From contig RSEE01000012.1 in the NCBI GenBank assembly GCA_003971905.1, forward strand, positions 558,001 to 622,000: 64,000 bases of DNA, in the 5' to 3' direction. Under the pieces are notes generated by a model. The model worked only from the letters and a program-made list of their open reading frames with translations. It searched no databases and was not told the DNA's origin. Source of the stretch: Moniliella sp. 'wahieum' (taxonomy: Eukaryota; Basidiomycota; Moniliellomycetes; Moniliellales; Moniliellaceae). How positions within the stretch are numbered: position 1 is the stretch's first letter; every line of letters starts with the position of its first letter. Shown here piece after piece: positions 1-64,000 of the stretch. The translations under genes and the position numbers were made by a program.

Positions 1-1075
1 AAGCTGCGTTACAGCTCCGCTACCAACATTGAGCATTCGCTGGAGCGGCATTCCGACTTCATCACCTTGGTTACGGGCGAATTTGTCGCGTCCGCTTTCA
101 AGGGTCAACCGGCCGGGGTTGGGTTCCACGACCGTGCTGGACGTGCGATCATGTGCCTTATGGTAGCTTGGGCTTTCCAGCTGCTCTATATCAATGGCGG
201 CGGGTCAATCAAGATCATTCACCCTATCCGTTACTCAGTCTACACTGTATTTATCTTTTCACTGCCCACATCCCCGTCGCCGCCCTCACCATTTGTGGTG
301 ACGGGATGGGGGAGATGATCAAGGAGAGCCATGCGTCAACCGGACTTCGTTGGCTCGTGTGCGAGTCCTTCGCGGTTGCGATGCTGGGCATGTGGGTGCT
401 GGCCATGATCGAGGTCGAGGAAGATGCGAAGGGGATACTCTGGATGCCCAAATGGCTACGCCTATTCCCCCGTCTCATCGCCATGACCGTCGCAGCCTTC
501 CTTCCCTTTACTTATCAGCTCCCTGCCATGCCCGAGGAAGGCGAAGAACAACAGGAGCTGGAGCTCACCAGACTCGTTCGCCGCGCCCTTGAATCCATTC
601 CAGGCGGTACTGACACCATTCAACATCACGGAGACGACCTTACCACCACCAAGTTGCTCGGCATCCTTACTGTCCTTTCTGTCTTCTGCTTAGTGTGGGA
701 ACTGGTGGGCGCCCTGAACGGTCCTAATGCGCCTGATGAGTCGGCCCACCGCACCTAATTGACCTTGCCTCTAGCAAACTAGGGGATCGCCACACCACGG
801 TCGCTGCGCTTCAGACACCGAAATGGAAGGGCGTACCAACTGTTTTGGAACCAGGTTTGTTCCACTTTGACTATTCTCGTCAGCGCGGGCCTGCGCCACT
901 TGCGGACGAGGCCGAAGCGTCGCGACAAGAAGATGCGCTCCAGCATCAAGCCCCTAGCCGAACGTCATTTCATTCGGCGCCCCCGGCCCCGCTTTCCTCC
1001 GAGCTGCCCAAGCCTTCGAAGCAAACGTCAGGCGAAGGTGTTGAGAACGCCGCGTCCGAAACTTCCGAGTGGTAG
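1..1075 (+). CDS. LtrA-like (low temperature requirement A) multi-pass membrane protein, 5' truncated
   Basis: The frame is open from base 1, so the N-terminus lies outside the window. The first 75 codons carry an EHSLERH segment followed by a TLVTGEF helix, which resembles the conserved histidine/glutamate helix of the bacterial and fungal LtrA family (multi-pass membrane proteins of unknown transport role). Near 240 the reading must move by one base to continue into a helix with GDGMGEMI and a further stretch ending at 758. A second one-base move near 752 opens a polar tail to a stop at 1073-1075. Several hydrophobic stretches (about 145-200, 260-300, 355-410, 475-525, 650-705) fit transmembrane helices. 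The family call rests on motif memory only, and the tail after 758 is less certain than the part before it. Substrate and cellular location are not deducible. Confidence 0.5.
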
Positions 1076-1819
1076 GAACTGTGAGGAATTTGGAATGTCC
1101 AGGCTTGAGAGTGGCCATGTACCCGCGAAAGATCTGCCACTGATTCAGATGCACTGTGGCTCTCCCTTCTCTTCCACCCCCGCCTATTGGAGCTATTTCG
1201 TTCCTCACACCCTGCTTTCCGTCCTATACTGTCATCGTTATTCAAGCCTCTGTTTCTTGTCCGCACTTTGCGACGTTCTAATCGTTTGTCATTCACGTCG
1301 TGTTGTCGCTCTTTTTGTTTAACCACGAACTACGTTGTCTATAGCTGATAGGAGATTTGCGGAGATAGGTGTTCGACGGTCAAAACATACCCTTGAGAGG
1401 TCCAACGTCCACATCAATTTGTCCTTCATTCGCTTTCCAAGGGTAGTCGGAGCGGTGGCTGCGAAGCAGGCACACTTCCATGCTATACTCTTTGTATTGG
1501 TCCCGTCTCCTGGCCTAGTTAGTCCAAATGATGCGTCCACGACACATTGCATATTTCCGGATAAGAATGCATGCACATCATTATGGTGGGTTGGTTTTTC
1601 TTTGCCCGCTTGGGGATTTGGGCCTGGTTTGAGACTGTTTTTTCAAGGAAATCTGTCCCTCCCTCTTTGCAAACCAAGCAGGTTGGCACTACAAACCCCA
1701 AACGTAGGCGGGGAGAAAGGAGGGGGATCAAGAAATGCATGGTCCACACCTCGCTCGAGGTGTAGAACAACAGCTGAGGACATGAATTGCATCCCCCGCC
1801 TTTTGGAGGTGAAGTCGCT
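1076..1819. other. Intergenic / 3' UTR region
   Basis: This region lies between the plus-strand LtrA-like gene and the minus-strand ubiquitin-eL40 gene, so the two transcripts converge here. Overlapping open frames exist on both strands, but none shows a domain, a splice structure or a plausible composition. I see T-rich stretches near 1590-1660 that could serve 3' ends, and nothing else I can support. Confidence 0.5.
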
Positions 1820-2278
1820 TTACTTGAGCACCTTCTTCTTGCGCAGCTGCGACGAGTGGCCGCACTTGCGCTTACGGCAGTTGGTCGCACGGGGAGGAAG
1901 GCGCGCGTAGCACTTGCGGCAAATCTGCTTCTCCACGTTCGTCTTCGACGCGAGGACCTTGAGCGATGGCTCAATGATACCACCCAGCAGGCTAGCGGAG
2001 AGAGGCGAGACCGGTTAGCCACACATCGTGAATCAAAAAACGGCAAGAAACTAGCGTGCGTACCTCAGCGACATGTGCAGGGTAGAGTCCTTCTGAATGC
2101 CGTAGTCGGCCAGGGTGCGGCCGTCAGCCAGCTGCTTGCCCGCGTAGAGCAAGCGCTGCTCCGCGGCAGGGATACCCTCGCGCGCAAAGTTGAGCGCCTT
2201 GACCGACTCGACAGTGGCCTCGGGGGCCACGGCGAGAGCCAGGGTGTTGCCCCGGACCGAGTTCACAAAGATTTGCAT
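1820..2278 (-). CDS. Ubiquitin-like domain fused to 60S ribosomal protein eL40, with a highly divergent ubiquitin moiety
   Basis: Two exons: 2278-2064 and 1991-1820, with intron 2063-1992 (72 bp, GTACGC...CTAG). The product has 128 residues. Residues 77-128 are a normal-length (52 aa) eL40, starting IIEPSLK, with the zinc cysteines of CRKC and NCRKRKC. Residues 1-76 align to ubiquitin without gaps but match at only about 45 of 76 positions by hand count. Lys27, Lys48 and Lys63 are kept. Lys6, Lys11, Lys29 and Lys33 are replaced by N, N, L and R. The hydrophobic patch reads V8, L44, S70. Arg72 and Arg74 are S and L, so the tail is LLGG. Normally the fusion is cut after Gly76 by deubiquitinases to give ubiquitin and eL40. 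Here the cleavage Gly-Gly survives, but E1 activation of the released domain is doubtful. The reading frame is intact throughout, unlike many neighbours, so frameshift cannot explain the divergence. Confidence 0.9.
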
Positions 2279-2283
2279 CCCTC

Positions 2284-2395
2284 CTGTCGGCGGGGACGGG
2301 TTAGCGGGGGCTGGGCACGCAAGAGCAAAGGGGCTGGTGCTGTGCTAGAGCAGAGTGGGGCAGGGAGCGCACAGGGTGCGGTGGCGGGGACCTAC
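2284..2395 (-). other. Probable 5' UTR intron of the ubiquitin-eL40 gene
   Basis: On the minus strand a good donor (AAG|GTAGGT) at 2395 pairs with an acceptor (CCGACAG) ending at 2284, five bases before the start codon. The upstream stretch has no ATG in frame with the ubiquitin. Introns just before or after the start codon are common in fungal ribosomal-protein genes. This is inferred from splice consensus only. Confidence 0.5.
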
Positions 2396-2895
2396 CTTGA
2401 CTTGCTTGGTGGTAGATGGGCGGCAGATGCAGATGGGCGGCGTGCGTCTCGACTGGCGGCTGGGACGAGGGCGGAACGGGACACCGACTGGTGTCCGCGC
2501 GAAAATGCAGGCTGGGCTGGTGCGCAGCGGGCGAAGCGCAGAGTGCGCTGGTGCCGCCTCATCGTTCGTAATTATTGCGCCATCCCAACCCTAGTGCCTC
2601 CCATGGAGCTAGGTTCTCGAGGCTGAAATTGAAGGGGCTAGCTGCTGGGCAGGTCACGTGCTATGGGTGCCCATGCATGTGTGACTGTAACCCTCGGTGG
2701 CACAAGCGGGCGCAGGCGGGCGTGCTTGTGTACTCACCGCACCTAGTCACTGCCAGTCCTTGGTTGAAATGAACGTTTGAGCCGTTGATGCACCGAGGTT
2801 AGGCGCCCGCAACAAGGGCTTGCGGCATATCGTTCGTCGATCGCCTTTTCTTCTCTCCATCTCTCCTGTACCCACTGGCGGATGCGCTTGCTGCT

Positions 2896-3036
2896 ATGAA
2901 CCTGGGAGGTGGGGGAGGCGGTCGCAGTGCCGGTGCTGTTGGGGTAGTGGGTGATGCGCTGCGCTTAATGGCATCCGCCGATCTGGCTGCCGAGCTGGCC
3001 GGGATTGCGCCTGACCGGGTGACCGGTGACCGGTGA
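2896..3036 (+). CDS. Small glycine/alanine-rich ORF (46 codons), doubtful
   Basis: A 46-codon frame starts MNLGGGGGGR and ends at a TGA inside a short GACCGGT tandem. It lies in the 0.9-kb space between the divergent ubiquitin-eL40 and uS9m genes, about 125 bp before the uS9m start. It could be an upstream ORF in the uS9m leader, or chance in GC-rich DNA. No domain is recognisable. Confidence 0.15.
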   Translation: MNLGGGGGGRSAGAVGVVGDALRLMASADLAAELAGIAPDRVTGDR

Positions 3037-3160
3037 CCAAGCACGGAGCGCGAGTCAGCGTGTCGATACAAAAGACGACGCGGGGGTCGGATCGGTGCAA
3101 GTGGTGCGGCTGAGGGGTAATGCGATTGTTCTTGGTGTTCCCCCCCGTCCCCAGAAGAAG

Positions 3161-4806
3161 ATGGCCAACACCCGCCCTTGGAAGCGCCCCCATCGCTTCT
3201 GGCTACGTCAAGCCCAGCCCATCATGCGAGCGGCTGTGCGCGTCTCGACCGTGTCGCCAACGTTGGCCCTGCGCCGCGGCATCGCCTCCGCCGCGGTGGC
3301 GCGTGCGCCTGCTCCGGCACAGAACAAGTCGGACCAACCCCCCCCAGAACGCCCTGCCTGGGAGGTCAACAGTGCCGCCTATCTTGCCCGTCCGCTACCC
3401 TCGCTGCGGGAGTTGCGTGCCACCCTCTCACCGAGACGCCCTCCAAGGCGGTCCTCAGCAACCTCGAGCCTGCCTTCACTGCGGAGCCTGGTCCCTTTTT
3501 TGACGAGCACATGACGTTTGTCGGTGGTCGCCCGCGCCCTGGTATGACCACCTTCTACATGCGCGACCCGTACTTTGAGGGTGCCATGATCCGCACCAAC
3601 AACCTGCTGAGCGAGATGCAGCGTTGCCTTGAACTGCGTGGGATCTTGCGTGCGCGTGAGCTTCCGCCGCCGCCGGAAGAAAAGTACCGTCACAACACCC
3701 ATTGGGTCAATGTGGAGCTGGCCAGTGCTCGTCTGGCCGGTGCCAAGCCGGGGCATGAAGACAGCATTGGCAAGAACTATGTCACGTTGCGACGCTTCCA
3801 GTTTGTGGAACTACTGGATCGTCTCAAGGAGATTGCTCGCTACCTGCCCTACATTGCCCGGTGGTGTGCTTTCTGGCTTGCCGCCGCCTTTTGGGACGGA
3901 GCCGCACCCGTCGATTATTGGGCAAGAGGCCGCTTCGGACCGCGAGATTGCGTTGGCCAAGCAGTTGACTGAAGAGTTGGACAGGTTTGCTGCACCGACG
4001 ACAGCCATGGGCCAGGCGCGCAAGGCTCGGTTCAATATTGCGCTGAATGCTCCCTCGGACCCGGATGTGGAGGTGGTACGCAACCAGCCCAACCCGGGCG
4101 CCATCCTTCAGGCTCGCCGACCGGAGGACCGGTTTGCCAAGATGTGGACCATGGACGTCTCAGGCCGTATTCACAGCTCTGGCGCGCGTAAGCACGCCAA
4201 CGCGTCCGTGTGGATCGTGCCCTCGCGCACACGCGATGCACCCGGGCAAAATGGGCTGACGGTTGAGGCGCTGGAGCCGACGAGTGAGACGATGGCCGAA
4301 GCGGTTTTGAAGGCGCATGAGGGAGCAGCTGCTGAAGAAAAAGTCGACTCGTTCAATCCCTTGCCCCCAGAGCACATGCTCCGCACCGTGCCCCAAGGTG
4401 TGGGTTCAATTTTGGTCAATGGTGAACAGCTGGGTCGGTACTTTAGCAACTACAAGGACACGGCCTATGTGCAGCGTGCATTCAACGTCCTCGGTCTTGC
4501 TGGTGCCTTCAACGTGTATGCCCTTGTATCTGGTGGTGGCATGACGGGCCAGGCGGGTGCGATCGCCCATGGTCTGGCCAAGGCCTTGGTTGGCGCTGCT
4601 CAAGTCGGCTGGATCACCACCAAGTCCGCGCCCACTGGCATCACTCTCACCGCAGACCACAAGCCAAGGCCCAAGCCGAGTTGGCAGCTAAGATTCTCGC
4701 TGTTCTGCGTAAGGACGGTGTGTTGCGTCGCGACCCCCGCATGCCCGAGCGGAAGAAGACAGGCAAGCCTGGCGCACGCGCATCCCATACCTGGGTCAAG
4801 CGTTGA
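3161..4806 (+). CDS. MRPS9: Mitochondrial small-subunit ribosomal protein uS9m
   Basis: The C-terminal third is the uS9 fold: GRYF, then VSGGGMTGQAGAIAHG, then a tail LRKDGVLRRDPRMPERKK ending WVKR just before the stop, which corresponds to the uS9 tail that reaches into the ribosomal P site. The N-terminus, MRAAVRVST followed by arginine/alanine-rich sequence, looks like a mitochondrial presequence. A long fungal-type middle region (about 300 residues) precedes the uS9 core. Two in-frame starts are possible, 3161 (good AAG-ATGG context) and 3224 (directly at the presequence); the first is listed. The frame must change near 3430, 3860 and 4670, each consistent with one lost base. The protein acts in mitochondrial translation. 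It is divergent to the ubiquitin-eL40 gene. Confidence 0.85.
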
Positions 4807-5040
4807 GGACCACCACGTCCATACCGCAAAATCTATCCTCAAGTCTCCCCTGGCGTGTTATAGAGCAGTAGAAGCTGAGCGATCGAATCCATTGCCTGAA
4901 AGTTTACAGGTACTCGGGAGACACCTCTTGCTTTCCCTTATCTGGTTGTGGTTGCCGATTGTGGTACTCAACGAAGGACTTTTTCCAGGAAATGTAGTCG
5001 TGCTAATACTTATCGATCGTCTCATCCTCCTTTGACTTGT
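4807..5040. other. Short convergent intergenic spacer
   Basis: This is the space between the stop codons of the plus-strand uS9m gene and the minus-strand KH gene. It is AT-richer than the flanks and probably holds both 3' ends. No gene is visible. Confidence 0.5.
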
Positions 5041-5790
5041 TCACGGCGCTAGCAGTAGTGGGAGTGGGGCAGTCTGCGAGTCTTGCCCGGCTGGAACATT
5101 CTCTCCCGTAGCAGTGGCAACTGAGGCCGTGGCGGAAGGAGCGGCGTCGGAAGCTGAAGTAGATGAGGCGGTGCCTGTGTGCCTTTGTCCTGTGTCGACT
5201 TGGGACGGGCCTCCATCGTAGAAAGCCTTAATTTTGGCGTATTCTTCCCGCACCATCTCCATCAGATCTTCAGCCAGGTCTTTGACTTCTTGGACTCGTC
5301 CCACATCAGGACCAGCGATATGGATGTGCATCTGCTCGCCTGATTCCCTACCAGTGCCTAACTCGATATACCCCGATGCCCGGCCCTCGATTTGGACCCG
5401 CGTCCCGGTCTCCTCTTGAATGTACTTGACAAACATGCCGCCCGGACCGACGACCTTGGATCGGACGTTGAACCAACAATGATGCGACTCGACATCTACG
5501 GGAACTTTGGCCTCAAGTCGGCGCCCAGGACGCGGGGCTTCGACCCGTACTGGTTCCTTGTTCATCAGCCCGCACCGCCCCCACCCCACGTCGCACCTCT
5601 TCCCGCGTCTTGGCTGTGATCTTGAGGAAGAGAGGCGGCTCGCCACCAGCAGGCGGCAGATGAACGGGAACGGTATCAAACCCCTATGTTGAAGCTTGAC
5701 TTGCGACCCCAGCTCTGCACCGGCACCTGCATGCAACTCTAACCTCTGCTTGGCCGGTTCCACTCGGTCCCTTCTCCATCCACGTCGCAA
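5041..5790 (-). CDS. KH-domain RNA-binding protein, KHDC4/BLOM7-like
   Basis: The minus-strand product contains a clear KH-type core: VESHHCWFNVRSKVVGPGG, then YIQEETGTRVQIEGRASG, then a strand-helix with MHIHIAGPD and LAEDLMEMVREEYAKIKAFY. The GPGG loop is the RNA-contact loop. Upstream, about 5560-5780, a more degenerate first KH repeat is visible (PPLFLKITAKTREEV) once one frame change near 5572 is allowed. The paired KH arrangement with a short C-terminal tail resembles KHDC4/BLOM7-like proteins of the splicing machinery. The C-terminal 60 residues are alanine/serine/threonine-rich. The stop is at 5041-5043. The true start is unclear: 5790 is the longest simple start, but coding could reach about 5893 in a shifted frame, overlapping the gene on the other strand. 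Confidence 0.65.
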   Translation of the reverse strand: MRRGWRRDRVEPAKQRLELHAGAGAELGSQVKLQHRGLIPFPFICRLLVASRLSSSRSQPRRGKRCDVGWGRCGLMNKEPVRVEAPRPGRRLEAKVPVDVESHHCWFNVRSKVVGPGGMFVKYIQEETGTRVQIEGRASGYIELGTGRESGEQMHIHIAGPDVGRVQEVKDLAEDLMEMVREEYAKIKAFYDGGPSQVDTGQRHTGTASSTSASDAAPSATASVATATGENVPAGQDSQTAPLPLLLAP

Positions 5791-5799
5791 GAAACACGC

Positions 5800-6335
5800 T
5801 GGCGACGACGCTTGCCACGCCTTCGGTGCATGGGCTGATCCCCATAATCAAGGGGGTGCCACAGGATGTTCTGCGCACGGCTGCGCTAATCAAGCCCCCG
5901 TGCTCGGCCGCGCGCTACTCGCCTCGATTGCCACCGCTTCCCGCGCGCTACAGCAGGCCGAATCCCCTGGCCAATTGGCCGGGCGAACGGATCTGAGCGC
6001 AGAGCAACAGCCCGAGCTCATCACCACGTACGAACAGCACATGGCCCGTATCCACGACACCTCTTGGCAGGCCTTGCGGGACGCACACGAGCACCCTCTT
6101 GACGTCCTAGCTGTCCGACGGGCCCAGGAAGACGACTTCCCGCCCAACCTGCGAATTGAGCGAAGAGTCAAAGCCCAGTATCTGTCCTGGAAAGTGCGTT
6201 TTTCTGCCTCGATCCTTGCTGTTTGCCGAGCGGACAACCAAAGGCGACTCATTGTGCAGGTTACTGATACGTGTTTCTGTGCAGGTCAACGAATCAACCA
6301 AGAGAGATATCATCAAGTTGGTCAAAGAGAAGTGA
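5800..6335 (+). CDS. Unidentified protein with a spliced C-terminal exon
   Basis: I do not recognise the family. Coding is supported from about 5800 (segment VHGLIPIIKGVPQDVLRTAAL), then, after one missing C in the CCCCC run near 5894, by VLGRALLASIATASRAL and a charged helical region. A good intron (6194-6284, 91 bp, GTGCGT...CTGAT...GTGCAG) joins YLSWK to a final exon, VNESTKRDIIKLVKEK, followed by a stop at 6333-6335. The protein appears small (about 160-180 residues), alpha-helical and basic at the end. No convincing start codon is found. The region before 5800 on this strand conflicts with the KH gene on the other, so the first exon may lie elsewhere or the two 5' ends overlap. Confidence 0.45.
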
Positions 6336-8341
6336 TCAGCTACACGGGATACAAATGCACCCGTTCGAACCACCTGACTCGCATCTGGTCGGATGGGACA
6401 CAAGCGCCAGCGGGAGCCGGTTATAACGAACGCTCCGCAAGCGGTCGCTTGGACACAGCAGGTTTTACTGGGATACAGAGGCGCGCGGCCCCAAGAGCCT
6501 CGAGCGGAACATCGTTGTTGCGTGGGGTTTTGTGCGTGATCTTGGGCGGCAGAAGGGATCCGTGCTCATTCATACATATGACCATTGGGTGCTAGCTGGA
6601 GGGACGGCTCCAGCCAAAAATGGGATCGGCGAGTACGCTCGAAAGCAACACGACTGGGAACAAAGGAGGCAAAAACGTCAAGGGCAAGACCACGGGGGTA
6701 AAGAAGACACGAGTGTGCACCTTGAAAGCTGGGGAGGATGTTGCGGCGCGTCAAACCATGCCACACACAGGACTGAACGCGGCGACTTGACCATGACCTC
6801 CATACCAAGATTGCCGTCAGTGTCTGATGGCGGGTGTAGCGATAGGCTTGGACGAGCCCAAACTGAAGAGGGATATGGCTGATCGGTGTTGACCGGTGCG
6901 TTGACGTTCAGTTATCGATTATCGGAATACCGAGTACCGGGTACCTTGAATACAATGTGGGGGATGGTGTATGCCAGAGGATGCAGTATGCCCCAGCATG
7001 CCCTAGTAACTAGATGGGGGGGACTTGTTCCAGCCTGTTCCAGCCCATCCAGACGGGAAGCCTGCCCAGGACGGCTGCTGCGATGGGGGTGCATGCGTAA
7101 CGCGTACACATATCCGCATCCATGACCGTCGTCGAGTCAGCAGCGTTGCCCTCGCTGAACGTTCAGCTGAACGTTCAACACGTTCAACGTTCTTTAGAAT
7201 GTTCAGCGCGTGCAGACTGACGCGCATAAAAAAGCGCAGGCTGTCTCGGTGTTGGCCATCGCTTACACAGAAGAATAAGCAGAGTGTACAAGGCGCATGG
7301 ACCGGGGGCCTCGCCGGCACCGCTGAGCGCGAGTACTGACTGAGTACGGAGTGAGTGGCGCTGAGCGGCCTAGAACCATTCCACGTTCCCCCAGAATGGG
7401 ATTGGCTTTTCGGCAGCCATGCCGAGGAGCAGCTCTCCTTCCACGTTCCCACAATGGATCGGCACTTGAGCCACCGGCAGCCACCGCACCCGGCCAGTGT
7501 GATGCCGCGAGGCCAAGTCGAATGCCAGTGGGGCAGTGCTCGCTCCACTCACCCCGAGTAGTTCGGCCACTGTGCGCTGGCGCGAGGGCCGGGTGGCAGC
7601 GCCCAGGTGGGGCGTAGTGCATAGTGGGGCAGGGTGGGACAGGGTAGGGCAGGACAGGGCTTGCTGCGGCCACGACGCAAGTGCACATCAGGCATTGCGG
7701 CATCGTGGCTTGGCCGAGTGCATGCCGCCGCAGCGTGCAGCGCCGTGCCAGGCCGTGCCTTGCAGGTGACTAGCCTCTGGCCACTCGCCACTGTGTCAGA
7801 GCTGCTAGGTACTGGCCTGCTCCGCCCCTGTTGTGCGCCCTGCTGCCTGCTACGCGCTAAACGCTAGACGCTGCGCCCCAGGCACACAACGCCCACCAGC
7901 GCCCACCCGCGCACCCGCGCTGTTCCGATCGCCATCGACCATCCGCCTTCTCCGGCCCGGGCACAGCGCCACACCCCATCCTCAAACTCAGCGCGCGCCA
8001 TGCATGGAGCGCAGCACGTGTGACGTGTGACGGGCGATGTGCGATGCGTGATGGTGCTGCGACACCAGCACTTGCATAGCCCCGGCCCCTGCACCGCGCT
8101 ACTGTCCAGCCCACCTTGCCGCACGCGCCCCGCAGGCACACTTGCGCGGTGCCTGCCCCGTCTCTCGCCGCCTCCACGGTTCGAGCCACGCAAGCACGGC
8201 CACCCACCCACCCACTCCCCCACCGGGTCTTCCTCTCCTTGCCAGCCACCCGCCACCCGCACCGCCTCCGCCTTGCCCATCCTCCACCAACACCTCCTCT
8301 CCTTCCTCCCCCCCCCAACGCCTCACGTTCTCTACCCGGCC
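6336..8341. other. Two-kilobase intergenic region upstream of chitin deacetylase
   Basis: No gene is supported on either strand; the many frames here are GC-driven. Visible structure: a palindromic cluster of AACGTT-type words at about 7157-7193; a direct duplication of the words TTCCACGTTCCC and AATGG (7378-7400 and 7438-7458); a G-rich stretch of GGGCAGG/GGGACAGG words at about 7624-7664; a pyrimidine-rich leader at 8200-8340 immediately before the chitin deacetylase start. Confidence 0.5.
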
Positions 8342-9815
8342 ATGGTCCACGTTGCCTCCCTCGCCCTCGTTGGCGGCTTGCTGGTCGGCCAGGCCACCGC
8401 CCACCTTGGCCACGGTGTCCCTGGCCACCTCACCCCCCGCTTGAAGGCCGAGGCCGCCAAGCGCGGCATGGAGCGCCGCCAGACCTCCTACAACGACCAG
8501 ACCTGGCAGTCTGTTTCCGCTTCGGCCGCCGAGTGCGCGGGCTACAACTATGCCCCCGCTCCTCCTTTAGCTCTCACTTCCCCGAGATTTGGGAGATTGC
8601 CTCGATTGTGCCTTCTGACACGGAGGCACAGAACGTGTGGAAGCAGATCCAGTCTTCTGGCGCCATCCCCAACATTGCCCCCAAGGGTACCCCTACCTCC
8701 TCCGAGCAGGGCACCAAGTACGACGAGAACACTGACCCCGACTGCTGGTGGACTGAAACGCTCTGCACCAAGCCCAAGCACCCCAACCTCCCCGACGACA
8801 TCATTGACTGCCCTACTCCCTCCACCTGGGGTCTCACCTTTGACGACGGTCCCAACTGCACTCACAATGCCTTTTACGACTTCCTCAAGTCGAAGAAGCA
8901 GACGGCCACCATGTTCTACATTGGTTCCAATGTGCTCAACTGGCCACTCCAAGCCCAGCGTGGCCTGACCGATGGGCACCAGCTCGCCGCCCACACCTGG
9001 TCTCACCGCTACACCACCGCCCTCAGCAACGAGCAGGTGTTCGCCGAGCTGTACTACACTGTCAAGGCCATCAAGTGGACGACTGGTGTCACGGTGACCT
9101 CGTGGCGGCCGCCTTACGGTGACGTTGACGACCGTGTGCGTGCGATTGCGCACGCGCTCGGCCTCGACCATCATTTGGACCGACGACACGGACGACTGGA
9201 ATGTGATCCCGTACGTTTTCGACTATGCTTTGTCTCTGTCGTGGCCTGGATTCTAACCCCTTTTCTTTGTCTCAGTGGTGGCACGGCGCCTACCGCTCGA
9301 TCCAAGCCAACTACAACAGTATCATTTCCAAGGGCAAGGGCCCGGCTGCCACGGCTGGTGTTGTCGTTCTCACCCACGAGATCAACGCCCAGACGATGCA
9401 CATGATGATGTCCGAGTACCCTACCATTGCCGCGTCCTTTGACCACATTGTGCCCGTGCACGTATGCCAAAACAAGACCCAACCGTACCGCGAGGGCTCG
9501 TACGTGTACCCCAACTTTGAACAGTACATTGCCGGCACCATCATGCCCTCGGGTGTGCCTGATGCACCGACATTACCGCGTCGGCGGTCTCGTCGATCCA
9601 GGTGGGCGCCATCGCTTCCTCGGCGCAGCTACGCTGAGCATTTCTTCCTCGGCTGCCCCGTCCTCGGCGGCAGCTGGCGGCAGCTCTTCCGCTGCGTGGC
9701 GCAGGCGTCCCAAGGGGGCGAAGAACGACAAGGCGAGCGGTGCCGCTTCCGGCGTGGCGGCTGTCGGTTCGTGGCGCTGGCTGTTGTGGGCGGCGCGGCG
9801 GCATTGTTCGTGTAA
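8342..9815 (+). CDS. Chitin deacetylase (carbohydrate esterase family 4), secreted and probably GPI-anchored
   Basis: The protein begins with a hydrophobic secretion signal (MVHVASLALVGGLLVGQATA) and has the CE4/NodB motifs in order: WGLTFDDGP (general base and metal Asp), HTWSH (metal histidines), RPPYGD (active-site groove) and, after a frame correction near 9168, a TDDTDDW segment. CE4 chitin deacetylases remove acetyl groups from cell-wall chitin to make chitosan. The C-terminus has a serine/alanine-rich linker and ends in a short hydrophobic segment (VALAVVGGAAALFV), as expected for GPI attachment. A 65-bp intron lies at 9211-9275 (GTACGT...CTCAG). Frame changes are needed near 8570, 9168 and 9575. 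The start at 8342 is chosen for the signal peptide and the CGGCCATGG context. Confidence 0.88.
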
Positions 9816-10780
9816 AAAGGGTTTCCAACTTGAGCCAGGACCTACGTTGATGGGATTGCTTGGCCTGGGGCCGTTGCTCTGCTCTGTAACGGGTTTGTGG
9901 CGGCCTTCCTGCGTGCTCCCTCCCCACCCTTTGGCTTGCGCACTCTCTTTCTAATTTTCTTGCGTCTGCTTTGTTTGCACTTTTTGCACCCTCTTCCATT
10001 TCCCCCTCCCACCCTTGGGGATCCAGCTACGAGCTGCGATCCCTTCGTATCCATCCTTTGCGTTCCCATCCATTGCAACTCATCCATCTCACATGGTGAT
10101 CTAGGTGCTAGAAGTATTACATACCGGCAATGCTATGGTTCTTGTTCTTGTGTCATCCATCGCGCACCAACAAGGTTCGTTGCTTGGGCCAGTGATGAAT
10201 GATCCATGGCCTCTGCCATCGGGAGGCATACAGGGGCCGGCTAGTGGGCCCAGACGAAGGGAGACAGATCGAAGCGTTAGCGCCATCAGATGTCACAGGA
10301 CTTTTGTTTGCGCTGCTTCTCCGACTATCCTTCGCCACACACCTCTCTGAGATAGTACCACCTTCCCTCAACCTCGAGCAGATTTCTGTCGACTAAAGAT
10401 GGCAGGAATCTCTTACAGATCCACCTGCCGCGCCGCTCGAAAAAAGCCCTCACGGGGCCAGCTCACTCGCATCATAAGGGTGCAACGCACTTTCCCAAGG
10501 GAGCGCGCCGCGCTGGCGCCCTTTTGGACCACACCCTGCCTAGTGTGGTAGTACCTCGCATCGGCTTATTCTGTTGTGACATGGGGGTGATACCGGTGGT
10601 CACTGGCCCAGGCTGGTGCCCTGGCTGGGGGCACTAGGCTGTTCCACTGCAAGCTGCACACCATTCCAGTCTATCTTGTCGTCACGTGACACGGGGGGCT
10701 CTGCCATCCTCAATCTCAGACGTCCCATCTGAGCTCTGACAGATCTGACATCTGACATGTGACGCTAGGCTCGACACGGA
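9816..10780. other. Intergenic region between chitin deacetylase and VPS53 3' ends
   Basis: This is a convergent intergenic space. I see no conserved coding, and no tRNA A/B-box pair I trust. The last 120 bases hold a cluster of related short words (ATCTGACATCTGACATGTGAC, then CTAGTG repeats around 10780-10797) of the same type as those found in other intergenic stretches of the window. Confidence 0.45.
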
Positions 10781-13700
10781 CTAGTGGCTAGTGACTAGGC
10801 CATAAGAAAGGTGCGACTGCTGCTCCCCGGAAGAAGGCTGGAAAAGCTGAGAGGCCAAGAAAACAAGCGTGGCAGCAACCAGCTCTGTCTGTCGCTTCTT
10901 GTCGGCTGCCCAAGCGAAGCGAACGGACGGAGGGACTGCATCATGCATCATCTTTGCAGCTGGGAACAGCAATGGGGGTGCATTGTAGATCACAGGACCA
11001 AAGCGGCCGTGGAGACGGGGAGGAGGGGGGGGGGTACAATTCTCCTCCAGGACCATCCGACTTGGCCTTGGCTCTCGCGTGGATTGCCGCACCAAGAAAA
11101 CGAGACGACTAGTTTCCACCTCGTCCGTGTCGCGTTTGCGACCCAAGGTGCCCAAAAACGTCCCGAACCGACGTAGATCGGGGAACGTGGGCGTCGCCTT
11201 GCCTCCGCCGACGGGGGGCGGCGAAGCGACGCCCATGCCGGCCGCATGGGCCTGGCTCTCCTCCTCCTCTTCTGAATGCGCATCCGAACCAAACACGCCC
11301 GGGAGAGAAAGGTTGGGAAGGCGGGTGTGCCAGTCGCCGCCGCCGCGGGAGGAAACGGCAGGTTCGGCGTGCCCGTACCGTGCCGTCGACGTCGTAGCAG
11401 CGGGAGCGGGCTTGCTCTGGTCCAAATCGAGCGAGGTGAAAGAGGCATCGGTGAGCCCTGCGCCGACGTCGGACGCGAGCATCGCATCAAAGCATCGGTC
11501 AATGTATTTTGCTCCAGCCGCCGCGCGCCGCGCAGCTCGAGCACTTTTTGAAAGTTGGCCAAGGACCGGTCGCCAATGGCCTGGACGTAGGTTTGTACCA
11601 GCGCCTCGGCGCCTTGGGCGCTCGGCACGCCAGCACCCGAAGCAATGCATCCACCCGGCCCCAGGAGCGCTCGAGCATACGCGTATACGACGCGAGCGCG
11701 GTGCGTGCCGTTTCGTCCCGCGGCGGTAGTTCGAGGAGCAACGTTCGGATCTCCAGTGCGTCCCGCCGCAACTGGCGTGCGCTGGATCGGACCGGACGCG
11801 CCAACAATCTCCTGGCCCAGTCGCTGGGTGATGCTGGCCATGGCCTTGTCGCACCAAACGCGAACGTGGCGTGCGCTCTGCACCTCGGTGCGCACCACCG
11901 TCGCAACAATTTCCAGTGCCGACGCTACCAGATCCACATACGTACTCGTCGGCAACGCGCGCAACCTCTCGTTCCGCTTCTTCTTGCGACGCCGTGCCGC
12001 CCTGGCTCGAGCCCAGCACCGCACTGCCTTCGTCCCGTCGGCCGCCTCTTCCGACACAGCCGTCTCCCCCGCCTCGTCGTCCCACCGACGCGACATGCTA
12101 TCCCGTCCGGGCGTGCGCAGCTGCGCCCAGGCAGGCTCAAGCGAGCCTTCCAAGGTACGGTCAGTGCATTGATCGCCTGTCCCACACACACGCGTCGAAC
12201 TGCTCCACCTCGGGTTCCAGCGAAAAGGAGGCAGCGGCCGGGCCCGAGCCCGAAGCGGAGCTGGGACGGGACGAAGACGAGGTAGTAGTGGCAGCAGGAG
12301 CAGCAGCGACAGCAGTCGTAGTAGCAGTAGCAGCAGCGGGGGTGGGGGCCAAGAGGGCTGCAATGCGCTGTTCGAGCTGTTTGGACGTTGCGGCACAGTA
12401 CGCGGCCGTGTTGAGTACTTTGGCTCCAGTATGGGCTTGGGCCAACACAGGCTCGCCGTGGGTCTTCTTCCCCAGCCAGATCGTCGGCACTGGGCGGATC
12501 GGAGAGAGCCGGAACGAGAACGTCGGTGGCATAGGCACGCAGGTACTTTTTAAACACCCCGGCCAAGTCGCGCAACAGCGCCGAAGGTGGCGCGCAGGCT
12601 TTTTGCTCGGCGGGGCAAGACGCAAGGCCTGGTCCAGCGCTTGGCGGTAAAAGATAAACAGTTCAGTAGAGGATGCTAAAACGGCCGCATCGGATTCCTT
12701 GCCCTCTTCTCCCGCTCCTTCATCTTGGTTCCATGCGCTGACAGAGGCCGTGGTCGACGTTGCAGAACGACCCGCCCCGCCACGACGGAAGGAACGGACC
12801 ATTCCACTTAGCGCGGTCTTGTGCATCGACAAAGATGGACAGGTAGGGCTCAAACACTGCGCTGATCCGTGGGATCGATACATTGCCACCCAAGTTGCTG
12901 GGTGCGGGGGAACAGGGCGTGCGATCAAAAGATCGGTAAACTGCAGCGAACAGCCGAGTCAGTACGGGGTCCACCCGCTAGGTCATAACAGGGGGGGTCT
13001 GAGAGAACGTACTGGCATATGGAATCGAGTTTGCATCTCATGTTCAAACTGAATGGTCGCCTCCATGGGTGCCAGCAGAGCAGCAAGTGAGCCGACTCTG
13101 TTCCCGCCGCAGCGCCGACTTGAGGTCATCGCGCGTGATTTGGGCAAACGCGGCGGTCAAGACGCGGTCCACGCGCCAAGGGGTAGTGCGCGGGTCCTTG
13201 GCTTGGGCCACGGACTTGACAGGCGCATCGCCATTTGCCAGCGCGGCTGTGGGACTGCCCGGGGCCGGGGTAAAGCGGAAGGCCACGGCATGCGCCTGGT
13301 CAAAGCGATCGAGAAGACGGCTGAACCAGCGATAGCGCTGCTCGGCGTTCTCCAGCCCACCCGCCTCGTCTTGCGGACGGAACAGACGGCGGTACTCGCG
13401 CAGCTGGGACGTCGCGTACCAGTCCAATACCCGGGCCGCTGATTGGGGCCCAAGCGCATCCAGAGCACAGGCAGCTGAGGGCAAAACGTGGGCGCGGCGC
13501 GGTGGTGGGGCCGTTGCCGCTACCACTGCCGCCTCCGAGTGGGTCGGCGGTAAAGGTAGAGGTGAAGAGAGCAAAGGCATCCTTTTCTAGCTGGCCTGCC
13601 AGCGAGTCGGCGGTGTGGGAAAGATTGGCAACGCGTTGGACCGAAGCCCACTTGGCCAGACTAAAGTCGTCCTGCAGCGCGCGAACTGCCAAGAGAGCAG

Positions 13701-14480
13701 GGGCGGCATCTGCGTACTGCTTGCCATTGGTATGCTGCGCCAGCTGGGCCACGCCCACACTAAACATCTGTAGCCGCTTGAGCGCAGTCATGGAGGCCAC
13801 CACATTCGCCTTGGCCACATCCATTTGCGGATGTCGGCCGTCAGGGCAAGCACTGCGCCTTCACTCTGTTGGGCAAGTTGGCGCATCGAGCCCAACGACG
13901 ACAGCAATTCGCCAGCTCGACTTGGGCGGCAGCCAGACGAGCGCCGACGCTCGACCCATCGTGCGCGGGAGCGATGGCGGCGGCATAGCGTGCCTCCAGC
14001 TGTGCAATCAGCTTGTCTTCCTGCTCGAGGGCAGCGCGGACGGTGTGCATAGATGCCAGCACCTCGCCCGACGACAGGGTCGGCGGGCCAGGGGGAGGCC
14101 GAGCGGGCGCACCGGGCGGGGAACCTCCGCCCGGCGTCAGTGCGCGCAGGGCCGCAGCAATGTCTGCGTCGGGGCCAGCGTCGGCGTCGGGGCTGACAAC
14201 AAGGCCCAGGGCAGGCCCCAGGCCCGGATCGAGGGGGGGGCGGTGCCGGGGGGGAGGGTGTCGGCGAGACACGGCGGAGGGGCAGGAGCAGCTCGATGGG
14301 CAGCTGGGCTGGCAGGGCGGGCGGACCGGGGGGGGGGGGAGGTGGCCATCGGCGCTGCCGCGGAGCTCGCGCGGGGGGCTGGGGCTGGGGCTGGGGCTGG
14401 ATGGCGTCGGCGCTGGAAACGGCGATGGAGTCGGGGCGCCTGGAGGCGTGCGAGGGCGCGGAGGGACGGGTGACGCTCAT
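10781..14480 (-). CDS. VPS53: VPS53, subunit of the GARP endosome-to-Golgi tethering complex
   Basis: Reading from 14480 leftwards: a proline-rich N-terminus; then the Vps53 coiled coil (LAQQSEGAVLALTADIRK joined to DVAKANVVASMTALKRLQM, about 13760-13870); then YADAAPALLAVRALQDDF and LREYRRLFRPQDEAGGL (about 13380-13410), a Vps53 hallmark; then ISAVFEPYLSIFVDAQD (12830-12880); and a C-terminal ALVQTYVQAIGDRSLANFQKVLELRG (11500-11600), matching the conserved end of the family. Vps53 with Vps51/52/54 tethers endosome-derived vesicles at the trans-Golgi. One intron is visible, 13012-12941 (72 bp). At least six frame changes are required, so the C-terminal end (10781, or 10990 in another frame) and the N-terminal start are approximate. 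It is divergent to SEC61 with about 230 bp between the starts. Confidence 0.8.
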
Positions 14481-14712
14481 CGATCGCCATGCAACGCTGA
14501 GGCTGGGCGCCAATCAATCGAGCGCTGGCCCCACCCGCCACGTCACACCCCACTACAACTTTCAAGCTTCACCTGCCCCACGTGAAATGTTCAGCTGCCT
14601 CGACGTGGAAGGGGCGCTGGCCGCGAAGGAAGGCAGACGCCCCGCGCCTCCGCCTCGGCCGCCGCCTCTGCCTCCACCAGCCGCCGCGACCCTGGCCGCA
14701 CCCCGCCGTGCA
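14481..14712. promoter_or_regulatory. Shared divergent promoter of VPS53 and SEC61 alpha
   Basis: Only 232 bp separate the chosen VPS53 and SEC61 start codons, which face away from each other. The stretch contains a CACGTCAC word near 14539 (CRE/bZIP-like core) and an AAGCTTCA word near 14564. A bidirectional promoter is inferred from spacing. The VPS53 start is uncertain. Confidence 0.4.
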
Positions 14713-16143
14713 ATGAGCTCCTTCCGCTTCCTCGCGCTCGTGCGCCCCTTCATGGGCGTCCTCCCCGAGGTCGCCGCCCGAGCGCAAGGTGCCGTTCCAG
14801 AGCCGCGTGCTGTGGACCGCCATTGTGCTCGGTATCTTCCTCGTCTCGTCCCAGATCCCCTTGTATGGCATCATGTCCTCCGACAGCTCCGACCCGCTCT
14901 ATTGGATGCGCGTCATCCTCGCCTCCAACCGGGCACCCTGATGGAGCTCGGCATCAGCCCCATCGTCACCTCGGCATGATCATGCAACTCCTCGCGGGTG
15001 CCAACCTGATCGAGGTCGACTTTAGCCTCAAGGAGGACCGCGCTCTGTTTGGTGGCGCGCAGAAATTGTTTGCCATTCTCATCTCCTTGGGCCAGGCCAC
15101 AGTCTACGTCTTGTCCGGCCTGTACGGCCCGCCGTCGCAGCTGGGCGCCGGGGTGTGCTTGCTGCTCATTCTCCAGCTCGTCGTGGCCGGGCTGATTGTG
15201 ATTCTGCTGGACGAGCTGTTGGTCAAGGGCTATGGCTTGGGCTCGGGCATCAGCCTGTTTATTGCGACCAACATTTGCGAAAGCATTGTGTGGAAGGCGT
15301 TCAGCCCCACCACTGTCAACACGGGTCGTGGACCCGAGTTTGAGGGCGCTCTGGTGGCCTTGGTGCATCTGTTGTTTACGTGGAACGACAAGACGCGTGC
15401 GCTCAAGGAAGCCTTTTTCCGCGACCGGTTGCCCAACGTGATGAACTTGCTTGCCACGCTGGTTGTCTTTTTGGCCGTCATTTACCTCCAAGGCTTCCGC
15501 GTCGAGATTCCGATCAAGTCGGTTCGGTTCCGTGGCCAGCAGGGCCGGTACCCAATCAAGCTCTTCTACACTTCCAACATGCCCATCATGCTGCCAGCAC
15601 CTGACCAGCAACGTGTTTATCATTTCGCAAATGCTCGCTTCGCGCTTCCCTTCCAACTTGCTTGTGCGTCTGCTGGGCGTGTGGGAGCCCATGGAAGACT
15701 CGCCGCAGCTCCATGCTGTCGGTGGCTTGTCCTACTACCTCTCCCCCCCCACCTCCTTGACCGCGGCGGCCCAGGACCCGCTTCACACACTGGTCAACGT
15801 TGCCTTTACCCTGGTCGTGTGCGCTCTGATCTCCAAGGCGTGGATCGACGTGTCGGGATCCGGGCCGCGCGACGTGGCCAAGCAACTGAAGGACAATGGC
15901 ATGGTCATGGCCGGGCACCGGACGGGTCAATGTACAAGGAACTCAAACGGATCATCCCCACCGCCGCTGCCTGGGGCGGCGCAACGATCGGTGCGCTCTC
16001 GGTCGCGGCCGACTTGATTGGTGCGTGCTTGGCTCGGGCACCGGCATCTTGATGGCTGTCACCACGATTATACGTACTTTGAGATGGGCTTGCGCGAATC
16101 GGGCGGGCCAGAGATGAACGCGCTGGGCGACCTGATCGGCTAA
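14713..16143 (+). CDS. SEC61: Sec61 alpha, pore subunit of the ER protein translocon
   Basis: The product is collinear with Sec61 alpha. It starts [14 protein letters not shown], followed by [16 protein letters not shown] (plug and first lumenal segment), [63 protein letters not shown] (cytosolic ribosome-binding loop), and a final [17 protein letters not shown] with NALGDLIG at the stop. About ten transmembrane helices follow the family pattern, and the length of about 477 residues is normal. It forms the co-translational protein channel of the ER membrane with Sec61 beta and gamma. No intron is seen. Frame changes are needed near 14785, 14973, 15595, 15925, 16030 and 16068, mostly where a short G, C or T run lacks a base, so sequence error is far likelier than a dead gene. 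Confidence 0.93.
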
Positions 16144-16705
16144 CGGTGGCAAACGTACCCGTGCCCCGCAACAAAACACACTGCCCCAACTGCGATCTCT
16201 CGTTCTCTCTCTCCCCCCAAGCCCCATCCCAACCATAGAACCCTGACGGACGGAGGCCGAGCCTCCCAACCAAACTGCAATGGCATCTGTGATAGCGTCG
16301 TTCATTTCCAGCAGATGCGCTCCTGTTAAATGTCCAACGCCATGCAAGGAAGGAAGCACAAAATTGTCCAATATCCACTAGAATGAGGAAGCGAAACAAA
16401 GTGGCTTTTTTGGCCACGGACTCAGATCCAGAGCAGATCAACGTACGTTGATCAAGCTTCAAGCTTCAACGTTCAACGTACTCACGTTCAACAGGGTAAG
16501 TACCATCCCAAGCGGGGATAGACCACACCAGGGCACTAGGAGACAAAAAAAGCCAAGCCAGATCGCACGTACATAACCCCTCTGGCGCCAAAGTCGGCGC
16601 GACTGTTATACCGGCACGGGCTTGCGCCGTACTGGTAGACGAAGGCTGCCGTCGCGCGACGGAGGCAAAGAACCTTGCCGTGGCCTCGGTGACGCAGCGG
16701 CACCG
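16144..16705. other. Intergenic region with short self-complementary repeats
   Basis: No gene is supported. A compact cluster at about 16450-16493 combines AAGCTTCAAGCTTCAACG with GTTCAACGTACTCACGTTCAAC; both words recur in other intergenic stretches of this window. The rest is the probable 3' UTR of SEC61 and of the minus-strand gene that follows. Confidence 0.45.
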
Positions 16706-18099
16706 TCAGGCTCGGACGACGCGGCCTCCGGCCGGCCTGCCGAACCGCGCTCGGGTCCGTCCGCACCCGACCAAGTCAATAGCGACTCTGTTGCTCCGAG
16801 TCGGCCGGAGAAGGCGCAAGAGGCGTATCTGCGGGCCCCAAGCCGTTGCCGTCCGGATGCGAGGGACCCGCGGCAGGACTGGAAGCGACCGCGTCGCCTG
16901 CCCCCTGGCTCTTGGAGCCTCCGCCTGGGCCGGGACGGCAGCCTGAGCTAAAGGATAGGAAGGGGGGTCGACGGATGGAGAAGGAAACGTAGATGCGTGG
17001 TTGGTAGTAGAGTAGGGCAAGTGGGAAGGCGCTCTGCCCGGCAAGTCAGCATCGTGGGAGAAGGATGGAGCCGCGGGGGCCGCAGGAGCGGTACTCTTTG
17101 GTTCGATCGTCGCCTTGTGGACAAAGGTGGTGGCCAACAACGTTTCCCATGCGTCCGCCCGCACTTCGCGGTTCAGCTTCGATCCGGGCTTGGCTGGTAA
17201 ACTGCGTTTGGTACTGTTCTCGGCGTGTTTGGATGATGGGATAGGCACTGGCCACGGCCAACACCACGTCAGGGCAAGCGGGCAAGATGTCAATGCGAGG
17301 TGTGCGTTCATGCCTGTCCAATGCGACCCAATCGGCGGTCAGCTCCTATCAATCAAGCGCACACCCAAAGGCCCATGGGGCACTCCAGCCGAGGTGCGGA
17401 CATACCAAAGATCATAAACCCATAGCTGGGGTGGTTCCCATCTTTGTCTGGCTGAACCGGACGGGAAAAGAGGCTGCCATGCAACACGCCCTTCCACGCC
17501 CAATCGCCCCACGGGGTAGTGAACTGATGCTTGCGTGTATTGATGCTCTTGCTCATCGTGCCAGTATGGCGCTCGGGCCCCGCCTGGCCCGGCTGGGCCA
17601 CGATGGTGATCTCAAACGGCCCATTCTTGTCGCCGGTCGCCTTGCGCACGATGGCCAACGGTTGTGCGCTGGGCAGCGAACGAAGCTCGACACTCCACTG
17701 CCATTGACGCACGGGCGAAGGGGAGGAAGAACGGGAGCGAGCACGCGCTTCGCTGGCGCCACCCTTGAGCTTGCGCAACAACGATTTGCCCCCCGACCTG
17801 GGTCCCACCGGACCACCTTCAGGCATGGGGGAACTGCCCTGGGAAGAAGGCGAAGCCGAGGGCAGGCGCGGGTTGGGCACCACACAAAACGCAAGGGACG
17901 GGGCGTCTGGGCTGGCGCCAGCCGCAGCTGCGCGGGTGGGCGTCTTGGGCGCCAAGCTTTCCCACTCCTCGCCGCCATCGTCGTAGGACAGGAGGGAGCT
18001 GGGCGGTTCGGCGCCCGAGGACACACTGCGGTGGTGGCTGAGAGGCACGCTGGGCGCGGCCATGTAGGGCGGGGGCGCGTGGCGGTCGAGGACAGGCAT
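16706..18099 (-). CDS. Unidentified fungal protein (serine/proline-rich N-half, tryptophan-rich core)
   Basis: I do not recognise the family. The listed start (MPVLDRHAPPPY) lies in a frame open back to 18564 through a proline-rich stretch, so translation could begin further upstream. The N-half is low complexity and basic. A compact core follows: QWQWSVELRSLPSAQPLAI, FEITIVAQPGQ, TPWGDWAWKGVLHGSLF and SYGFMIFG. A 60-bp intron fits at 17405-17346 (GTATGT...GATAG). The next exon carries LTADWVALDRHERTPRIDIL and PIIQTRREQYQTQF, but joining needs one extra base. The final 200 residues are alanine/proline-rich. The alternation of strands with aromatic residues suggests a beta-rich domain, but no function can be stated. 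Its 5' end faces the next plus-strand gene. Confidence 0.5.
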
Positions 18100-18971
18100 G
18101 GTCGCTAGCGGGTCCCGGGGGGGGGGGGCGGGCGGCGGGGGGCAGGGGTTGGCGGTGCGGCCGCCGGGCGGCGGAGCCGGCATTGGGGGTGGGGTCGATG
18201 AGGGTGCGGGAGCGGGTGGTGTGTAGCTGTCGAGTGGTCGAGGGCGAAGGAGAGGGTGTTGCTGGGGAAGGCGCGGGGCAGGCGTCGGTCCATGGCGGGC
18301 GAGGCGAGCGGTGGTGGGCAGCGCCGGGGGGTGGGAGCACGGACGAGGGGTCAAGTACTCGGTCTGGGGCTCCGCGGAGAGGCCCTGAGCGTGCTCGGCT
18401 GAGTGCTGCTGAGGCCCAGCTGAGCCTCGGCGCCACGCCGCTGCCAACGCCGACGCCGACGCCAACCGCAGCCCACGGCGCCTGGGCAGCCATGCTCCCC
18501 AGGAGCAGCGGGCATCATGCATCCAGCCCATGCGCAGCTCCGCCAAGCTCGCGCATGGCGGCACACCGGGCCTGGCAGACGCTCTGACGCGTGACCCGGG
18601 CCCGGGTTACGCGCAACCACGCGGCAGCGCAGGCTGCCCCCCCGCCCGCGTCGCCCCCAATCACCGGTCGACACGCCCACCCCGCGTCGGCGAGGACGCA
18701 CGGGGCGTCGTGCGTGTGGCGCTGCGCATGCAGGAGCAGGAACCCCGAGGCAACCCTGCTGTGGGACAGCTGGCATATGGATAGCAGCAACCTATGCAAT
18801 CAATCAATCAACGCCCGAGTGGTTCCTGGCCGTCTATGCATACTGCAACATTGCAACTGCCCCTGGCCTCATTCGGTGCAATCCCCCCGCCCACCTCCGC
18901 CGCTGGGTAGATAGGATTGGGATGGCCCCACAGCTTCAGGCCTTTGCTCCGCCCTTCACAGCGCGCCCGCC

Positions 18972-19787
18972 ATGCAGTCCAAGTCGGTCCTCTCCACCCT
19001 CTCCGAAGAACGCACCTTCCCGCCATGGCGCTCCTATCCGCCCTGTGGTCTGGTCCGTGCGCGCTGCACGTACGATACGCCCATCGCCCTGCAGATCCTC
19101 ACCCGCAAGGCCCCCGCCCCGTCCAGTACCCGCAACCAGGCCGATGATGCCCCCCCCACCCGTATGCGCCGCTGCGGTACTATGCCTTGGTGTGTCGATG
19201 CCGTTCTTGTTGCACCCGCAAACGCAATGGCCGCCTGGCTTCTGCACAGCACACTAACCCCTAATCCTTCTCCGTCCCCGCAGGAGGCCTCAAGCCAGCA
19301 GGTTTTGTTTAGCCTACTTGAGCAAGAGACAGGACAGAGCAAGAAACGTTTTTTTGTTCTCGTCGGTCCAGACGCTGTGCCTCTCTTCCACATCAGGCGA
19401 GACAAGGAAGCGGACACGGTATGGGAGGGATACGACTGCTGGACCCACGAATTCCTCTTCCGCATCACACCCGCCTTGGTTGATCCCAACAATGCGATGC
19501 ACGTCAAGTTTCGCAACTCGGCCGCTGTTGCCTGTCAGAAGGAGGACGCGCGGCGGGGAGTGGAACCGGGCACTACCAATCTGGGTCCACAGGAGGACGC
19601 CGATCCCCCCACCTTGCCTCGCCTAATCGACTTTGAGGCGGACTGGCCCATGCCATCGGAACGCGAGCCGGGAGGGTACGACCAAGGAGAAGTGCTGCCT
19701 TGTCTCCTGTCGTCGTGGCGTGCGCTGCATACGCGGGAACGCGTTATTGTTTACGCGTCCTTGTACCAAGTCGGATCGGCTGCTTGA
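18972..19787 (+). CDS. Unidentified fungal protein of about 230 residues
   Basis: I do not recognise the family. Exon 1 (18972-19189) begins MQSKSVLSTLSEERTFPPW. Within it the frame shifts by one base in an eight-C run near 19150, giving HPYAPLRYYAL just before a 94-bp intron (19190-19283, GTGTGT...CCGCAG). Exon 2 reads EASSQQVLFSLLEQETGQ, then KKRFFVLVGPDAVPLFHIRRD, WEGYDCWTHEFLFRITPAL and AMHVKFRNS. That segment has conserved-looking alternating hydrophobic strands and is clearly coding. The tail to the stop at 19785 is acidic and of lower complexity. The smooth splice phase in the shifted frame supports the gene model. It is divergent to the preceding unidentified gene with roughly 0.4-0.9 kb between them. 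Confidence 0.5.
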   Translation: MQSKSVLSTLSEERTFPPWRSYPPCGLVRARCTYDTPIALQILTRKAPAPSSTRNQADDAPPTRMRRCGTMPWCVDAVLVAPANAMAAWLLHSTLTPNPSPSPQEASSQQVLFSLLEQETGQSKKRFFVLVGPDAVPLFHIRRDKEADTVWEGYDCWTHEFLFRITPALVDPNNAMHVKFRNSAAVACQKEDARRGVEPGTTNLGPQEDADPPTLPRLIDFEADWPMPSEREPGGYDQGEVLPCLLSSWRALHTRERVIVYASLYQVGSAA

Positions 19788-20421
19788 AGTTGTCAGTGAG
19801 TGTGATAGCCTTCCTCCTGCGCCCGCCGGAGCCAATTCTAACATTAACAAAATCTGTTCCCCAGTTGCCCCCCGATTTGACTTGGCGTTTGGGGCAGTGT
19901 TGGGGATGATCTGCGCCATCCAGCAAGCAAGCACGTTTTTGTAACATCTCATTGCAGTCTGTGATACATGCCCAGATACCCGTTGTTTTTGCTGCGATGG
20001 CCGATAATCGATCGATAATCGATCAGACTGATTTAAGGGGCGGAGAGGCAAGGTGTGCGGGGGTGTATATATTGCGGGCCCAGGATCATACCCAGTCGAG
20101 TGGGTAATTATTCTTGCTTGGGAGAATATATACAGTGGCTGCTAGGGTTGCGTGGCTGTCGCCTGCCAGCCAGCCTGCTCGCCTCGGCTGAGCGGAGCAA
20201 CGCTGAGTACGCAGTTGGCTATGCTGGGCGCAGGGCAGCCCGCGGGCGCCAACACCTGCGAACGCCCGCCCCCACCACCGCCCCCGTGCCTCACCGCCTG
20301 CTCCCGCTCTCCCGCTCCCTCTCGCGCATCTCTCCCTCGCGTCCCTCGTGCCCCTGCGTGGACAGCGGCGTGCCGGCTGAGCTGGAGCCTGCGTCGCATC
20401 TGCCCGCCCCGCCTCAGCGCC
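19788..20421. other. Intergenic region upstream of the WD40 gene
   Basis: No gene is supported. A nested palindrome of ATCGAT words sits at about 20004-20027. TATATA-like elements occur at 20064-20069 and 20125-20131, about 0.3 kb before the chosen start of the next gene. From 20260 the DNA becomes a C-rich leader. Confidence 0.4.
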
Positions 20422-23400
20422 ATGGCCGACGCCGCGGCCAGCGCGGCCACCGCCAGCGCGTCACCTATGTCCTCCCGCTGCCCCGCGAACTCGGCGGCTG
20501 GCGCAACTCCCTCGGCCCCACCCATGCCCCGCTCCCGCCCCCCACCCACACGTTTGCCGTCCCCCCGCTCGTCCACCCGCGACCCCGCTCGCCTCGCCCG
20601 TCGTGGCCCTCTTCTCATCCCCCTGCACCCCCTGACAGCACCCCCTCCGATGCCGAGTCCGATTCTACTGCGCCTCAACCCGACCCCGTGTCTGCCACAG
20701 CCCAGCCGAGGCCATCCCGGTCTCGCTCCTCCCCTTCCCACCCGCGGCACATGCTCCCTGTCACCTCCCTTGCCCTCGACCTCACCACCTGTGTCGAAGG
20801 TGCTGACGAGCATCCACCCGAGCCCTCACCGACGAGCGCATCGAGCAGGTCGATGACGTTCTTCCGCCATCTCTGGGCGGTGGATTTGCCTCAACCCGTA
20901 TGCGTACCCCCCAGCGGCCCCGCGGCCTGTTGTACACGGCTGGACGCGATGCATTGATTGCCTCGTGGCAGCTGAACCTGCCTATGACTTGGTCTACGGA
21001 CACCCAACCGGACCCCGCCCAGCCCCTTCCTATCGCCCCTGGCGTGTGACACAACCTTACTGGACCCTTCACCCCGTGGAAGCGCTCAGTGCTGCTGGTC
21101 CTCCTCCGGCACCAGATGGCTTACTCCGCCGTCCCATCTTCCGCCAGGGGATTCAAGCGCACTCGGAATGGGTCAACGATCTCCTGCTCGTTAACGGGAA
21201 TCAGACTGTCCTATCCGCCTCGTCCGACCGACTGATCAAGGCATGGAATCCCCACGACCCAGCCTCCCATTCCACCTCCTTTACCCTAGGTAGCCACGAC
21301 GACTTTGTCAAAACCCTCGCGGCGCCGGCCTGGCAACTGGGTGCCGGACAAACCCATACCATCTTCTCTGGCGGCTTGGATCGGACGGTCAAGATGTGGG
21401 ACATGAATGCCAACCCTTCCAGACCACGGACTCGTCCTCGGCCGTGTTGGGTCCAGGCCGTGGCGCAGACAATGCGTCTGTCCCCCAGCCCGTTCTCACG
21501 CTCAACCAAGATGTGGATGAGCTGCCGTCGTCGGTCTACAGTCTTAGTGTGAATGGAAGCGGGAGTCTGATCGGGGTGGGATGCTCGGCGAATGAGGTGT
21601 CTGTGTACGATACGCGGAGTCGGATGCGGGTGGCCAAGTTGGTGGGTCACACGGGGTATGTTCGATCGGTGCTCATGTCGGCCGACGGACGCCACCTTCT
21701 CTCTGCCTCCTCCGATAGCACCGTGCGGCTGTGGTCGATCGCCGAGCAACGTGCGCTGCACACGTTTGAACATCATTCCGACTCGATCTGGGCGCTGTAC
21801 TCGCGCGATCCGTACGAAAAGGATACTCTCACCTCGTTTTATTCGGCCGACCGCGTAGGCGATCTTTGCAAAGTCGATTGGTCCGATGCACCCGACATTG
21901 TGAGCGGCGAATGTATTTTGTTGGCACGCAATCGTCCTTCCAAGTTCAACCGCCGCGGCAGCCATGTGCCCATTCCGTTGGACCCCGCCGTTGGACCCCA
22001 TGGCCTTCCGCCTCCGCATCACGGACCAAGTCACCAAGGCATCCACCGCATCGTGGCTGCCGACGATGCGTTTGTCTTTACTGCTTCCGACACTTCCTCC
22101 TCCGTCTTGGCCTGGCCCGATGTGCCCAAGCACAAGGACCGTCTTGCCAAATACCCCGCCATTGCCGCCCGTGCCCTGTCGGGTGCCGGGGGGGGCGAGA
22201 CGAGCTGGGCCAAGCAGGCCAAGAAAGCAATGCAGACCACGGATATTTCGTCGGCCGTCGAGATGGCCGGCATACCAGCTTGCAGTTTAATCTCCTTGGG
22301 CGACGACCAGAGCCCCTTTGACGATCGCCCGGCTGCCGATGGGTCCAGCACGGTCGACCGATCGACGACGCGAAACGTGCGCCCATCCCCGGGGTCAATG
22401 TCCCTGCTGCGAGACGGGGCCCATTCGGCCGCGCCGCTGTTCCGGCAGCCGTGTGCGCGCGTGTCGGGTGGGGTGGGCTTGATCCGCAGTTCCATGCTCA
22501 ACGACCGCCGCCATGTGCTGACGATGGAACACGTGGCTCGGTCGGAATCTGGGACGTTTTGCTGGGCGTTTGCCTGGGCTTTTTTGAGCGCCGAGCGCTC
22601 ACCCAGCTCGCGTTGGACGAGGAGGCTCTGACTGGCTCCGCGCTCTTGACCTCCGTCGCGGCTCCCTCGGCTACCGACATGAGCCAAGAGGCCATCACGT
22701 CCCTCCTTACCCAGTCGCCGGCGGACCTGCTCGAGTTGATCCGAGACCGGATCGAAGGTTCGGATGCGGCGCCGGCGTGGTGCACCACCGACGTTCGCGC
22801 TGGACTCTTGTCGGTCCATTTGCAGAGCAACACCTGCTTTGACGCCGAAATGTACCTGGACGATGCCGCGTTTGCCAGCAAAGAGGGGTCCGAAGAAGAT
22901 ACCAGGGGTACGTTGCGCCCTCTTTCTCTCTTTGGCCGGTTGGGCTAGTCTGTAATTTTTTTCCCGTACTGACCAAGGACTGTGCTTGTTGGGCAGTCAA
23001 CATGGGCCGCTGGGTCCTTCAGAACTTGTTCAGGGGGTTCATTGAGCAGGAGATTCGCGCTCGCAGTGGCTCGTATCGTGGAGCACAGTTGAGACCTCCG
23101 ACAGTGACGCAAACAGACACACTGCAGCAGAGGAGCCCAAAGCGTTCTCTTCTAGCCGGGATGCCCCCAAAGCGTTGGCGGCGCCTTTAAGTGCTAGCTT
23201 GGCCATCCCGCCTTCCGACAGACAATGGTGCTTCCTCCTGGCTCGGATTGCGGGGAACCCACCCAATGGTCGCCTTACCGCCCCTCTGTCCAATTGGACG
23301 TCGAAGTCGAGATGAAGGCACTGCAAGACGCATGGCAAGCCGTGCTTCGCGCCCAAGCGGCCACTTTGCCTACAAATACGGCAGAAAAGCACAATGGTGC

Positions 23401-24672
23401 GGTAGGAAAGTTAATGCCAAGCGATCCGTGAGCGGGTCGGGGGGAGGATTCCTGTCCCGTTTCAAACGGAAATCCAAAGACTTTTCCACCGACAAGAAGG
23501 TTGTTGCCCCCGCTAGCCCCGCATCTCGCCCCTCATCTCGCCCCGCATCTCGCCCCGCATCTCGCTTTGAGAGTCGAAGAACGAACCGGTCCATGTGCGC
23601 CAGATCCGTGAGATAGTTTCCCGAGTCGCTTTGCTCTCTCCGCCCTTACCAGCCGGCTATGACGGCAAGGCTGACTCTACCCACCCTTTACTGGACCTGC
23701 CTCCTCTTCCCTTCCCCCCGGGGTGATGGTTCTGTTTGAGACCATCTCTCCCCAGGCTGGACAAGCGCTTCCTGCCTACCGTGAAACCACGGGCCGGATG
23801 GGGCAGGATGTGCCCTTGTCGAACTGCTAGCGTCGCCTCTGCTGCTTTCCCACTGCTCACCACTCCACCGAATCCCGATTCCGATTCTCCTGCCTCCGAA
23901 CCTGCCACCACGCTGGCCGGGACCAAAGACCCGGCCGCCTACAAAGCAGCCTTGCAAGAGTCTGTCACCCTGTTCCGCCGCCGCGTGGTCCGGATCAGTT
24001 TCACCCTTACTCCTTGGCATCCATTAGGGAGCCGAGGAGGCGTCGGATGGGCCGGCGTACCCCGACGAGCAGGCCCTTCCTGAACTTCCCGCCACTTCGA
24101 TCCGGTTGACGGCAACACAGATGCTACGAATGAAAAAGGTGGCCGGATACGTGCTGGAGCAATTATCGTCGCACAAGCAAGAGGCCATGCAACTCCTCCA
24201 GGAAAAGGAAAAGGGAATGAAACATGCCCAGACGGCCGAGACGCGCTACTGGGCTACGTTCAAGTTGCCCGCCCAGCATGAGGTGGTGATCCTGTGCAAA
24301 GATACTGTTGTCCCCCCGGACATGACGTTGGCGCAGGCCAGACGCTTTCTCTTCCGCCAGTCGGGCGACCTCAAGCTCCAGTACCGCCGCGCCCAGCCAG
24401 GCGAGGCCCTGCCATACTCCCATGGTTCGCCATCTCTGTCGCCTGCTGCGGGTTTGGCGCCTCAGCACAACCACTCCCGCGTGGCCACTCTGCGCTCTTC
24501 GCACCAGACTCTCCCTCGTTGGGACGCCCCTCCATCGGCCCTCCATCGCCGATTCGTACGCGCCTGCTCCCCCGCCTCCGACGCCACTACCAACACCGAT
24601 ACCGATGCCAAATTGGCCAACGGCCACAGCCCTCCTCCACTCACTGCTCCGATGCATCGATTGGATTACTAG
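20422..24672 (+). CDS. WDR48/Bun107-like WD40-repeat protein (deubiquitinase cofactor family)
   Basis: The N-terminus has the family opening [11 protein letters not shown], then [16 protein letters not shown] as the first blade. Further WD blades follow: [78 protein letters not shown] and a late [10 protein letters not shown] blade. The C-terminal region (24100-24410) has a helical stretch and a ubiquitin-like end, [20 protein letters not shown] then [10 protein letters not shown], as in WDR48. WDR48/Bun107 proteins bind and activate USP1/12/46-type deubiquitinases. One intron is clear, 22908-22996 (89 bp). A serine/arginine/proline repeat sits at 23515-23566. At least seven frame changes are required. 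The start at 20422 needs a shift to meet VTYVLP, and the stop could fall earlier than 24672, soon after the ubiquitin-like end. Confidence 0.8.
23515..23566 (+). repeat. Imperfect tandem repeat of about 11 bp inside the WDR48-like gene
   Basis: Four near-identical copies of a CATCTCGCCCC unit encode a run of alternating [11 protein letters not shown] residues in the disordered region between the WD40 propeller and the C-terminal domain. It is probably length-variable between strains. Confidence 0.7.
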
Positions 24673-24939
24673 CAATCGATCCGCACACCTCCATCTGCCA
24701 CTTCCGACCCCCACCATGCTTTCCTTTTCCATCCGTTTTGCTCTTGCTGGCTTGGGTACCCAGACCGTTCCTTTCCAATTCTTCTTTTTACCGTTTCCTT
24801 CTTCTTATCCCCTCTCCAACCCCTCATGCTTTGTGTGTCCCTATTACTATCCATACCTTTCTTTTTTTGCCCTGCACCCCCTGTGTTCATTGCAAGCATA
24901 CCAAAAAAGAGATGGACACGAACCCAGAGAGCACTGTAG

Positions 24940-25949
24940 CTAAGGCAAGCGGATCGAGTCGACGCGGATGCGCGTGTACTGCTCTTGGTGTTTCGAGTGA
25001 CGCTTCCACTTGCGGGGCATGTGTCGCACCTTGATCCAGACGGGTGAGTGGGTATGTTCGACGACCGTCGCTTCGATCTGCACGACCGGTTGGGCCGCAT
25101 CCCCCACGGCGCCGGCCAGAGCGGCGGAAGAGTAGGGCTCGGACGGAGTGGCGCGATTGCCGATCAACTCGGCCTGTTGCGGGGTAAGCCCGATCAGCGC
25201 AGCGAGCGTGGCACCCTTGTTGGCAATGCCATCTACCGACGCTGCGTTGGCCTCCCAACTGTTTTCCTGTTGCAGGCCCCGCTCGACAGCAAATTGCATC
25301 AAGGACTGGGTCCCTGGGACCGGGCAGTTCGCGAAACGAGCCTGGCACACGCAACCGCAGAGCCTCCAGTTCGGTATTGCGCTCGGACAAGGGCAGCAGC
25401 ACATTGTCCGCCGTCTTGCGCAACTGCTTGGCTTGCAGCCGGTGGTGCGTCCGACGCCAGAGCGACTCTTGCGCTCGCAACACATAGTCCCTCGTACCAA
25501 TCTCGTGCACACGGTCCAGGTGCAGCACATCCCCAATGTGCACGTCCGTCATCCCGGGCACCGTCACCACGTCGCCCGGGGCAACGAGATAGGTCTTGCC
25601 CAAGAACGAGACGACGGCATAGAGGTGGGTACTTTGGGAGCGCAGCAGCTCGATGGCTGTTTGGCGCTCCACCGCCTCCAGACGCGTTTTTTTGTCCACC
25701 TTGTCGCACGGAACGCCTTGGCGGGCACCTTGTACCCAGAACGGCTCATGATGTACTCGCCACGCTCCAGCGCACTCGGCGTCACCTTGACCGCCTCGGC
25801 GTCGGTCTCAATCTCGTGGAGGATGAGGGGGGGGGGTGGGGGGGGGGTGTGGGAGGGCGGCAGCCGAGGTGGCCAAGGCGCGATGGGGCCTGCGCGGCCT
25901 GCGCGGCGCGCAGCATGGCGCCAGCGCTGCTGCGGGCGAGGAGCACCAT
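24940..25949 (-). CDS. Mitochondrial large-subunit ribosomal protein bL21m with a long internal insertion
   Basis: The first bL21 half reads HLYAVVSFLGKTYLVAPGD, VTVPGMTDVHIGDVLHLD and IGTRDYVLRAQ (about 25480-25650). The second half reads VQIEATVVEHTHSPVWIKV, then a basic RHMPRKWKRHSKHQEQYT and IRVDSIRLP at the stop (24940-25100), which is the rRNA-binding C-terminus of bL21. Between them lies an insertion of about 130 residues, absent from bacterial bL21, ending in an alanine/glutamine-rich segment. The N-terminus (MVLLARSSAGAMLRAAQAA) resembles a mitochondrial presequence, followed by a proline tract in C-rich DNA. Frame changes occur near 25290 and 25690. It works in mitochondrial translation and is divergent to ATP1, another nuclear gene for a mitochondrial protein. 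Confidence 0.75.
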
Positions 25950-26436
25950 GGGATGCGCGCGGGACTGCTCGGGCCGAGTACGGAGCGGTGGCAGCAGGAA
26001 CAAAACGCAGCCTCTTGGCTGCCGGCTTCCAGGCCGCACCCACTTGCACCGAACCACCGCTCCTGGGGATGGGCGTGGGGGCGATGCATGATGGATCATC
26101 GACCAGCTCTCAGATTCAGATCGATCACATGATCAACGGGGCGGATGACCCATCGGATCGATGATCAATGAGGCGGGGATAGGGTTAGCCCATTTCTAAG
26201 CTCTTGCTGGCCAGCGGCTCGCCCATCTCACGTAAGGCGGAAGCGCTGCCACATGCACGGGGCGCCAGCCACTCCGCCAGTGTCGGCAGCGGGGACGCAG
26301 GCGTGCGGGCGGGGCACGGCGCCGGTGTGGCGGCGCCCGAGCGGGTGGGTGCGGGTGCGCCCGGCTGGACAGGGCGGGCAGGCCGTCGCTCCTTCTCTCT
26401 CCCCCACCAGCCCTGCTGTGCCCCGCCCTGCCTAGC
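25950..26436. promoter_or_regulatory. Divergent promoter region between bL21m and ATP1
   Basis: The 487 bp between two divergently transcribed genes for mitochondrial proteins contain GATGCATGATGGATCATCGA around 26083-26102 and a GATCGATGATCAAT stretch at 26156-26168. Both are palindromic words of the type found elsewhere in the window. A shared promoter is inferred from arrangement only. Confidence 0.35.
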
Positions 26437-28190
26437 ATGCTCGCCCGCCCCGCTGGCCTTGCTGGCCTTGCTGCGCGCGTCGCCCCGCGCGCTGCCCTCC
26501 GCGCCTCCCCCGCCATCGCCCTCCGTGCGTCCCCCGCCGCGCTCCCCTCGGCCGCTGTCGCCCGTGGGTACGCGACCAAGGCCGCCTCTGAGGTTTCGTC
26601 CATCCTCGAGCAGCGCATTGCTGGCGCCGAAAGCGGCTTTGATGTCCAGGAGACGGGCCGTGTGCTGAGTGCGTAGTTGTCTTGCTTTTCTCTCAACTTG
26701 GGTGTGTCCGCACGCGCGCCACCGTACTGACCTTGCTGCCTTTTCTTCCCATTGTGTTCCCTCAGCCATTGGTGACGGTATTGCCCGTGTGTACGGTTTG
26801 CGCAACGTGCAGGCCGAGGAGATGGTAGAGTTCCAGTCGGGCGTCCGTGGCATGTGCCTCAACTTGGAAGCCGACAATGTCGGTGTGACCATCTTTGGTA
26901 ACGACCGTAGCATCAAGGAGGGCGACTCGGTCAAGCGTACCGGCCAGATTGTCGACGTGCCCGTCGGCCCGGAACTTCTTGGCCGTGTGGTGGACGCTCT
27001 GGGTACCCCATTGATGGCAAGGGCCCCATCAACGCCACCACCCGCCGCCGTATCTCACTCAAGGCGCCCGGTATCCTGCCCCGTCGCTCGGTCAACGAAC
27101 CATGGCGACCGGTATCAAGCCCATCGACGCCATGGTGCCCATTGGCCGTGGCCAGCGTGAGCTGATCATTGGTGACCGTCAGACGGGCAAGACGTCCGTC
27201 GCGCTCGACACGATCCTCAACCAAAAGCGCTGGAACGATGGCGACGAGGAGAAGAAGAAGCTGTACTGTGTCTACGTTGCTGTAGGCCAGAAGCGGTCGA
27301 CGGTGGCCCAGTTTGTCAAGGTGCTTGAGCAGCGGGACGCTATGAAGTACTCGATTGTGGTTGCTGCCACTGCGTCCGAGGCGGCTCCGCTTCAGTACCT
27401 GGCTCCCTTCTCGGGCTGCGCCATTGGCGAGTGGTTCCGTGACAATGGCAAGCACGCGCTGATTGTGTACGATGACCTGTCGAAGCAGGCTGTCGCCTAC
27501 CGTCAGATGTCGCTGCTGCTGCGTCGTCCCCCGGTCGTGAGGCGTACCCCGGTGACGTTTTCTACCTCCACTCGCGTCTGCTCGAGCGTGCGGCCAAGAT
27601 GAACGACTCGCTCGGCGGCGGTTCGCTCACCGCGCTGCCCGTCATTGAGACGCAGGGTGGTGACGTGTCTGCCTTCATTCCCACCAACGTCATTTCCATC
27701 ACCGACGGTCAAATCTTCCTCGAGGCTGAACTGTTCTACAAGGGTGTCCGTCCGGCTGTCAACGTGGGTCTCTCCGTGTCGCGTGTGGGTTCGGCGGCCC
27801 AGACTAAGGTGTACAAGGCCGTGGCCGGTTCGCTCAAGCTCTACTTGCCCAGTACCGTGAGCTGGCTGCGTTTGCCCAATTCGGATCGGACTTGGACGCG
27901 GGTACCCGCTACACGCTGGAGCGTGGCGCGTCTCACGAGCTGCTCAAGCAGGGCCTCTTCCACCCGTCGGTGTGGAGATCCAGGTGCCGATCATCTATGC
28001 CGGTGTCAACGGTCTGCTCGACACGGTGCCGGTGGACCAGATTGTGGCGTGGGAGGAGAACTTCCGTGAGTTCCTCACCACCAAGCCCGACCTGCTCGCT
28101 GAGATTGCCAAGGGCACCATGACCAAGGAGCTCGATGCGCAGATCAAGGCCGTCGTGCAGGAACACGTGGCGGGCTTCTTGGCCAAGTAA
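26437..28190 (+). CDS. ATP1: ATP synthase F1 subunit alpha, mitochondrial
   Basis: Exon 1 (26437-26668) encodes an arginine/alanine-rich presequence, then [19 protein letters not shown] 97-bp intron (26669-26765, GTGCGT...CTCAG) joins RVL to [14 protein letters not shown]. The remainder is collinear with F1 alpha: [31 protein letters not shown] (P-loop), [55 protein letters not shown] (catalytic-interface arginine in the SVSRVGS motif), and a C-terminal helical domain ending VAGFLAK. It forms the non-catalytic nucleotide-binding subunit of F1. Frame is lost near 27009, 27100, 27534, 27850, 27930 and 27970. In the first three, adding one C or G to a short run restores the canonical protein, so base omission in the sequence is the simplest explanation. 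Confidence 0.95.
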
Positions 28191-28716
28191 AGGTGTGTTG
28201 GCCCAGCTGCCACCATGGACCCCCTACCGAGCAGCGCATGCGCATGCGCTCCCAGGCAATCCCAAAATAATGCTCTCGCCTCCAGCTTCAAGCTTCAAGC
28301 TTCACTAGTGATAGGCTGAGGTGACAGGACCCAGGCTGTGACAGAAGAGGTAGTTCACCCGTACACAGCCCGTTCGAATTGTCAGTACGTGCATCAGCCT
28401 GATGCATGATTCTTGATGCTGAGCAGCGCTGATTAATGATTCTGGAGGGTCGATGGGACGCAATAGGACAAAAAGACGCGCAGCGGAGTGAGCTAGTGAC
28501 TAGTGACTAGACTAGTGCTAGTGACGCGTGATGCTAGGACAGGCCAAATTGGGATTGGATGGAGAGCGGCACGTGCCAACGAATAAGACAGGCAGGACAG
28601 AGTGGATGGGCTGGGAGAAGGGAGAGTTGTGATCTTCAACATTGAACCACCGCAGTCGGCGTGTTCTTCTCGGCGGGTTAGGCAAGTGGTGGCCCGGGCG
28701 CGAGGCGCAAAAACGG
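28191..28716. other. Intergenic region downstream of ATP1 with short palindromic repeats
   Basis: No gene is seen. A triple AGCTTCA run is at 28281-28303. A CTAGTGACTAGTGACTAGACTAGTG cluster is near 28492-28516, and GATGCATGATTCTTGATGC lies at about 28400. The retrotransposon inserted at the right-hand edge. Confidence 0.5.
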
Positions 28717-28721
28717 AATGT
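28717..28721. repeat. Target-site duplication, left copy (AATGT)
   Basis: These five bases next to the left LTR match 34308-34312 exactly, the size typical of copia integrases. Confidence 0.9.
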
Positions 28722-28938
28722 TGTAAGACCGGAGGAACCCAAGGGATTGGGTGAAGAACCTCTGGAAATGTAGAGCAATGCAATCGCGATGGTGGTGGTT
28801 GAGGTCTAAGCCTTGTGCCACACCTAGAGACAGGGGTTCAGACAAGCCTGAGTATACACGTGGAGGCTTCGGAGGACAAATCAGGGGTGAAGGGTGATGA
28901 GGCGCCTTGGCCTAAGTACGGGACCACGGGTCCCAACA
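28722..28938 (-). repeat. 3' LTR of the copia element
   Basis: This 217-bp terminal repeat is identical to 34092-34307 except for one extra C in CAAGCCTGAG. It contains a perfect inverted repeat, GGGACC..GGTCCC, near its element-proximal end. On the coding strand it follows a short G run (about 28939-28945) that could be part of the polypurine tract. Confidence 0.95.
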
Positions 28939-29003
28939 CCCCCCGGGCCAAGGGAACGAAAGAAGCCCGTTGGCCATCAACAAAAGAAAAAGTAGAAAGG
29001 GGA

Positions 29004-32000
29004 TCAGCGCGAAGAAAGAGAAGCCAAATCGAAATTGTTACGCGCAGAAATGATCTTGGGAAGAGAAAGAGGTTTGGTGAACCAGTCAGGGAGATGGTGT
29101 GCACCTGGAGTGTAGTGGACTTTAATTTCGCCTCGGTGGATGCGTTCCCGCACCTCGTGGTACGAGACGTCAATCTCCCGTATTTTGCCTAGGCTGCCGA
29201 GCTTTTCGGCCAACGCTTTGGCAGCGGTGTTGTCAACAAAGAGCTCAATCGGGTGATTAGCCTTGCAGACACCAAGTTCAAACAGTATGTTGCGAATGAA
29301 TAGAGCATCTCGAAGGCCATCTCCCATGGCTAGGTATTCAGATGCTGCTGTGTTGCTCACACCTTGATTTTGGGACTTGGAGCCCCAGGATACAGGCACA
29401 CCGAAAACAAAAACAACATGGCCCGAAACGGAGTGAGAGTTGCTCTTGTCTGATGCAAAGGAGGCATCGGTGTGCAGCTCGAGTAGAGGGCGAGATCGGT
29501 TGGGTGTGAGGCACAAAGAGTAGTCAGACGTACCGGCGAAGAAACGTAATAGGTCCTCCGCTGCGCGTCGGTGGGCGGCGGACGGGTCGTCCATAAACCG
29601 CGCTAAAAAGGTAGCCGCAAAGAGGGCATCAGGCCGGGACATACGAGCCGCCCACAAGCTGGATCCGACAATAGAACGGTAGGCACGGTGCTCGTCTCGA
29701 GTGGCACGCTTTTCGTGTTCGGGTCGCTTGGGAGGCGGAAGTTGGTGGCCGATTGGAAGGTAGCGGGGCCGTGAGGTGAGGTGATATGTCATGCGCGGCA
29801 AGCGTCTCAGCGATGAATTTGGGTTGGCTGATGTACAGTCGTCCATCGATACGGTCGTATTGGCAGCCGAGATGGAAACGTAGGGGGCCGTTGGACTTAA
29901 TTTGGATGCTGCGCCTTAATTCCACTAAGAATTCATCATACGCTTCTTGGGACCGACACGCGACCAAAAAGTCGTCAGTGTGGACGGCGATTAGGATCAG
30001 GCCAAGAGGTTCGGTGCGACGACGTATGAACAGGCAAGGCTCTGATTTTAGGCTAGTGAAGTGGAGTCGGTCGCAAAGGAAAGTGCGGAGCCAATCTCCA
30101 AAGTTGGCCCCGCTCTGGTGCAGGCCATAGAGACTTTTCTTGAGTCTCCAGCAATGACCGGGCGCTTCTGGGAAGAAGGGGGGTGGTCGAACATAGACGA
30201 GCTCGTTGATATCGGCATAGAGGTAGGCAGCTTCCACATCGGCAGAAAATAAGTGGAGGCCATCAGCTTCGGCCAACGCAATTAGCGTGTTGACGGCAGC
30301 AGTACGAACGGCAGGAGCAAAAGATTTCGCCCATGTGCCAGGAACTTGCCGGTGCCCTCCCACAACGTAGCGGGCACGGTACTTGAGGAAGTTAGCATCC
30401 GCATCCGTCTTAGTACCTATGACCCACATGCCGGGAAGGGGTTTGATCCCTGGGGGGATGGGTACAACTTCCTTCACGTCACGCTCGTCAAAACGCCGAA
30501 GCTCGAGGCGCATTGCCTCGAGTACGCCATCAAAGGCAGGGTGACCCACCAACTTCTTGATGTTCTTGGGGGCCACCGGGACCCCATCGGTGGTCAGTAT
30601 GACCTCGGTGTCACTTGCCGCGGATTCGATTGCGAGTGCGATGGGGGGCGAGCTTGGCTCCGAAGCAGGTAGCATGGATGTGTCCGGCGCTGGTCCGAAA
30701 ATACTCACCAAAGCCTGCATTCCTAGGGCGGAGAGGGCGGCCGGGTTGCCAAAGATGCTAGGGGCCTTGTTGACGAGCAGGGAAAAGGTGCCATCGCGCA
30801 AATTGTCGTTGGCTGGAATGGACAGGTCGAGGGTGGAGCGTTGATACGCGCTTGGCGAACGGGATTGCGACGCACGAGTGGGGACGGCTGTATCGGTCAG
30901 GGGCACGGTCACGGGGGCGAGCGTGTCGGTGGGGAAGAGAGGGGAGGGGGATAGGGCGGGAGAGGAAGGGGAAGTGGAAGAGGGAGGGGAAAGCAGGACT
31001 TGGTGGCCAGTGTCAACGGCATCTTCTGTGATAGTTTCATTTTCTTCGGCTTGCTTTGCCTGGCGTTGTGCCATGCCTGCGGGGTCAGATGCAACAGGTT
31101 GGGGGGATACATGTGGGGGGTTGGAGTTGGTGGGAGTGGGGCCAGGCTCTGAATTCTCATTTTCGTTGGCTTGAGCCGGGCGATGTGCCTCATTAGTATC
31201 GCGGGTCAGTTCATCTATCGCAAAACGCACACGCCGGGGTGGGGAGCTGTCTGACTTCCCACCAGCACCCATTTCTCCGCCCCCCCGCACCTCTCCGCCA
31301 CCAGCAGGGACAAGGGGGTTCAGATGAAAGTGCGTGGGATATTCGGTGGTGTACGGGACATGTGTCCAGGTGGACGGCTTTTTCCAACGGAATCCAACTT
31401 GGCCGTCGTCCTGGTGGATGGCAAAGAGCCACCCTTCGAACCGCGGCCGTGCCCGTAACCCACCAACATTGCTGGGACGGCCCGCGGACCAAGTTTGCCG
31501 CCCTCGCGTTGGTTGGGCAATAGGTGCAGGTAGGCAAGAGTGCCAAAACCGCGCATGCGAAGGGAGGGTTTGAAGCCATGGTACCGGACAAATCGGCTGT
31601 CCCCACCCAGTGCTTTCGGCGGCGACTGGTTGTGTGCATATGTGGCCGCCAACAAGCTGTGTTCCCACCACTCGTCGGGAGTCAATCTGTTGGCGATTAC
31701 CATGAGTCGAGCGCGATCCGTAATCGATCTTATGGCGCGTTCGGCGACCCATTGGACGCACTTTCGCCAGGATTGGTGCGCTCGCTCACTACTCCCAGCT
31801 CGCAGTAAAACTCGTCCATTGCGGTGGTGAGTTCAGGCGCATTGTCAGAGCGGACCGTCTGAAGGGGGCGGTCGGGATGTTGGCGATGCTCGCGCCGGAT
31901 GAAGGCTTGAAGTTCGGCTGTGGCATCACCCTTGGACACCAGGGGTAGCGTCCAGGTATACCGCGTAAAGTCGTCGACAATGATAAGGGCGTAAGTATGA

Positions 32001-32709
32001 CCCCGCCGCCTTGGCGGGATATGTCAAGGACGTCGAGGTGGAGGAGAGAGAAAGGGCGAATGGTTCGGATTGGGCGTCCAGTCGTGGCGTGGGGTGGGGC
32101 AGTGGCTCTGCTTAATGCGCATGGTGCACAGTGCCACGAGGACCGGACTAAAGCGATGTCGCCACTGTTGACCCGTTCGAATGCTGGGTCATCCGACGTG
32201 AGGGATGAAAGTTGATCTAGAGGTGCATGATTCCATCGGATGTGGGCGTTTTTCACCTTGACCAGGGTTGCATCAAGGTTGAGTAGCGAAGTGGCGCTGT
32301 TGGCTGTGGCTGTCGTATTGGGCGCCAGAGTAAGGGAATAGCTTGAGTCGGCGGCGAGACGAAAAGGTTCGCCGTGTCGTCCGAGATAGAGACCATGGCC
32401 ACCTGGAGGGATCCAGCTGCCAATGCCTGCGATAGATAGATGGTAAGCGCTGAGCAGGTTGGTCGGGAAGGTGGGGCAGTACAAGCTGCCGGGTAGGTGG
32501 ATGCGGATAGGGGCTCCGTTCTGGGTTTGAATGTACATAGAGATGGTGCCAATGCCTTCAGTGTATGCGATCTGTCCGTTTGCCACTGCTATGGGCTCGC
32601 GGTGTGGACGAAGATTGATAAACGCACTTCGTTCATTGAATACGGATGGTCTCGCACCTGAATCGTGTTGCGCAGGGAGGTTGGCTGGCTTAGGGCCTCC
32701 CGCGCTGTC
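29004..32709 (-). CDS. pol: Copia pol: protease, integrase, reverse transcriptase, RNase H
   Basis: The region begins directly after the gag UAG, in the same frame. A protease DSGA motif lies near 32650. Next is the integrase zinc-binding H/C segment, with RWNHAPLDQL and HCAPCALSR (32110-32250). The integrase core has LHLDVLD, VRSDNAPE and, after a frame change near 31760, VAERAIRSITDRAR, giving D,D,E. A connection domain with NQSPPKALGG follows. RT spans about 29850-30500 with WVIGTKTDAD, LFSADVEAAYL, KKSLYGLHQSG and the catalytic box VHTDDFL. RNase H follows with LHTDASFA, ASEYLAMGDG and VDNTAAKALAE, ending at 29004. Frame changes near 32000, 31760, 31390 and 29790 interrupt it. The proteins copy the element RNA and integrate the DNA. 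Confidence 0.9.
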
Positions 32710-33973
32710 CTAGTAGGGGTGAGGAGGGATTGTGGACACGACAGACTCCGTTTCAGTCGATGTGGCTGACTCGGGTGGTGTAGTGGCTGCCATAGGGGTT
32801 ACTGCATGGGCAGATGAGGTGGTCTGGGCTGTCGTAGCCGGCCGGCTAAAGTGGCCGCCACGTTGGCCACCACGGTGACTTCCTCTGTACCCGCTGCCAC
32901 CTCGGCCTCGTCCGCGGCCTGTCACCGTACTGCTTGTTTGGCTGTGCGACGTGGCTTCCGAAGGGGCCGTACTGGAGGGAGCTGGGCTTGAACTGGAGGT
33001 ACTGCCGTAGTTGGAGCCTTTGAGTTCGCTCACTGCTCGGCGCAATTCGGCGTAGCTGCTGTTACGATGGAGGTGCAACCACCCCTGATCAGTAACGCCT
33101 TTCCGTAGCATCTGTGCTAGACCAATCTCGTCCAGCTTGGACTTGGACGTCATCTCGTACTGGGTTACCGCCACAGTGAACTCATTCAGGTATTGGCGGC
33201 CCGACTTGGTGCCCATTTTGAGAGTGAGAACCTTTATGAGGATATCACAGATCTCAGTGTCTGAAACGGTGCCGTACAAATCACGCAGAGCATGATAGTA
33301 TGCAGACCCTAGAGCCGGCGTGCCATCGCCGGTGATCTGCTGGACGACGTCGGAGTCTATCCACGGGAGTAGAATGTTGGCCAAGTGAGCGTCCAGTTCT
33401 GCGTTATACCCGTCCAGGGCCTTGCCCTGTTCCAGATGCTCACGCGCTCCAGGGATAATCTGGATACGAGGGAGGAAGATCCGGGTCCATAACCAAAACG
33501 AGCTGTTGTTGTGGAAACGCTCGTGGTACGGCACGTTGGTGCGAGTGGCACTACGGAGGAGCTTGTCGGGAGTCAAAGCCCACGGGTTGTCGTCGACGGC
33601 CGGAGTTGACGATAAGGCACCTTCGTTCTTGCTAGCATTGGGTGGATTCTCACATGATAACATGACAATGGCTTCTGTGGTCGTCTTTTCGCTGTACCCA
33701 AGCTTGATACCAGTGTCCTGTAGCTGTTTGAGGGTGATGTGTTCGGGAAACAATTTGAACATGTTGCGAATGCGGTCGGCGAGGGTGGCGAGTCGTTCGC
33801 GGTGTTGTCGGGGCCCACGGGGGGGGTTGAGGTGTAGGGGTAGATTCACGCGATGGTGTCAGCGGCGGGGAGGCGTGGTCAACTCCGACGGGAGTGGTGC
33901 TCTCTTCTGCGGCGGCAGTTGGTGAAGTAGGGGTTGAGGAGTTGAACCAAGACTCCTGAGTCTGAGAGCTCAT
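32710..33973 (-). CDS. gag: Copia gag with C-terminal RGG-type tail
   Basis: Starts considered are 33973 (MSSQTQESW) and 34006 in the same frame. After one frame change near 33850 the capsid-like domain runs without interruption: NMFKLFPEHITLKQL, YHALRDLYGTVSDTEICDIL, KVLTLKMGTKSGRQYLNEF and LDEIGLAQMLRKGV, the helical UBN2/copia gag type. The C-terminus is serine/threonine-rich with an arginine/glycine tract (GRGRGRGGSGYRGSHRGG) where many copia gags carry a CCHC zinc knuckle; no cysteine knuckle is present. The frame ends at a UAG (32710-32712), after which the same frame stays open into pol. Gag should form the virus-like particle and bind element RNA, here probably through the RGG tract. 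Confidence 0.8.
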
Positions 33974-34091
33974 GATGCTTGCCATTAGCTTACGCAGTTC
34001 GAGCAAGCGCTTGTGGATAGGGCCGGCAGCGGAGGACCGAAGAGTGTAAGAGTGGAAGGCTCAGGGCTGAGCGTCAAGAGGATTGTAACTC

Positions 34092-34307
34092 TGTAAGACC
34101 GGAGGAACCCAAGGGATTGGGTGAAGAACCTCTGGAAATGTAGAGCAATGCAATCGCGATGGTGGTGGTTGAGGTCTAAGCCTTGTGCCACACCTAGAGA
34201 CAGGGGTTCAGACAAGCTGAGTATACACGTGGAGGCTTCGGAGGACAAATCAGGGGTGAAGGGTGATGAGGCGCCTTGGCCTAAGTACGGGACCACGGGT
34301 CCCAACA
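34092..34307 (-). repeat. 5' LTR of the copia element
   Basis: This 216-bp terminal repeat lies upstream of gag on the minus strand, so it should carry the element promoter and transcription start. The flank outside it repeats AATGT. The sequence immediately inside, reading into the element, is GAGTTACAATCCTC; it does not begin with the TGG expected of a primer site matching a tRNA 3' end. Confidence 0.95.
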
Positions 34308-34312
34308 AATGT
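34308..34312. repeat. Target-site duplication, right copy (AATGT)
   Basis: These five bases next to the right LTR match 28717-28721 exactly. Confidence 0.9.
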
Positions 34313-35646
34313 GGAACGGGCAAGCAAGAGCTGGTGGCCAGGGGCCGGTGGTGCGGCGGTGCGGCGGTGCAGCCGGGGTGCCGGGGGGCGGGGAGGCGAG
34401 AGATGGTTGATGGCGAGTGGCGAGTGGCAAATTGCAAATACCAAGTGGCGCCAGGACGCAGGATGCAGGAGGCAGGACCCGTCTACGTACCACGCACCGG
34501 TAGTTAGTTATAGTTGGTAGTTGTTCGACTGGGTCTTCTGGGGTCGTCTTGGACCGCATGGACCGCCTGGGCTGTGAGAATCTGAGAGAGGGTGGGGTGG
34601 AGTCGCAAGAGGTGTGACAGGCGTGACGACGGTGACAGGGAGGGTGGACTGGTGAGTACAGTGGGGAGCCCCAGTGGCGAGTGGTGTGACATGCATGTGA
34701 CATGTGAAGCTTGCAGCTCGCTTGAAGCTTGGCAGCAGCAATGGCCAGCATCCGTCCGGCTAGTATAGCCCTAGCGGCTACTTTTGTAGTTGAACGCGTA
34801 GCTACGCAGCCAGTTGGGTCGGACGTTGAACTTGAACTTGAACACGCTGGCCACAGCCAGTCGGAGCTGTGCAGTTGTGGCCGAGCGATCGAATCTTAGA
34901 TCGTGGGTGTTGATCGACTGGGGCCGAAGCGACAAGCATTAAGCATGGGCCATCTGCGGGCTGAATCTCCCGCAAGCTGTATGCCTGCTAGGGCTAGGCA
35001 GCTGGAAAAGCTTCGCATGGCATCCTCGGACATGCCAGGCGTCCCACGGGGCAGTGCCGGGGGCGGCTCGTCTGCGTGCTGCGTGCGTGATGTCACCAGA
35101 GGCAGGGACATGTGACAGTGACTAGTGACTAGTGACATGTGATCGTGACTGGTGACGGTGACAGGCAGATCTGGGCCCGCAGTGCCTGGTGCTGGTGCCG
35201 GGGGAGCAGTGGCGAGGGGCGCGTACCTGGTCGCAGCCGAGGCTGCAATTTCAACGCGCAGGTTAGCTTAGCCGTTGGCGGACACGCTAATCAACGTTGA
35301 TTGCTGAGTGAGTCCAGTGTGGATGCAGGAGGAGCAGCAGGCGAGCATGTGGTCGGTGGATTAGCTAAGCGGGGTGTGGTGCTGTGCCGGCGCTCGGGGT
35401 GAGGCGAAGCAGGATGCTGGAGGGAGGCGCACACGCTGGATGCGACGCTGCGCAACAGGCCTCTCGCAGCGCACGCAGAGCCCTCGGTGCAGCACCCGCA
35501 CTCGCACCAGACTCTAGCACGCCCTCCTCGTCCCCCCGACCCACACCAGCCCACGCCGCCCGCCCGCCCCCACCCCGCCTCCTCTCTCCCGCGCCCCCGC
35601 ATGGCCTGAGCACCCTTGCCAGCACCCCACCACCCTCTCCACCGCC
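34313..35646. other. Intergenic region before the adenylate cyclase gene
   Basis: No gene is supported. The region is rich in short repeated words: GCGGTGCGGCGGTGC near 34350; GTGACATGCATGTGACATGTG near 34687; GTTGAACTTGAACTTGAACACG near 34826-34848; GTGACTAGTGACTAGTGACATGTG at about 35117-35140. From 35500 it becomes a C-rich leader ahead of the start codon at 35647. Confidence 0.5.
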
Positions 35647-38600
35647 ATGCCCACTGCCCCGCCCAACCCCCCGACCCACCCACTCCCCCGCTCTTCGCCC
35701 GTCCACTCGCCCCGTGCGCGCCGCCTCGACCCGCTCGATCCTCCCGACCCCCTCGACCCGCCGCCCGCCCCACCGGTCGCTCCGCCGCCCCTGTTCCGCC
35801 GCCTGCTCCCGCGCCCGCTCCAGCTCCAGCTCACCACCATCACCACCGTCGCCGCGGATTGCTGGACCGCATCCGACACCCTTCCAGCGCCCATCACGTA
35901 CGTTCTCCACCCCGCCCCTCCCCCGCCACTGCGTCGCGAGCGCATGTACGCTGACGGCTTTCCCCAGTCCCCCAGCCCCCTACCGCCTCCGATCTCACAG
36001 GATCCTTCGCGCCGCACAAGCCAAGAGGGCAGCATCCGTTCCTTCTCTCGACCACTTCCATCCTCAAACGAGCCCCACCGCCTCGCTTACCTCCTTTCCA
36101 TCAGTCGCCGCGCTCCCGACGCCCTTGGCCCCGAGATGGAGGCGCCCGCACGTCCTCTCGCCCCCATCCGTCTCCTGGCCCCACTCATCGCCCATCCTCC
36201 GCGCCCACCCATCGCTGACCCGCCCTCGTTGAGCGCGTTGACCCGACTTGGACCTGGCTCCGGGCTCCCTCCACCCAGACGACTCGGCGTCGTCCGACCC
36301 AGCTACTATCGCCGATCGCCGCGCCACCATATTTACCCACCCGCCCCGGTGGACCGGCAAAAGAGCGCCCCGCCAACGAGTCAAGAGCACCTGTCCTCTC
36401 ATCGTGGCGTCCCCTCCAGTACGCCGCCTCCCGTCCCAGGGCCAGACTCGATTGCGAGTCACGACCAAGCGTCAGAGACATTGGAGGAGGAGCTAGCTCC
36501 GATCCCCATTACCACTGTTCTCACCGGGTCTTCGTCGGATTCCTCCTCGTCGCCTTCCCCTTCCAGGCGGACGTAATGCGGCGAGTGCGCTGTTGTGCCC
36601 CACAGCGCCTCTTCATCGGAGCAAGGCCGGAATAGCACCTCGAAACGCACCAAGTTCCACATTCCGCGCCTTTTTGGACGACATGGCAAGCAGCATGACC
36701 ATCCCGGCTCGAGGGAGCCCACTCTTCCCGCCGCGATTCCCCATCTATCCACGAATTGCATCAGTCCCAATCCACCCTTCGCTCAAGGGCAGCAAACGGG
36801 GCAAGACCGGTACCGGTACCCCTCCAACCAAACGGCTGAAATCGCCGCCCCCTCGGCATGCCCACCAGTGTTGGTCTTGATGTGGAACTAGAGGGTACAG
36901 AACGCTCAAAGCATGTGCGCCCCACGCCGTCGTTTCGCAACCTACGTCTTCCTCTACCAGCCAGATCCCGAGGCATCGGTTCTTCGAGCCAGACGCAGCT
37001 CAAACCGCCAAGTAAGCCGCAACTGGTCCCCCAGGGCAACCCTTCAGTCCTCTATCGATTTTGGTAAGTGGTCATGGGACGAATCTCACCCATTCCGGGT
37101 CGTCTCAGACGCAGGCTACCCGTCTACGACCACTTTGGGGCTGATCAATCGAGTGAAGTGGCCCCCCTATATGCCCCCACCTCCTCCAGCCCGGCCACTG
37201 CTGCCGCGTCATCGCTTCAGCCGAGCCCAAACCCGTCCCGGGGTCATATTTCAACTGAGCATACAACATTACCTGCGCCAGTCTGCCTACCGTCTCTCAC
37301 CCCGTCTGGTGGCGAAGTTCCCCAGCCTAGTCCTCACCCGACCTGACCAAGTTGCCCGCAAAGACCATGTTTGGTGCGGCGACGGGTGGCGATCCAACTC
37401 CGACTCGCGACCTTCAGCTTCGCCTCTTGCAGGATCTTCGTCGCTCAACGACTTCCCGCTCGGGCCGGACTCATCACGCCGCTTGCGCGCCAATGCCCCA
37501 CGGGTATCCCCTCGTACCTCATGCCCATATCGAAGCAGTGCGCCTACCTGGCATCCACCTCCCCTCTTCGGAAAAGGAGGATGCTGTCTTTGTCGCTTCC
37601 CCTACAACGCATCGGGATCAGGTTCCAGACCAACTTGTTCTTGGGACCAGGCATCCTCCATTCCTCGCAATGCGTCTCCTAGTGCCTCCAGACAACGCGA
37701 GGTCGTACGTCTGACGCAGCATGCCTGCCTCATCGGGAGCTCTGGCACCAGAAACATCCAGGTCGCGCACCTTCCAATTGGTCCGCTCGGACAGTTGGGC
37801 TGTCGAACCTTTGTGAACAAAAGCGGCAGTGGCCCTTCCTCTCTGGGCAAAGTCACAGGTGCATCCACCTGGATGGCGCCCCCATCTTGGGCAGTGGAGT
37901 TGGACGTGCCGACGCGAGGGCGAGCGCCTGCGTCCAGTTCCGCCTCCGCCGCGGGGGGCGAGCCAACAGCGATGGGAACGTCTTCCTGGATGGCACCTGA
38001 CTCGTGGGCTGTTCAGGCTGATCAAGGAGTTCGAGACCCAGGCGACTCGGACGAAGAAGACTCTCCTCGGCCGCGGGGATCGTTCGAGCCCAGCCCGGGC
38101 AGGACTGGGTCTGGGTCTCAGCCTCAGGAGTCGGCTTCGGCTCCTCTTACTAACCCATCCGCCCACAACGGTCGCCCACGAAGGTCTGACTCATCGGGGC
38201 GCGACACGTTAACCTCCCTTCCTCTTCGCCAAAATCGTCTCCAATCTGGACGGAGTCAGTCGCATGACCGACTTCCCCGGGAAAACATCGCACCTGGAAA
38301 GGACTCCATCGTGCCCGCCAACGGCACCTTCAACTCAAGTGTTGGCTCCTCTAAGACGCCTACGCCTCCTCTCTCGCGATCGAGCACGCCTACATCCTTG
38401 TTCCCCTTCCAATGAGTCAGGCTCGGTCCACCGCCCTTCGAACGCAGCGTCGACGACCACCGGTCTCTCGACCCGTTCCGACCTTGACTCGGTGGACAGT
38501 GTGGAGGAGATGCTGGATCCGCTTTTGCGATCCCAGGCGGGCAGGTCGCGTGGACGGGCGGAATCGCCATCGGGTCACCCCTCTGCCGAGTCCTCCTTCT

Positions 38601-41600
38601 CCATCTTCCGCCGAAAAGAAGAGCCAGGCGAGTCAAACACACGGACCAGTGCATCTGCCGATGGCCGCCTGGATTCGGTGCCCTGCCCAAACCCCACAGC
38701 AAGCCGACTGCCCCCGCGGGTAGTCAACTCGAGAGGAGGAGGCGGTGCGCTGGCGGCAGCGTCCGGTGCGGTGGGAACAGCGGCATCCATCTTTGGTCTG
38801 CGCACGGGATCGCCCCGGGTTCTGGGTCGGTACCATCACCATCACCACAACCGCGACCGCGATCGCGGGGACCGAGATCGTGAGCGGACGGGATCCGAGG
38901 CGAGTGGGGCGGGTCAGCCCATCTCCACCTTGTCTCCGCTGCCTGGGCGCATCGGGATCCAACGCGTCGTCTTCGCCTCGCCAAGGCCTTCACCGCCCCC
39001 TCATCCCACCGGTTCCAGCGGGGGGAGTGGTGCAGCGCTTCACGCTCTGGCCAACATGGGGTTGGGAGGCAGCATGGGTTTGGCTGGAATGGGAGAGCAT
39101 GCGTTTCCGGCGGGGCCACCGGCCATGGGACACGCCATCCTTGCTCCGCCCCACTTGGGTGCATTTGGGAGCAAGAATGGTCGCGACGCGGCCTCGATCC
39201 ATTCACAGCAGTCGGTTGGTGCCATCAGTGCCCATACGCCCCCGGCATCGGATGAGGAGGACTTGCTGAGCATGTACCGCCATGTGGTCCACGCCAAGGA
39301 ACCTGTCCGTCGTTTAGGCCGCTCTTCCACCTCTGCCTTGAATGCGAACGCATCGGACGCTGCATCTACCTCGAGTCGATTGACAAAACTCAATTTGGTC
39401 CGCATCTACCGGCCGGACGGCACGTTCGCCACGCTCCGTCTCACGTTGCAAAACACGACGGTCGAGTGCAAGGCCATCATCACGCGCAAAGTGTCGTTCA
39501 TGTCGGCCACCACCTCGGCGTATCGTCTTTTTGTCAGAGACAAGGGTGCTGGTATGTCTATAACTGCTTTCCTGGCCGAGTGCATGGGTGTGTGTGCCTG
39601 ATTTCTAACCTGTGTTGGTACCGCGAGAACGTCCTGGGCCCAAACGAGAAGCCTGCTTTGATCCAACGCCGGCGTTTGATTCAAGCCGGGTACAATGACT
39701 CGGACGGGCTGGAAGATATGGGGAAGGAGGATCTGTCCTACTTTATCAAGTTTATTTACCGCCCCGACTTTGTCCCCACGTTCGATTCAGAGAGCTTTGG
39801 GAACGACAAGGCTCACTACACTCATCTTGATGTGCATGGCCGCAACCTCGAGATGGTCCCCATCTTTCTATATAAACACGCCGACTGGATTGTCTCGCTG
39901 GACTTGTCGGGCAATCCCATGTCGGATGTGCCGGCGGACTTTGTACAGATGTGCACTCACCTGCGTCGGCTTCGGCTGCCAACTTGGCGCTCAAGCGGAT
40001 TCCCTCGGGTGTGCGTGTCTCGGCCTCGATCACTCATCTTGACCTGAGCAACAACCGCATCCTCCAGCTCGAGCCATCGCTCGAAGGGTGCCGGGCGCTG
40101 CAGTCGATCAAGCGCTGAACAACCGCCTGTATCAACTGCCGCCCTGGATGCCCAGGGTGGAAACGTTGCGCTGCCTCAACCTCTCCAATAACCGCTTTGA
40201 CACTCTCCCCCATTGTCACTTCGCTGTGCAACCTGGCGGAGCTGGACCTCTCCTTTAACAGCATTCGTCAACTGCCCCCCGAAATTGGCCAGTTGCAAAA
40301 GCTGGAGCAGTTGATCCTCGTCGGCAACTCGATCGAAAACCTGCCGGACCAGATGGCCAATCTGGGCAACCTCCACACGATCGACTTGCGCCGCAACTTG
40401 GTTCACGATGTCAGCATCCTCTTCCACATGCCGCGGGTGAATGTGGTCAAATGCGGGCACAATTCCATCCGCCACTTTGAAGCGACGCTAGGTGAGCGAA
40501 TGCGGATTCTTGAAGTGGGACAAAATCCCATGACCAAGGTATCCTTGGGCGCCTTCTCGGCATCGGACTTGACCAGCCTCAACCTGAGCTCGACCAACAT
40601 GGCCCGGTTGGACGAAGGCCTGTTCCGTCTGTTGCCCTCCCTCACCGAACTCATCCTCGACCGCAACCAGTTTGTTACCCTTCCCGACTCGCTGGGGGAA
40701 CTGGCCAACTTGATCGTCTTTAGCTGCAACAACAACAATTTGGCCACCCTTCCCGACTCGATCGGAAACCTACGCAAGTTGACCAGGCTCAACATTCAGA
40801 ACAACAACCTCAAGCGTCTTCCGGCCTCCATTTGGAATTGTGCTTCTCTCTCACGCTTGAATGCCACATCGAACTTACTCGAAGCGTTTCCCCTTCCGCC
40901 CCTTGTCTCGCGCCCATCAACGGCAACCCCAGCTACCGGCTCCATCTCGTCCAACCCTCTCGACACAGCAACCGAGACTGTTCCAGGCACCGCTACCGAC
41001 TCGGACCGGAAGGGCTCAGTTGGCTCGATCCAGGTCCACGCGGTGGTGCGACGATGGCGAGCTCGGTGGAGGATGTGCGTCCGTTGGCCAAGAGCTTGCG
41101 CCAGTTCCGTGCCGGAGACAACCATTTGGCCGACGATGTGTTCACCATTCTGCATCTCTTTACCGACCTGGAAGTGCTCAACCTCAGTTCAACGAGATTT
41201 ATGAGGTGCCCCCCAACACGTTGTCCCAGCACAAACGGCTACAGGAGCTGTACCTATCCGGGAACAGTCTGACCAGTGTCCCGAAGACCTGTCGCAACTG
41301 CGTGAGCTCAAGGTGCTCTTCTTGAACGGAAACAAGCTCCAAACCCTGCCGGCCGAGTTGGGACAGATGACGGCCTTGGTCGAGTTGGATGTAGGGAACA
41401 ACAACCTCAAGTACAACATTGCCAACTGGACGTACGACTGGAACTGGAACAACAACCCCGAACTTCGGTATCTGAACCTTAGTGGCAACCAACGCTTTGA
41501 GATCAAGTCCAAGATCCTCACCCTCAACGGTCGTCGAAAGAATATCTCTGACTTTGGGGATTTGCATTCGCTTCGCGTGCTGGGCCTGATGGACGTTACG

Positions 41601-43971
41601 GTCGCTGCCCAATCGACCCCCGACGAGCTGATCAATCGCGGGTGCGCACGTCGCTGTCCAAGGTGAACCACATGTCCTACGGCATTTCCGATGCGTTGGG
41701 GGACCGAGACGAGTTGAGCACGGTGGATGTGGTGGTGCCCATGTTCCGCAAAGTAGAAACGGAGGCACTGTTGGCCATGTTTGATGCGCGCGGCCAAGTG
41801 TCGTGTGGCGGCAGCAAAATCTCGCGCTTTATGGCCGAGGCATTCCGATCCAGTTTGAAAAGCAGCTGGCACTCATGGGCCCAGGCGGGGACGGTGCGAC
41901 GGTGGAAGATTGTCTGCGTCGGTCCTTCCTACAGCTCAACAGCCTCTTTACCGATATCATTGTTGAGGAGCACAATCGTCGCAAGTCGGACCTTCGTAAC
42001 GTGGAGCTATGGACGACCATCTTCCCGTCAAACGGTTTGATGTCGCATCCACGCCCGACTGGGCCGAAGGGTGCTCGGCGATCGTGCGTACATTGTGGAT
42101 CATACCCTCTACATTGCCAACGCTGGTGATGCATTGGCGGTCCTGTCGCACAATGGCGGACAGGCCGAGCTGATCGCGACCAAACATGATCCTTTTGACC
42201 GCAACGAAACCCAACGCATCCGTACGGCCGAGGGGTGGGTATCGCTGGGAGGCTGTGTCAACGACAAGTTGGAGGTGTCACGTGGGTTTGGGTACTACAA
42301 CCTGTTCCCAGTTGTCAATGCCGCGCCCGCGGTGCACAAGGTGCAGCTGTCCGACTCGCACGAGTTTGTGATCATTGCCAATCGGTCGCTATGGGAGTTC
42401 CTGTCGTACCAGACGGCCGTCGACATTGCGCGCATGGAACGAGACGAACCAATGATTGCGGCCCAACGGCTCCGAGACCTGGCCATCTCTTACGGAGGGG
42501 ACGAAAGTATCATGGTTATGATCCTCTCGGTTGCCGACTGTTTGGCAACCGACGAGGCTTTGACCCCCTCGCAGCGGAAGTGATCCGTCGCCAACGCTTT
42601 GGTGGTGGGGCCAGTCTGCCTGCCGACCGTACGCTGGCCCGGCTGGAACGTGAAATCCCACCAGCCCATTGGTCAGATTGCGCTTGTATTTACCGACATT
42701 AAGAACTCGACCCACCTGTGGGAAACCAACTCGGGTATGCACACGGCCATGCGCATCCACAATACCCTCTTGCGACGACAGTTACGTACCGTTGCGGGCT
42801 TTGAAAGCAAGGTCGAAGGTGATGGCATGATGGTACGTCCCTACGCCCACTTGCTGTGCTGTCCCGCTGAGCAGATCAACTGACCCAACACTGTTTTCCT
42901 ACCTCCTTTCAGGCCAGTTTCTCGTCCGTTGCCGCAGCGCTACTGTGGTGCTTCAACGTTCAGATTGGGTTGCTGCACGAGGACTGGCCCCAAGAGCTGC
43001 TGGAGAGCGAGGATGGGAAAGAAATCTGTGACGAGCACGGCAACGTGATCTACCGTGGACTCCGACTCCGCATGGGCATTCATTGGGGCAGTCCAGTGTG
43101 TGAGCCAGACCCAATCACGGGGCGGATGGACTACTTTGGTCCGATGGTCAACCGCGCCTCGCGGATCGCCAGCGCGGCTGATGGCGGCCAGATTTGCGTG
43201 AGCAATGACGTGGTGCAAGAGCTGAGCGACACGATTGGTGTGTTTGACAGCTCGAACCAGATCCGCGCGATGGACGATGAAGATGAGTATCCAATGGCCA
43301 ACGTGAGCCGCGACGTGGTCCTCCTGCGTCGTATGGGCTTTGGCATCACTGAGATTGGATTCCGCCGACTCAAGGGGCTGGAGACGCCTGAGCTGCTTTA
43401 CCTTGTCAACCCGCGCCATTGATGGGCCGTTTGAACAACGATCGGACACTCCAGATGGAGGCCCATCCGGCTCGCGTGTTTGAACCAACGGTGCAGCTGT
43501 TGAACGCGCGCAGTTCGTGAGATTGGCTTGTTGTGTCTGCGGATCGAGGCGCTCAGCAACGGTCGTCCCTTCCCAGGGATCATGGCGATGCACGGGGACC
43601 AGGCACGGATGCGGTACATTGAAGGTACCGTATCCATAAGCCCGAGTTGCTCGTCTGTATGGTCATGACGATGCGTCGGACGAAGAGTTGGCCTTGGTCC
43701 TAGTCCAGCTCACTGTCCGATTGTCCAATGCGGTGGCCAAGATGACGCTCGACTTGGTGGTGCGCAGCATGCCGCGTATCACGCCCCCTTCCGATCCTGC
43801 CGGCTGGAATATGGGCATTCCCATCACGACTATGGAAGAGCCGCGCAGGTGAGTGGCGGCATGCCCGCACAGTCGGGCGAAAGCACGTCGCAACAGTCGG
43901 ACGCGCTGGGCATGAACCTCATCGAGCTGCAACACCTCGTTCGTCACCTCCAAAACCTCACGCAACTTTAA
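35647..43971 (+). CDS. Adenylate cyclase, fungal RA-LRR-PP2C-cyclase type
   Basis: About 2,700 codons. The first 1,200 are disordered (S/P/R-rich). A Ras-association domain lies at 39380-39780 (LVRIYRPDGTFATLRL, then GKEDLSYFIKFIYRP). Leucine-rich repeats follow at 39830-41560 (LDLSFNSIRQLPPEIGQLQ, LTELILDRNQFVTLPDSLG). A PP2C-like domain spans 41560-42580 (MSYGISDALGDRDEL, DEFVIIANRSLWEFLS). The class III cyclase core spans 42660-43420: VFTDIKNSTHLW (metal Asp), VEGDGMM/ASF, LRMGIHWG and YFGPMVNRASRIA. The C-terminal region runs to the TAA at 43969. The enzyme makes cAMP from ATP and is activated by Ras in many fungi; in smuts it controls morphology and mating. Introns fit at 39552-39627 and 42833-42912, the latter inside the catalytic EGDGMM/ASF motif. 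Many frame changes, especially in the N-half, leave the first 3 kb only roughly defined. Confidence 0.9.
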
Positions 43972-45328
43972 TGTAGCCTCGGTGCTAATGCAAAGGCTGA
44001 TGCGCCTACCAAGGTTGCGGATGCTTCACAGTCTGCGTGCTCTTGCTGTACAGGCCACCGGCCGGCCACCCTCACGCCCTCTATTTATCCCCTCTCGTCC
44101 TTCCTTTTCCTCCCTTCCTTGTTTTCTCCTTTTCCTCCCTTTCTCTTGTTTTCTTCGTTTTTTTCTCCTTGCTCTCGTCCTTACTTCCGTGTCCGTTTTG
44201 TCGTTACCGATTCGATGTGGATGCTGTGGCAAAACCTTTGGGTTGGCGCGCACGATGAAATGGCCTCCCCATGTTGTCGACCTATGCTTCTCTCGCATGA
44301 TCCATTTTCGCCACTCCCACATGATAATGCTACGCGTGGACAAAGTGTAACGAGGCGTAGAATGGCAGACCCATTTAGTCAGGGTGTGATAGATGATTAC
44401 CTCTTGCCTGAGCGCCTGAGCGAAGCAGTCGGTGGTGGGCAGGTGGGGTGGGTGGGCACGGGCAGATGGTCTTGCTTTGAGTGGCGCCGTACTTGCCAGT
44501 AGCCATGCCCATCTGGGTGGCTACCGGGTTTTCACGGATTGTCGATTACGTGGTAGCAATCATTAATCACCATCCTACACAGGCTTGTGACATGTGACAT
44601 GTGACCATGTGACCGCTGTGCCATCCCCTCGCTTCGTCACTTCCTTCATACCACCCCCACCTCTTCGTTCTTCGTTCAACTCGTTCCCCCGTACTCACTC
44701 ATCTGCTTGTGTTAGTACAGACCGCACCTTCTGCCTGCCCTAGTACGTGACTAGTACGGCACGGCATAGATGGTGGGGGGAATGCGTTGTGGTGGCGCCT
44801 ACCCGTTCTTTTAATAGGATAGAGCAGAGCCGGGGTGTGAAGAATGCGAAGGCGAGGCTTGACGCGTGAGAAGCTTGACGCCGGAGAATAGTACAGCGAG
44901 GGCGACCAAAGAGAACAACCATATACAACCAGGCAATGATGACGCAACAGGGTCAGTAGACCACGGGGTACACCAATCCGTCTACTCTCCATAACCCCAC
45001 AAAGAATAGCCGCGTGATTCGATCCATAATTAAGGGCCGCCAGCAATCATCCACTGAGCAGTATCCCCCCCTCTCTGGATTGCATTTCCTACCTATCTAC
45101 TTGATCGAAAGCCAGCAAGCATTGCACGAGGCCATTGGTAAACAAAGGATGAAGTGAACTGATGGGGACCGAACATTGGCGCATGGCCGGTGCCTAAACT
45201 CAGCCCTCGCTCACAAGCACAGACCTGCTCATCATGATCGTCCATGCCCGTGGTCTTGCCAAAACCGCTTTCCCTGCTCGTTCCGGCGTCCTTGCCGCTA
45301 TCGTCAAGGGAAACAGCACTGCAACGCT
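43972..45328. other. Convergent intergenic region (adenylate cyclase / MMS2)
   Basis: No gene is supported. Pyrimidine-rich DNA at 44095-44180 is probably cyclase 3' UTR. A GTGACATGTGACATGTGACCATGTGAC cluster is at about 44587-44613, and CTAGTACGTGACTAGTACGG is near 44738-44757, both of the repeated intergenic word families. Confidence 0.45.
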
Positions 45329-46005
45329 CTAAGGAGCGTACGTGCTGCCCTCGGCGGGCTGCGGTAGCTTGCGATTGGCTGGCAGCGCCATCTCCCTAAC
45401 AACAAAGAATACATAGGATCAGTGTTTTGCCCGGCATAAATCGAGGGTGGTTATAACTCACTTGCGCAGCTCGTTGAGTACCGTCTCAATTGTGTAGTCT
45501 CTCCGCCACGATGACAGAACATTCACACTCTTCGGGTCCACCTGGGCAGCCATCCTCGGGTCAGTCACTTTAGTTATCTAAACCGTTTTCACGCACCTTT
45601 CCATCAGTCGAGTTGATGCCGGGAAGGTTGATCTTGGTGAGGAACGCAACGGTAGGCGGGTCATCCGGGTAGTTGGGGCCACAGTGAATCCTGAGCGAGT
45701 AAATCCGGTTCTGATGCACCGAGTGGGGAGGGCCAATGATGGTGCCGTTCCAGTTGGACATCAGCATGTCAGACCGTCGTCCCGCCCGTAGCTCAGAGTT
45801 CCATCACCCAAACCCTTCTCGCCCTTCTCTAGCTCCTCGAGAAGACGAAAGTTACGCGGGACTGGCCAGAGACAAGGTCAGGAAAGGCGTCGTGGCCAGG
45901 GATTGAACTCAGCGAACAGCTGAGACGGCGGGAACATGGCCAATAGAAGGGCGGCGCCAATATGTGGCCATCGCCGGGCAAGATAATGGACGTACCCTTG
46001 GCCAT
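45329..46005 (-). CDS. MMS2: Ubiquitin-conjugating enzyme variant Mms2 (UEV, Ubc13 partner)
   Basis: Four exons: 46005-45996, 45861-45597, 45541-45462 and 45395-45329; introns are 134, 55 and 66 bp with GT-AG ends. The first exon is only 10 bases (ATG GCC AAG G), so MAK joins [20 protein letters not shown]. The product has about 138 residues, the family length: [68 protein letters not shown] and [13 protein letters not shown]. There is no cysteine at the E2 catalytic position, as expected of a UEV. With Ubc13 it builds Lys63-linked ubiquitin chains in error-free DNA damage tolerance. One frame change is needed near 45775, where GGG reads GG. It is divergent to TIM22. Confidence 0.93.
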
Positions 46006-46717
46006 GATGATGTGGACAGCGACAAAAGCGGTGGTGTGGTGGCAGTGCAGGGAGCGGGACGGCCGCGGCGGATGCGCCGATGTGGCTATGGAGCTGCGGC
46101 CAGCAATGGGCCGCGGTGGGTAGAGAGATGACGTAAGGGTCATCGGCAGCTCTCGGGACCGATCATCGATCATCGATCACCGACCATGCATCATTCACCA
46201 TCATGCATCATGCACCGTGTGCGTGATACAGGATGCATGATGCATGATGCATGATGCATGATGCATGATGCATGATGTGGCTCGGTAGCGTGTTTCAACT
46301 TTCAACCTCAGCGGTGCAATTTGCCACATGCCATCAGCTGGGTAAGACACACGGAGCGGCCCACGATGTGGAAAATTGCAAATGTGTCTCCACCAGCACC
46401 TAAAACCCAGCCAGCCCAAAGGGCCGCTGGGCCGAAGACCAAACGCAACCAACCGGGTCCTGTACATCCTTACCTGTGGTGCTGCTTGGAGAAGTATTAC
46501 TTGCAATACAATGGCAGGAAGGTCCTCAACACAAACACGGATGCCCACCATTCCCCCTTCAATCGATAATCCGGCTCTGCGGCGAGGCCCTCGCGAGCTG
46601 TCCAATATGTGGACGTGGGACACTGAGGCGGAATTGGGCGGAAGGTGTGCGAAATTGTTCTCGCATGCGCTCTGCTCCACCTGACCCCTGGCTTGTTCCA
46701 CCATCCCCATCCCCCCG
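46006..46717. promoter_or_regulatory. Divergent intergenic region between MMS2 and TIM22
   Basis: The 712 bp between two divergent starts carry a dense array of palindromic words: GATCGATCATCGATC types at 46160-46185, GCATCATTCACCATCATGCATCATGC at 46191-46215, and the perfect heptamer array listed separately. No other gene is convincing. Confidence 0.4.
46232..46277. repeat. Tandem heptamer array (GATGCAT)6 plus partial copy
   Basis: Six exact head-to-tail copies of GATGCAT occupy 46232-46273, followed by a partial GATG. The unit contains the palindrome ATGCAT, so the array can fold on either strand. Inverted copies (ATGCATC) lie just upstream at 46191-46215. Confidence 0.9.
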
Positions 46718-47359
46718 ATGAATTCGCCATGGTTAACGCCCGTCTACGTTCCGGGAAAGGAACCTCTACCCCCTGGAGTCAATGAGGAAGACCGTGCTCA
46801 GCTGCAGCAACTTGAGTACTGGTCCAAGTTTGGAGCTGGTGCCATGGAAAGCTGTCCCGTCAAGTTTGCCATTTCAGGCGTCGCTGGCTTTGGTCTCGGT
46901 GCCTTTTTTCAGCTCTTCTCCGCCGCCCTCAGCGCCGATGATCCAATGAGGAGAACCAATCTCTACCTTCAAGCTCAAGCTGCTGGACTTCCTGAACCCA
47001 AGTTGAGCACAATGGACCAGACCAAGGAATTGTTCAAAGACACCGGCCGCCAAATGTGGCGCTCGGGTAAGGGGTTCGCCAAGATTGGTGCCCTCTACTC
47101 GGGAATCGAGTGCTGCGTCGAAGGATACCGGGCGAAGAACGACATTCAGAACTCAATCATCGCTGGTGGTCTTGCAGGCGCAATTCTCGCCCGCAACTCG
47201 GGAGTAAAGGCCATGATCGCTGGTGGTGCTGGGTTTGCTGCCTTTTCGAGCGCTATTGACCTCTAGTATGTGTCCCTCTTCTCTTTTTTTCTTCCTGTTT
47301 TCCATTTGCTAACACGAATCACGTCCAGTCTCAGGAGAGAGCCCGCAGATGAACCATGA
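46718..47359 (+). CDS. TIM22: Tim22, inner-membrane carrier translocase channel
   Basis: Exon 1 (46718-47265) and exon 2 (47329-47359) flank a 63-bp intron (GTATGT...CTAAC...TCCAG), joining SSAIDLY to LRREPADEP and a stop. The body has the Tim17/22/23 fold: ESCPVKFAISGVAGFGLGAFF (helix 1 with glycine zipper and the conserved CxxK-type cysteine), TGRQMWRSGKGFAKIGALYSG with IECCVEGYRAKND (helix 2 and conserved loop), IIAGGLAGAILARNSGVKAM (helix 3) and a final helix. Residue count (about 192) and motifs fit Tim22, which inserts carrier proteins into the mitochondrial inner membrane. Without splicing the frame would stop one codon after the donor, which makes the intron certain. Confidence 0.93.
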
Positions 47360-49039
47360 GGCCCGGGGGCTGAGGTTCCCTTTCCTCCGACCCGCGCTGG
47401 AACGTCTGGCCCAAAACCAGACTAAAAGGATGGGTCATCGTTGCGCTGCGCCCCATATACAAACGCCGAATTACGATTGTAATTGAACGAACAAGACACG
47501 TCATGATGCTTTCTGACAATGCTGACTGTGTGGGTATTTCCAGCCCCTACAGGGTAAAATTGATCTAGTTCATCTCGATTTCACTGCTTCTGTACCTTGC
47601 CTGTCCCACCCTGCCGTCCATTCCTGCGAGTCCATCGTCATTGAATGACGTCTTGAAATGCCAATATCATATACATCACGCCCTAGTATTTTTGAGGTCA
47701 TTTTGGCGGGAATAGCAATACAGGTACTGAAGGCGACACGATAACCGAGGGAACTAAGAGTGTGAGGAATTCTCATGGATCTGTGACAATCACTGGCAAC
47801 CTTGTTCTCCAGAGGGGAGTGGCATAGCTGGTGGCCCTTTAGTAGGAACCACTGTAACACAGATAGCTCTTCTGTATCAAAATAAGAATGTTAGCAAGGA
47901 CATTTCCGCTGTGGTCCACATTACTACCAACTGATCCATGGGGCAGTGGAATATATACACACTTTGTTTCCACAACGTTCAACGTGTCCCTCACAGGCCT
48001 CACAAGTCCATCGTTGTGTTGAAGTAATCGGATCATGTTGTGCATAATCAACAACATGGACCACGGGGTGAATCTTCTCAAGGCAACCAGTACTCCAACC
48101 AGCTCCAAACATCTCCTGACGCTGGTTGGCCGCTAGAGGCAGAGATGGGAGCAAATACAATGGGGGGTCGAGTGGGTCGTGCATCATGCTGGGCGTCGGC
48201 CTCTGTGTTGTTTTGTTGGCGAAGCAAAACCGACAGCGATGGTTTGTTGTCTGATGGGGAGCAAAACGGGAGAGGGAAAATGAGCTTCCGCGGTCATATA
48301 TAACGAGAAGAGTGTAACTTTAGCAGAGGCGGACCGTGCTGAGATCTGAGATCCGCAGGTTCCGAGATGTGGGGGCAGCCGTCTGTGTGACGAGATGATG
48401 CATGATAACGGGTTGCTAGTTGCTATGGAGATGGTCGATGATCGATCAATCAAGAGAATCGATAACTAAAAAAGTACACAAGAACCGCTTTTTAATCATT
48501 TCAATTGGACCAACGGCAGCAGAGGCCGAGTATAGGTTGGACCCTGATGCCTTGGGTCGTTTCCATGCCCCCCCCCTTTGTGTCGTAGGAGTACCAACCA
48601 TCAAGATGATTTTCCGGTCCGCGCCACAGTAGCTGCTGCGGCCTCAACGAATATTGCCACCGTAAATCACATCTATCTTGTGCACCAAACGAGCGGAGTG
48701 AAAATGCTGAAGCAGTTCTCACAGAAAAGCGAAGGGAGAGGTCGCAAGTATAAGATCGGGGCCGTATGATACCTTATTCTACGTATACTGTGTGCTCGGA
48801 GCCCCCGCTGCAACAAGATCTGGTTTTCTCTACTGGCCCAGTTATTATCCCAATATTCTCGTACTCGGAGCCTCCGTGCTGAAAGCGCTGTTGTAATCTG
48901 TTCAGCCTCCTACTGAGAGGGCCCCAGGCTCATAGCAATTGCGAGATGTGCGCCCCCCGTTCTCTTCCACAGCACCACATCCTCTGTTTTGTTACCTCCA
49001 TACCCCAGGCTTACATCTCTATCAACAGTGTAGAGTACG
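47360..49039. other. Intergenic region between TIM22 and the ABC transporter
   Basis: About 1.7 kb, clearly more AT-rich than the flanks, with no supported gene. Because the next gene resembles the Ste6 pheromone exporter, I looked for a small farnesylated-pheromone ORF (CaaX before a stop) and found none convincing. A GATGATGCATGATAACGG word lies near 48393 and ATCGATGATC-type palindromes at about 48433-48450. Confidence 0.4.
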
Positions 49040-52000
49040 ATGACCGGGTCCTTCGACCGTATTCACCCCTCCTCTCCCACCGCCTGTCCTTTCTCCAGGT
49101 GCACCCCCCTTCCCCCCACCAGATTGATCCGCTCGTGTCTACTCTTTCTCTTGAAACGGCTGAGAGCGACGAAGACTTCGATCCTTGTCCAGTTCAACCC
49201 TTACCCGTTTGTTGGGGATCACCCAAATGGGACGCGTCGATCTTTGACTCCCTTGCCTCCTCATTGGGAGGAAAGGATTCGTTTCGCTTCCTCCAAGATC
49301 CATCCTCCCAGGGGCATTGGACACAAGACCAATCACCGACACAGCCCAACCGCATCGGTCATCTCGACACCACTGAGTACGAAGGATATGAACTATTCCA
49401 GCTCTCAATCTGACCACTACATTACATGGCATCCTGCGCGCCGTACCACCTTACGCACTATTGACGGAGCATCAAGCTCGGATGAGTCCGTTTCACCCAA
49501 GGGGTATTCGCATAAGAAAGGAGAGGAAGTATTTCCCAAGCGAAGCTCGCGTCAGATTCGCTTGTCCTGATGATCCTACACGCTCACAGACGGGCAGTAA
49601 AGGGGTTCTAGCAGCATGTGGTGGTGGTGGTGCAGGAGGGAAAAACAAAACGTCAAAGGGTACTTTCTATCTGTGTACCGATACCTCCCCCGCAGCAAGC
49701 ATTTTAAGATTCTTCTCCCTGCAATCTTGGTCTCCATTCTACGCGGCTTGGCTCCACCAGTTATGACTAAACTGTTGGGTGAGGTATCAAACGCTATGTC
49801 CCAGTTTTGGAAAGGCGAGCAAGATGGCTCTGGATTCTGCCCGGCCCCCTCTCAGTCCGGAGGCACGTGCTGCAATTCGAGCCGCCTGCGCTCACCAACT
49901 CAATGCTCGTGTTCGGACGGTTTGTGCAATTTTTGCTGCCATCTCCCTGGCTGTGATTGTGCTGGGTGTTCTAGGAACGACACACTGTGGATTCATGCGG
50001 TGAGAACGTGGGGAAATCGATTCGGCTCCTCTCATTTGATGCTTTGACACGCAAACCCATGAGCTGGTACGATGGAGACGGCAGGTGCCTCGTCCAAAGG
50101 GCCGATACCAAAGAAAAGAGTAAAAAAGGCAATGAGGAGTCCAAAGGGAAACCTGAATCTATGGGCCCATCTGGAGCTGGCGGTATGATGACTCGTTTTG
50201 TTCGGTGCGTCCCGTCCCCACACCTGTCTTTAGGAGTATATAAACCTACTGACTTGAACTTTCTAGAGACACGGATGAGATCCGTATCGCAGCAGGGGCA
50301 CCAATGGGGCAAGCGTTGCAGCAAATCTCGACTATTGTTTCTTGCTTGGCCGTGCTCTTGCCTCATCTTGGTCTTTGGCGCTGGTTGTTCTCTGCTCGTT
50401 CCGTAAATATGATCCTCACTGGTGTCACCTTCAACTAGGAGCTCCTTGGATCTTGAAAGAGCGCAAAATGGTCGAGAAGGCTCCGGTCATGTCGAACGCA
50501 CCGTCACTGCCATCTCGACAATCAAGGTTTTCAACACCCAGCAGGAAGAGGCTTCACGGTTTCAAGCTCTTCTGGTCCATGCACGAAAGGTGTATCTGAG
50601 GTCGACTTTAATTTGGTCGGGAAGGTTTGGCCTGACGGCTTTACTCACATTCACCATGTTCGTCAAGGTTTCTGGTACGGTACCTTGCTTGTTAAGCAGG
50701 GGAAGATGTCGCCTGGGGCTGTCATGACCGTTTTTTGGGCTGCTCTTATGGCTTCGACTCGGGTTGGGACTCTTCTCCAGTTGGTTGGGACGCTTCATCG
50801 CGGCCAGATTGCTCTAAGACGGATCCAATCCTGGTTTGAGCGTGAGCCAGGGTCCTACGACCCCACTCCGTTTCTTGAAGGGAACAGGATCAGCCTGTGA
50901 CCGCTTATCCTCTACGGGAATAGGCCGTGAGCATCCTTCTTTGATCTTCGCTGGTGCTTTGCCCCCCACAATTTGCCTTGGCGAAATCGTATTCCACGGT
51001 GTCAACTTCCGCTACCCAACACGACCTGAAGCGTTAGCCCTGCAAGACGCTGATATACGCATCCCGTCGGGCAAGGTTACCTGCCTGGTTGGCCGCAGTG
51101 GGAGCGGGAAATCGACTGTGGCAGGGATTCTCCTCTCTATGCCCCCGAACAGGGATTTGTATCCCTTGATGGGCGCCCTCTTTCGTCGCTTCCGTCTCAT
51201 TTCATGCGTTCCAACATCGCCGCTGTGACCCAGGTACCAGTGGTGTTCAGTATGTCAATTAGAGACAATATTGCCCTGGGTGCATGTTCCGGTATGTCGG
51301 GCCGGGATGCAGCCATGGTGCAAACGGTACCGCATGACCGGATTGAAGCTGCGGCGCGCGTCTGGCTTTGCTGCACGACTTTATCATGACCTGCCTCAAG
51401 CCTACGATACATTGGTTGGGACCGGGGGTATCTCGCTTTCGGGGGGTCAGGGTCAGCGTTTGGCTCTAGCCCGTGCTGTGCTGTGCTGATCCGGCTGTAT
51501 TGATTCTCGATGAGGCTACCTCCGCCTTGGACGTGGCCTCACGGTCTTTGGTACATGCCGCTCTGAACCAGACCAGAAAGGCCGCACCACTATTGTCATC
51601 ACACACTGTCCCAAGTGGAAGGAGGAGAATATTTACGTCCTGGACCAAGGCAAGGTCGTTGAACATGGCAAGTGGGACTATCTTGTGTCTCTCCCCGATG
51701 GGGTGTGTGCCCAAATCTTTTCGACTGCCATCCAAGACGGGCCACCTCCGCCCTCGTCGATTGTTCCAGATGTTTTCCCACCTTCCTTCCTCTCGCTGGA
51801 AGAGGATGAGGAACAAGATGGGGACGAAGAGAGCGAAGATGATGATCTGAGTGAGCATGATGTGGAGGTGTGGGGTCGGGCTCTGGAGTTAACTGTGGGA
51901 CAGAGGGCGCAACCACGGAATAGTATGCGCAACTCTTCCCTGTGGATTCGTTCTAGGATGGAGCCTCGCCGAGCTCCACCGTCCCCCTGACACGAGTCAG

Positions 52001-54035
52001 CGTGATCTCCTCGGCGTCGGAAGGTTCTTATGCCAATGACTGGGATGTTATTAATATGGCAAAGGCGGGGTCGATGAGCCGGTCAAGGCGTAGTACCGCC
52101 GCCCTTTCTCGGAGGAGGAAGGGTGTATCCACTATATCGACCATTTACGAGGATGGTGGGGAAGTGCAGAATGGTCCCTCCACTTCCAGCCCCCCCGAAC
52201 CAGCTCCCACTGCAGTATCGGGGAAAGACCGTCGGTATGGGGATCGATCAAACTCGCAATCAGGCAAGTTCCCAACAAACCCGTCCTCTTTTTGGTCTGT
52301 TGGCCACAGTCATTGACGGTCTCGCGGCTCCTTCATTTTCGCTTGTCCTGGGACGCTTGATGGCGGATGGGCGGAGGCTTGCCCATCGCCCACTCAACCA
52401 TTTTGACCATGAGCATGGCGCTCTTGGGGCTGGCCATCGCTCGAGGTCTCGCTACGTTTGGACGTTATATGCTGCTCGAGTCGGCTGCCGACGAGTGGGT
52501 CAATTCGCGTCGGCTGCAGGCTTACCGTGCTATTTGGCCCAAGACAAATCGTGGTTCGATACTTCCTCCTTGGCTTCATCACAGAAAATCACAACGTGCA
52601 TCGCCAAAGATGCCGAGGACGCACGCAAGCTCATCGCGTTTGCATTGGGTGAACTGTTGAGCTCGGCGTGCCTGATGACTGGGTCTTTGGTGGTGTCGTT
52701 TGCGTTTGGATGGCAATTAACATTGCTGGGATTGGGTTTTGGGGTGCTCTTCATATTGATTTTTGGGTGGAATGCACAGGCACTGGCACGAAGCGAGGCT
52801 CGCAACAAGCTCCTCAGAAGAGTGTTCAAAGGGTCTCTTTCTCCTTGTTTCGCACATCCGCGCCATCCGCTCCATGGCTCTCGAGCCCGTCTTTGGCACC
52901 ATGTTCAGCGAAGCTGTTGGGGCAGCCTACCGGGACGCAATGCGCACTGCACCACTAAATGGGTTCGGCGGGGGCGCTGCTGAGGGGATGCAGTATCTAG
53001 CCGAGGCGGGGATCTATGGCCTAGCATCCTTCCTCTTGTCCCGGGGGACCTGTGATCTTACGCAGGTCACAACCACACTCAATGTGCTCATCTTTGCCGT
53101 CAGCTTTGCCGGACAAGGCGCCATCTACATCCCCCTTCTGTCCAAGTGCACTAGAGCTCATGTGGACCTGGAAAGATTGGGCTCTCTCCTGTTGGCCAGG
53201 TTCCGAGGCCGAGGGCGAGCTAAGCCCTGCTATGATGCAAGGGGGTCCAGTTCCGGGACGTTGCCTTCTCCTACCCCGCTGCACCTCAAGTTCCTGTGCT
53301 CAAAGGTGTCAACTTGACCATTGCGCCAGGGGAACGCGTAGCGATTGTGGGCAGCAGTGGATGCGGGAAATCAACGATGGCCGCGCTGCTACAACGTCTG
53401 TATGAGCCAACCAGAGGGTCCATTCACTTTGATGGGACTCGCTCCAATCAAATTATGGTCCGCTTTTTGCGGGATAAGCTGGCAGTGGTGAACCAAAGCC
53501 CCGATCTGTTCCCTGGGTCGATTGAGGAGAACATTGCCTATGGTTCAGCCCACATGGTTCTTTCCAGCAATGCTTCCAGTTGGGAGCTGTTCCCGGCAAA
53601 GGAGGCCTTGGACAAGGCGACGCGGGAAGCCCTCGTGTTGGACTTTGTTGCGTCTTTGCCCGACGGACTCAAGACAGTGGTGGGCGAGCACCAGACGGCC
53701 TTGTCGGGGGGACAAGCGCAGCGTGTGGCGTTGGCACGCATGCTGGCTCGAACGGAGGCACGATTGCGTGTCCTGGACGAATTCACAGCTGCCCTGGATC
53801 CAGCAACCCAGATGGGCGTTCTGGATTCCGTCTTGTCTCGATCTACCTTGCCGAGAAGGGCAAAGATCGAAAGACGACGGTTGTTGTGACACACAAGGTG
53901 AACATTATGCGGCGGTGCGACCGTGTGATTGTGCTGGATCAGGGGCGGGTGGTGGAGCAAGGTCCGTTCGATTCGCTTTTGGCGCGTGGGGGGGCACTGG
54001 CTCATTTGGTTGCCTCAAACGAGGCAGAGCAGTAA
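49040..54035 (+). CDS. Full-size ABC (ABCB) transporter, Ste6-like mating-factor exporter
   Basis: The N-terminal extension (from 49040) is serine-rich and poorly defined. TMD1 starts near 49650 ([19 protein letters not shown]). NBD1 (50970-51720): [19 protein letters not shown], Walker [10 protein letters not shown], signature [15 protein letters not shown], Walker [12 protein letters not shown]. An acidic linker follows (51760-51870). TMD2 is at 52280-53140. NBD2 (53300-54035): Walker [10 protein letters not shown], signature [15 protein letters not shown], Walker [11 protein letters not shown] and switch VVVTHKVN. Two complete halves in the order TMD-NBD-TMD-NBD fit the ABCB/Ste6 group; Ste6 exports farnesylated mating peptide, and multidrug exporters are close alternatives. 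About ten frame changes or unresolved introns break the gene, and short introns in TMD1 (49970-50450) are possible. Confidence 0.8.
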
Positions 54036-54440
54036 GAGACTGGGAAGTGTATAATAGCTATCGACTGAAGTACCGCAACTTGGCACTGATGAACGTCTTC
54101 CATAATACCTCATATGATCTTTTCTTAGTTACTGTGCGTCTTTAGTACGCATTATTTTCTCGGATTGATCTCTGCTTGGCTTGTGAGACTTCATGCACGA
54201 CCGGGCATGGCCTGATGTGCGGAGAGGTGCAATTAGTAAGCTGTCCCGTAGTAGGAGTCCTACATGCGCCTAGATGTGTGGAAGAGAGAGATCAATATGA
54301 CGAGGGACAAAACAAGTTGCCAGTGAAGTTTGGCGTGTAAATAGAGACGGAGAGACGAGGGGGGGGTATGGACATGTTGCCGCAAAAGTGCTTGCAAATG
54401 GCCTGCAGTACATCAAAAAGGGGGGAAAGGAAGCGGCATC
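54036..54440. other. Convergent intergenic region (ABC transporter / RhoGEF)
   Basis: This space holds the 3' ends of both genes. It is relatively AT-rich with no open frame of interest. Confidence 0.5.
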
Positions 54441-57400
54441 CTACGCACGGATTACCGTTCGACCGTCAGAGGCGGGATGGGGCCCGGGCTGATCATTGTC
54501 CGTCAACTTGGTTGCCACAGAAGGGGAGACTTTGTACCCCTTCGCTCGGACGAATCCAAGCGAAGATTCCAGGTCGGTGGCAGAGTCCTCGCCTGGAGTG
54601 ACATGGGACAAGGAAGACAGTCTACTTTCTGGTGAGAGGGAAGGAGGTTGGGTTTTGGCCCGGTTCAGGTGCGGATGGGCGGGCTTGTGGGAGCGCAGGC
54701 GGTTGCTCATCCCCTTTGCCCCCTTGGACCGGCCTGACTTGCCTGCTTTTTTCGGTTTGTTTCCTCCGTCGGTCTCGTCCGCTGCATCCTCTTCAGAGTG
54801 CTGGAAGGTGAGGGCACGCATAAAGTTCTCCACCTTGCGATGTGCACCGCTTCCCATTGAAGTGGCAGGCACCGAGGAAAGAGCATCGTCCCGCTCGGTC
54901 TCGGCGAACGTTTCCTCTGTCTCAGGGGGATGTGCCGACTTGGTCAACACTTCTTCCGATGCGCCCGGGCCTTTGCGAGGCTCCTGCCCCTCGAACTGGG
55001 CGGTACTGGGTGGTTCAGGTGAGCGCTTTGCAGTAACATGCCTCGCCGTGGCTGCTGCGGTAAAGGAAGAAGTAGCAGCCGTGAGGGCCAAGGAGGAAAA
55101 AGTGCCGAAGGAAGTGGTCTTTTTGCGTTTGGGTTTCACTGCAGCGCCAACCTCCACCACCTCCTCCCCCGTCGAAGGGAAGGCGACCGAGCCGGAGAGG
55201 GTAGAGGTTGAAGTGTTGCCCGAGTGGGGAGGAGTCACTTCCGCCTTGGTGCTGGAACCACTGCCACGGAAACTGAGCGCTTGGCGCATGTTGCTAGAGA
55301 ACGACCGAGAGCCATGCCAGGTGCCCATCTCGTCGGCGTTGTAGTGACCGCAGCCGAATCGGACGCGGTGCGGTCTGCAGCGGTCAAAGGAGCAGGAAGA
55401 GTGGAGTGAGATGCAGGCGGGGTGCGATCCCCGGTTCCGCCATGGGAGGGTTTATGCCTGCGACGAAACGCCATGCGCCAAGAGGAATCGGTTGGTCCCA
55501 GTGTAGAGGAGGCAATCTCGTCGACAGCGTCGGGAGTAGCTGTGCCGGAGCCGGAGCCGGATCCCAAAGCGACCATGGGCGGCGCTGAAGACTCAGTTGC
55601 AGCGTAGTGCCATTATGCTCACTTGTCCCAGCCCCCTCAGGTCCGGTAGACGCAATGTCCAGGACCCGCATCTTGGCTGATGGAGTATTGCTCAGTAGTG
55701 CAGGCTCACCCGCTGATTTGCGTCGCTGCAACCGGGCCGCCGCTGCCGCTGCTCCAGCACCCGCGCTAGATCCACCCATGATCCGCCCAAAGCCTGTACT
55801 GGACGCGGCAACAGCGTGGGTCGAGTTGAGGTAAGGCGTGAACGGCCAATCGCCGCCCGGGCCGTAGCGCCCAATGCCGATGCCGTCGATGTTGGAGTGG
55901 AGGCGCCCATCAGGAGCTGTGCAGGAGAGGCAACACCCAAGTGAACCCCACTGCCACTAAAGCTGCTGCTTCCCGTTCCGTTGTTGGTGCCCCGGCCTGG
56001 AGCGGTATGCACAGCAACCGAACTGGCCGACATCATCATATGCTTGTCGATGGAGCTGCACTGGGCCATAGTAGACATTTTGATGAGGCTGTCCACCGAG
56101 AAACCAGGGCTGGAAACCGCGCCTTGACTCGGGTGAATGTGGCTCGAAGAACTTGTGCTCCTCTCCGTCGGCGGGCGAGGAAGGGGCTTGTGTGCCGGAT
56201 CTATTGGCACCACCGGGGGTAGATCAGGTTCGATAGAAGAGTGAGAGAAGAGCGCATGATTGAAGAGTGACAAAAGGGGATCAGGGGGCGGTTGCTTCCC
56301 TTCTTTACTCTCTCCTTGCTGGAGATTGTTTCCCCCGGCGTGGCTGAAGCAGGTCGAGTCCCAGAATCGAGACCGAGCAAGGGAAGACTACACGGGTACT
56401 CTTTAGGATTCAGTCGGCCTGGGTGATCTGGATCGGCAGTCAGCTCGATCTGGTGGTCTAATGTGTCCAGCCAGAGATCTCTCTCCTTTTCGTTTACTGC
56501 CATCATCTCAAAATGATGATCCTGGACCGACAGGCGAAAGCATTTTGGCGCACGCGACTTGAGCAAATCATCGCTGATGTACGGCCATGTCGTAACGGTT
56601 GCTTGCGAGAGGGGGAAAAAGTGGCGGATATCGTAGGTGCCTGATTTGCGCACTTTAGCCATAAGTAGGAATTCGTCGAACAAGACGAGGGATAAGTATT
56701 TGTACCGCACTGGTGCCTCGGCAGGGGCGACAGTAACATGGTGATAAAATATTTGTAATGGCCCAGCAAGAACCACGGGGCCCATCCGACGCACAACCTG
56801 TTGGGGTAGCATGGGGTTGAGGCCCATCCGTACCATCAGCATTTTTGCCAACAGCTCCCGCTCGCGCCGACGCCCCGCGTCATCAACTTGGGCAGCAGCA
56901 ACTTTGACAGCGGCAAGAGCGTCTTCAAGCTTGGAATGAGCCTCGGGCATCTCCGAGGCATACTTGAGCATCGATGTGAGCACCAAGCGATAAAGCATGA
57001 TGCGCTGGATGGGCTTGACGAAGAAATCGTGGAAACGCAGCATAGGAGTGGAACGGGCCGTGGGCTAGTTTCAGATGGCGAAGGGGAGGGTGTGGATGCC
57101 GCAGACGCGCCCCGAATGTTGGTTGGGCGGCTGGGCGCCACTTGCACAGTATCGGGCCCCTTCTTACCCAGGGCAGCCGGGTCGGAGCTGCGGTGCGAAG
57201 ATGGTTCGCTGGAAGCTTGCGTCGAGTTACCCCCGCGCCTATGCCTGAGGTCACCATACTAGCTGAACCCGAGCCCGATCCTGACCAAGAGTCAGTCGCC
57301 GATGGAGGAGTGTTGGAACCCAACAGGTCGACTCCGCCGGGTTGAGGTCGTGCGCTGCTTCCTCTTCCTCGGCTGCGGCCCGAGCGCGGCGTTGCTCGGT

Positions 57401-60004
57401 CGCCACTGCGCGCTTGTGGACCGCCTCGTACTGCCATCGAATGAGGTCCGAGCAGGCTGTTTCATAGGCTGCCCAATCGCTCGACCTCCGATCTGCTTCA
57501 TGCACAAGCTCGAGTGCCTCGGCATGGCGCGCACAGTAATGCTGATATATAGACAATTGAGGCGCCTTGTAGGAGCAATTGGGGTCAGTTGCCTGGTTGT
57601 GTCAGGAGAATAGAAAAGAAACGTACAATCTTTAGCAGCTCCTCAGCGACTTGGACGGTGGCTTGATCGAGGTTGGAGCTCATAGCCAGTTCTAACATCG
57701 TTGCCTTCCGTCCCACTGGTTCGGCTTCTCCCCCCATACTGCGGGTACGGCGATGGGCTCCGGAACCTTTGCTTGCCGAGGTTCGGGATTTGCCGTGAAT
57801 GGGGCCTTTGGGCTCACGAATGCCATTGTTGGTTAAAATCCGGTCGAGTTTGGCGGAAAGCTGCTGATGCAGGCGAAGAAGCTCTTCAGCGTTACGGCAG
57901 ACCATCTCGAGTTTGAGGCTCTGTTCGTTAGCGTCGGTGCTGGCCTTGAAGTAAGGAAGACGAGGTAAATTTTCGAAAAATACAAGCACAAGGATGGCCA
58001 GGTCGTCGGCATAGGTTCGTTCCGTGTCGACCAGTTCAGTGAGAAGCGAGCATCTTGAGACGCCGCTGTTGATGGGATGCTGCACTTTGTCCTCCTCTAC
58101 TGGTAGTTCCATACCAGGTACTGGGTCAAGTTTACGCACAGAGGGAAAAAAAGGCTTGATTCCCGCCGTTTACAGTAGGGGGAGCAGAGGGGGTCCGCGG
58201 CGACACAATGGTCGGTAAGGAGGGAGCCCACCCAGTTTCCTTGTCCACCGTTAGCGGGGAGGGCAAGTGAGGAAAAGAAAAAGGTGTAGGATTAGTCCCC
58301 TGCACAGTGGTTCCGGCGGAGCAGAAGGGGGTGGCGAGTCCAGAAAAGACATATCAATCTGGGGTGCGGCTCCCCATCCTCATCGTCATCCTGATTCGAA
58401 GCTACACGAGCCCGTTGCGGCCATGGTGTAACAAGAGGCGGAGCATTGCGAATTGAGCCAAACGAAGCTGTGGAAGTTGCAGGAATAGATGCGGTCGACA
58501 TAGCCAGCTCATCTGAAACATGCGGCGAGTGGGGAGCCATGTCAGCTGTCGCAGCAGTACTCGTGCTGGAGGTGGCGGTGGCAGTGCTCCCACGACGCCC
58601 CAAACTGGATTTGCCACCCAGACTGGCCTTCCTCTTATGACTGGTTGGCGTAGCAAGCTACACCGAAGGAAGGGGAAGGCGAGTCGGCAGGGGGCGAGTA
58701 GAACAGTGAGTCCCCCGAGATCAAGAATGTTCAGATCGAGCGAGAGGAAAGAGGATGGGGTGGGTCCTTCCGATCCCGTATCGGCAGTTGCAAGCGGGCT
58801 GGCGAGTCGTGATCCTCGAAAAGGCAAAGGCTCCCTGTCAATCGAACCCCAAAGCTGACATGCAGCTCGACGAATTACTACTGGAGGCAACGAATTTGAG
58901 GGGCAGGAGTGCGCAACACGTGTTGTTAGCCGGCTTTGATGTAGTGGGTGAGGTGACCAGCGAGGCAGGCAGACGTATCTAAACAAAAGTTGTCAGTGGA
59001 CCAGGGATCAGAGGAAGAGAAGGGGGAGGGGAGGGAGGAGTAGAATAGGGGCCGTACTCTGCCAGGCGCAGGACTGAGGCGGCTGCGCAGCTTTCCGCTT
59101 CCAGGTCGCGACTTCCCTGCGCTCACCCCGATCCCGAACGCGTGTCGCAATCGGGATGCGCTTCGACCTGCTGGAGGTAAAGGGGGCAGCTGGGCGACAG
59201 CAGGAGAAGATGGAACTGAGCGCTGGTAGGAAATACCCTTCAGAGGAAGAGGAGGCGGCTGGTCCGTATTTCGTTTGCGCTTCTTCAGCTGCAAAAAGCG
59301 AGGGCATGCTTTTCACTCGACGAGCAACAGCATGGGCGGTATTGCCGGTGGATGATGTAATCAGAGGGGTAGTTTGCTCTGTGGTCTCAACGGCAGGGGC
59401 AGGGGCAGGGGCAGGGGCAGGGGCAGGGCAGGAGCGTGGTTGTATTAGCAGCCACGGGAGTTCGAGTAACGCCTCCTTTGACGTAGGGCGTTTGCCTGAA
59501 CTGAATCGGCCTTAGCCTTGGGGGAAGATGTTGGGGCTGGGGTAGATAGGTCTTCAGCCGAGATGAAGCCATCGTCGGGCGAGGGAGGGACGAGGAAGGT
59601 GCTGGAAAGCGGGGAGGGGAAGGGCTGCTCCCCCACTGCCGAGAGGGGTGAAGGTGAAGGTACAAGGTCAGGCTGCTGAGGCAGTGTATGGTCCGTGGAA
59701 GGGGGGCAGAAAACAGGCCACTAACAGCAGGCGAGGCAGGCATGCCACGGGGGGGGGGAGGAGGCCCTTGCGCTGTGAGTGGCGGTGGCGTTGGGCCGGG
59801 TACGGGTGCTCGGCGGGAGGAGAGGGGGGAAGGGCTGGCGCATCGTGGGCATGGGCATCATCATCGTCATCATCGCCTCCAGCATTGGCAGTAGGAGCAG
59901 AAGCGGTAAGCTCACCTCCCCTGTTGACGGCGGGGCCGGGGGCGAAGGGGGGCAGGAAGAAGAGGGCGGAGAAGAAGGGCGGGTGCCCTTGGGGGGCTGG
60001 CCAT
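54441..60004 (-). CDS. Large DH-PH Rho guanine-nucleotide exchange factor
   Basis: DH domain: [20 protein letters not shown] (about 58010-58070), a helical stretch to 57630, an intron (57626-57566, 61 bp, GTACGT...ACAAG), [21 protein letters not shown] (57480-57565), then [19 protein letters not shown] (56950-57030), the conserved DH helix that contacts Rho. The PH domain follows at 56435-56790 ([46 protein letters not shown]). DH-PH proteins load GTP on Rho/Cdc42 GTPases that direct polarity and wall synthesis. The N-terminal 600 and C-terminal 600 residues are S/T/P-rich and basic, with repeats. The N-terminal start at 60004 is only the last reasonable ATG before a minisatellite; frames shift many times between 58140 and 60000. 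The stop at 54441 is clear. Confidence 0.75.
59394..59428. repeat. (GGGGCA)n tandem repeat in the RhoGEF N-terminal region
   Basis: About six copies of GGGGCA. In one minus-strand frame they encode alternating Ala-Pro and in another Cys-Pro. The G-runs could form a quadruplex on the plus strand. Confidence 0.8.
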
Positions 60005-60060
60005 CTCGGCGAGGGCGGGAGAGAGTGTGGCGGTGGGAGAGGGCAGAGGGGTGATGTGTT

Positions 60061-60270
60061 TGAATGGGACGGATGAGATGGATGGGATGTACGAGATGGA
60101 TGAGATGTATGAGATGGGATGGATGGACGAATGGAGGGACGGATGGAGGGACGGATGGATGGACGGATGGATGGACGGATAGACGGAGGGATGGGCGGAT
60201 GGGCGGATGGGCGGATGGGCGGATGGACGGATGGACGGATGGACGGATGGACGGATGGACGAATGGTCGG
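60061..60270. repeat. GGAT/GGAC/GGGC minisatellite
   Basis: About 200 bp made almost entirely of tetranucleotide words (GGAT, GGAC, GGGC, GAAT), with higher-order 8- and 12-base periods such as GGGCGGAT and GGACGGATGGAT. It lies just upstream of the RhoGEF start, so it is probably promoter or 5' UTR DNA of that gene. Confidence 0.85.
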
Positions 60271-62231
60271 AATGAATGGGATGGGTTAGGCGCCAACAGA
60301 TGCCAGCTGCCCACAGTCGATCGGCCAAATCCCAGCGCGAAGCATCCACAGCAAAGCACAGCCGCCCAGAGCTGGACTCAGACACATCTCAGAACCGCTG
60401 TATGAGTAACCCAGTACCTGAGTCTCAGTACTCCATACTCGTCTGCGCTGCACTGCCCAGCTGCCACGGGGCGACGCAGCGCAGATACACTGCGCTGGTG
60501 CGTGCGCTTGCCACTCCCACTGTGGATCACGTGGTGGGTTCCCCGTTGCCGGGTGCCCGTCGTTTCACACTGCATGGCCAGCCGATGCCTGCCGGGGCTC
60601 TGTCGCGCTGCTCGGCTGGTGGAGCCGCCTGGTGCATGAGCATGACACAGACCCCGCGCCAGGACCGCCCAAGGCCCGACGCCAGCCCAGCGCCAGCCAG
60701 CGCCCCCTGCGCCGCCTTGCTCGCCTGGACGTCTGATACATGATGGATGATACCGATGATGCGTGATGTGCCCCTCGTGGACCTCGCCAGTTTGCCGTCT
60801 GGCAGCTCGGAATGCCTGCGTGTCTCGTCCTCTGCACGATCTGCACCCTCTTGCGACGCAGAACCAATGACGTCAGGCACCGTGCGCTTTCGCTTTCTCA
60901 GATCTCAGATCGCATGCATCATGCATCATGCATCTGCAGACGGCCACAGCATCCGTCGCCGATTGTTCACATGCACACGACCGAGTTCCAGTTACTCAGT
61001 TGCTCATACACTCAGCACTACTGGGTTCCTGAGCGACGTACTGAGCACAGAGTCTGACTCAACTGAATACACTGAGTCTGGGTACTGAGTGAGCCCGGAG
61101 GACTCTGCATGATGCATGATGTACGATCGGTGTTCGATGCTCGGCGTCCCCCCACAGAGAAAACCTTTTTCAAACATATATCTACGTTGGAGTTCCACGT
61201 CGATAACCTAAATGAAGAGCATGGGCGCAAACCTGCGCAAACCCTTTTACCAGCCAAGAGAGGTTGGACGTTACGCGTTACGTCGGTGTTATTACGCGTT
61301 ATTGGTGCACGTCAAAAGTGGGTGTCGTCGTGAAGTCTTTTGTAAAATGACAGGTGTGTAATCAACCAACGAACTTCAATGCAGAGGTGTTGAACTAGGT
61401 GGCTCGTGCCTTGGCCAAGGTCCTTTCAGTTCCTCCTAGGCCTAGGAGTTCCGCTGTTTTCCATCTCCTGTTTTCCTCATTGTCCCGCAGCTTAGCCCCT
61501 GACGGCGACTCGCTGCATAGCTAATCGAAAATGATGGTGACAAGGTTCCAGACAGATAAATGTGAGGACTACGTACAAAATAAGGTGGACAAGGCTCACA
61601 AGATTGTGCACAAGAAATTTCGATTAGCTGCTTGATGTTCCTCGTTCCTCTGTACTAGGCGTTGCTGGTTGCCACACCACCATCACTGCCAGTGCGATTG
61701 CATTACCCTCGAGGACCACCAGGACTCCAGGTCTCATCAGAGCGCGTACTGTTTTCTTCTAGTCATAAAGTTCGACATGTTTTCTATACAAAAGTTCAAC
61801 TACTACTACTACTATGATTCCCCTCAAGGCCTCACACTCGGCCTTGGGCCGCACTGAGGCCATATACTTGCACAGGTCATGCATAATCAAGGTTCCTCAG
61901 TGCTTCGGTGGCTCTCACTCTGCACACACTCATCTGCACCACAATTTTCGCCCTCTTGAAGACCACGACGTGGTTTGAACCCCGAATGCGCTTTCCCCTG
62001 GCATTTTCCCTTTTTTCGAGGAGATAGCAGACAAGTTGTAATACACGCGCCCCAGTGGCAAGCCGGGCCAGGAATTCCAGGGGACCCCGAAAGGCGAAAG
62101 GGGATGGTTATAGCTCCGGACCAAGGCACATCAAGCGGATCATGAATGGAAGAGAGAAGAAAAGGCAAGGGAAGTACACTAAGCGACCGAACATACTACA
62201 AACACTGTATGGGAGATGTCAGTTGCCGAAC
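60271..62231. other. Two-kilobase intergenic region with ACTCAGTA-type words
   Basis: No gene is supported. Related words (ACTCAGTA, TACTGAGT, CTGAGTCT) are scattered at 60404-60450 and crowded at 60997-61092. TGCATCATGCATCATGCATC lies at about 60913-60932 and TGCATGATGCATGATG at about 61107-61122. From 61340 the DNA becomes AT-richer and featureless; CTACTACTACTACTATGAT occurs near 61800. Confidence 0.45.
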
Positions 62232-64000
62232 CTACGCCTCTGCGTCTGGTTCCGCTTCCGCCTCGCCCGACGTCAGAAGAGGTTCTGTCGCCGCATCAAC
62301 AGGCACAGCGTTGCCTGCCACAAGACCAACAAGGACTGGCCAATAGGTCGCCATGAGCGCCTTGAGCGGGACCGAGACCGCCAGCACAGCTGCCCCCCCA
62401 AACAGGGCAACGGCCCACCCGATGGGCGGTGCATCCCATTGTGGGTCGTAGGGGAAGGGTGCATCAACAAGTAGCACGCCCCCACCCACACCAGGGGGCC
62501 GGACAAGCTGGATACCACGGTCGAGGACGTGAACGGCTGGGAGCCCGCTCTTAGACGGGCCAGTGGCACCCAGCACCCCGATAGCCACCGTTTGGTTCGC
62601 AGGTACGGTCGGTGGTGTCCATGCCCCAGTTTGCACCTCGCCTTCCACAGGAAGGATACGGATAGAAAGTTGATTGAGCCGGTGATTCGCACATGTGCCC
62701 CATGTCGCTCCGTCGGTCAAATCCACCGGTACCAGTGAAGCACGCTCAAAGGCGCTCGGCCCATCTCCTGGCGGTGCCGGGGGCCAAACTTTCTTCTTTC
62801 CCCATTCAACGGGGGCGTCGACCGGAGCACAGTCCTCCGTCGCACCGGGGAGCTTGAGAATGTGTCTGGAGACAAACGATTCTCTTTCCTCCGAGTTGTT
62901 GCGAAGCAGGGCAAGCAAATCGGGCGTGAATGCTCGTGAAATGGGGGACACCACAACATAGGGCCTGGGCAATTCAGCAGGTGAGGCAACGGTGGAGTTG
63001 TATGTCAACCCGAGAATGTGGGCAAATCGTGTTGTTGCAACCATCTCATGCATCTCAACCAGACCTGAAGAGAGTAACAAGTCCGCCTGCAAAAATGAAA
63101 GGAATGGTTGGTTTACCACAGCAGATAACAAGAGAAAAGTGAGAACAAAGGACGTACGATAGTAACGGTCAAGTTAGCGGGAAAGATGAGAGTGTCACCA
63201 AGTGTAAGGGTCCCGCGTTGGTGAGAATGTCATGTACTCCTTCGAGGTTGGCAGATCGATCCCACCTCTCAGGGGTGAAGACCTGATGACTCGGGGATGT
63301 AGCCGGGTCATTGGGCTCCAGTGTGACAAGAGTGAGGTTTCCCCCTTCCAAGGTAGGATAGGACTGATTCGCAGCCGAGACGAACGCGAACGGCTGTTGA
63401 ACACTCGATTGCTTCTTGCCTGGTGAGTTGGGCAGCTGAGGGAATCGGGACGTGTAGACCACGTCATGCACAAACGTCGCTTGGATTAAATGATCCAGCT
63501 TCCCGTCACATGGACCAATGCGTTACGGAACAATTCACCCAATGTGGAGGGGGATATGCCTCATCTCGCGGGATCAGCCCCGTGACCCTGTTGCTCTGAA
63601 GGAGAAGGGCCTCGGTCTGATTGGCCGCGGCCAGCCAAGCACCGAATGTGCCGATCGGAACAGGGGACCGGCTGGTACTAATATCCTTCAGTACCTCGGA
63701 CACACTCCCAGGCGGAGTGAGAGCATCCTTCAACAACCAGACCACATCTTGCCTCGCTCCTACCAGCAACGGCTCCATCGTCTGCACCTCTCTCCCGCCA
63801 AATGTGATGGTCGTCGTCAGGGGAGACGTCTCCCCAGCTTGCACACGCACATCCAGCCGCTGCCTTTCTCCCCCAAGACCAGAAGGACGCAGTTCGGTCG
63901 TTACTAGGCGCCGCGTCGTTCCCCGACGAGTCAAGTTGGCTAACCCCCACCCGGTAGGGAGGAGGTGGTACTGCAACTGCTCTTTCTGATCACCAAGGGC
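62232..64000 (-). CDS. FAS1 (fasciclin)-domain membrane protein, 5' truncated by the window edge
   Basis: The frame is still open at base 64000 apart from frame shifts, so the N-terminus is missing. Two FAS1-like segments are visible: one around 63500-63950 (ITFGGREVQTMEPLL, then LLKDALTPPGSVSEVL), and one running from LDHLIQATFVHDVVYTS (about 63440-63500) through TLIFPANLTVTI, spliced by a 71-bp intron (63157-63087) to ADLLLSSGLVEMHEMV, the typical end of a FAS1 repeat. A serine/proline-poor linker follows, then two hydrophobic segments (GWAVALFGGAAVLAVSVPL and YWPVLVGLVAGNAV) and an acidic tail ending at 62232. FAS1 proteins are adhesive surface or vacuolar membrane proteins. Potential N-glycosylation sites are frequent. 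Frame changes lie near 63190 and 63505. Confidence 0.65.

Follow-up and report, generated by a model that had tools for sequence, protein, structure and literature searches.

The window analysed here, a stretch of 64,000 nucleotides from the fungus Moniliella sp. 'wahieum', carries on its minus strand a gene in which a ubiquitin-like moiety is fused to the ribosomal protein eL40. The whole coding region with its intron covers positions 1820..2278 (-) and, once spliced, amounts to 129 codons with the stop, encoding a protein of 128 residues (76 ubiquitin-like and 52 of eL40). Exon 1 (2064..2278, -) comprises codons 1-71, which match PF00240 at 76.9 bits, and two bases of codon 72; this codon (AG/C, Ser) is split by a GT..AG intron of 72 bases (1992..2063, -), and exon 2 (1820..1991, -) continues the frame to a TAA stop codon (1820..1822, -). 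If the intron is left in place, translation meets a stop shortly past codon 72. The ubiquitin-like moiety, residues 1-76, ends in SLLGG and spans 1979..2278 (-) with the intron 1992-2063 inside it, and the eL40 moiety of 52 residues (1823..1978, -) is standard and matches solved eL40 chains along its full length. The two halves are joined in frame at a GG junction, and Gly76/Ile77 (GG-II; 1976..1981, -) is the predicted cleavage site, recognised by its sequence, at which we infer that the protein is cut. The unbroken frame, clean intron and standard eL40 half of the preliminary description of this DNA are borne out by the spliced model. Directly upstream of the ATG lies a putative 5′-UTR intron (2284..2395, -; AAG/GTAGGT...GACAG/GAGGG), proposed because of its splice consensus and because the loci C8 and C23 carry a similar CAAG/GTAAG.

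Less than about 1 kb from the fusion gene, an adjoining gene with a ribosomal S9/S16 domain (about 3178-4806, +) presumably encodes mitochondrial uS9. Farther along the window, a WD40 protein (21396-22631, +), whose Pfam matches are of WD40 type only, resembles WDR48/UAF1, a deubiquitinase cofactor. A retroelement at 29629-33849 (-), which we take to be of Copia type, combines a reverse-transcriptase ORF (PF07727) with an upstream ORF that is gag-like by position only and has no Pfam match. Elsewhere in the genome, type-1 rhodopsin matches occur as divergent pairs ~5 kb apart (C39:347762-353770 and C23:537075-543208), with no cyclase match beside either pair in a cyclase search of the genome; adenylyl-cyclase-like genes with leucine-rich repeats are present, and a genome search for IFT57 gave no match, a combination that suggests a fungus without flagella.

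Copies of the fusion and divergence of its ubiquitin-like half

The genome searched comprises 69.5 Mb, and the locus counts from these profile searches are lower bounds. PF01020 gave ten eL40 matches that correspond to nine loci, the one at C91 falling into two pieces. All nine loci found join eL40 to the altered moiety and carry a GT..AG intron of 60-81 bases at the same position; in none of the nine is eL40 joined to canonical ubiquitin, and the second, normal Ub-eL40 copy whose existence the preliminary description had considered was not found among them. By sequence distance the loci form four groups: C12 (the window copy); C8 and C23; C110, C11, C91 and C5; and C43 and C51. The frame is open throughout in the window copy, C110 and C8, and broken in the other six, at places that differ between copies.

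Canonical ubiquitin, the presence of which had been proposed as a check, is encoded elsewhere in the genome by Ub-eS31 and polyubiquitin genes. It stands in front of eS31 at the eight loci found, seven of which match at 75-76 of 76 residues and one of which is broken past residue 63; the seven fully read loci also form diverged groups with near-identical pairs. The canonical set consists of 23 units starting MQIFVKT, in 12 Ub-eS31 and polyubiquitin loci, where 13 units agree with one sequence at 76/76 positions, two have one difference, and eight are frame-broken by assembly gaps. Single-base gaps abound in the assembly, and frame breaks strike canonical ubiquitin units as well; the short frame-breaking gaps in eL40 and eS31 loci perhaps reflect uneven base accuracy. 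Diverged groups, mostly with near-identical copies inside each, suggest a duplicated, polyploid or hybrid genome assembled as separate haplotypes. Seven eS30 loci were found, and the upstream sequence at two of them fits an ATG, then an intron, then GKVHGS, so from these two eS30 looks unfused. A separate exon at C44 and C160 is NEDD8-like. Among the PF00240 matches read (all of the 59 but 12 weak ones) there was no stand-alone copy of the moiety, and of eight stretches in viral contigs that fit a pattern none was confirmed as a relative.

Aligned without a gap to human ubiquitin, the moiety of the window copy is identical at 45 of 76 positions (59%) and differs at 31, the very figures first put forward. 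Against the canonical ubiquitin of the same genome it is identical at 43 and differs at 33, and so lacks the (near-)identity with the genome's other ubiquitins that a normal copy would have. The replacements listed earlier all recur in our alignment: four lysines (K6N, K11N, K29L, K33R), the patch residues (L8V, I44L, V70S) and the tail residues R72S and R74L, to which I30N and Q31F are added. Both tail replacements occur in nine of nine eL40 loci, with codon 72 reading AGC in each, so that the Arg72 of a conjugated ubiquitin is Ser throughout; K6, K11, K29, K33, R72, R74, V70 and I30 are absent from all readable copies. Retained in the window copy are K27, K48 and K63 and the GG site, again as described, together with R42, Q49, H68, F4, I36, L71 and L73, and the residues SLLGG/II are identical in all nine loci. 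One shared replacement is found at 27 positions in every readable copy, and five further positions differ from ubiquitin in all copies but vary between them. Because those 27 replacements are common to every readable copy, the bulk of the change evidently predates the split of the eL40 copies, and the moiety is by all appearances now constrained, less tightly than true ubiquitin. For the moiety, AlphaFold2 gave a model too weak to confirm the ubiquitin fold, with a pLDDT of 72.8 and a pTM of 0.45 on a thin alignment of five rows, compared with 92.5 and 0.77 for canonical ubiquitin on the same five rows.

The dN/dS of each half, another check proposed at the outset, was computed among the genome's own copies, with frame-broken codons and their neighbours masked, for six of the nine eL40 copies (15 pairs). 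Between groups, the ubiquitin-like half has a dS of 0.39 to 0.77 (about 0.4-0.8) and a dN of 0.012 to 0.075. Its dN/dS is 0.017-0.102 in 14 of the 15 pairs; the fifteenth, C43-C51, lies within a group and has one replacement and zero synonymous changes. The eL40 half has no replacements (dN 0) in any of the 15 pairs, over 31-52 codons compared, and all 11 variable positions among the 128 in the masked data fall in the ubiquitin-like half. For each of the six pairs tested, a neutral model would give so few replacements with a probability of between 1.1e-7 and 7.2e-14; these pairs share branches and are not independent. Purifying selection on the moiety is strong. In the ubiquitin halves of the seven Ub-eS31 genes, 11-32 synonymous codon differences between groups leave the amino acids unchanged, apart from two single-copy singletons.

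The E1 gate and predicted release from eL40

A search with PF10585, the sole E1 family searched and one whose result says nothing on UBA3 or other E1s, found six places, four of them UBA1-type and two that look UBA2-type. In yeast Uba1, the pocket that receives Arg72 is made up of Asn574, Gln576, Tyr586 and Asp591, and phage selection found Arg72 to be essential for the ubiquitin E1; the NEDD8 E1, according to the same study, tolerates uncharged residues at position 72, Ser rarely, and accepts varied residues at 71, 73 and 74 (PMC3731359). All four UBA1-type loci carry these residues, N574, Q576, Y586 and D591 by the numbering of yeast Uba1. At C50 the UBA1 gene and solved UBA1 chains align gaplessly across the pocket, whose residues were placed there by the coordinates of yeast chain 5l6h_A (1024 residues; query 2-95 to 539-632); they are read in one frame at C2, while at C9 and C38 assembly gaps spread them over two. 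Nothing here points to an adaptation of UBA1 to Ser72. Since R72S faces an unchanged UBA1 pocket, we infer that the released moiety should stay outside the ubiquitin pathway.

Among ubiquitin-specific proteases, USP36 reportedly grips ubiquitin at Phe4, Leu71, Leu73 and the Ile36 patch, its glutamates lying opposite Arg72 and Arg74, and it accepts the Leu that FUBI has in place of Arg74 (PMC10611586). The contacts F4, I36, L71 and L73 are all kept in the moiety; of the ten USP-recognition residues of the surface and tail named in that source, six are kept and R72, R74, I44 and V70 are changed (PMC10611586), so that cleavage could be poor. Read at the level of sequence, then, part of the reported protease contacts is kept and the reported E1 gate is lost. 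With K27, K48, K63, R42, Q49 and H68 retained, ubiquitin-type binding may still be in use.

Yeast eL40 made without ubiquitin is poorly expressed, with partial rescue when SUMO stands in for ubiquitin; eL40 aggregation is not raised when ubiquitin is removed, and release of ubiquitin from eL40 is required for 60S maturation and function (PMC6721733). FUBI-eS30 with a mutated GG stays uncleaved and disturbs 40S maturation (PMC8354635). In Giardia the ubiquitin variant on eS31 reportedly remains attached, and the authors were aware of no other case in nature where mature ribosomes carry an uncleaved form (PMC6721733). Because Giardia eS31 keeps its ubiquitin variant, the assumption of cleavage in the Moniliella fusion is somewhat weakened.

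Comparison with other divergent ubiquitins

The gene shares with canonical Ub-eL40 (yeast UBI1/UBI2, human UBA52) its architecture, its eL40 half and the GG/II junction, but its ubiquitin half differs from the genome's ubiquitin at 33 of 76 positions. In this combination, a GG fusion is kept, the moiety has diverged, eL40 is conserved and canonical ubiquitin is encoded elsewhere, which is the pattern of a divergent ribosomal-fusion ubiquitin. A close analogue on a small-subunit protein is the moiety of Caenorhabditis Ub-S27a (eS31), presumably UBL-1, from which the present case differs in having eL40 as its partner and in an eS31 that keeps canonical ubiquitin. There, too, and in protists, a ribosomal-fusion ubiquitin has turned ubiquitin-like (PMC6721733, PMC10457151), a divergence read as speaking for a role as chaperone (PMC6721733), and divergent Ub-eS31 is known in nematodes and several protists (PMC10457151).

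Divergent Ub-eL40 had previously been known only in Giardia, with a caveat by the authors, and is reported from two lineages of Plasmodium as well: leaving P. gonderi aside, UbL40 of the Vivax lineage has 11-23 differences and that of Ovale has 13, and most forms keep the seven lysines (PMC10457151). Like these, the Moniliella gene has an eL40-fused ubiquitin that escaped conservation while eL40 and polyubiquitin remained conserved; unlike the Plasmodium forms, with their 11-23 or 13 changes (PMC10457151), it has 33, with Arg72 and four lysines lost. Among the cases with compared counts, the moiety is the most altered constrained Ub-eL40, and its E1 gate is lost. Searches of open-licence papers, judged by title and the start of abstracts, listed no divergent Ub-eL40 of a fungus, a weak negative. 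The eL40 chain of PDB entry 7qca was a weak match to our eL40 search. This chain, from a microsporidian, may also be divergent.

With FUBI-eS30 (FAU) the fusion has in common an N-terminal ubiquitin-like tag on a ribosomal protein, a GG cleavage site and Leu at the position of Arg74 (PMC10611586, PMC8354635). FUBI, however, has 74 residues, is 36% identical to ubiquitin and sits on eS30 (PMC10611586, PMC8354635), whereas the moiety has 76 residues, aligns gaplessly, is 59% identical to human ubiquitin and sits on eL40; neither an eS30 fusion nor the two-residue deletion near residue 8 that marks FUBI is present. NEDD8 is comparable in its identity to ubiquitin (44/76) and in having a residue other than Arg at position 72. 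Human ubiquitin and NEDD8, though, disagree at 32 positions, and of these the moiety has the ubiquitin residue at 16 and the NEDD8-specific residue at 3; the idea of a NEDD8 fused to eL40 was rejected for this reason.

Probable function of the moiety

The most probable explanation, which we hold with fair though by no means full confidence, is that in this lineage the ubiquitin on eL40 lost its role as a modifier and is now a dedicated, cleavable N-terminal folding tag. What is observed is the architecture, the fixation in all loci found, the constraint, and the loss of Arg72 with the UBA1 pocket residues unchanged; expression, help in folding, cleavage and non-conjugation of the moiety are proposed by analogy. 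The moiety would be made in cis with eL40 and would keep it soluble and productively expressed, the part that ubiquitin plays in yeast. It would then be cut off at GG/II by a ubiquitin-specific protease, as analogy with yeast Ub-eL40 and FUBI-eS30 leads one to expect. The freed moiety would go uncharged by UBA1 and leave the ubiquitin pool unaffected, and the net effect would be to uncouple the production of eL40 from the supply of ubiquitin. The preliminary description had offered two interpretations, a cis tag like FUBI or a new modifier. Its view of a real, constrained protein that is no longer a normal ubiquitin stands. A FUBI-like cis tag would fit, because Arg72 and four lysines are lost while the GG junction is kept and because SUMO partly replaces ubiquitin on yeast eL40 (PMC6721733); for the modifier, as for a moiety left on the ribosome, no positive evidence emerged.

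Alternatively, the moiety might never be removed, so that eL40 would carry it on the ribosome as an extension peculiar to this lineage. R72S, R74L, I44L and V70S do hit contacts that USPs use, and Giardia eS31 is reported with an attached ubiquitin variant, but we consider retention unlikely given that SLLGG/II is invariant across all nine loci, that yeast 60S maturation and function need the release of ubiquitin from eL40, and that Giardia eS31 was the only uncleaved form in nature that the authors of the yeast work knew from mature ribosomes (PMC6721733). A freed moiety could instead be charged by another E1, most easily that of NEDD8, and be conjugated to targets of its own. The retained GG, the constraint on the moiety, the latitude of the NEDD8 E1 at residue 72 (uncharged residues, rarely Ser) and at 71, 73 and 74 (PMC3731359), and the separate NEDD8-like gene, with which a NEDD8 pathway is probably present, all suit such a new ubiquitin-like modifier. 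Nevertheless, only apparent UBA1 and UBA2 genes came from the PF10585 search (UBA3 and other E1s lie outside it), just 32 of 76 residues are common with human NEDD8, and no stand-alone copy turned up among the PF00240 matches read, so this is quite an unlikely outcome. Its specific form, in which R72S bars the moiety of the escaped eL40 fusion from the ubiquitin pathway and the NEDD8 E1 loads it instead, is very unlikely; if true, every eL40 produced would free one unit of a ribosome-coupled signal.

A limited role in the ubiquitin pool, whether as an acceptor that cannot itself be charged or by competing in free form for ubiquitin-binding proteins, might draw on K27, K48, K63, H68, R42 and Q49 of the window copy, through which the moiety could be ubiquitinated or bind some receptors; with the main binding patch altered by L8V, I44L and V70S, and with Arg72 and four lysines lost, we find it decidedly unlikely. 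Lastly, single-base gaps are abundant, and six of nine eL40 loci and eight of 23 canonical units are frame-broken, as one would see were the gene a sequencing error, a pseudogene or a contaminant. Yet the window copy, C110 and C8 are open throughout, the breaks differ in place among copies and occur in canonical ubiquitin too, and 27 replacements are common to every readable copy under strong selection (dN/dS 0.017-0.102 in 14 of 15 pairs). Sequencing error or a pseudogene was rejected on the shared replacements and the strong purifying selection, in line with the earlier judgement that error is unlikely, and an artefact or decaying copy of any kind is improbable in the extreme.

The dedicated folding tag, our preferred reading, bears on a debate over why ubiquitin sits on eL40, whether as a way to couple the supply of ribosomes and ubiquitin or as an aid to eL40 folding. 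In this lineage coupling and folding seem to have been parted by evolution: the residue for activation is lost and the moiety is still selected. The moiety is, in essence, a separation-of-function allele made by nature, and the residues that it keeps narrow down what the folding of eL40 and the removal of the tag may require. The host is a fungus, and the escape of the ubiquitin on eL40 from conservation is therefore not limited to protist parasites.
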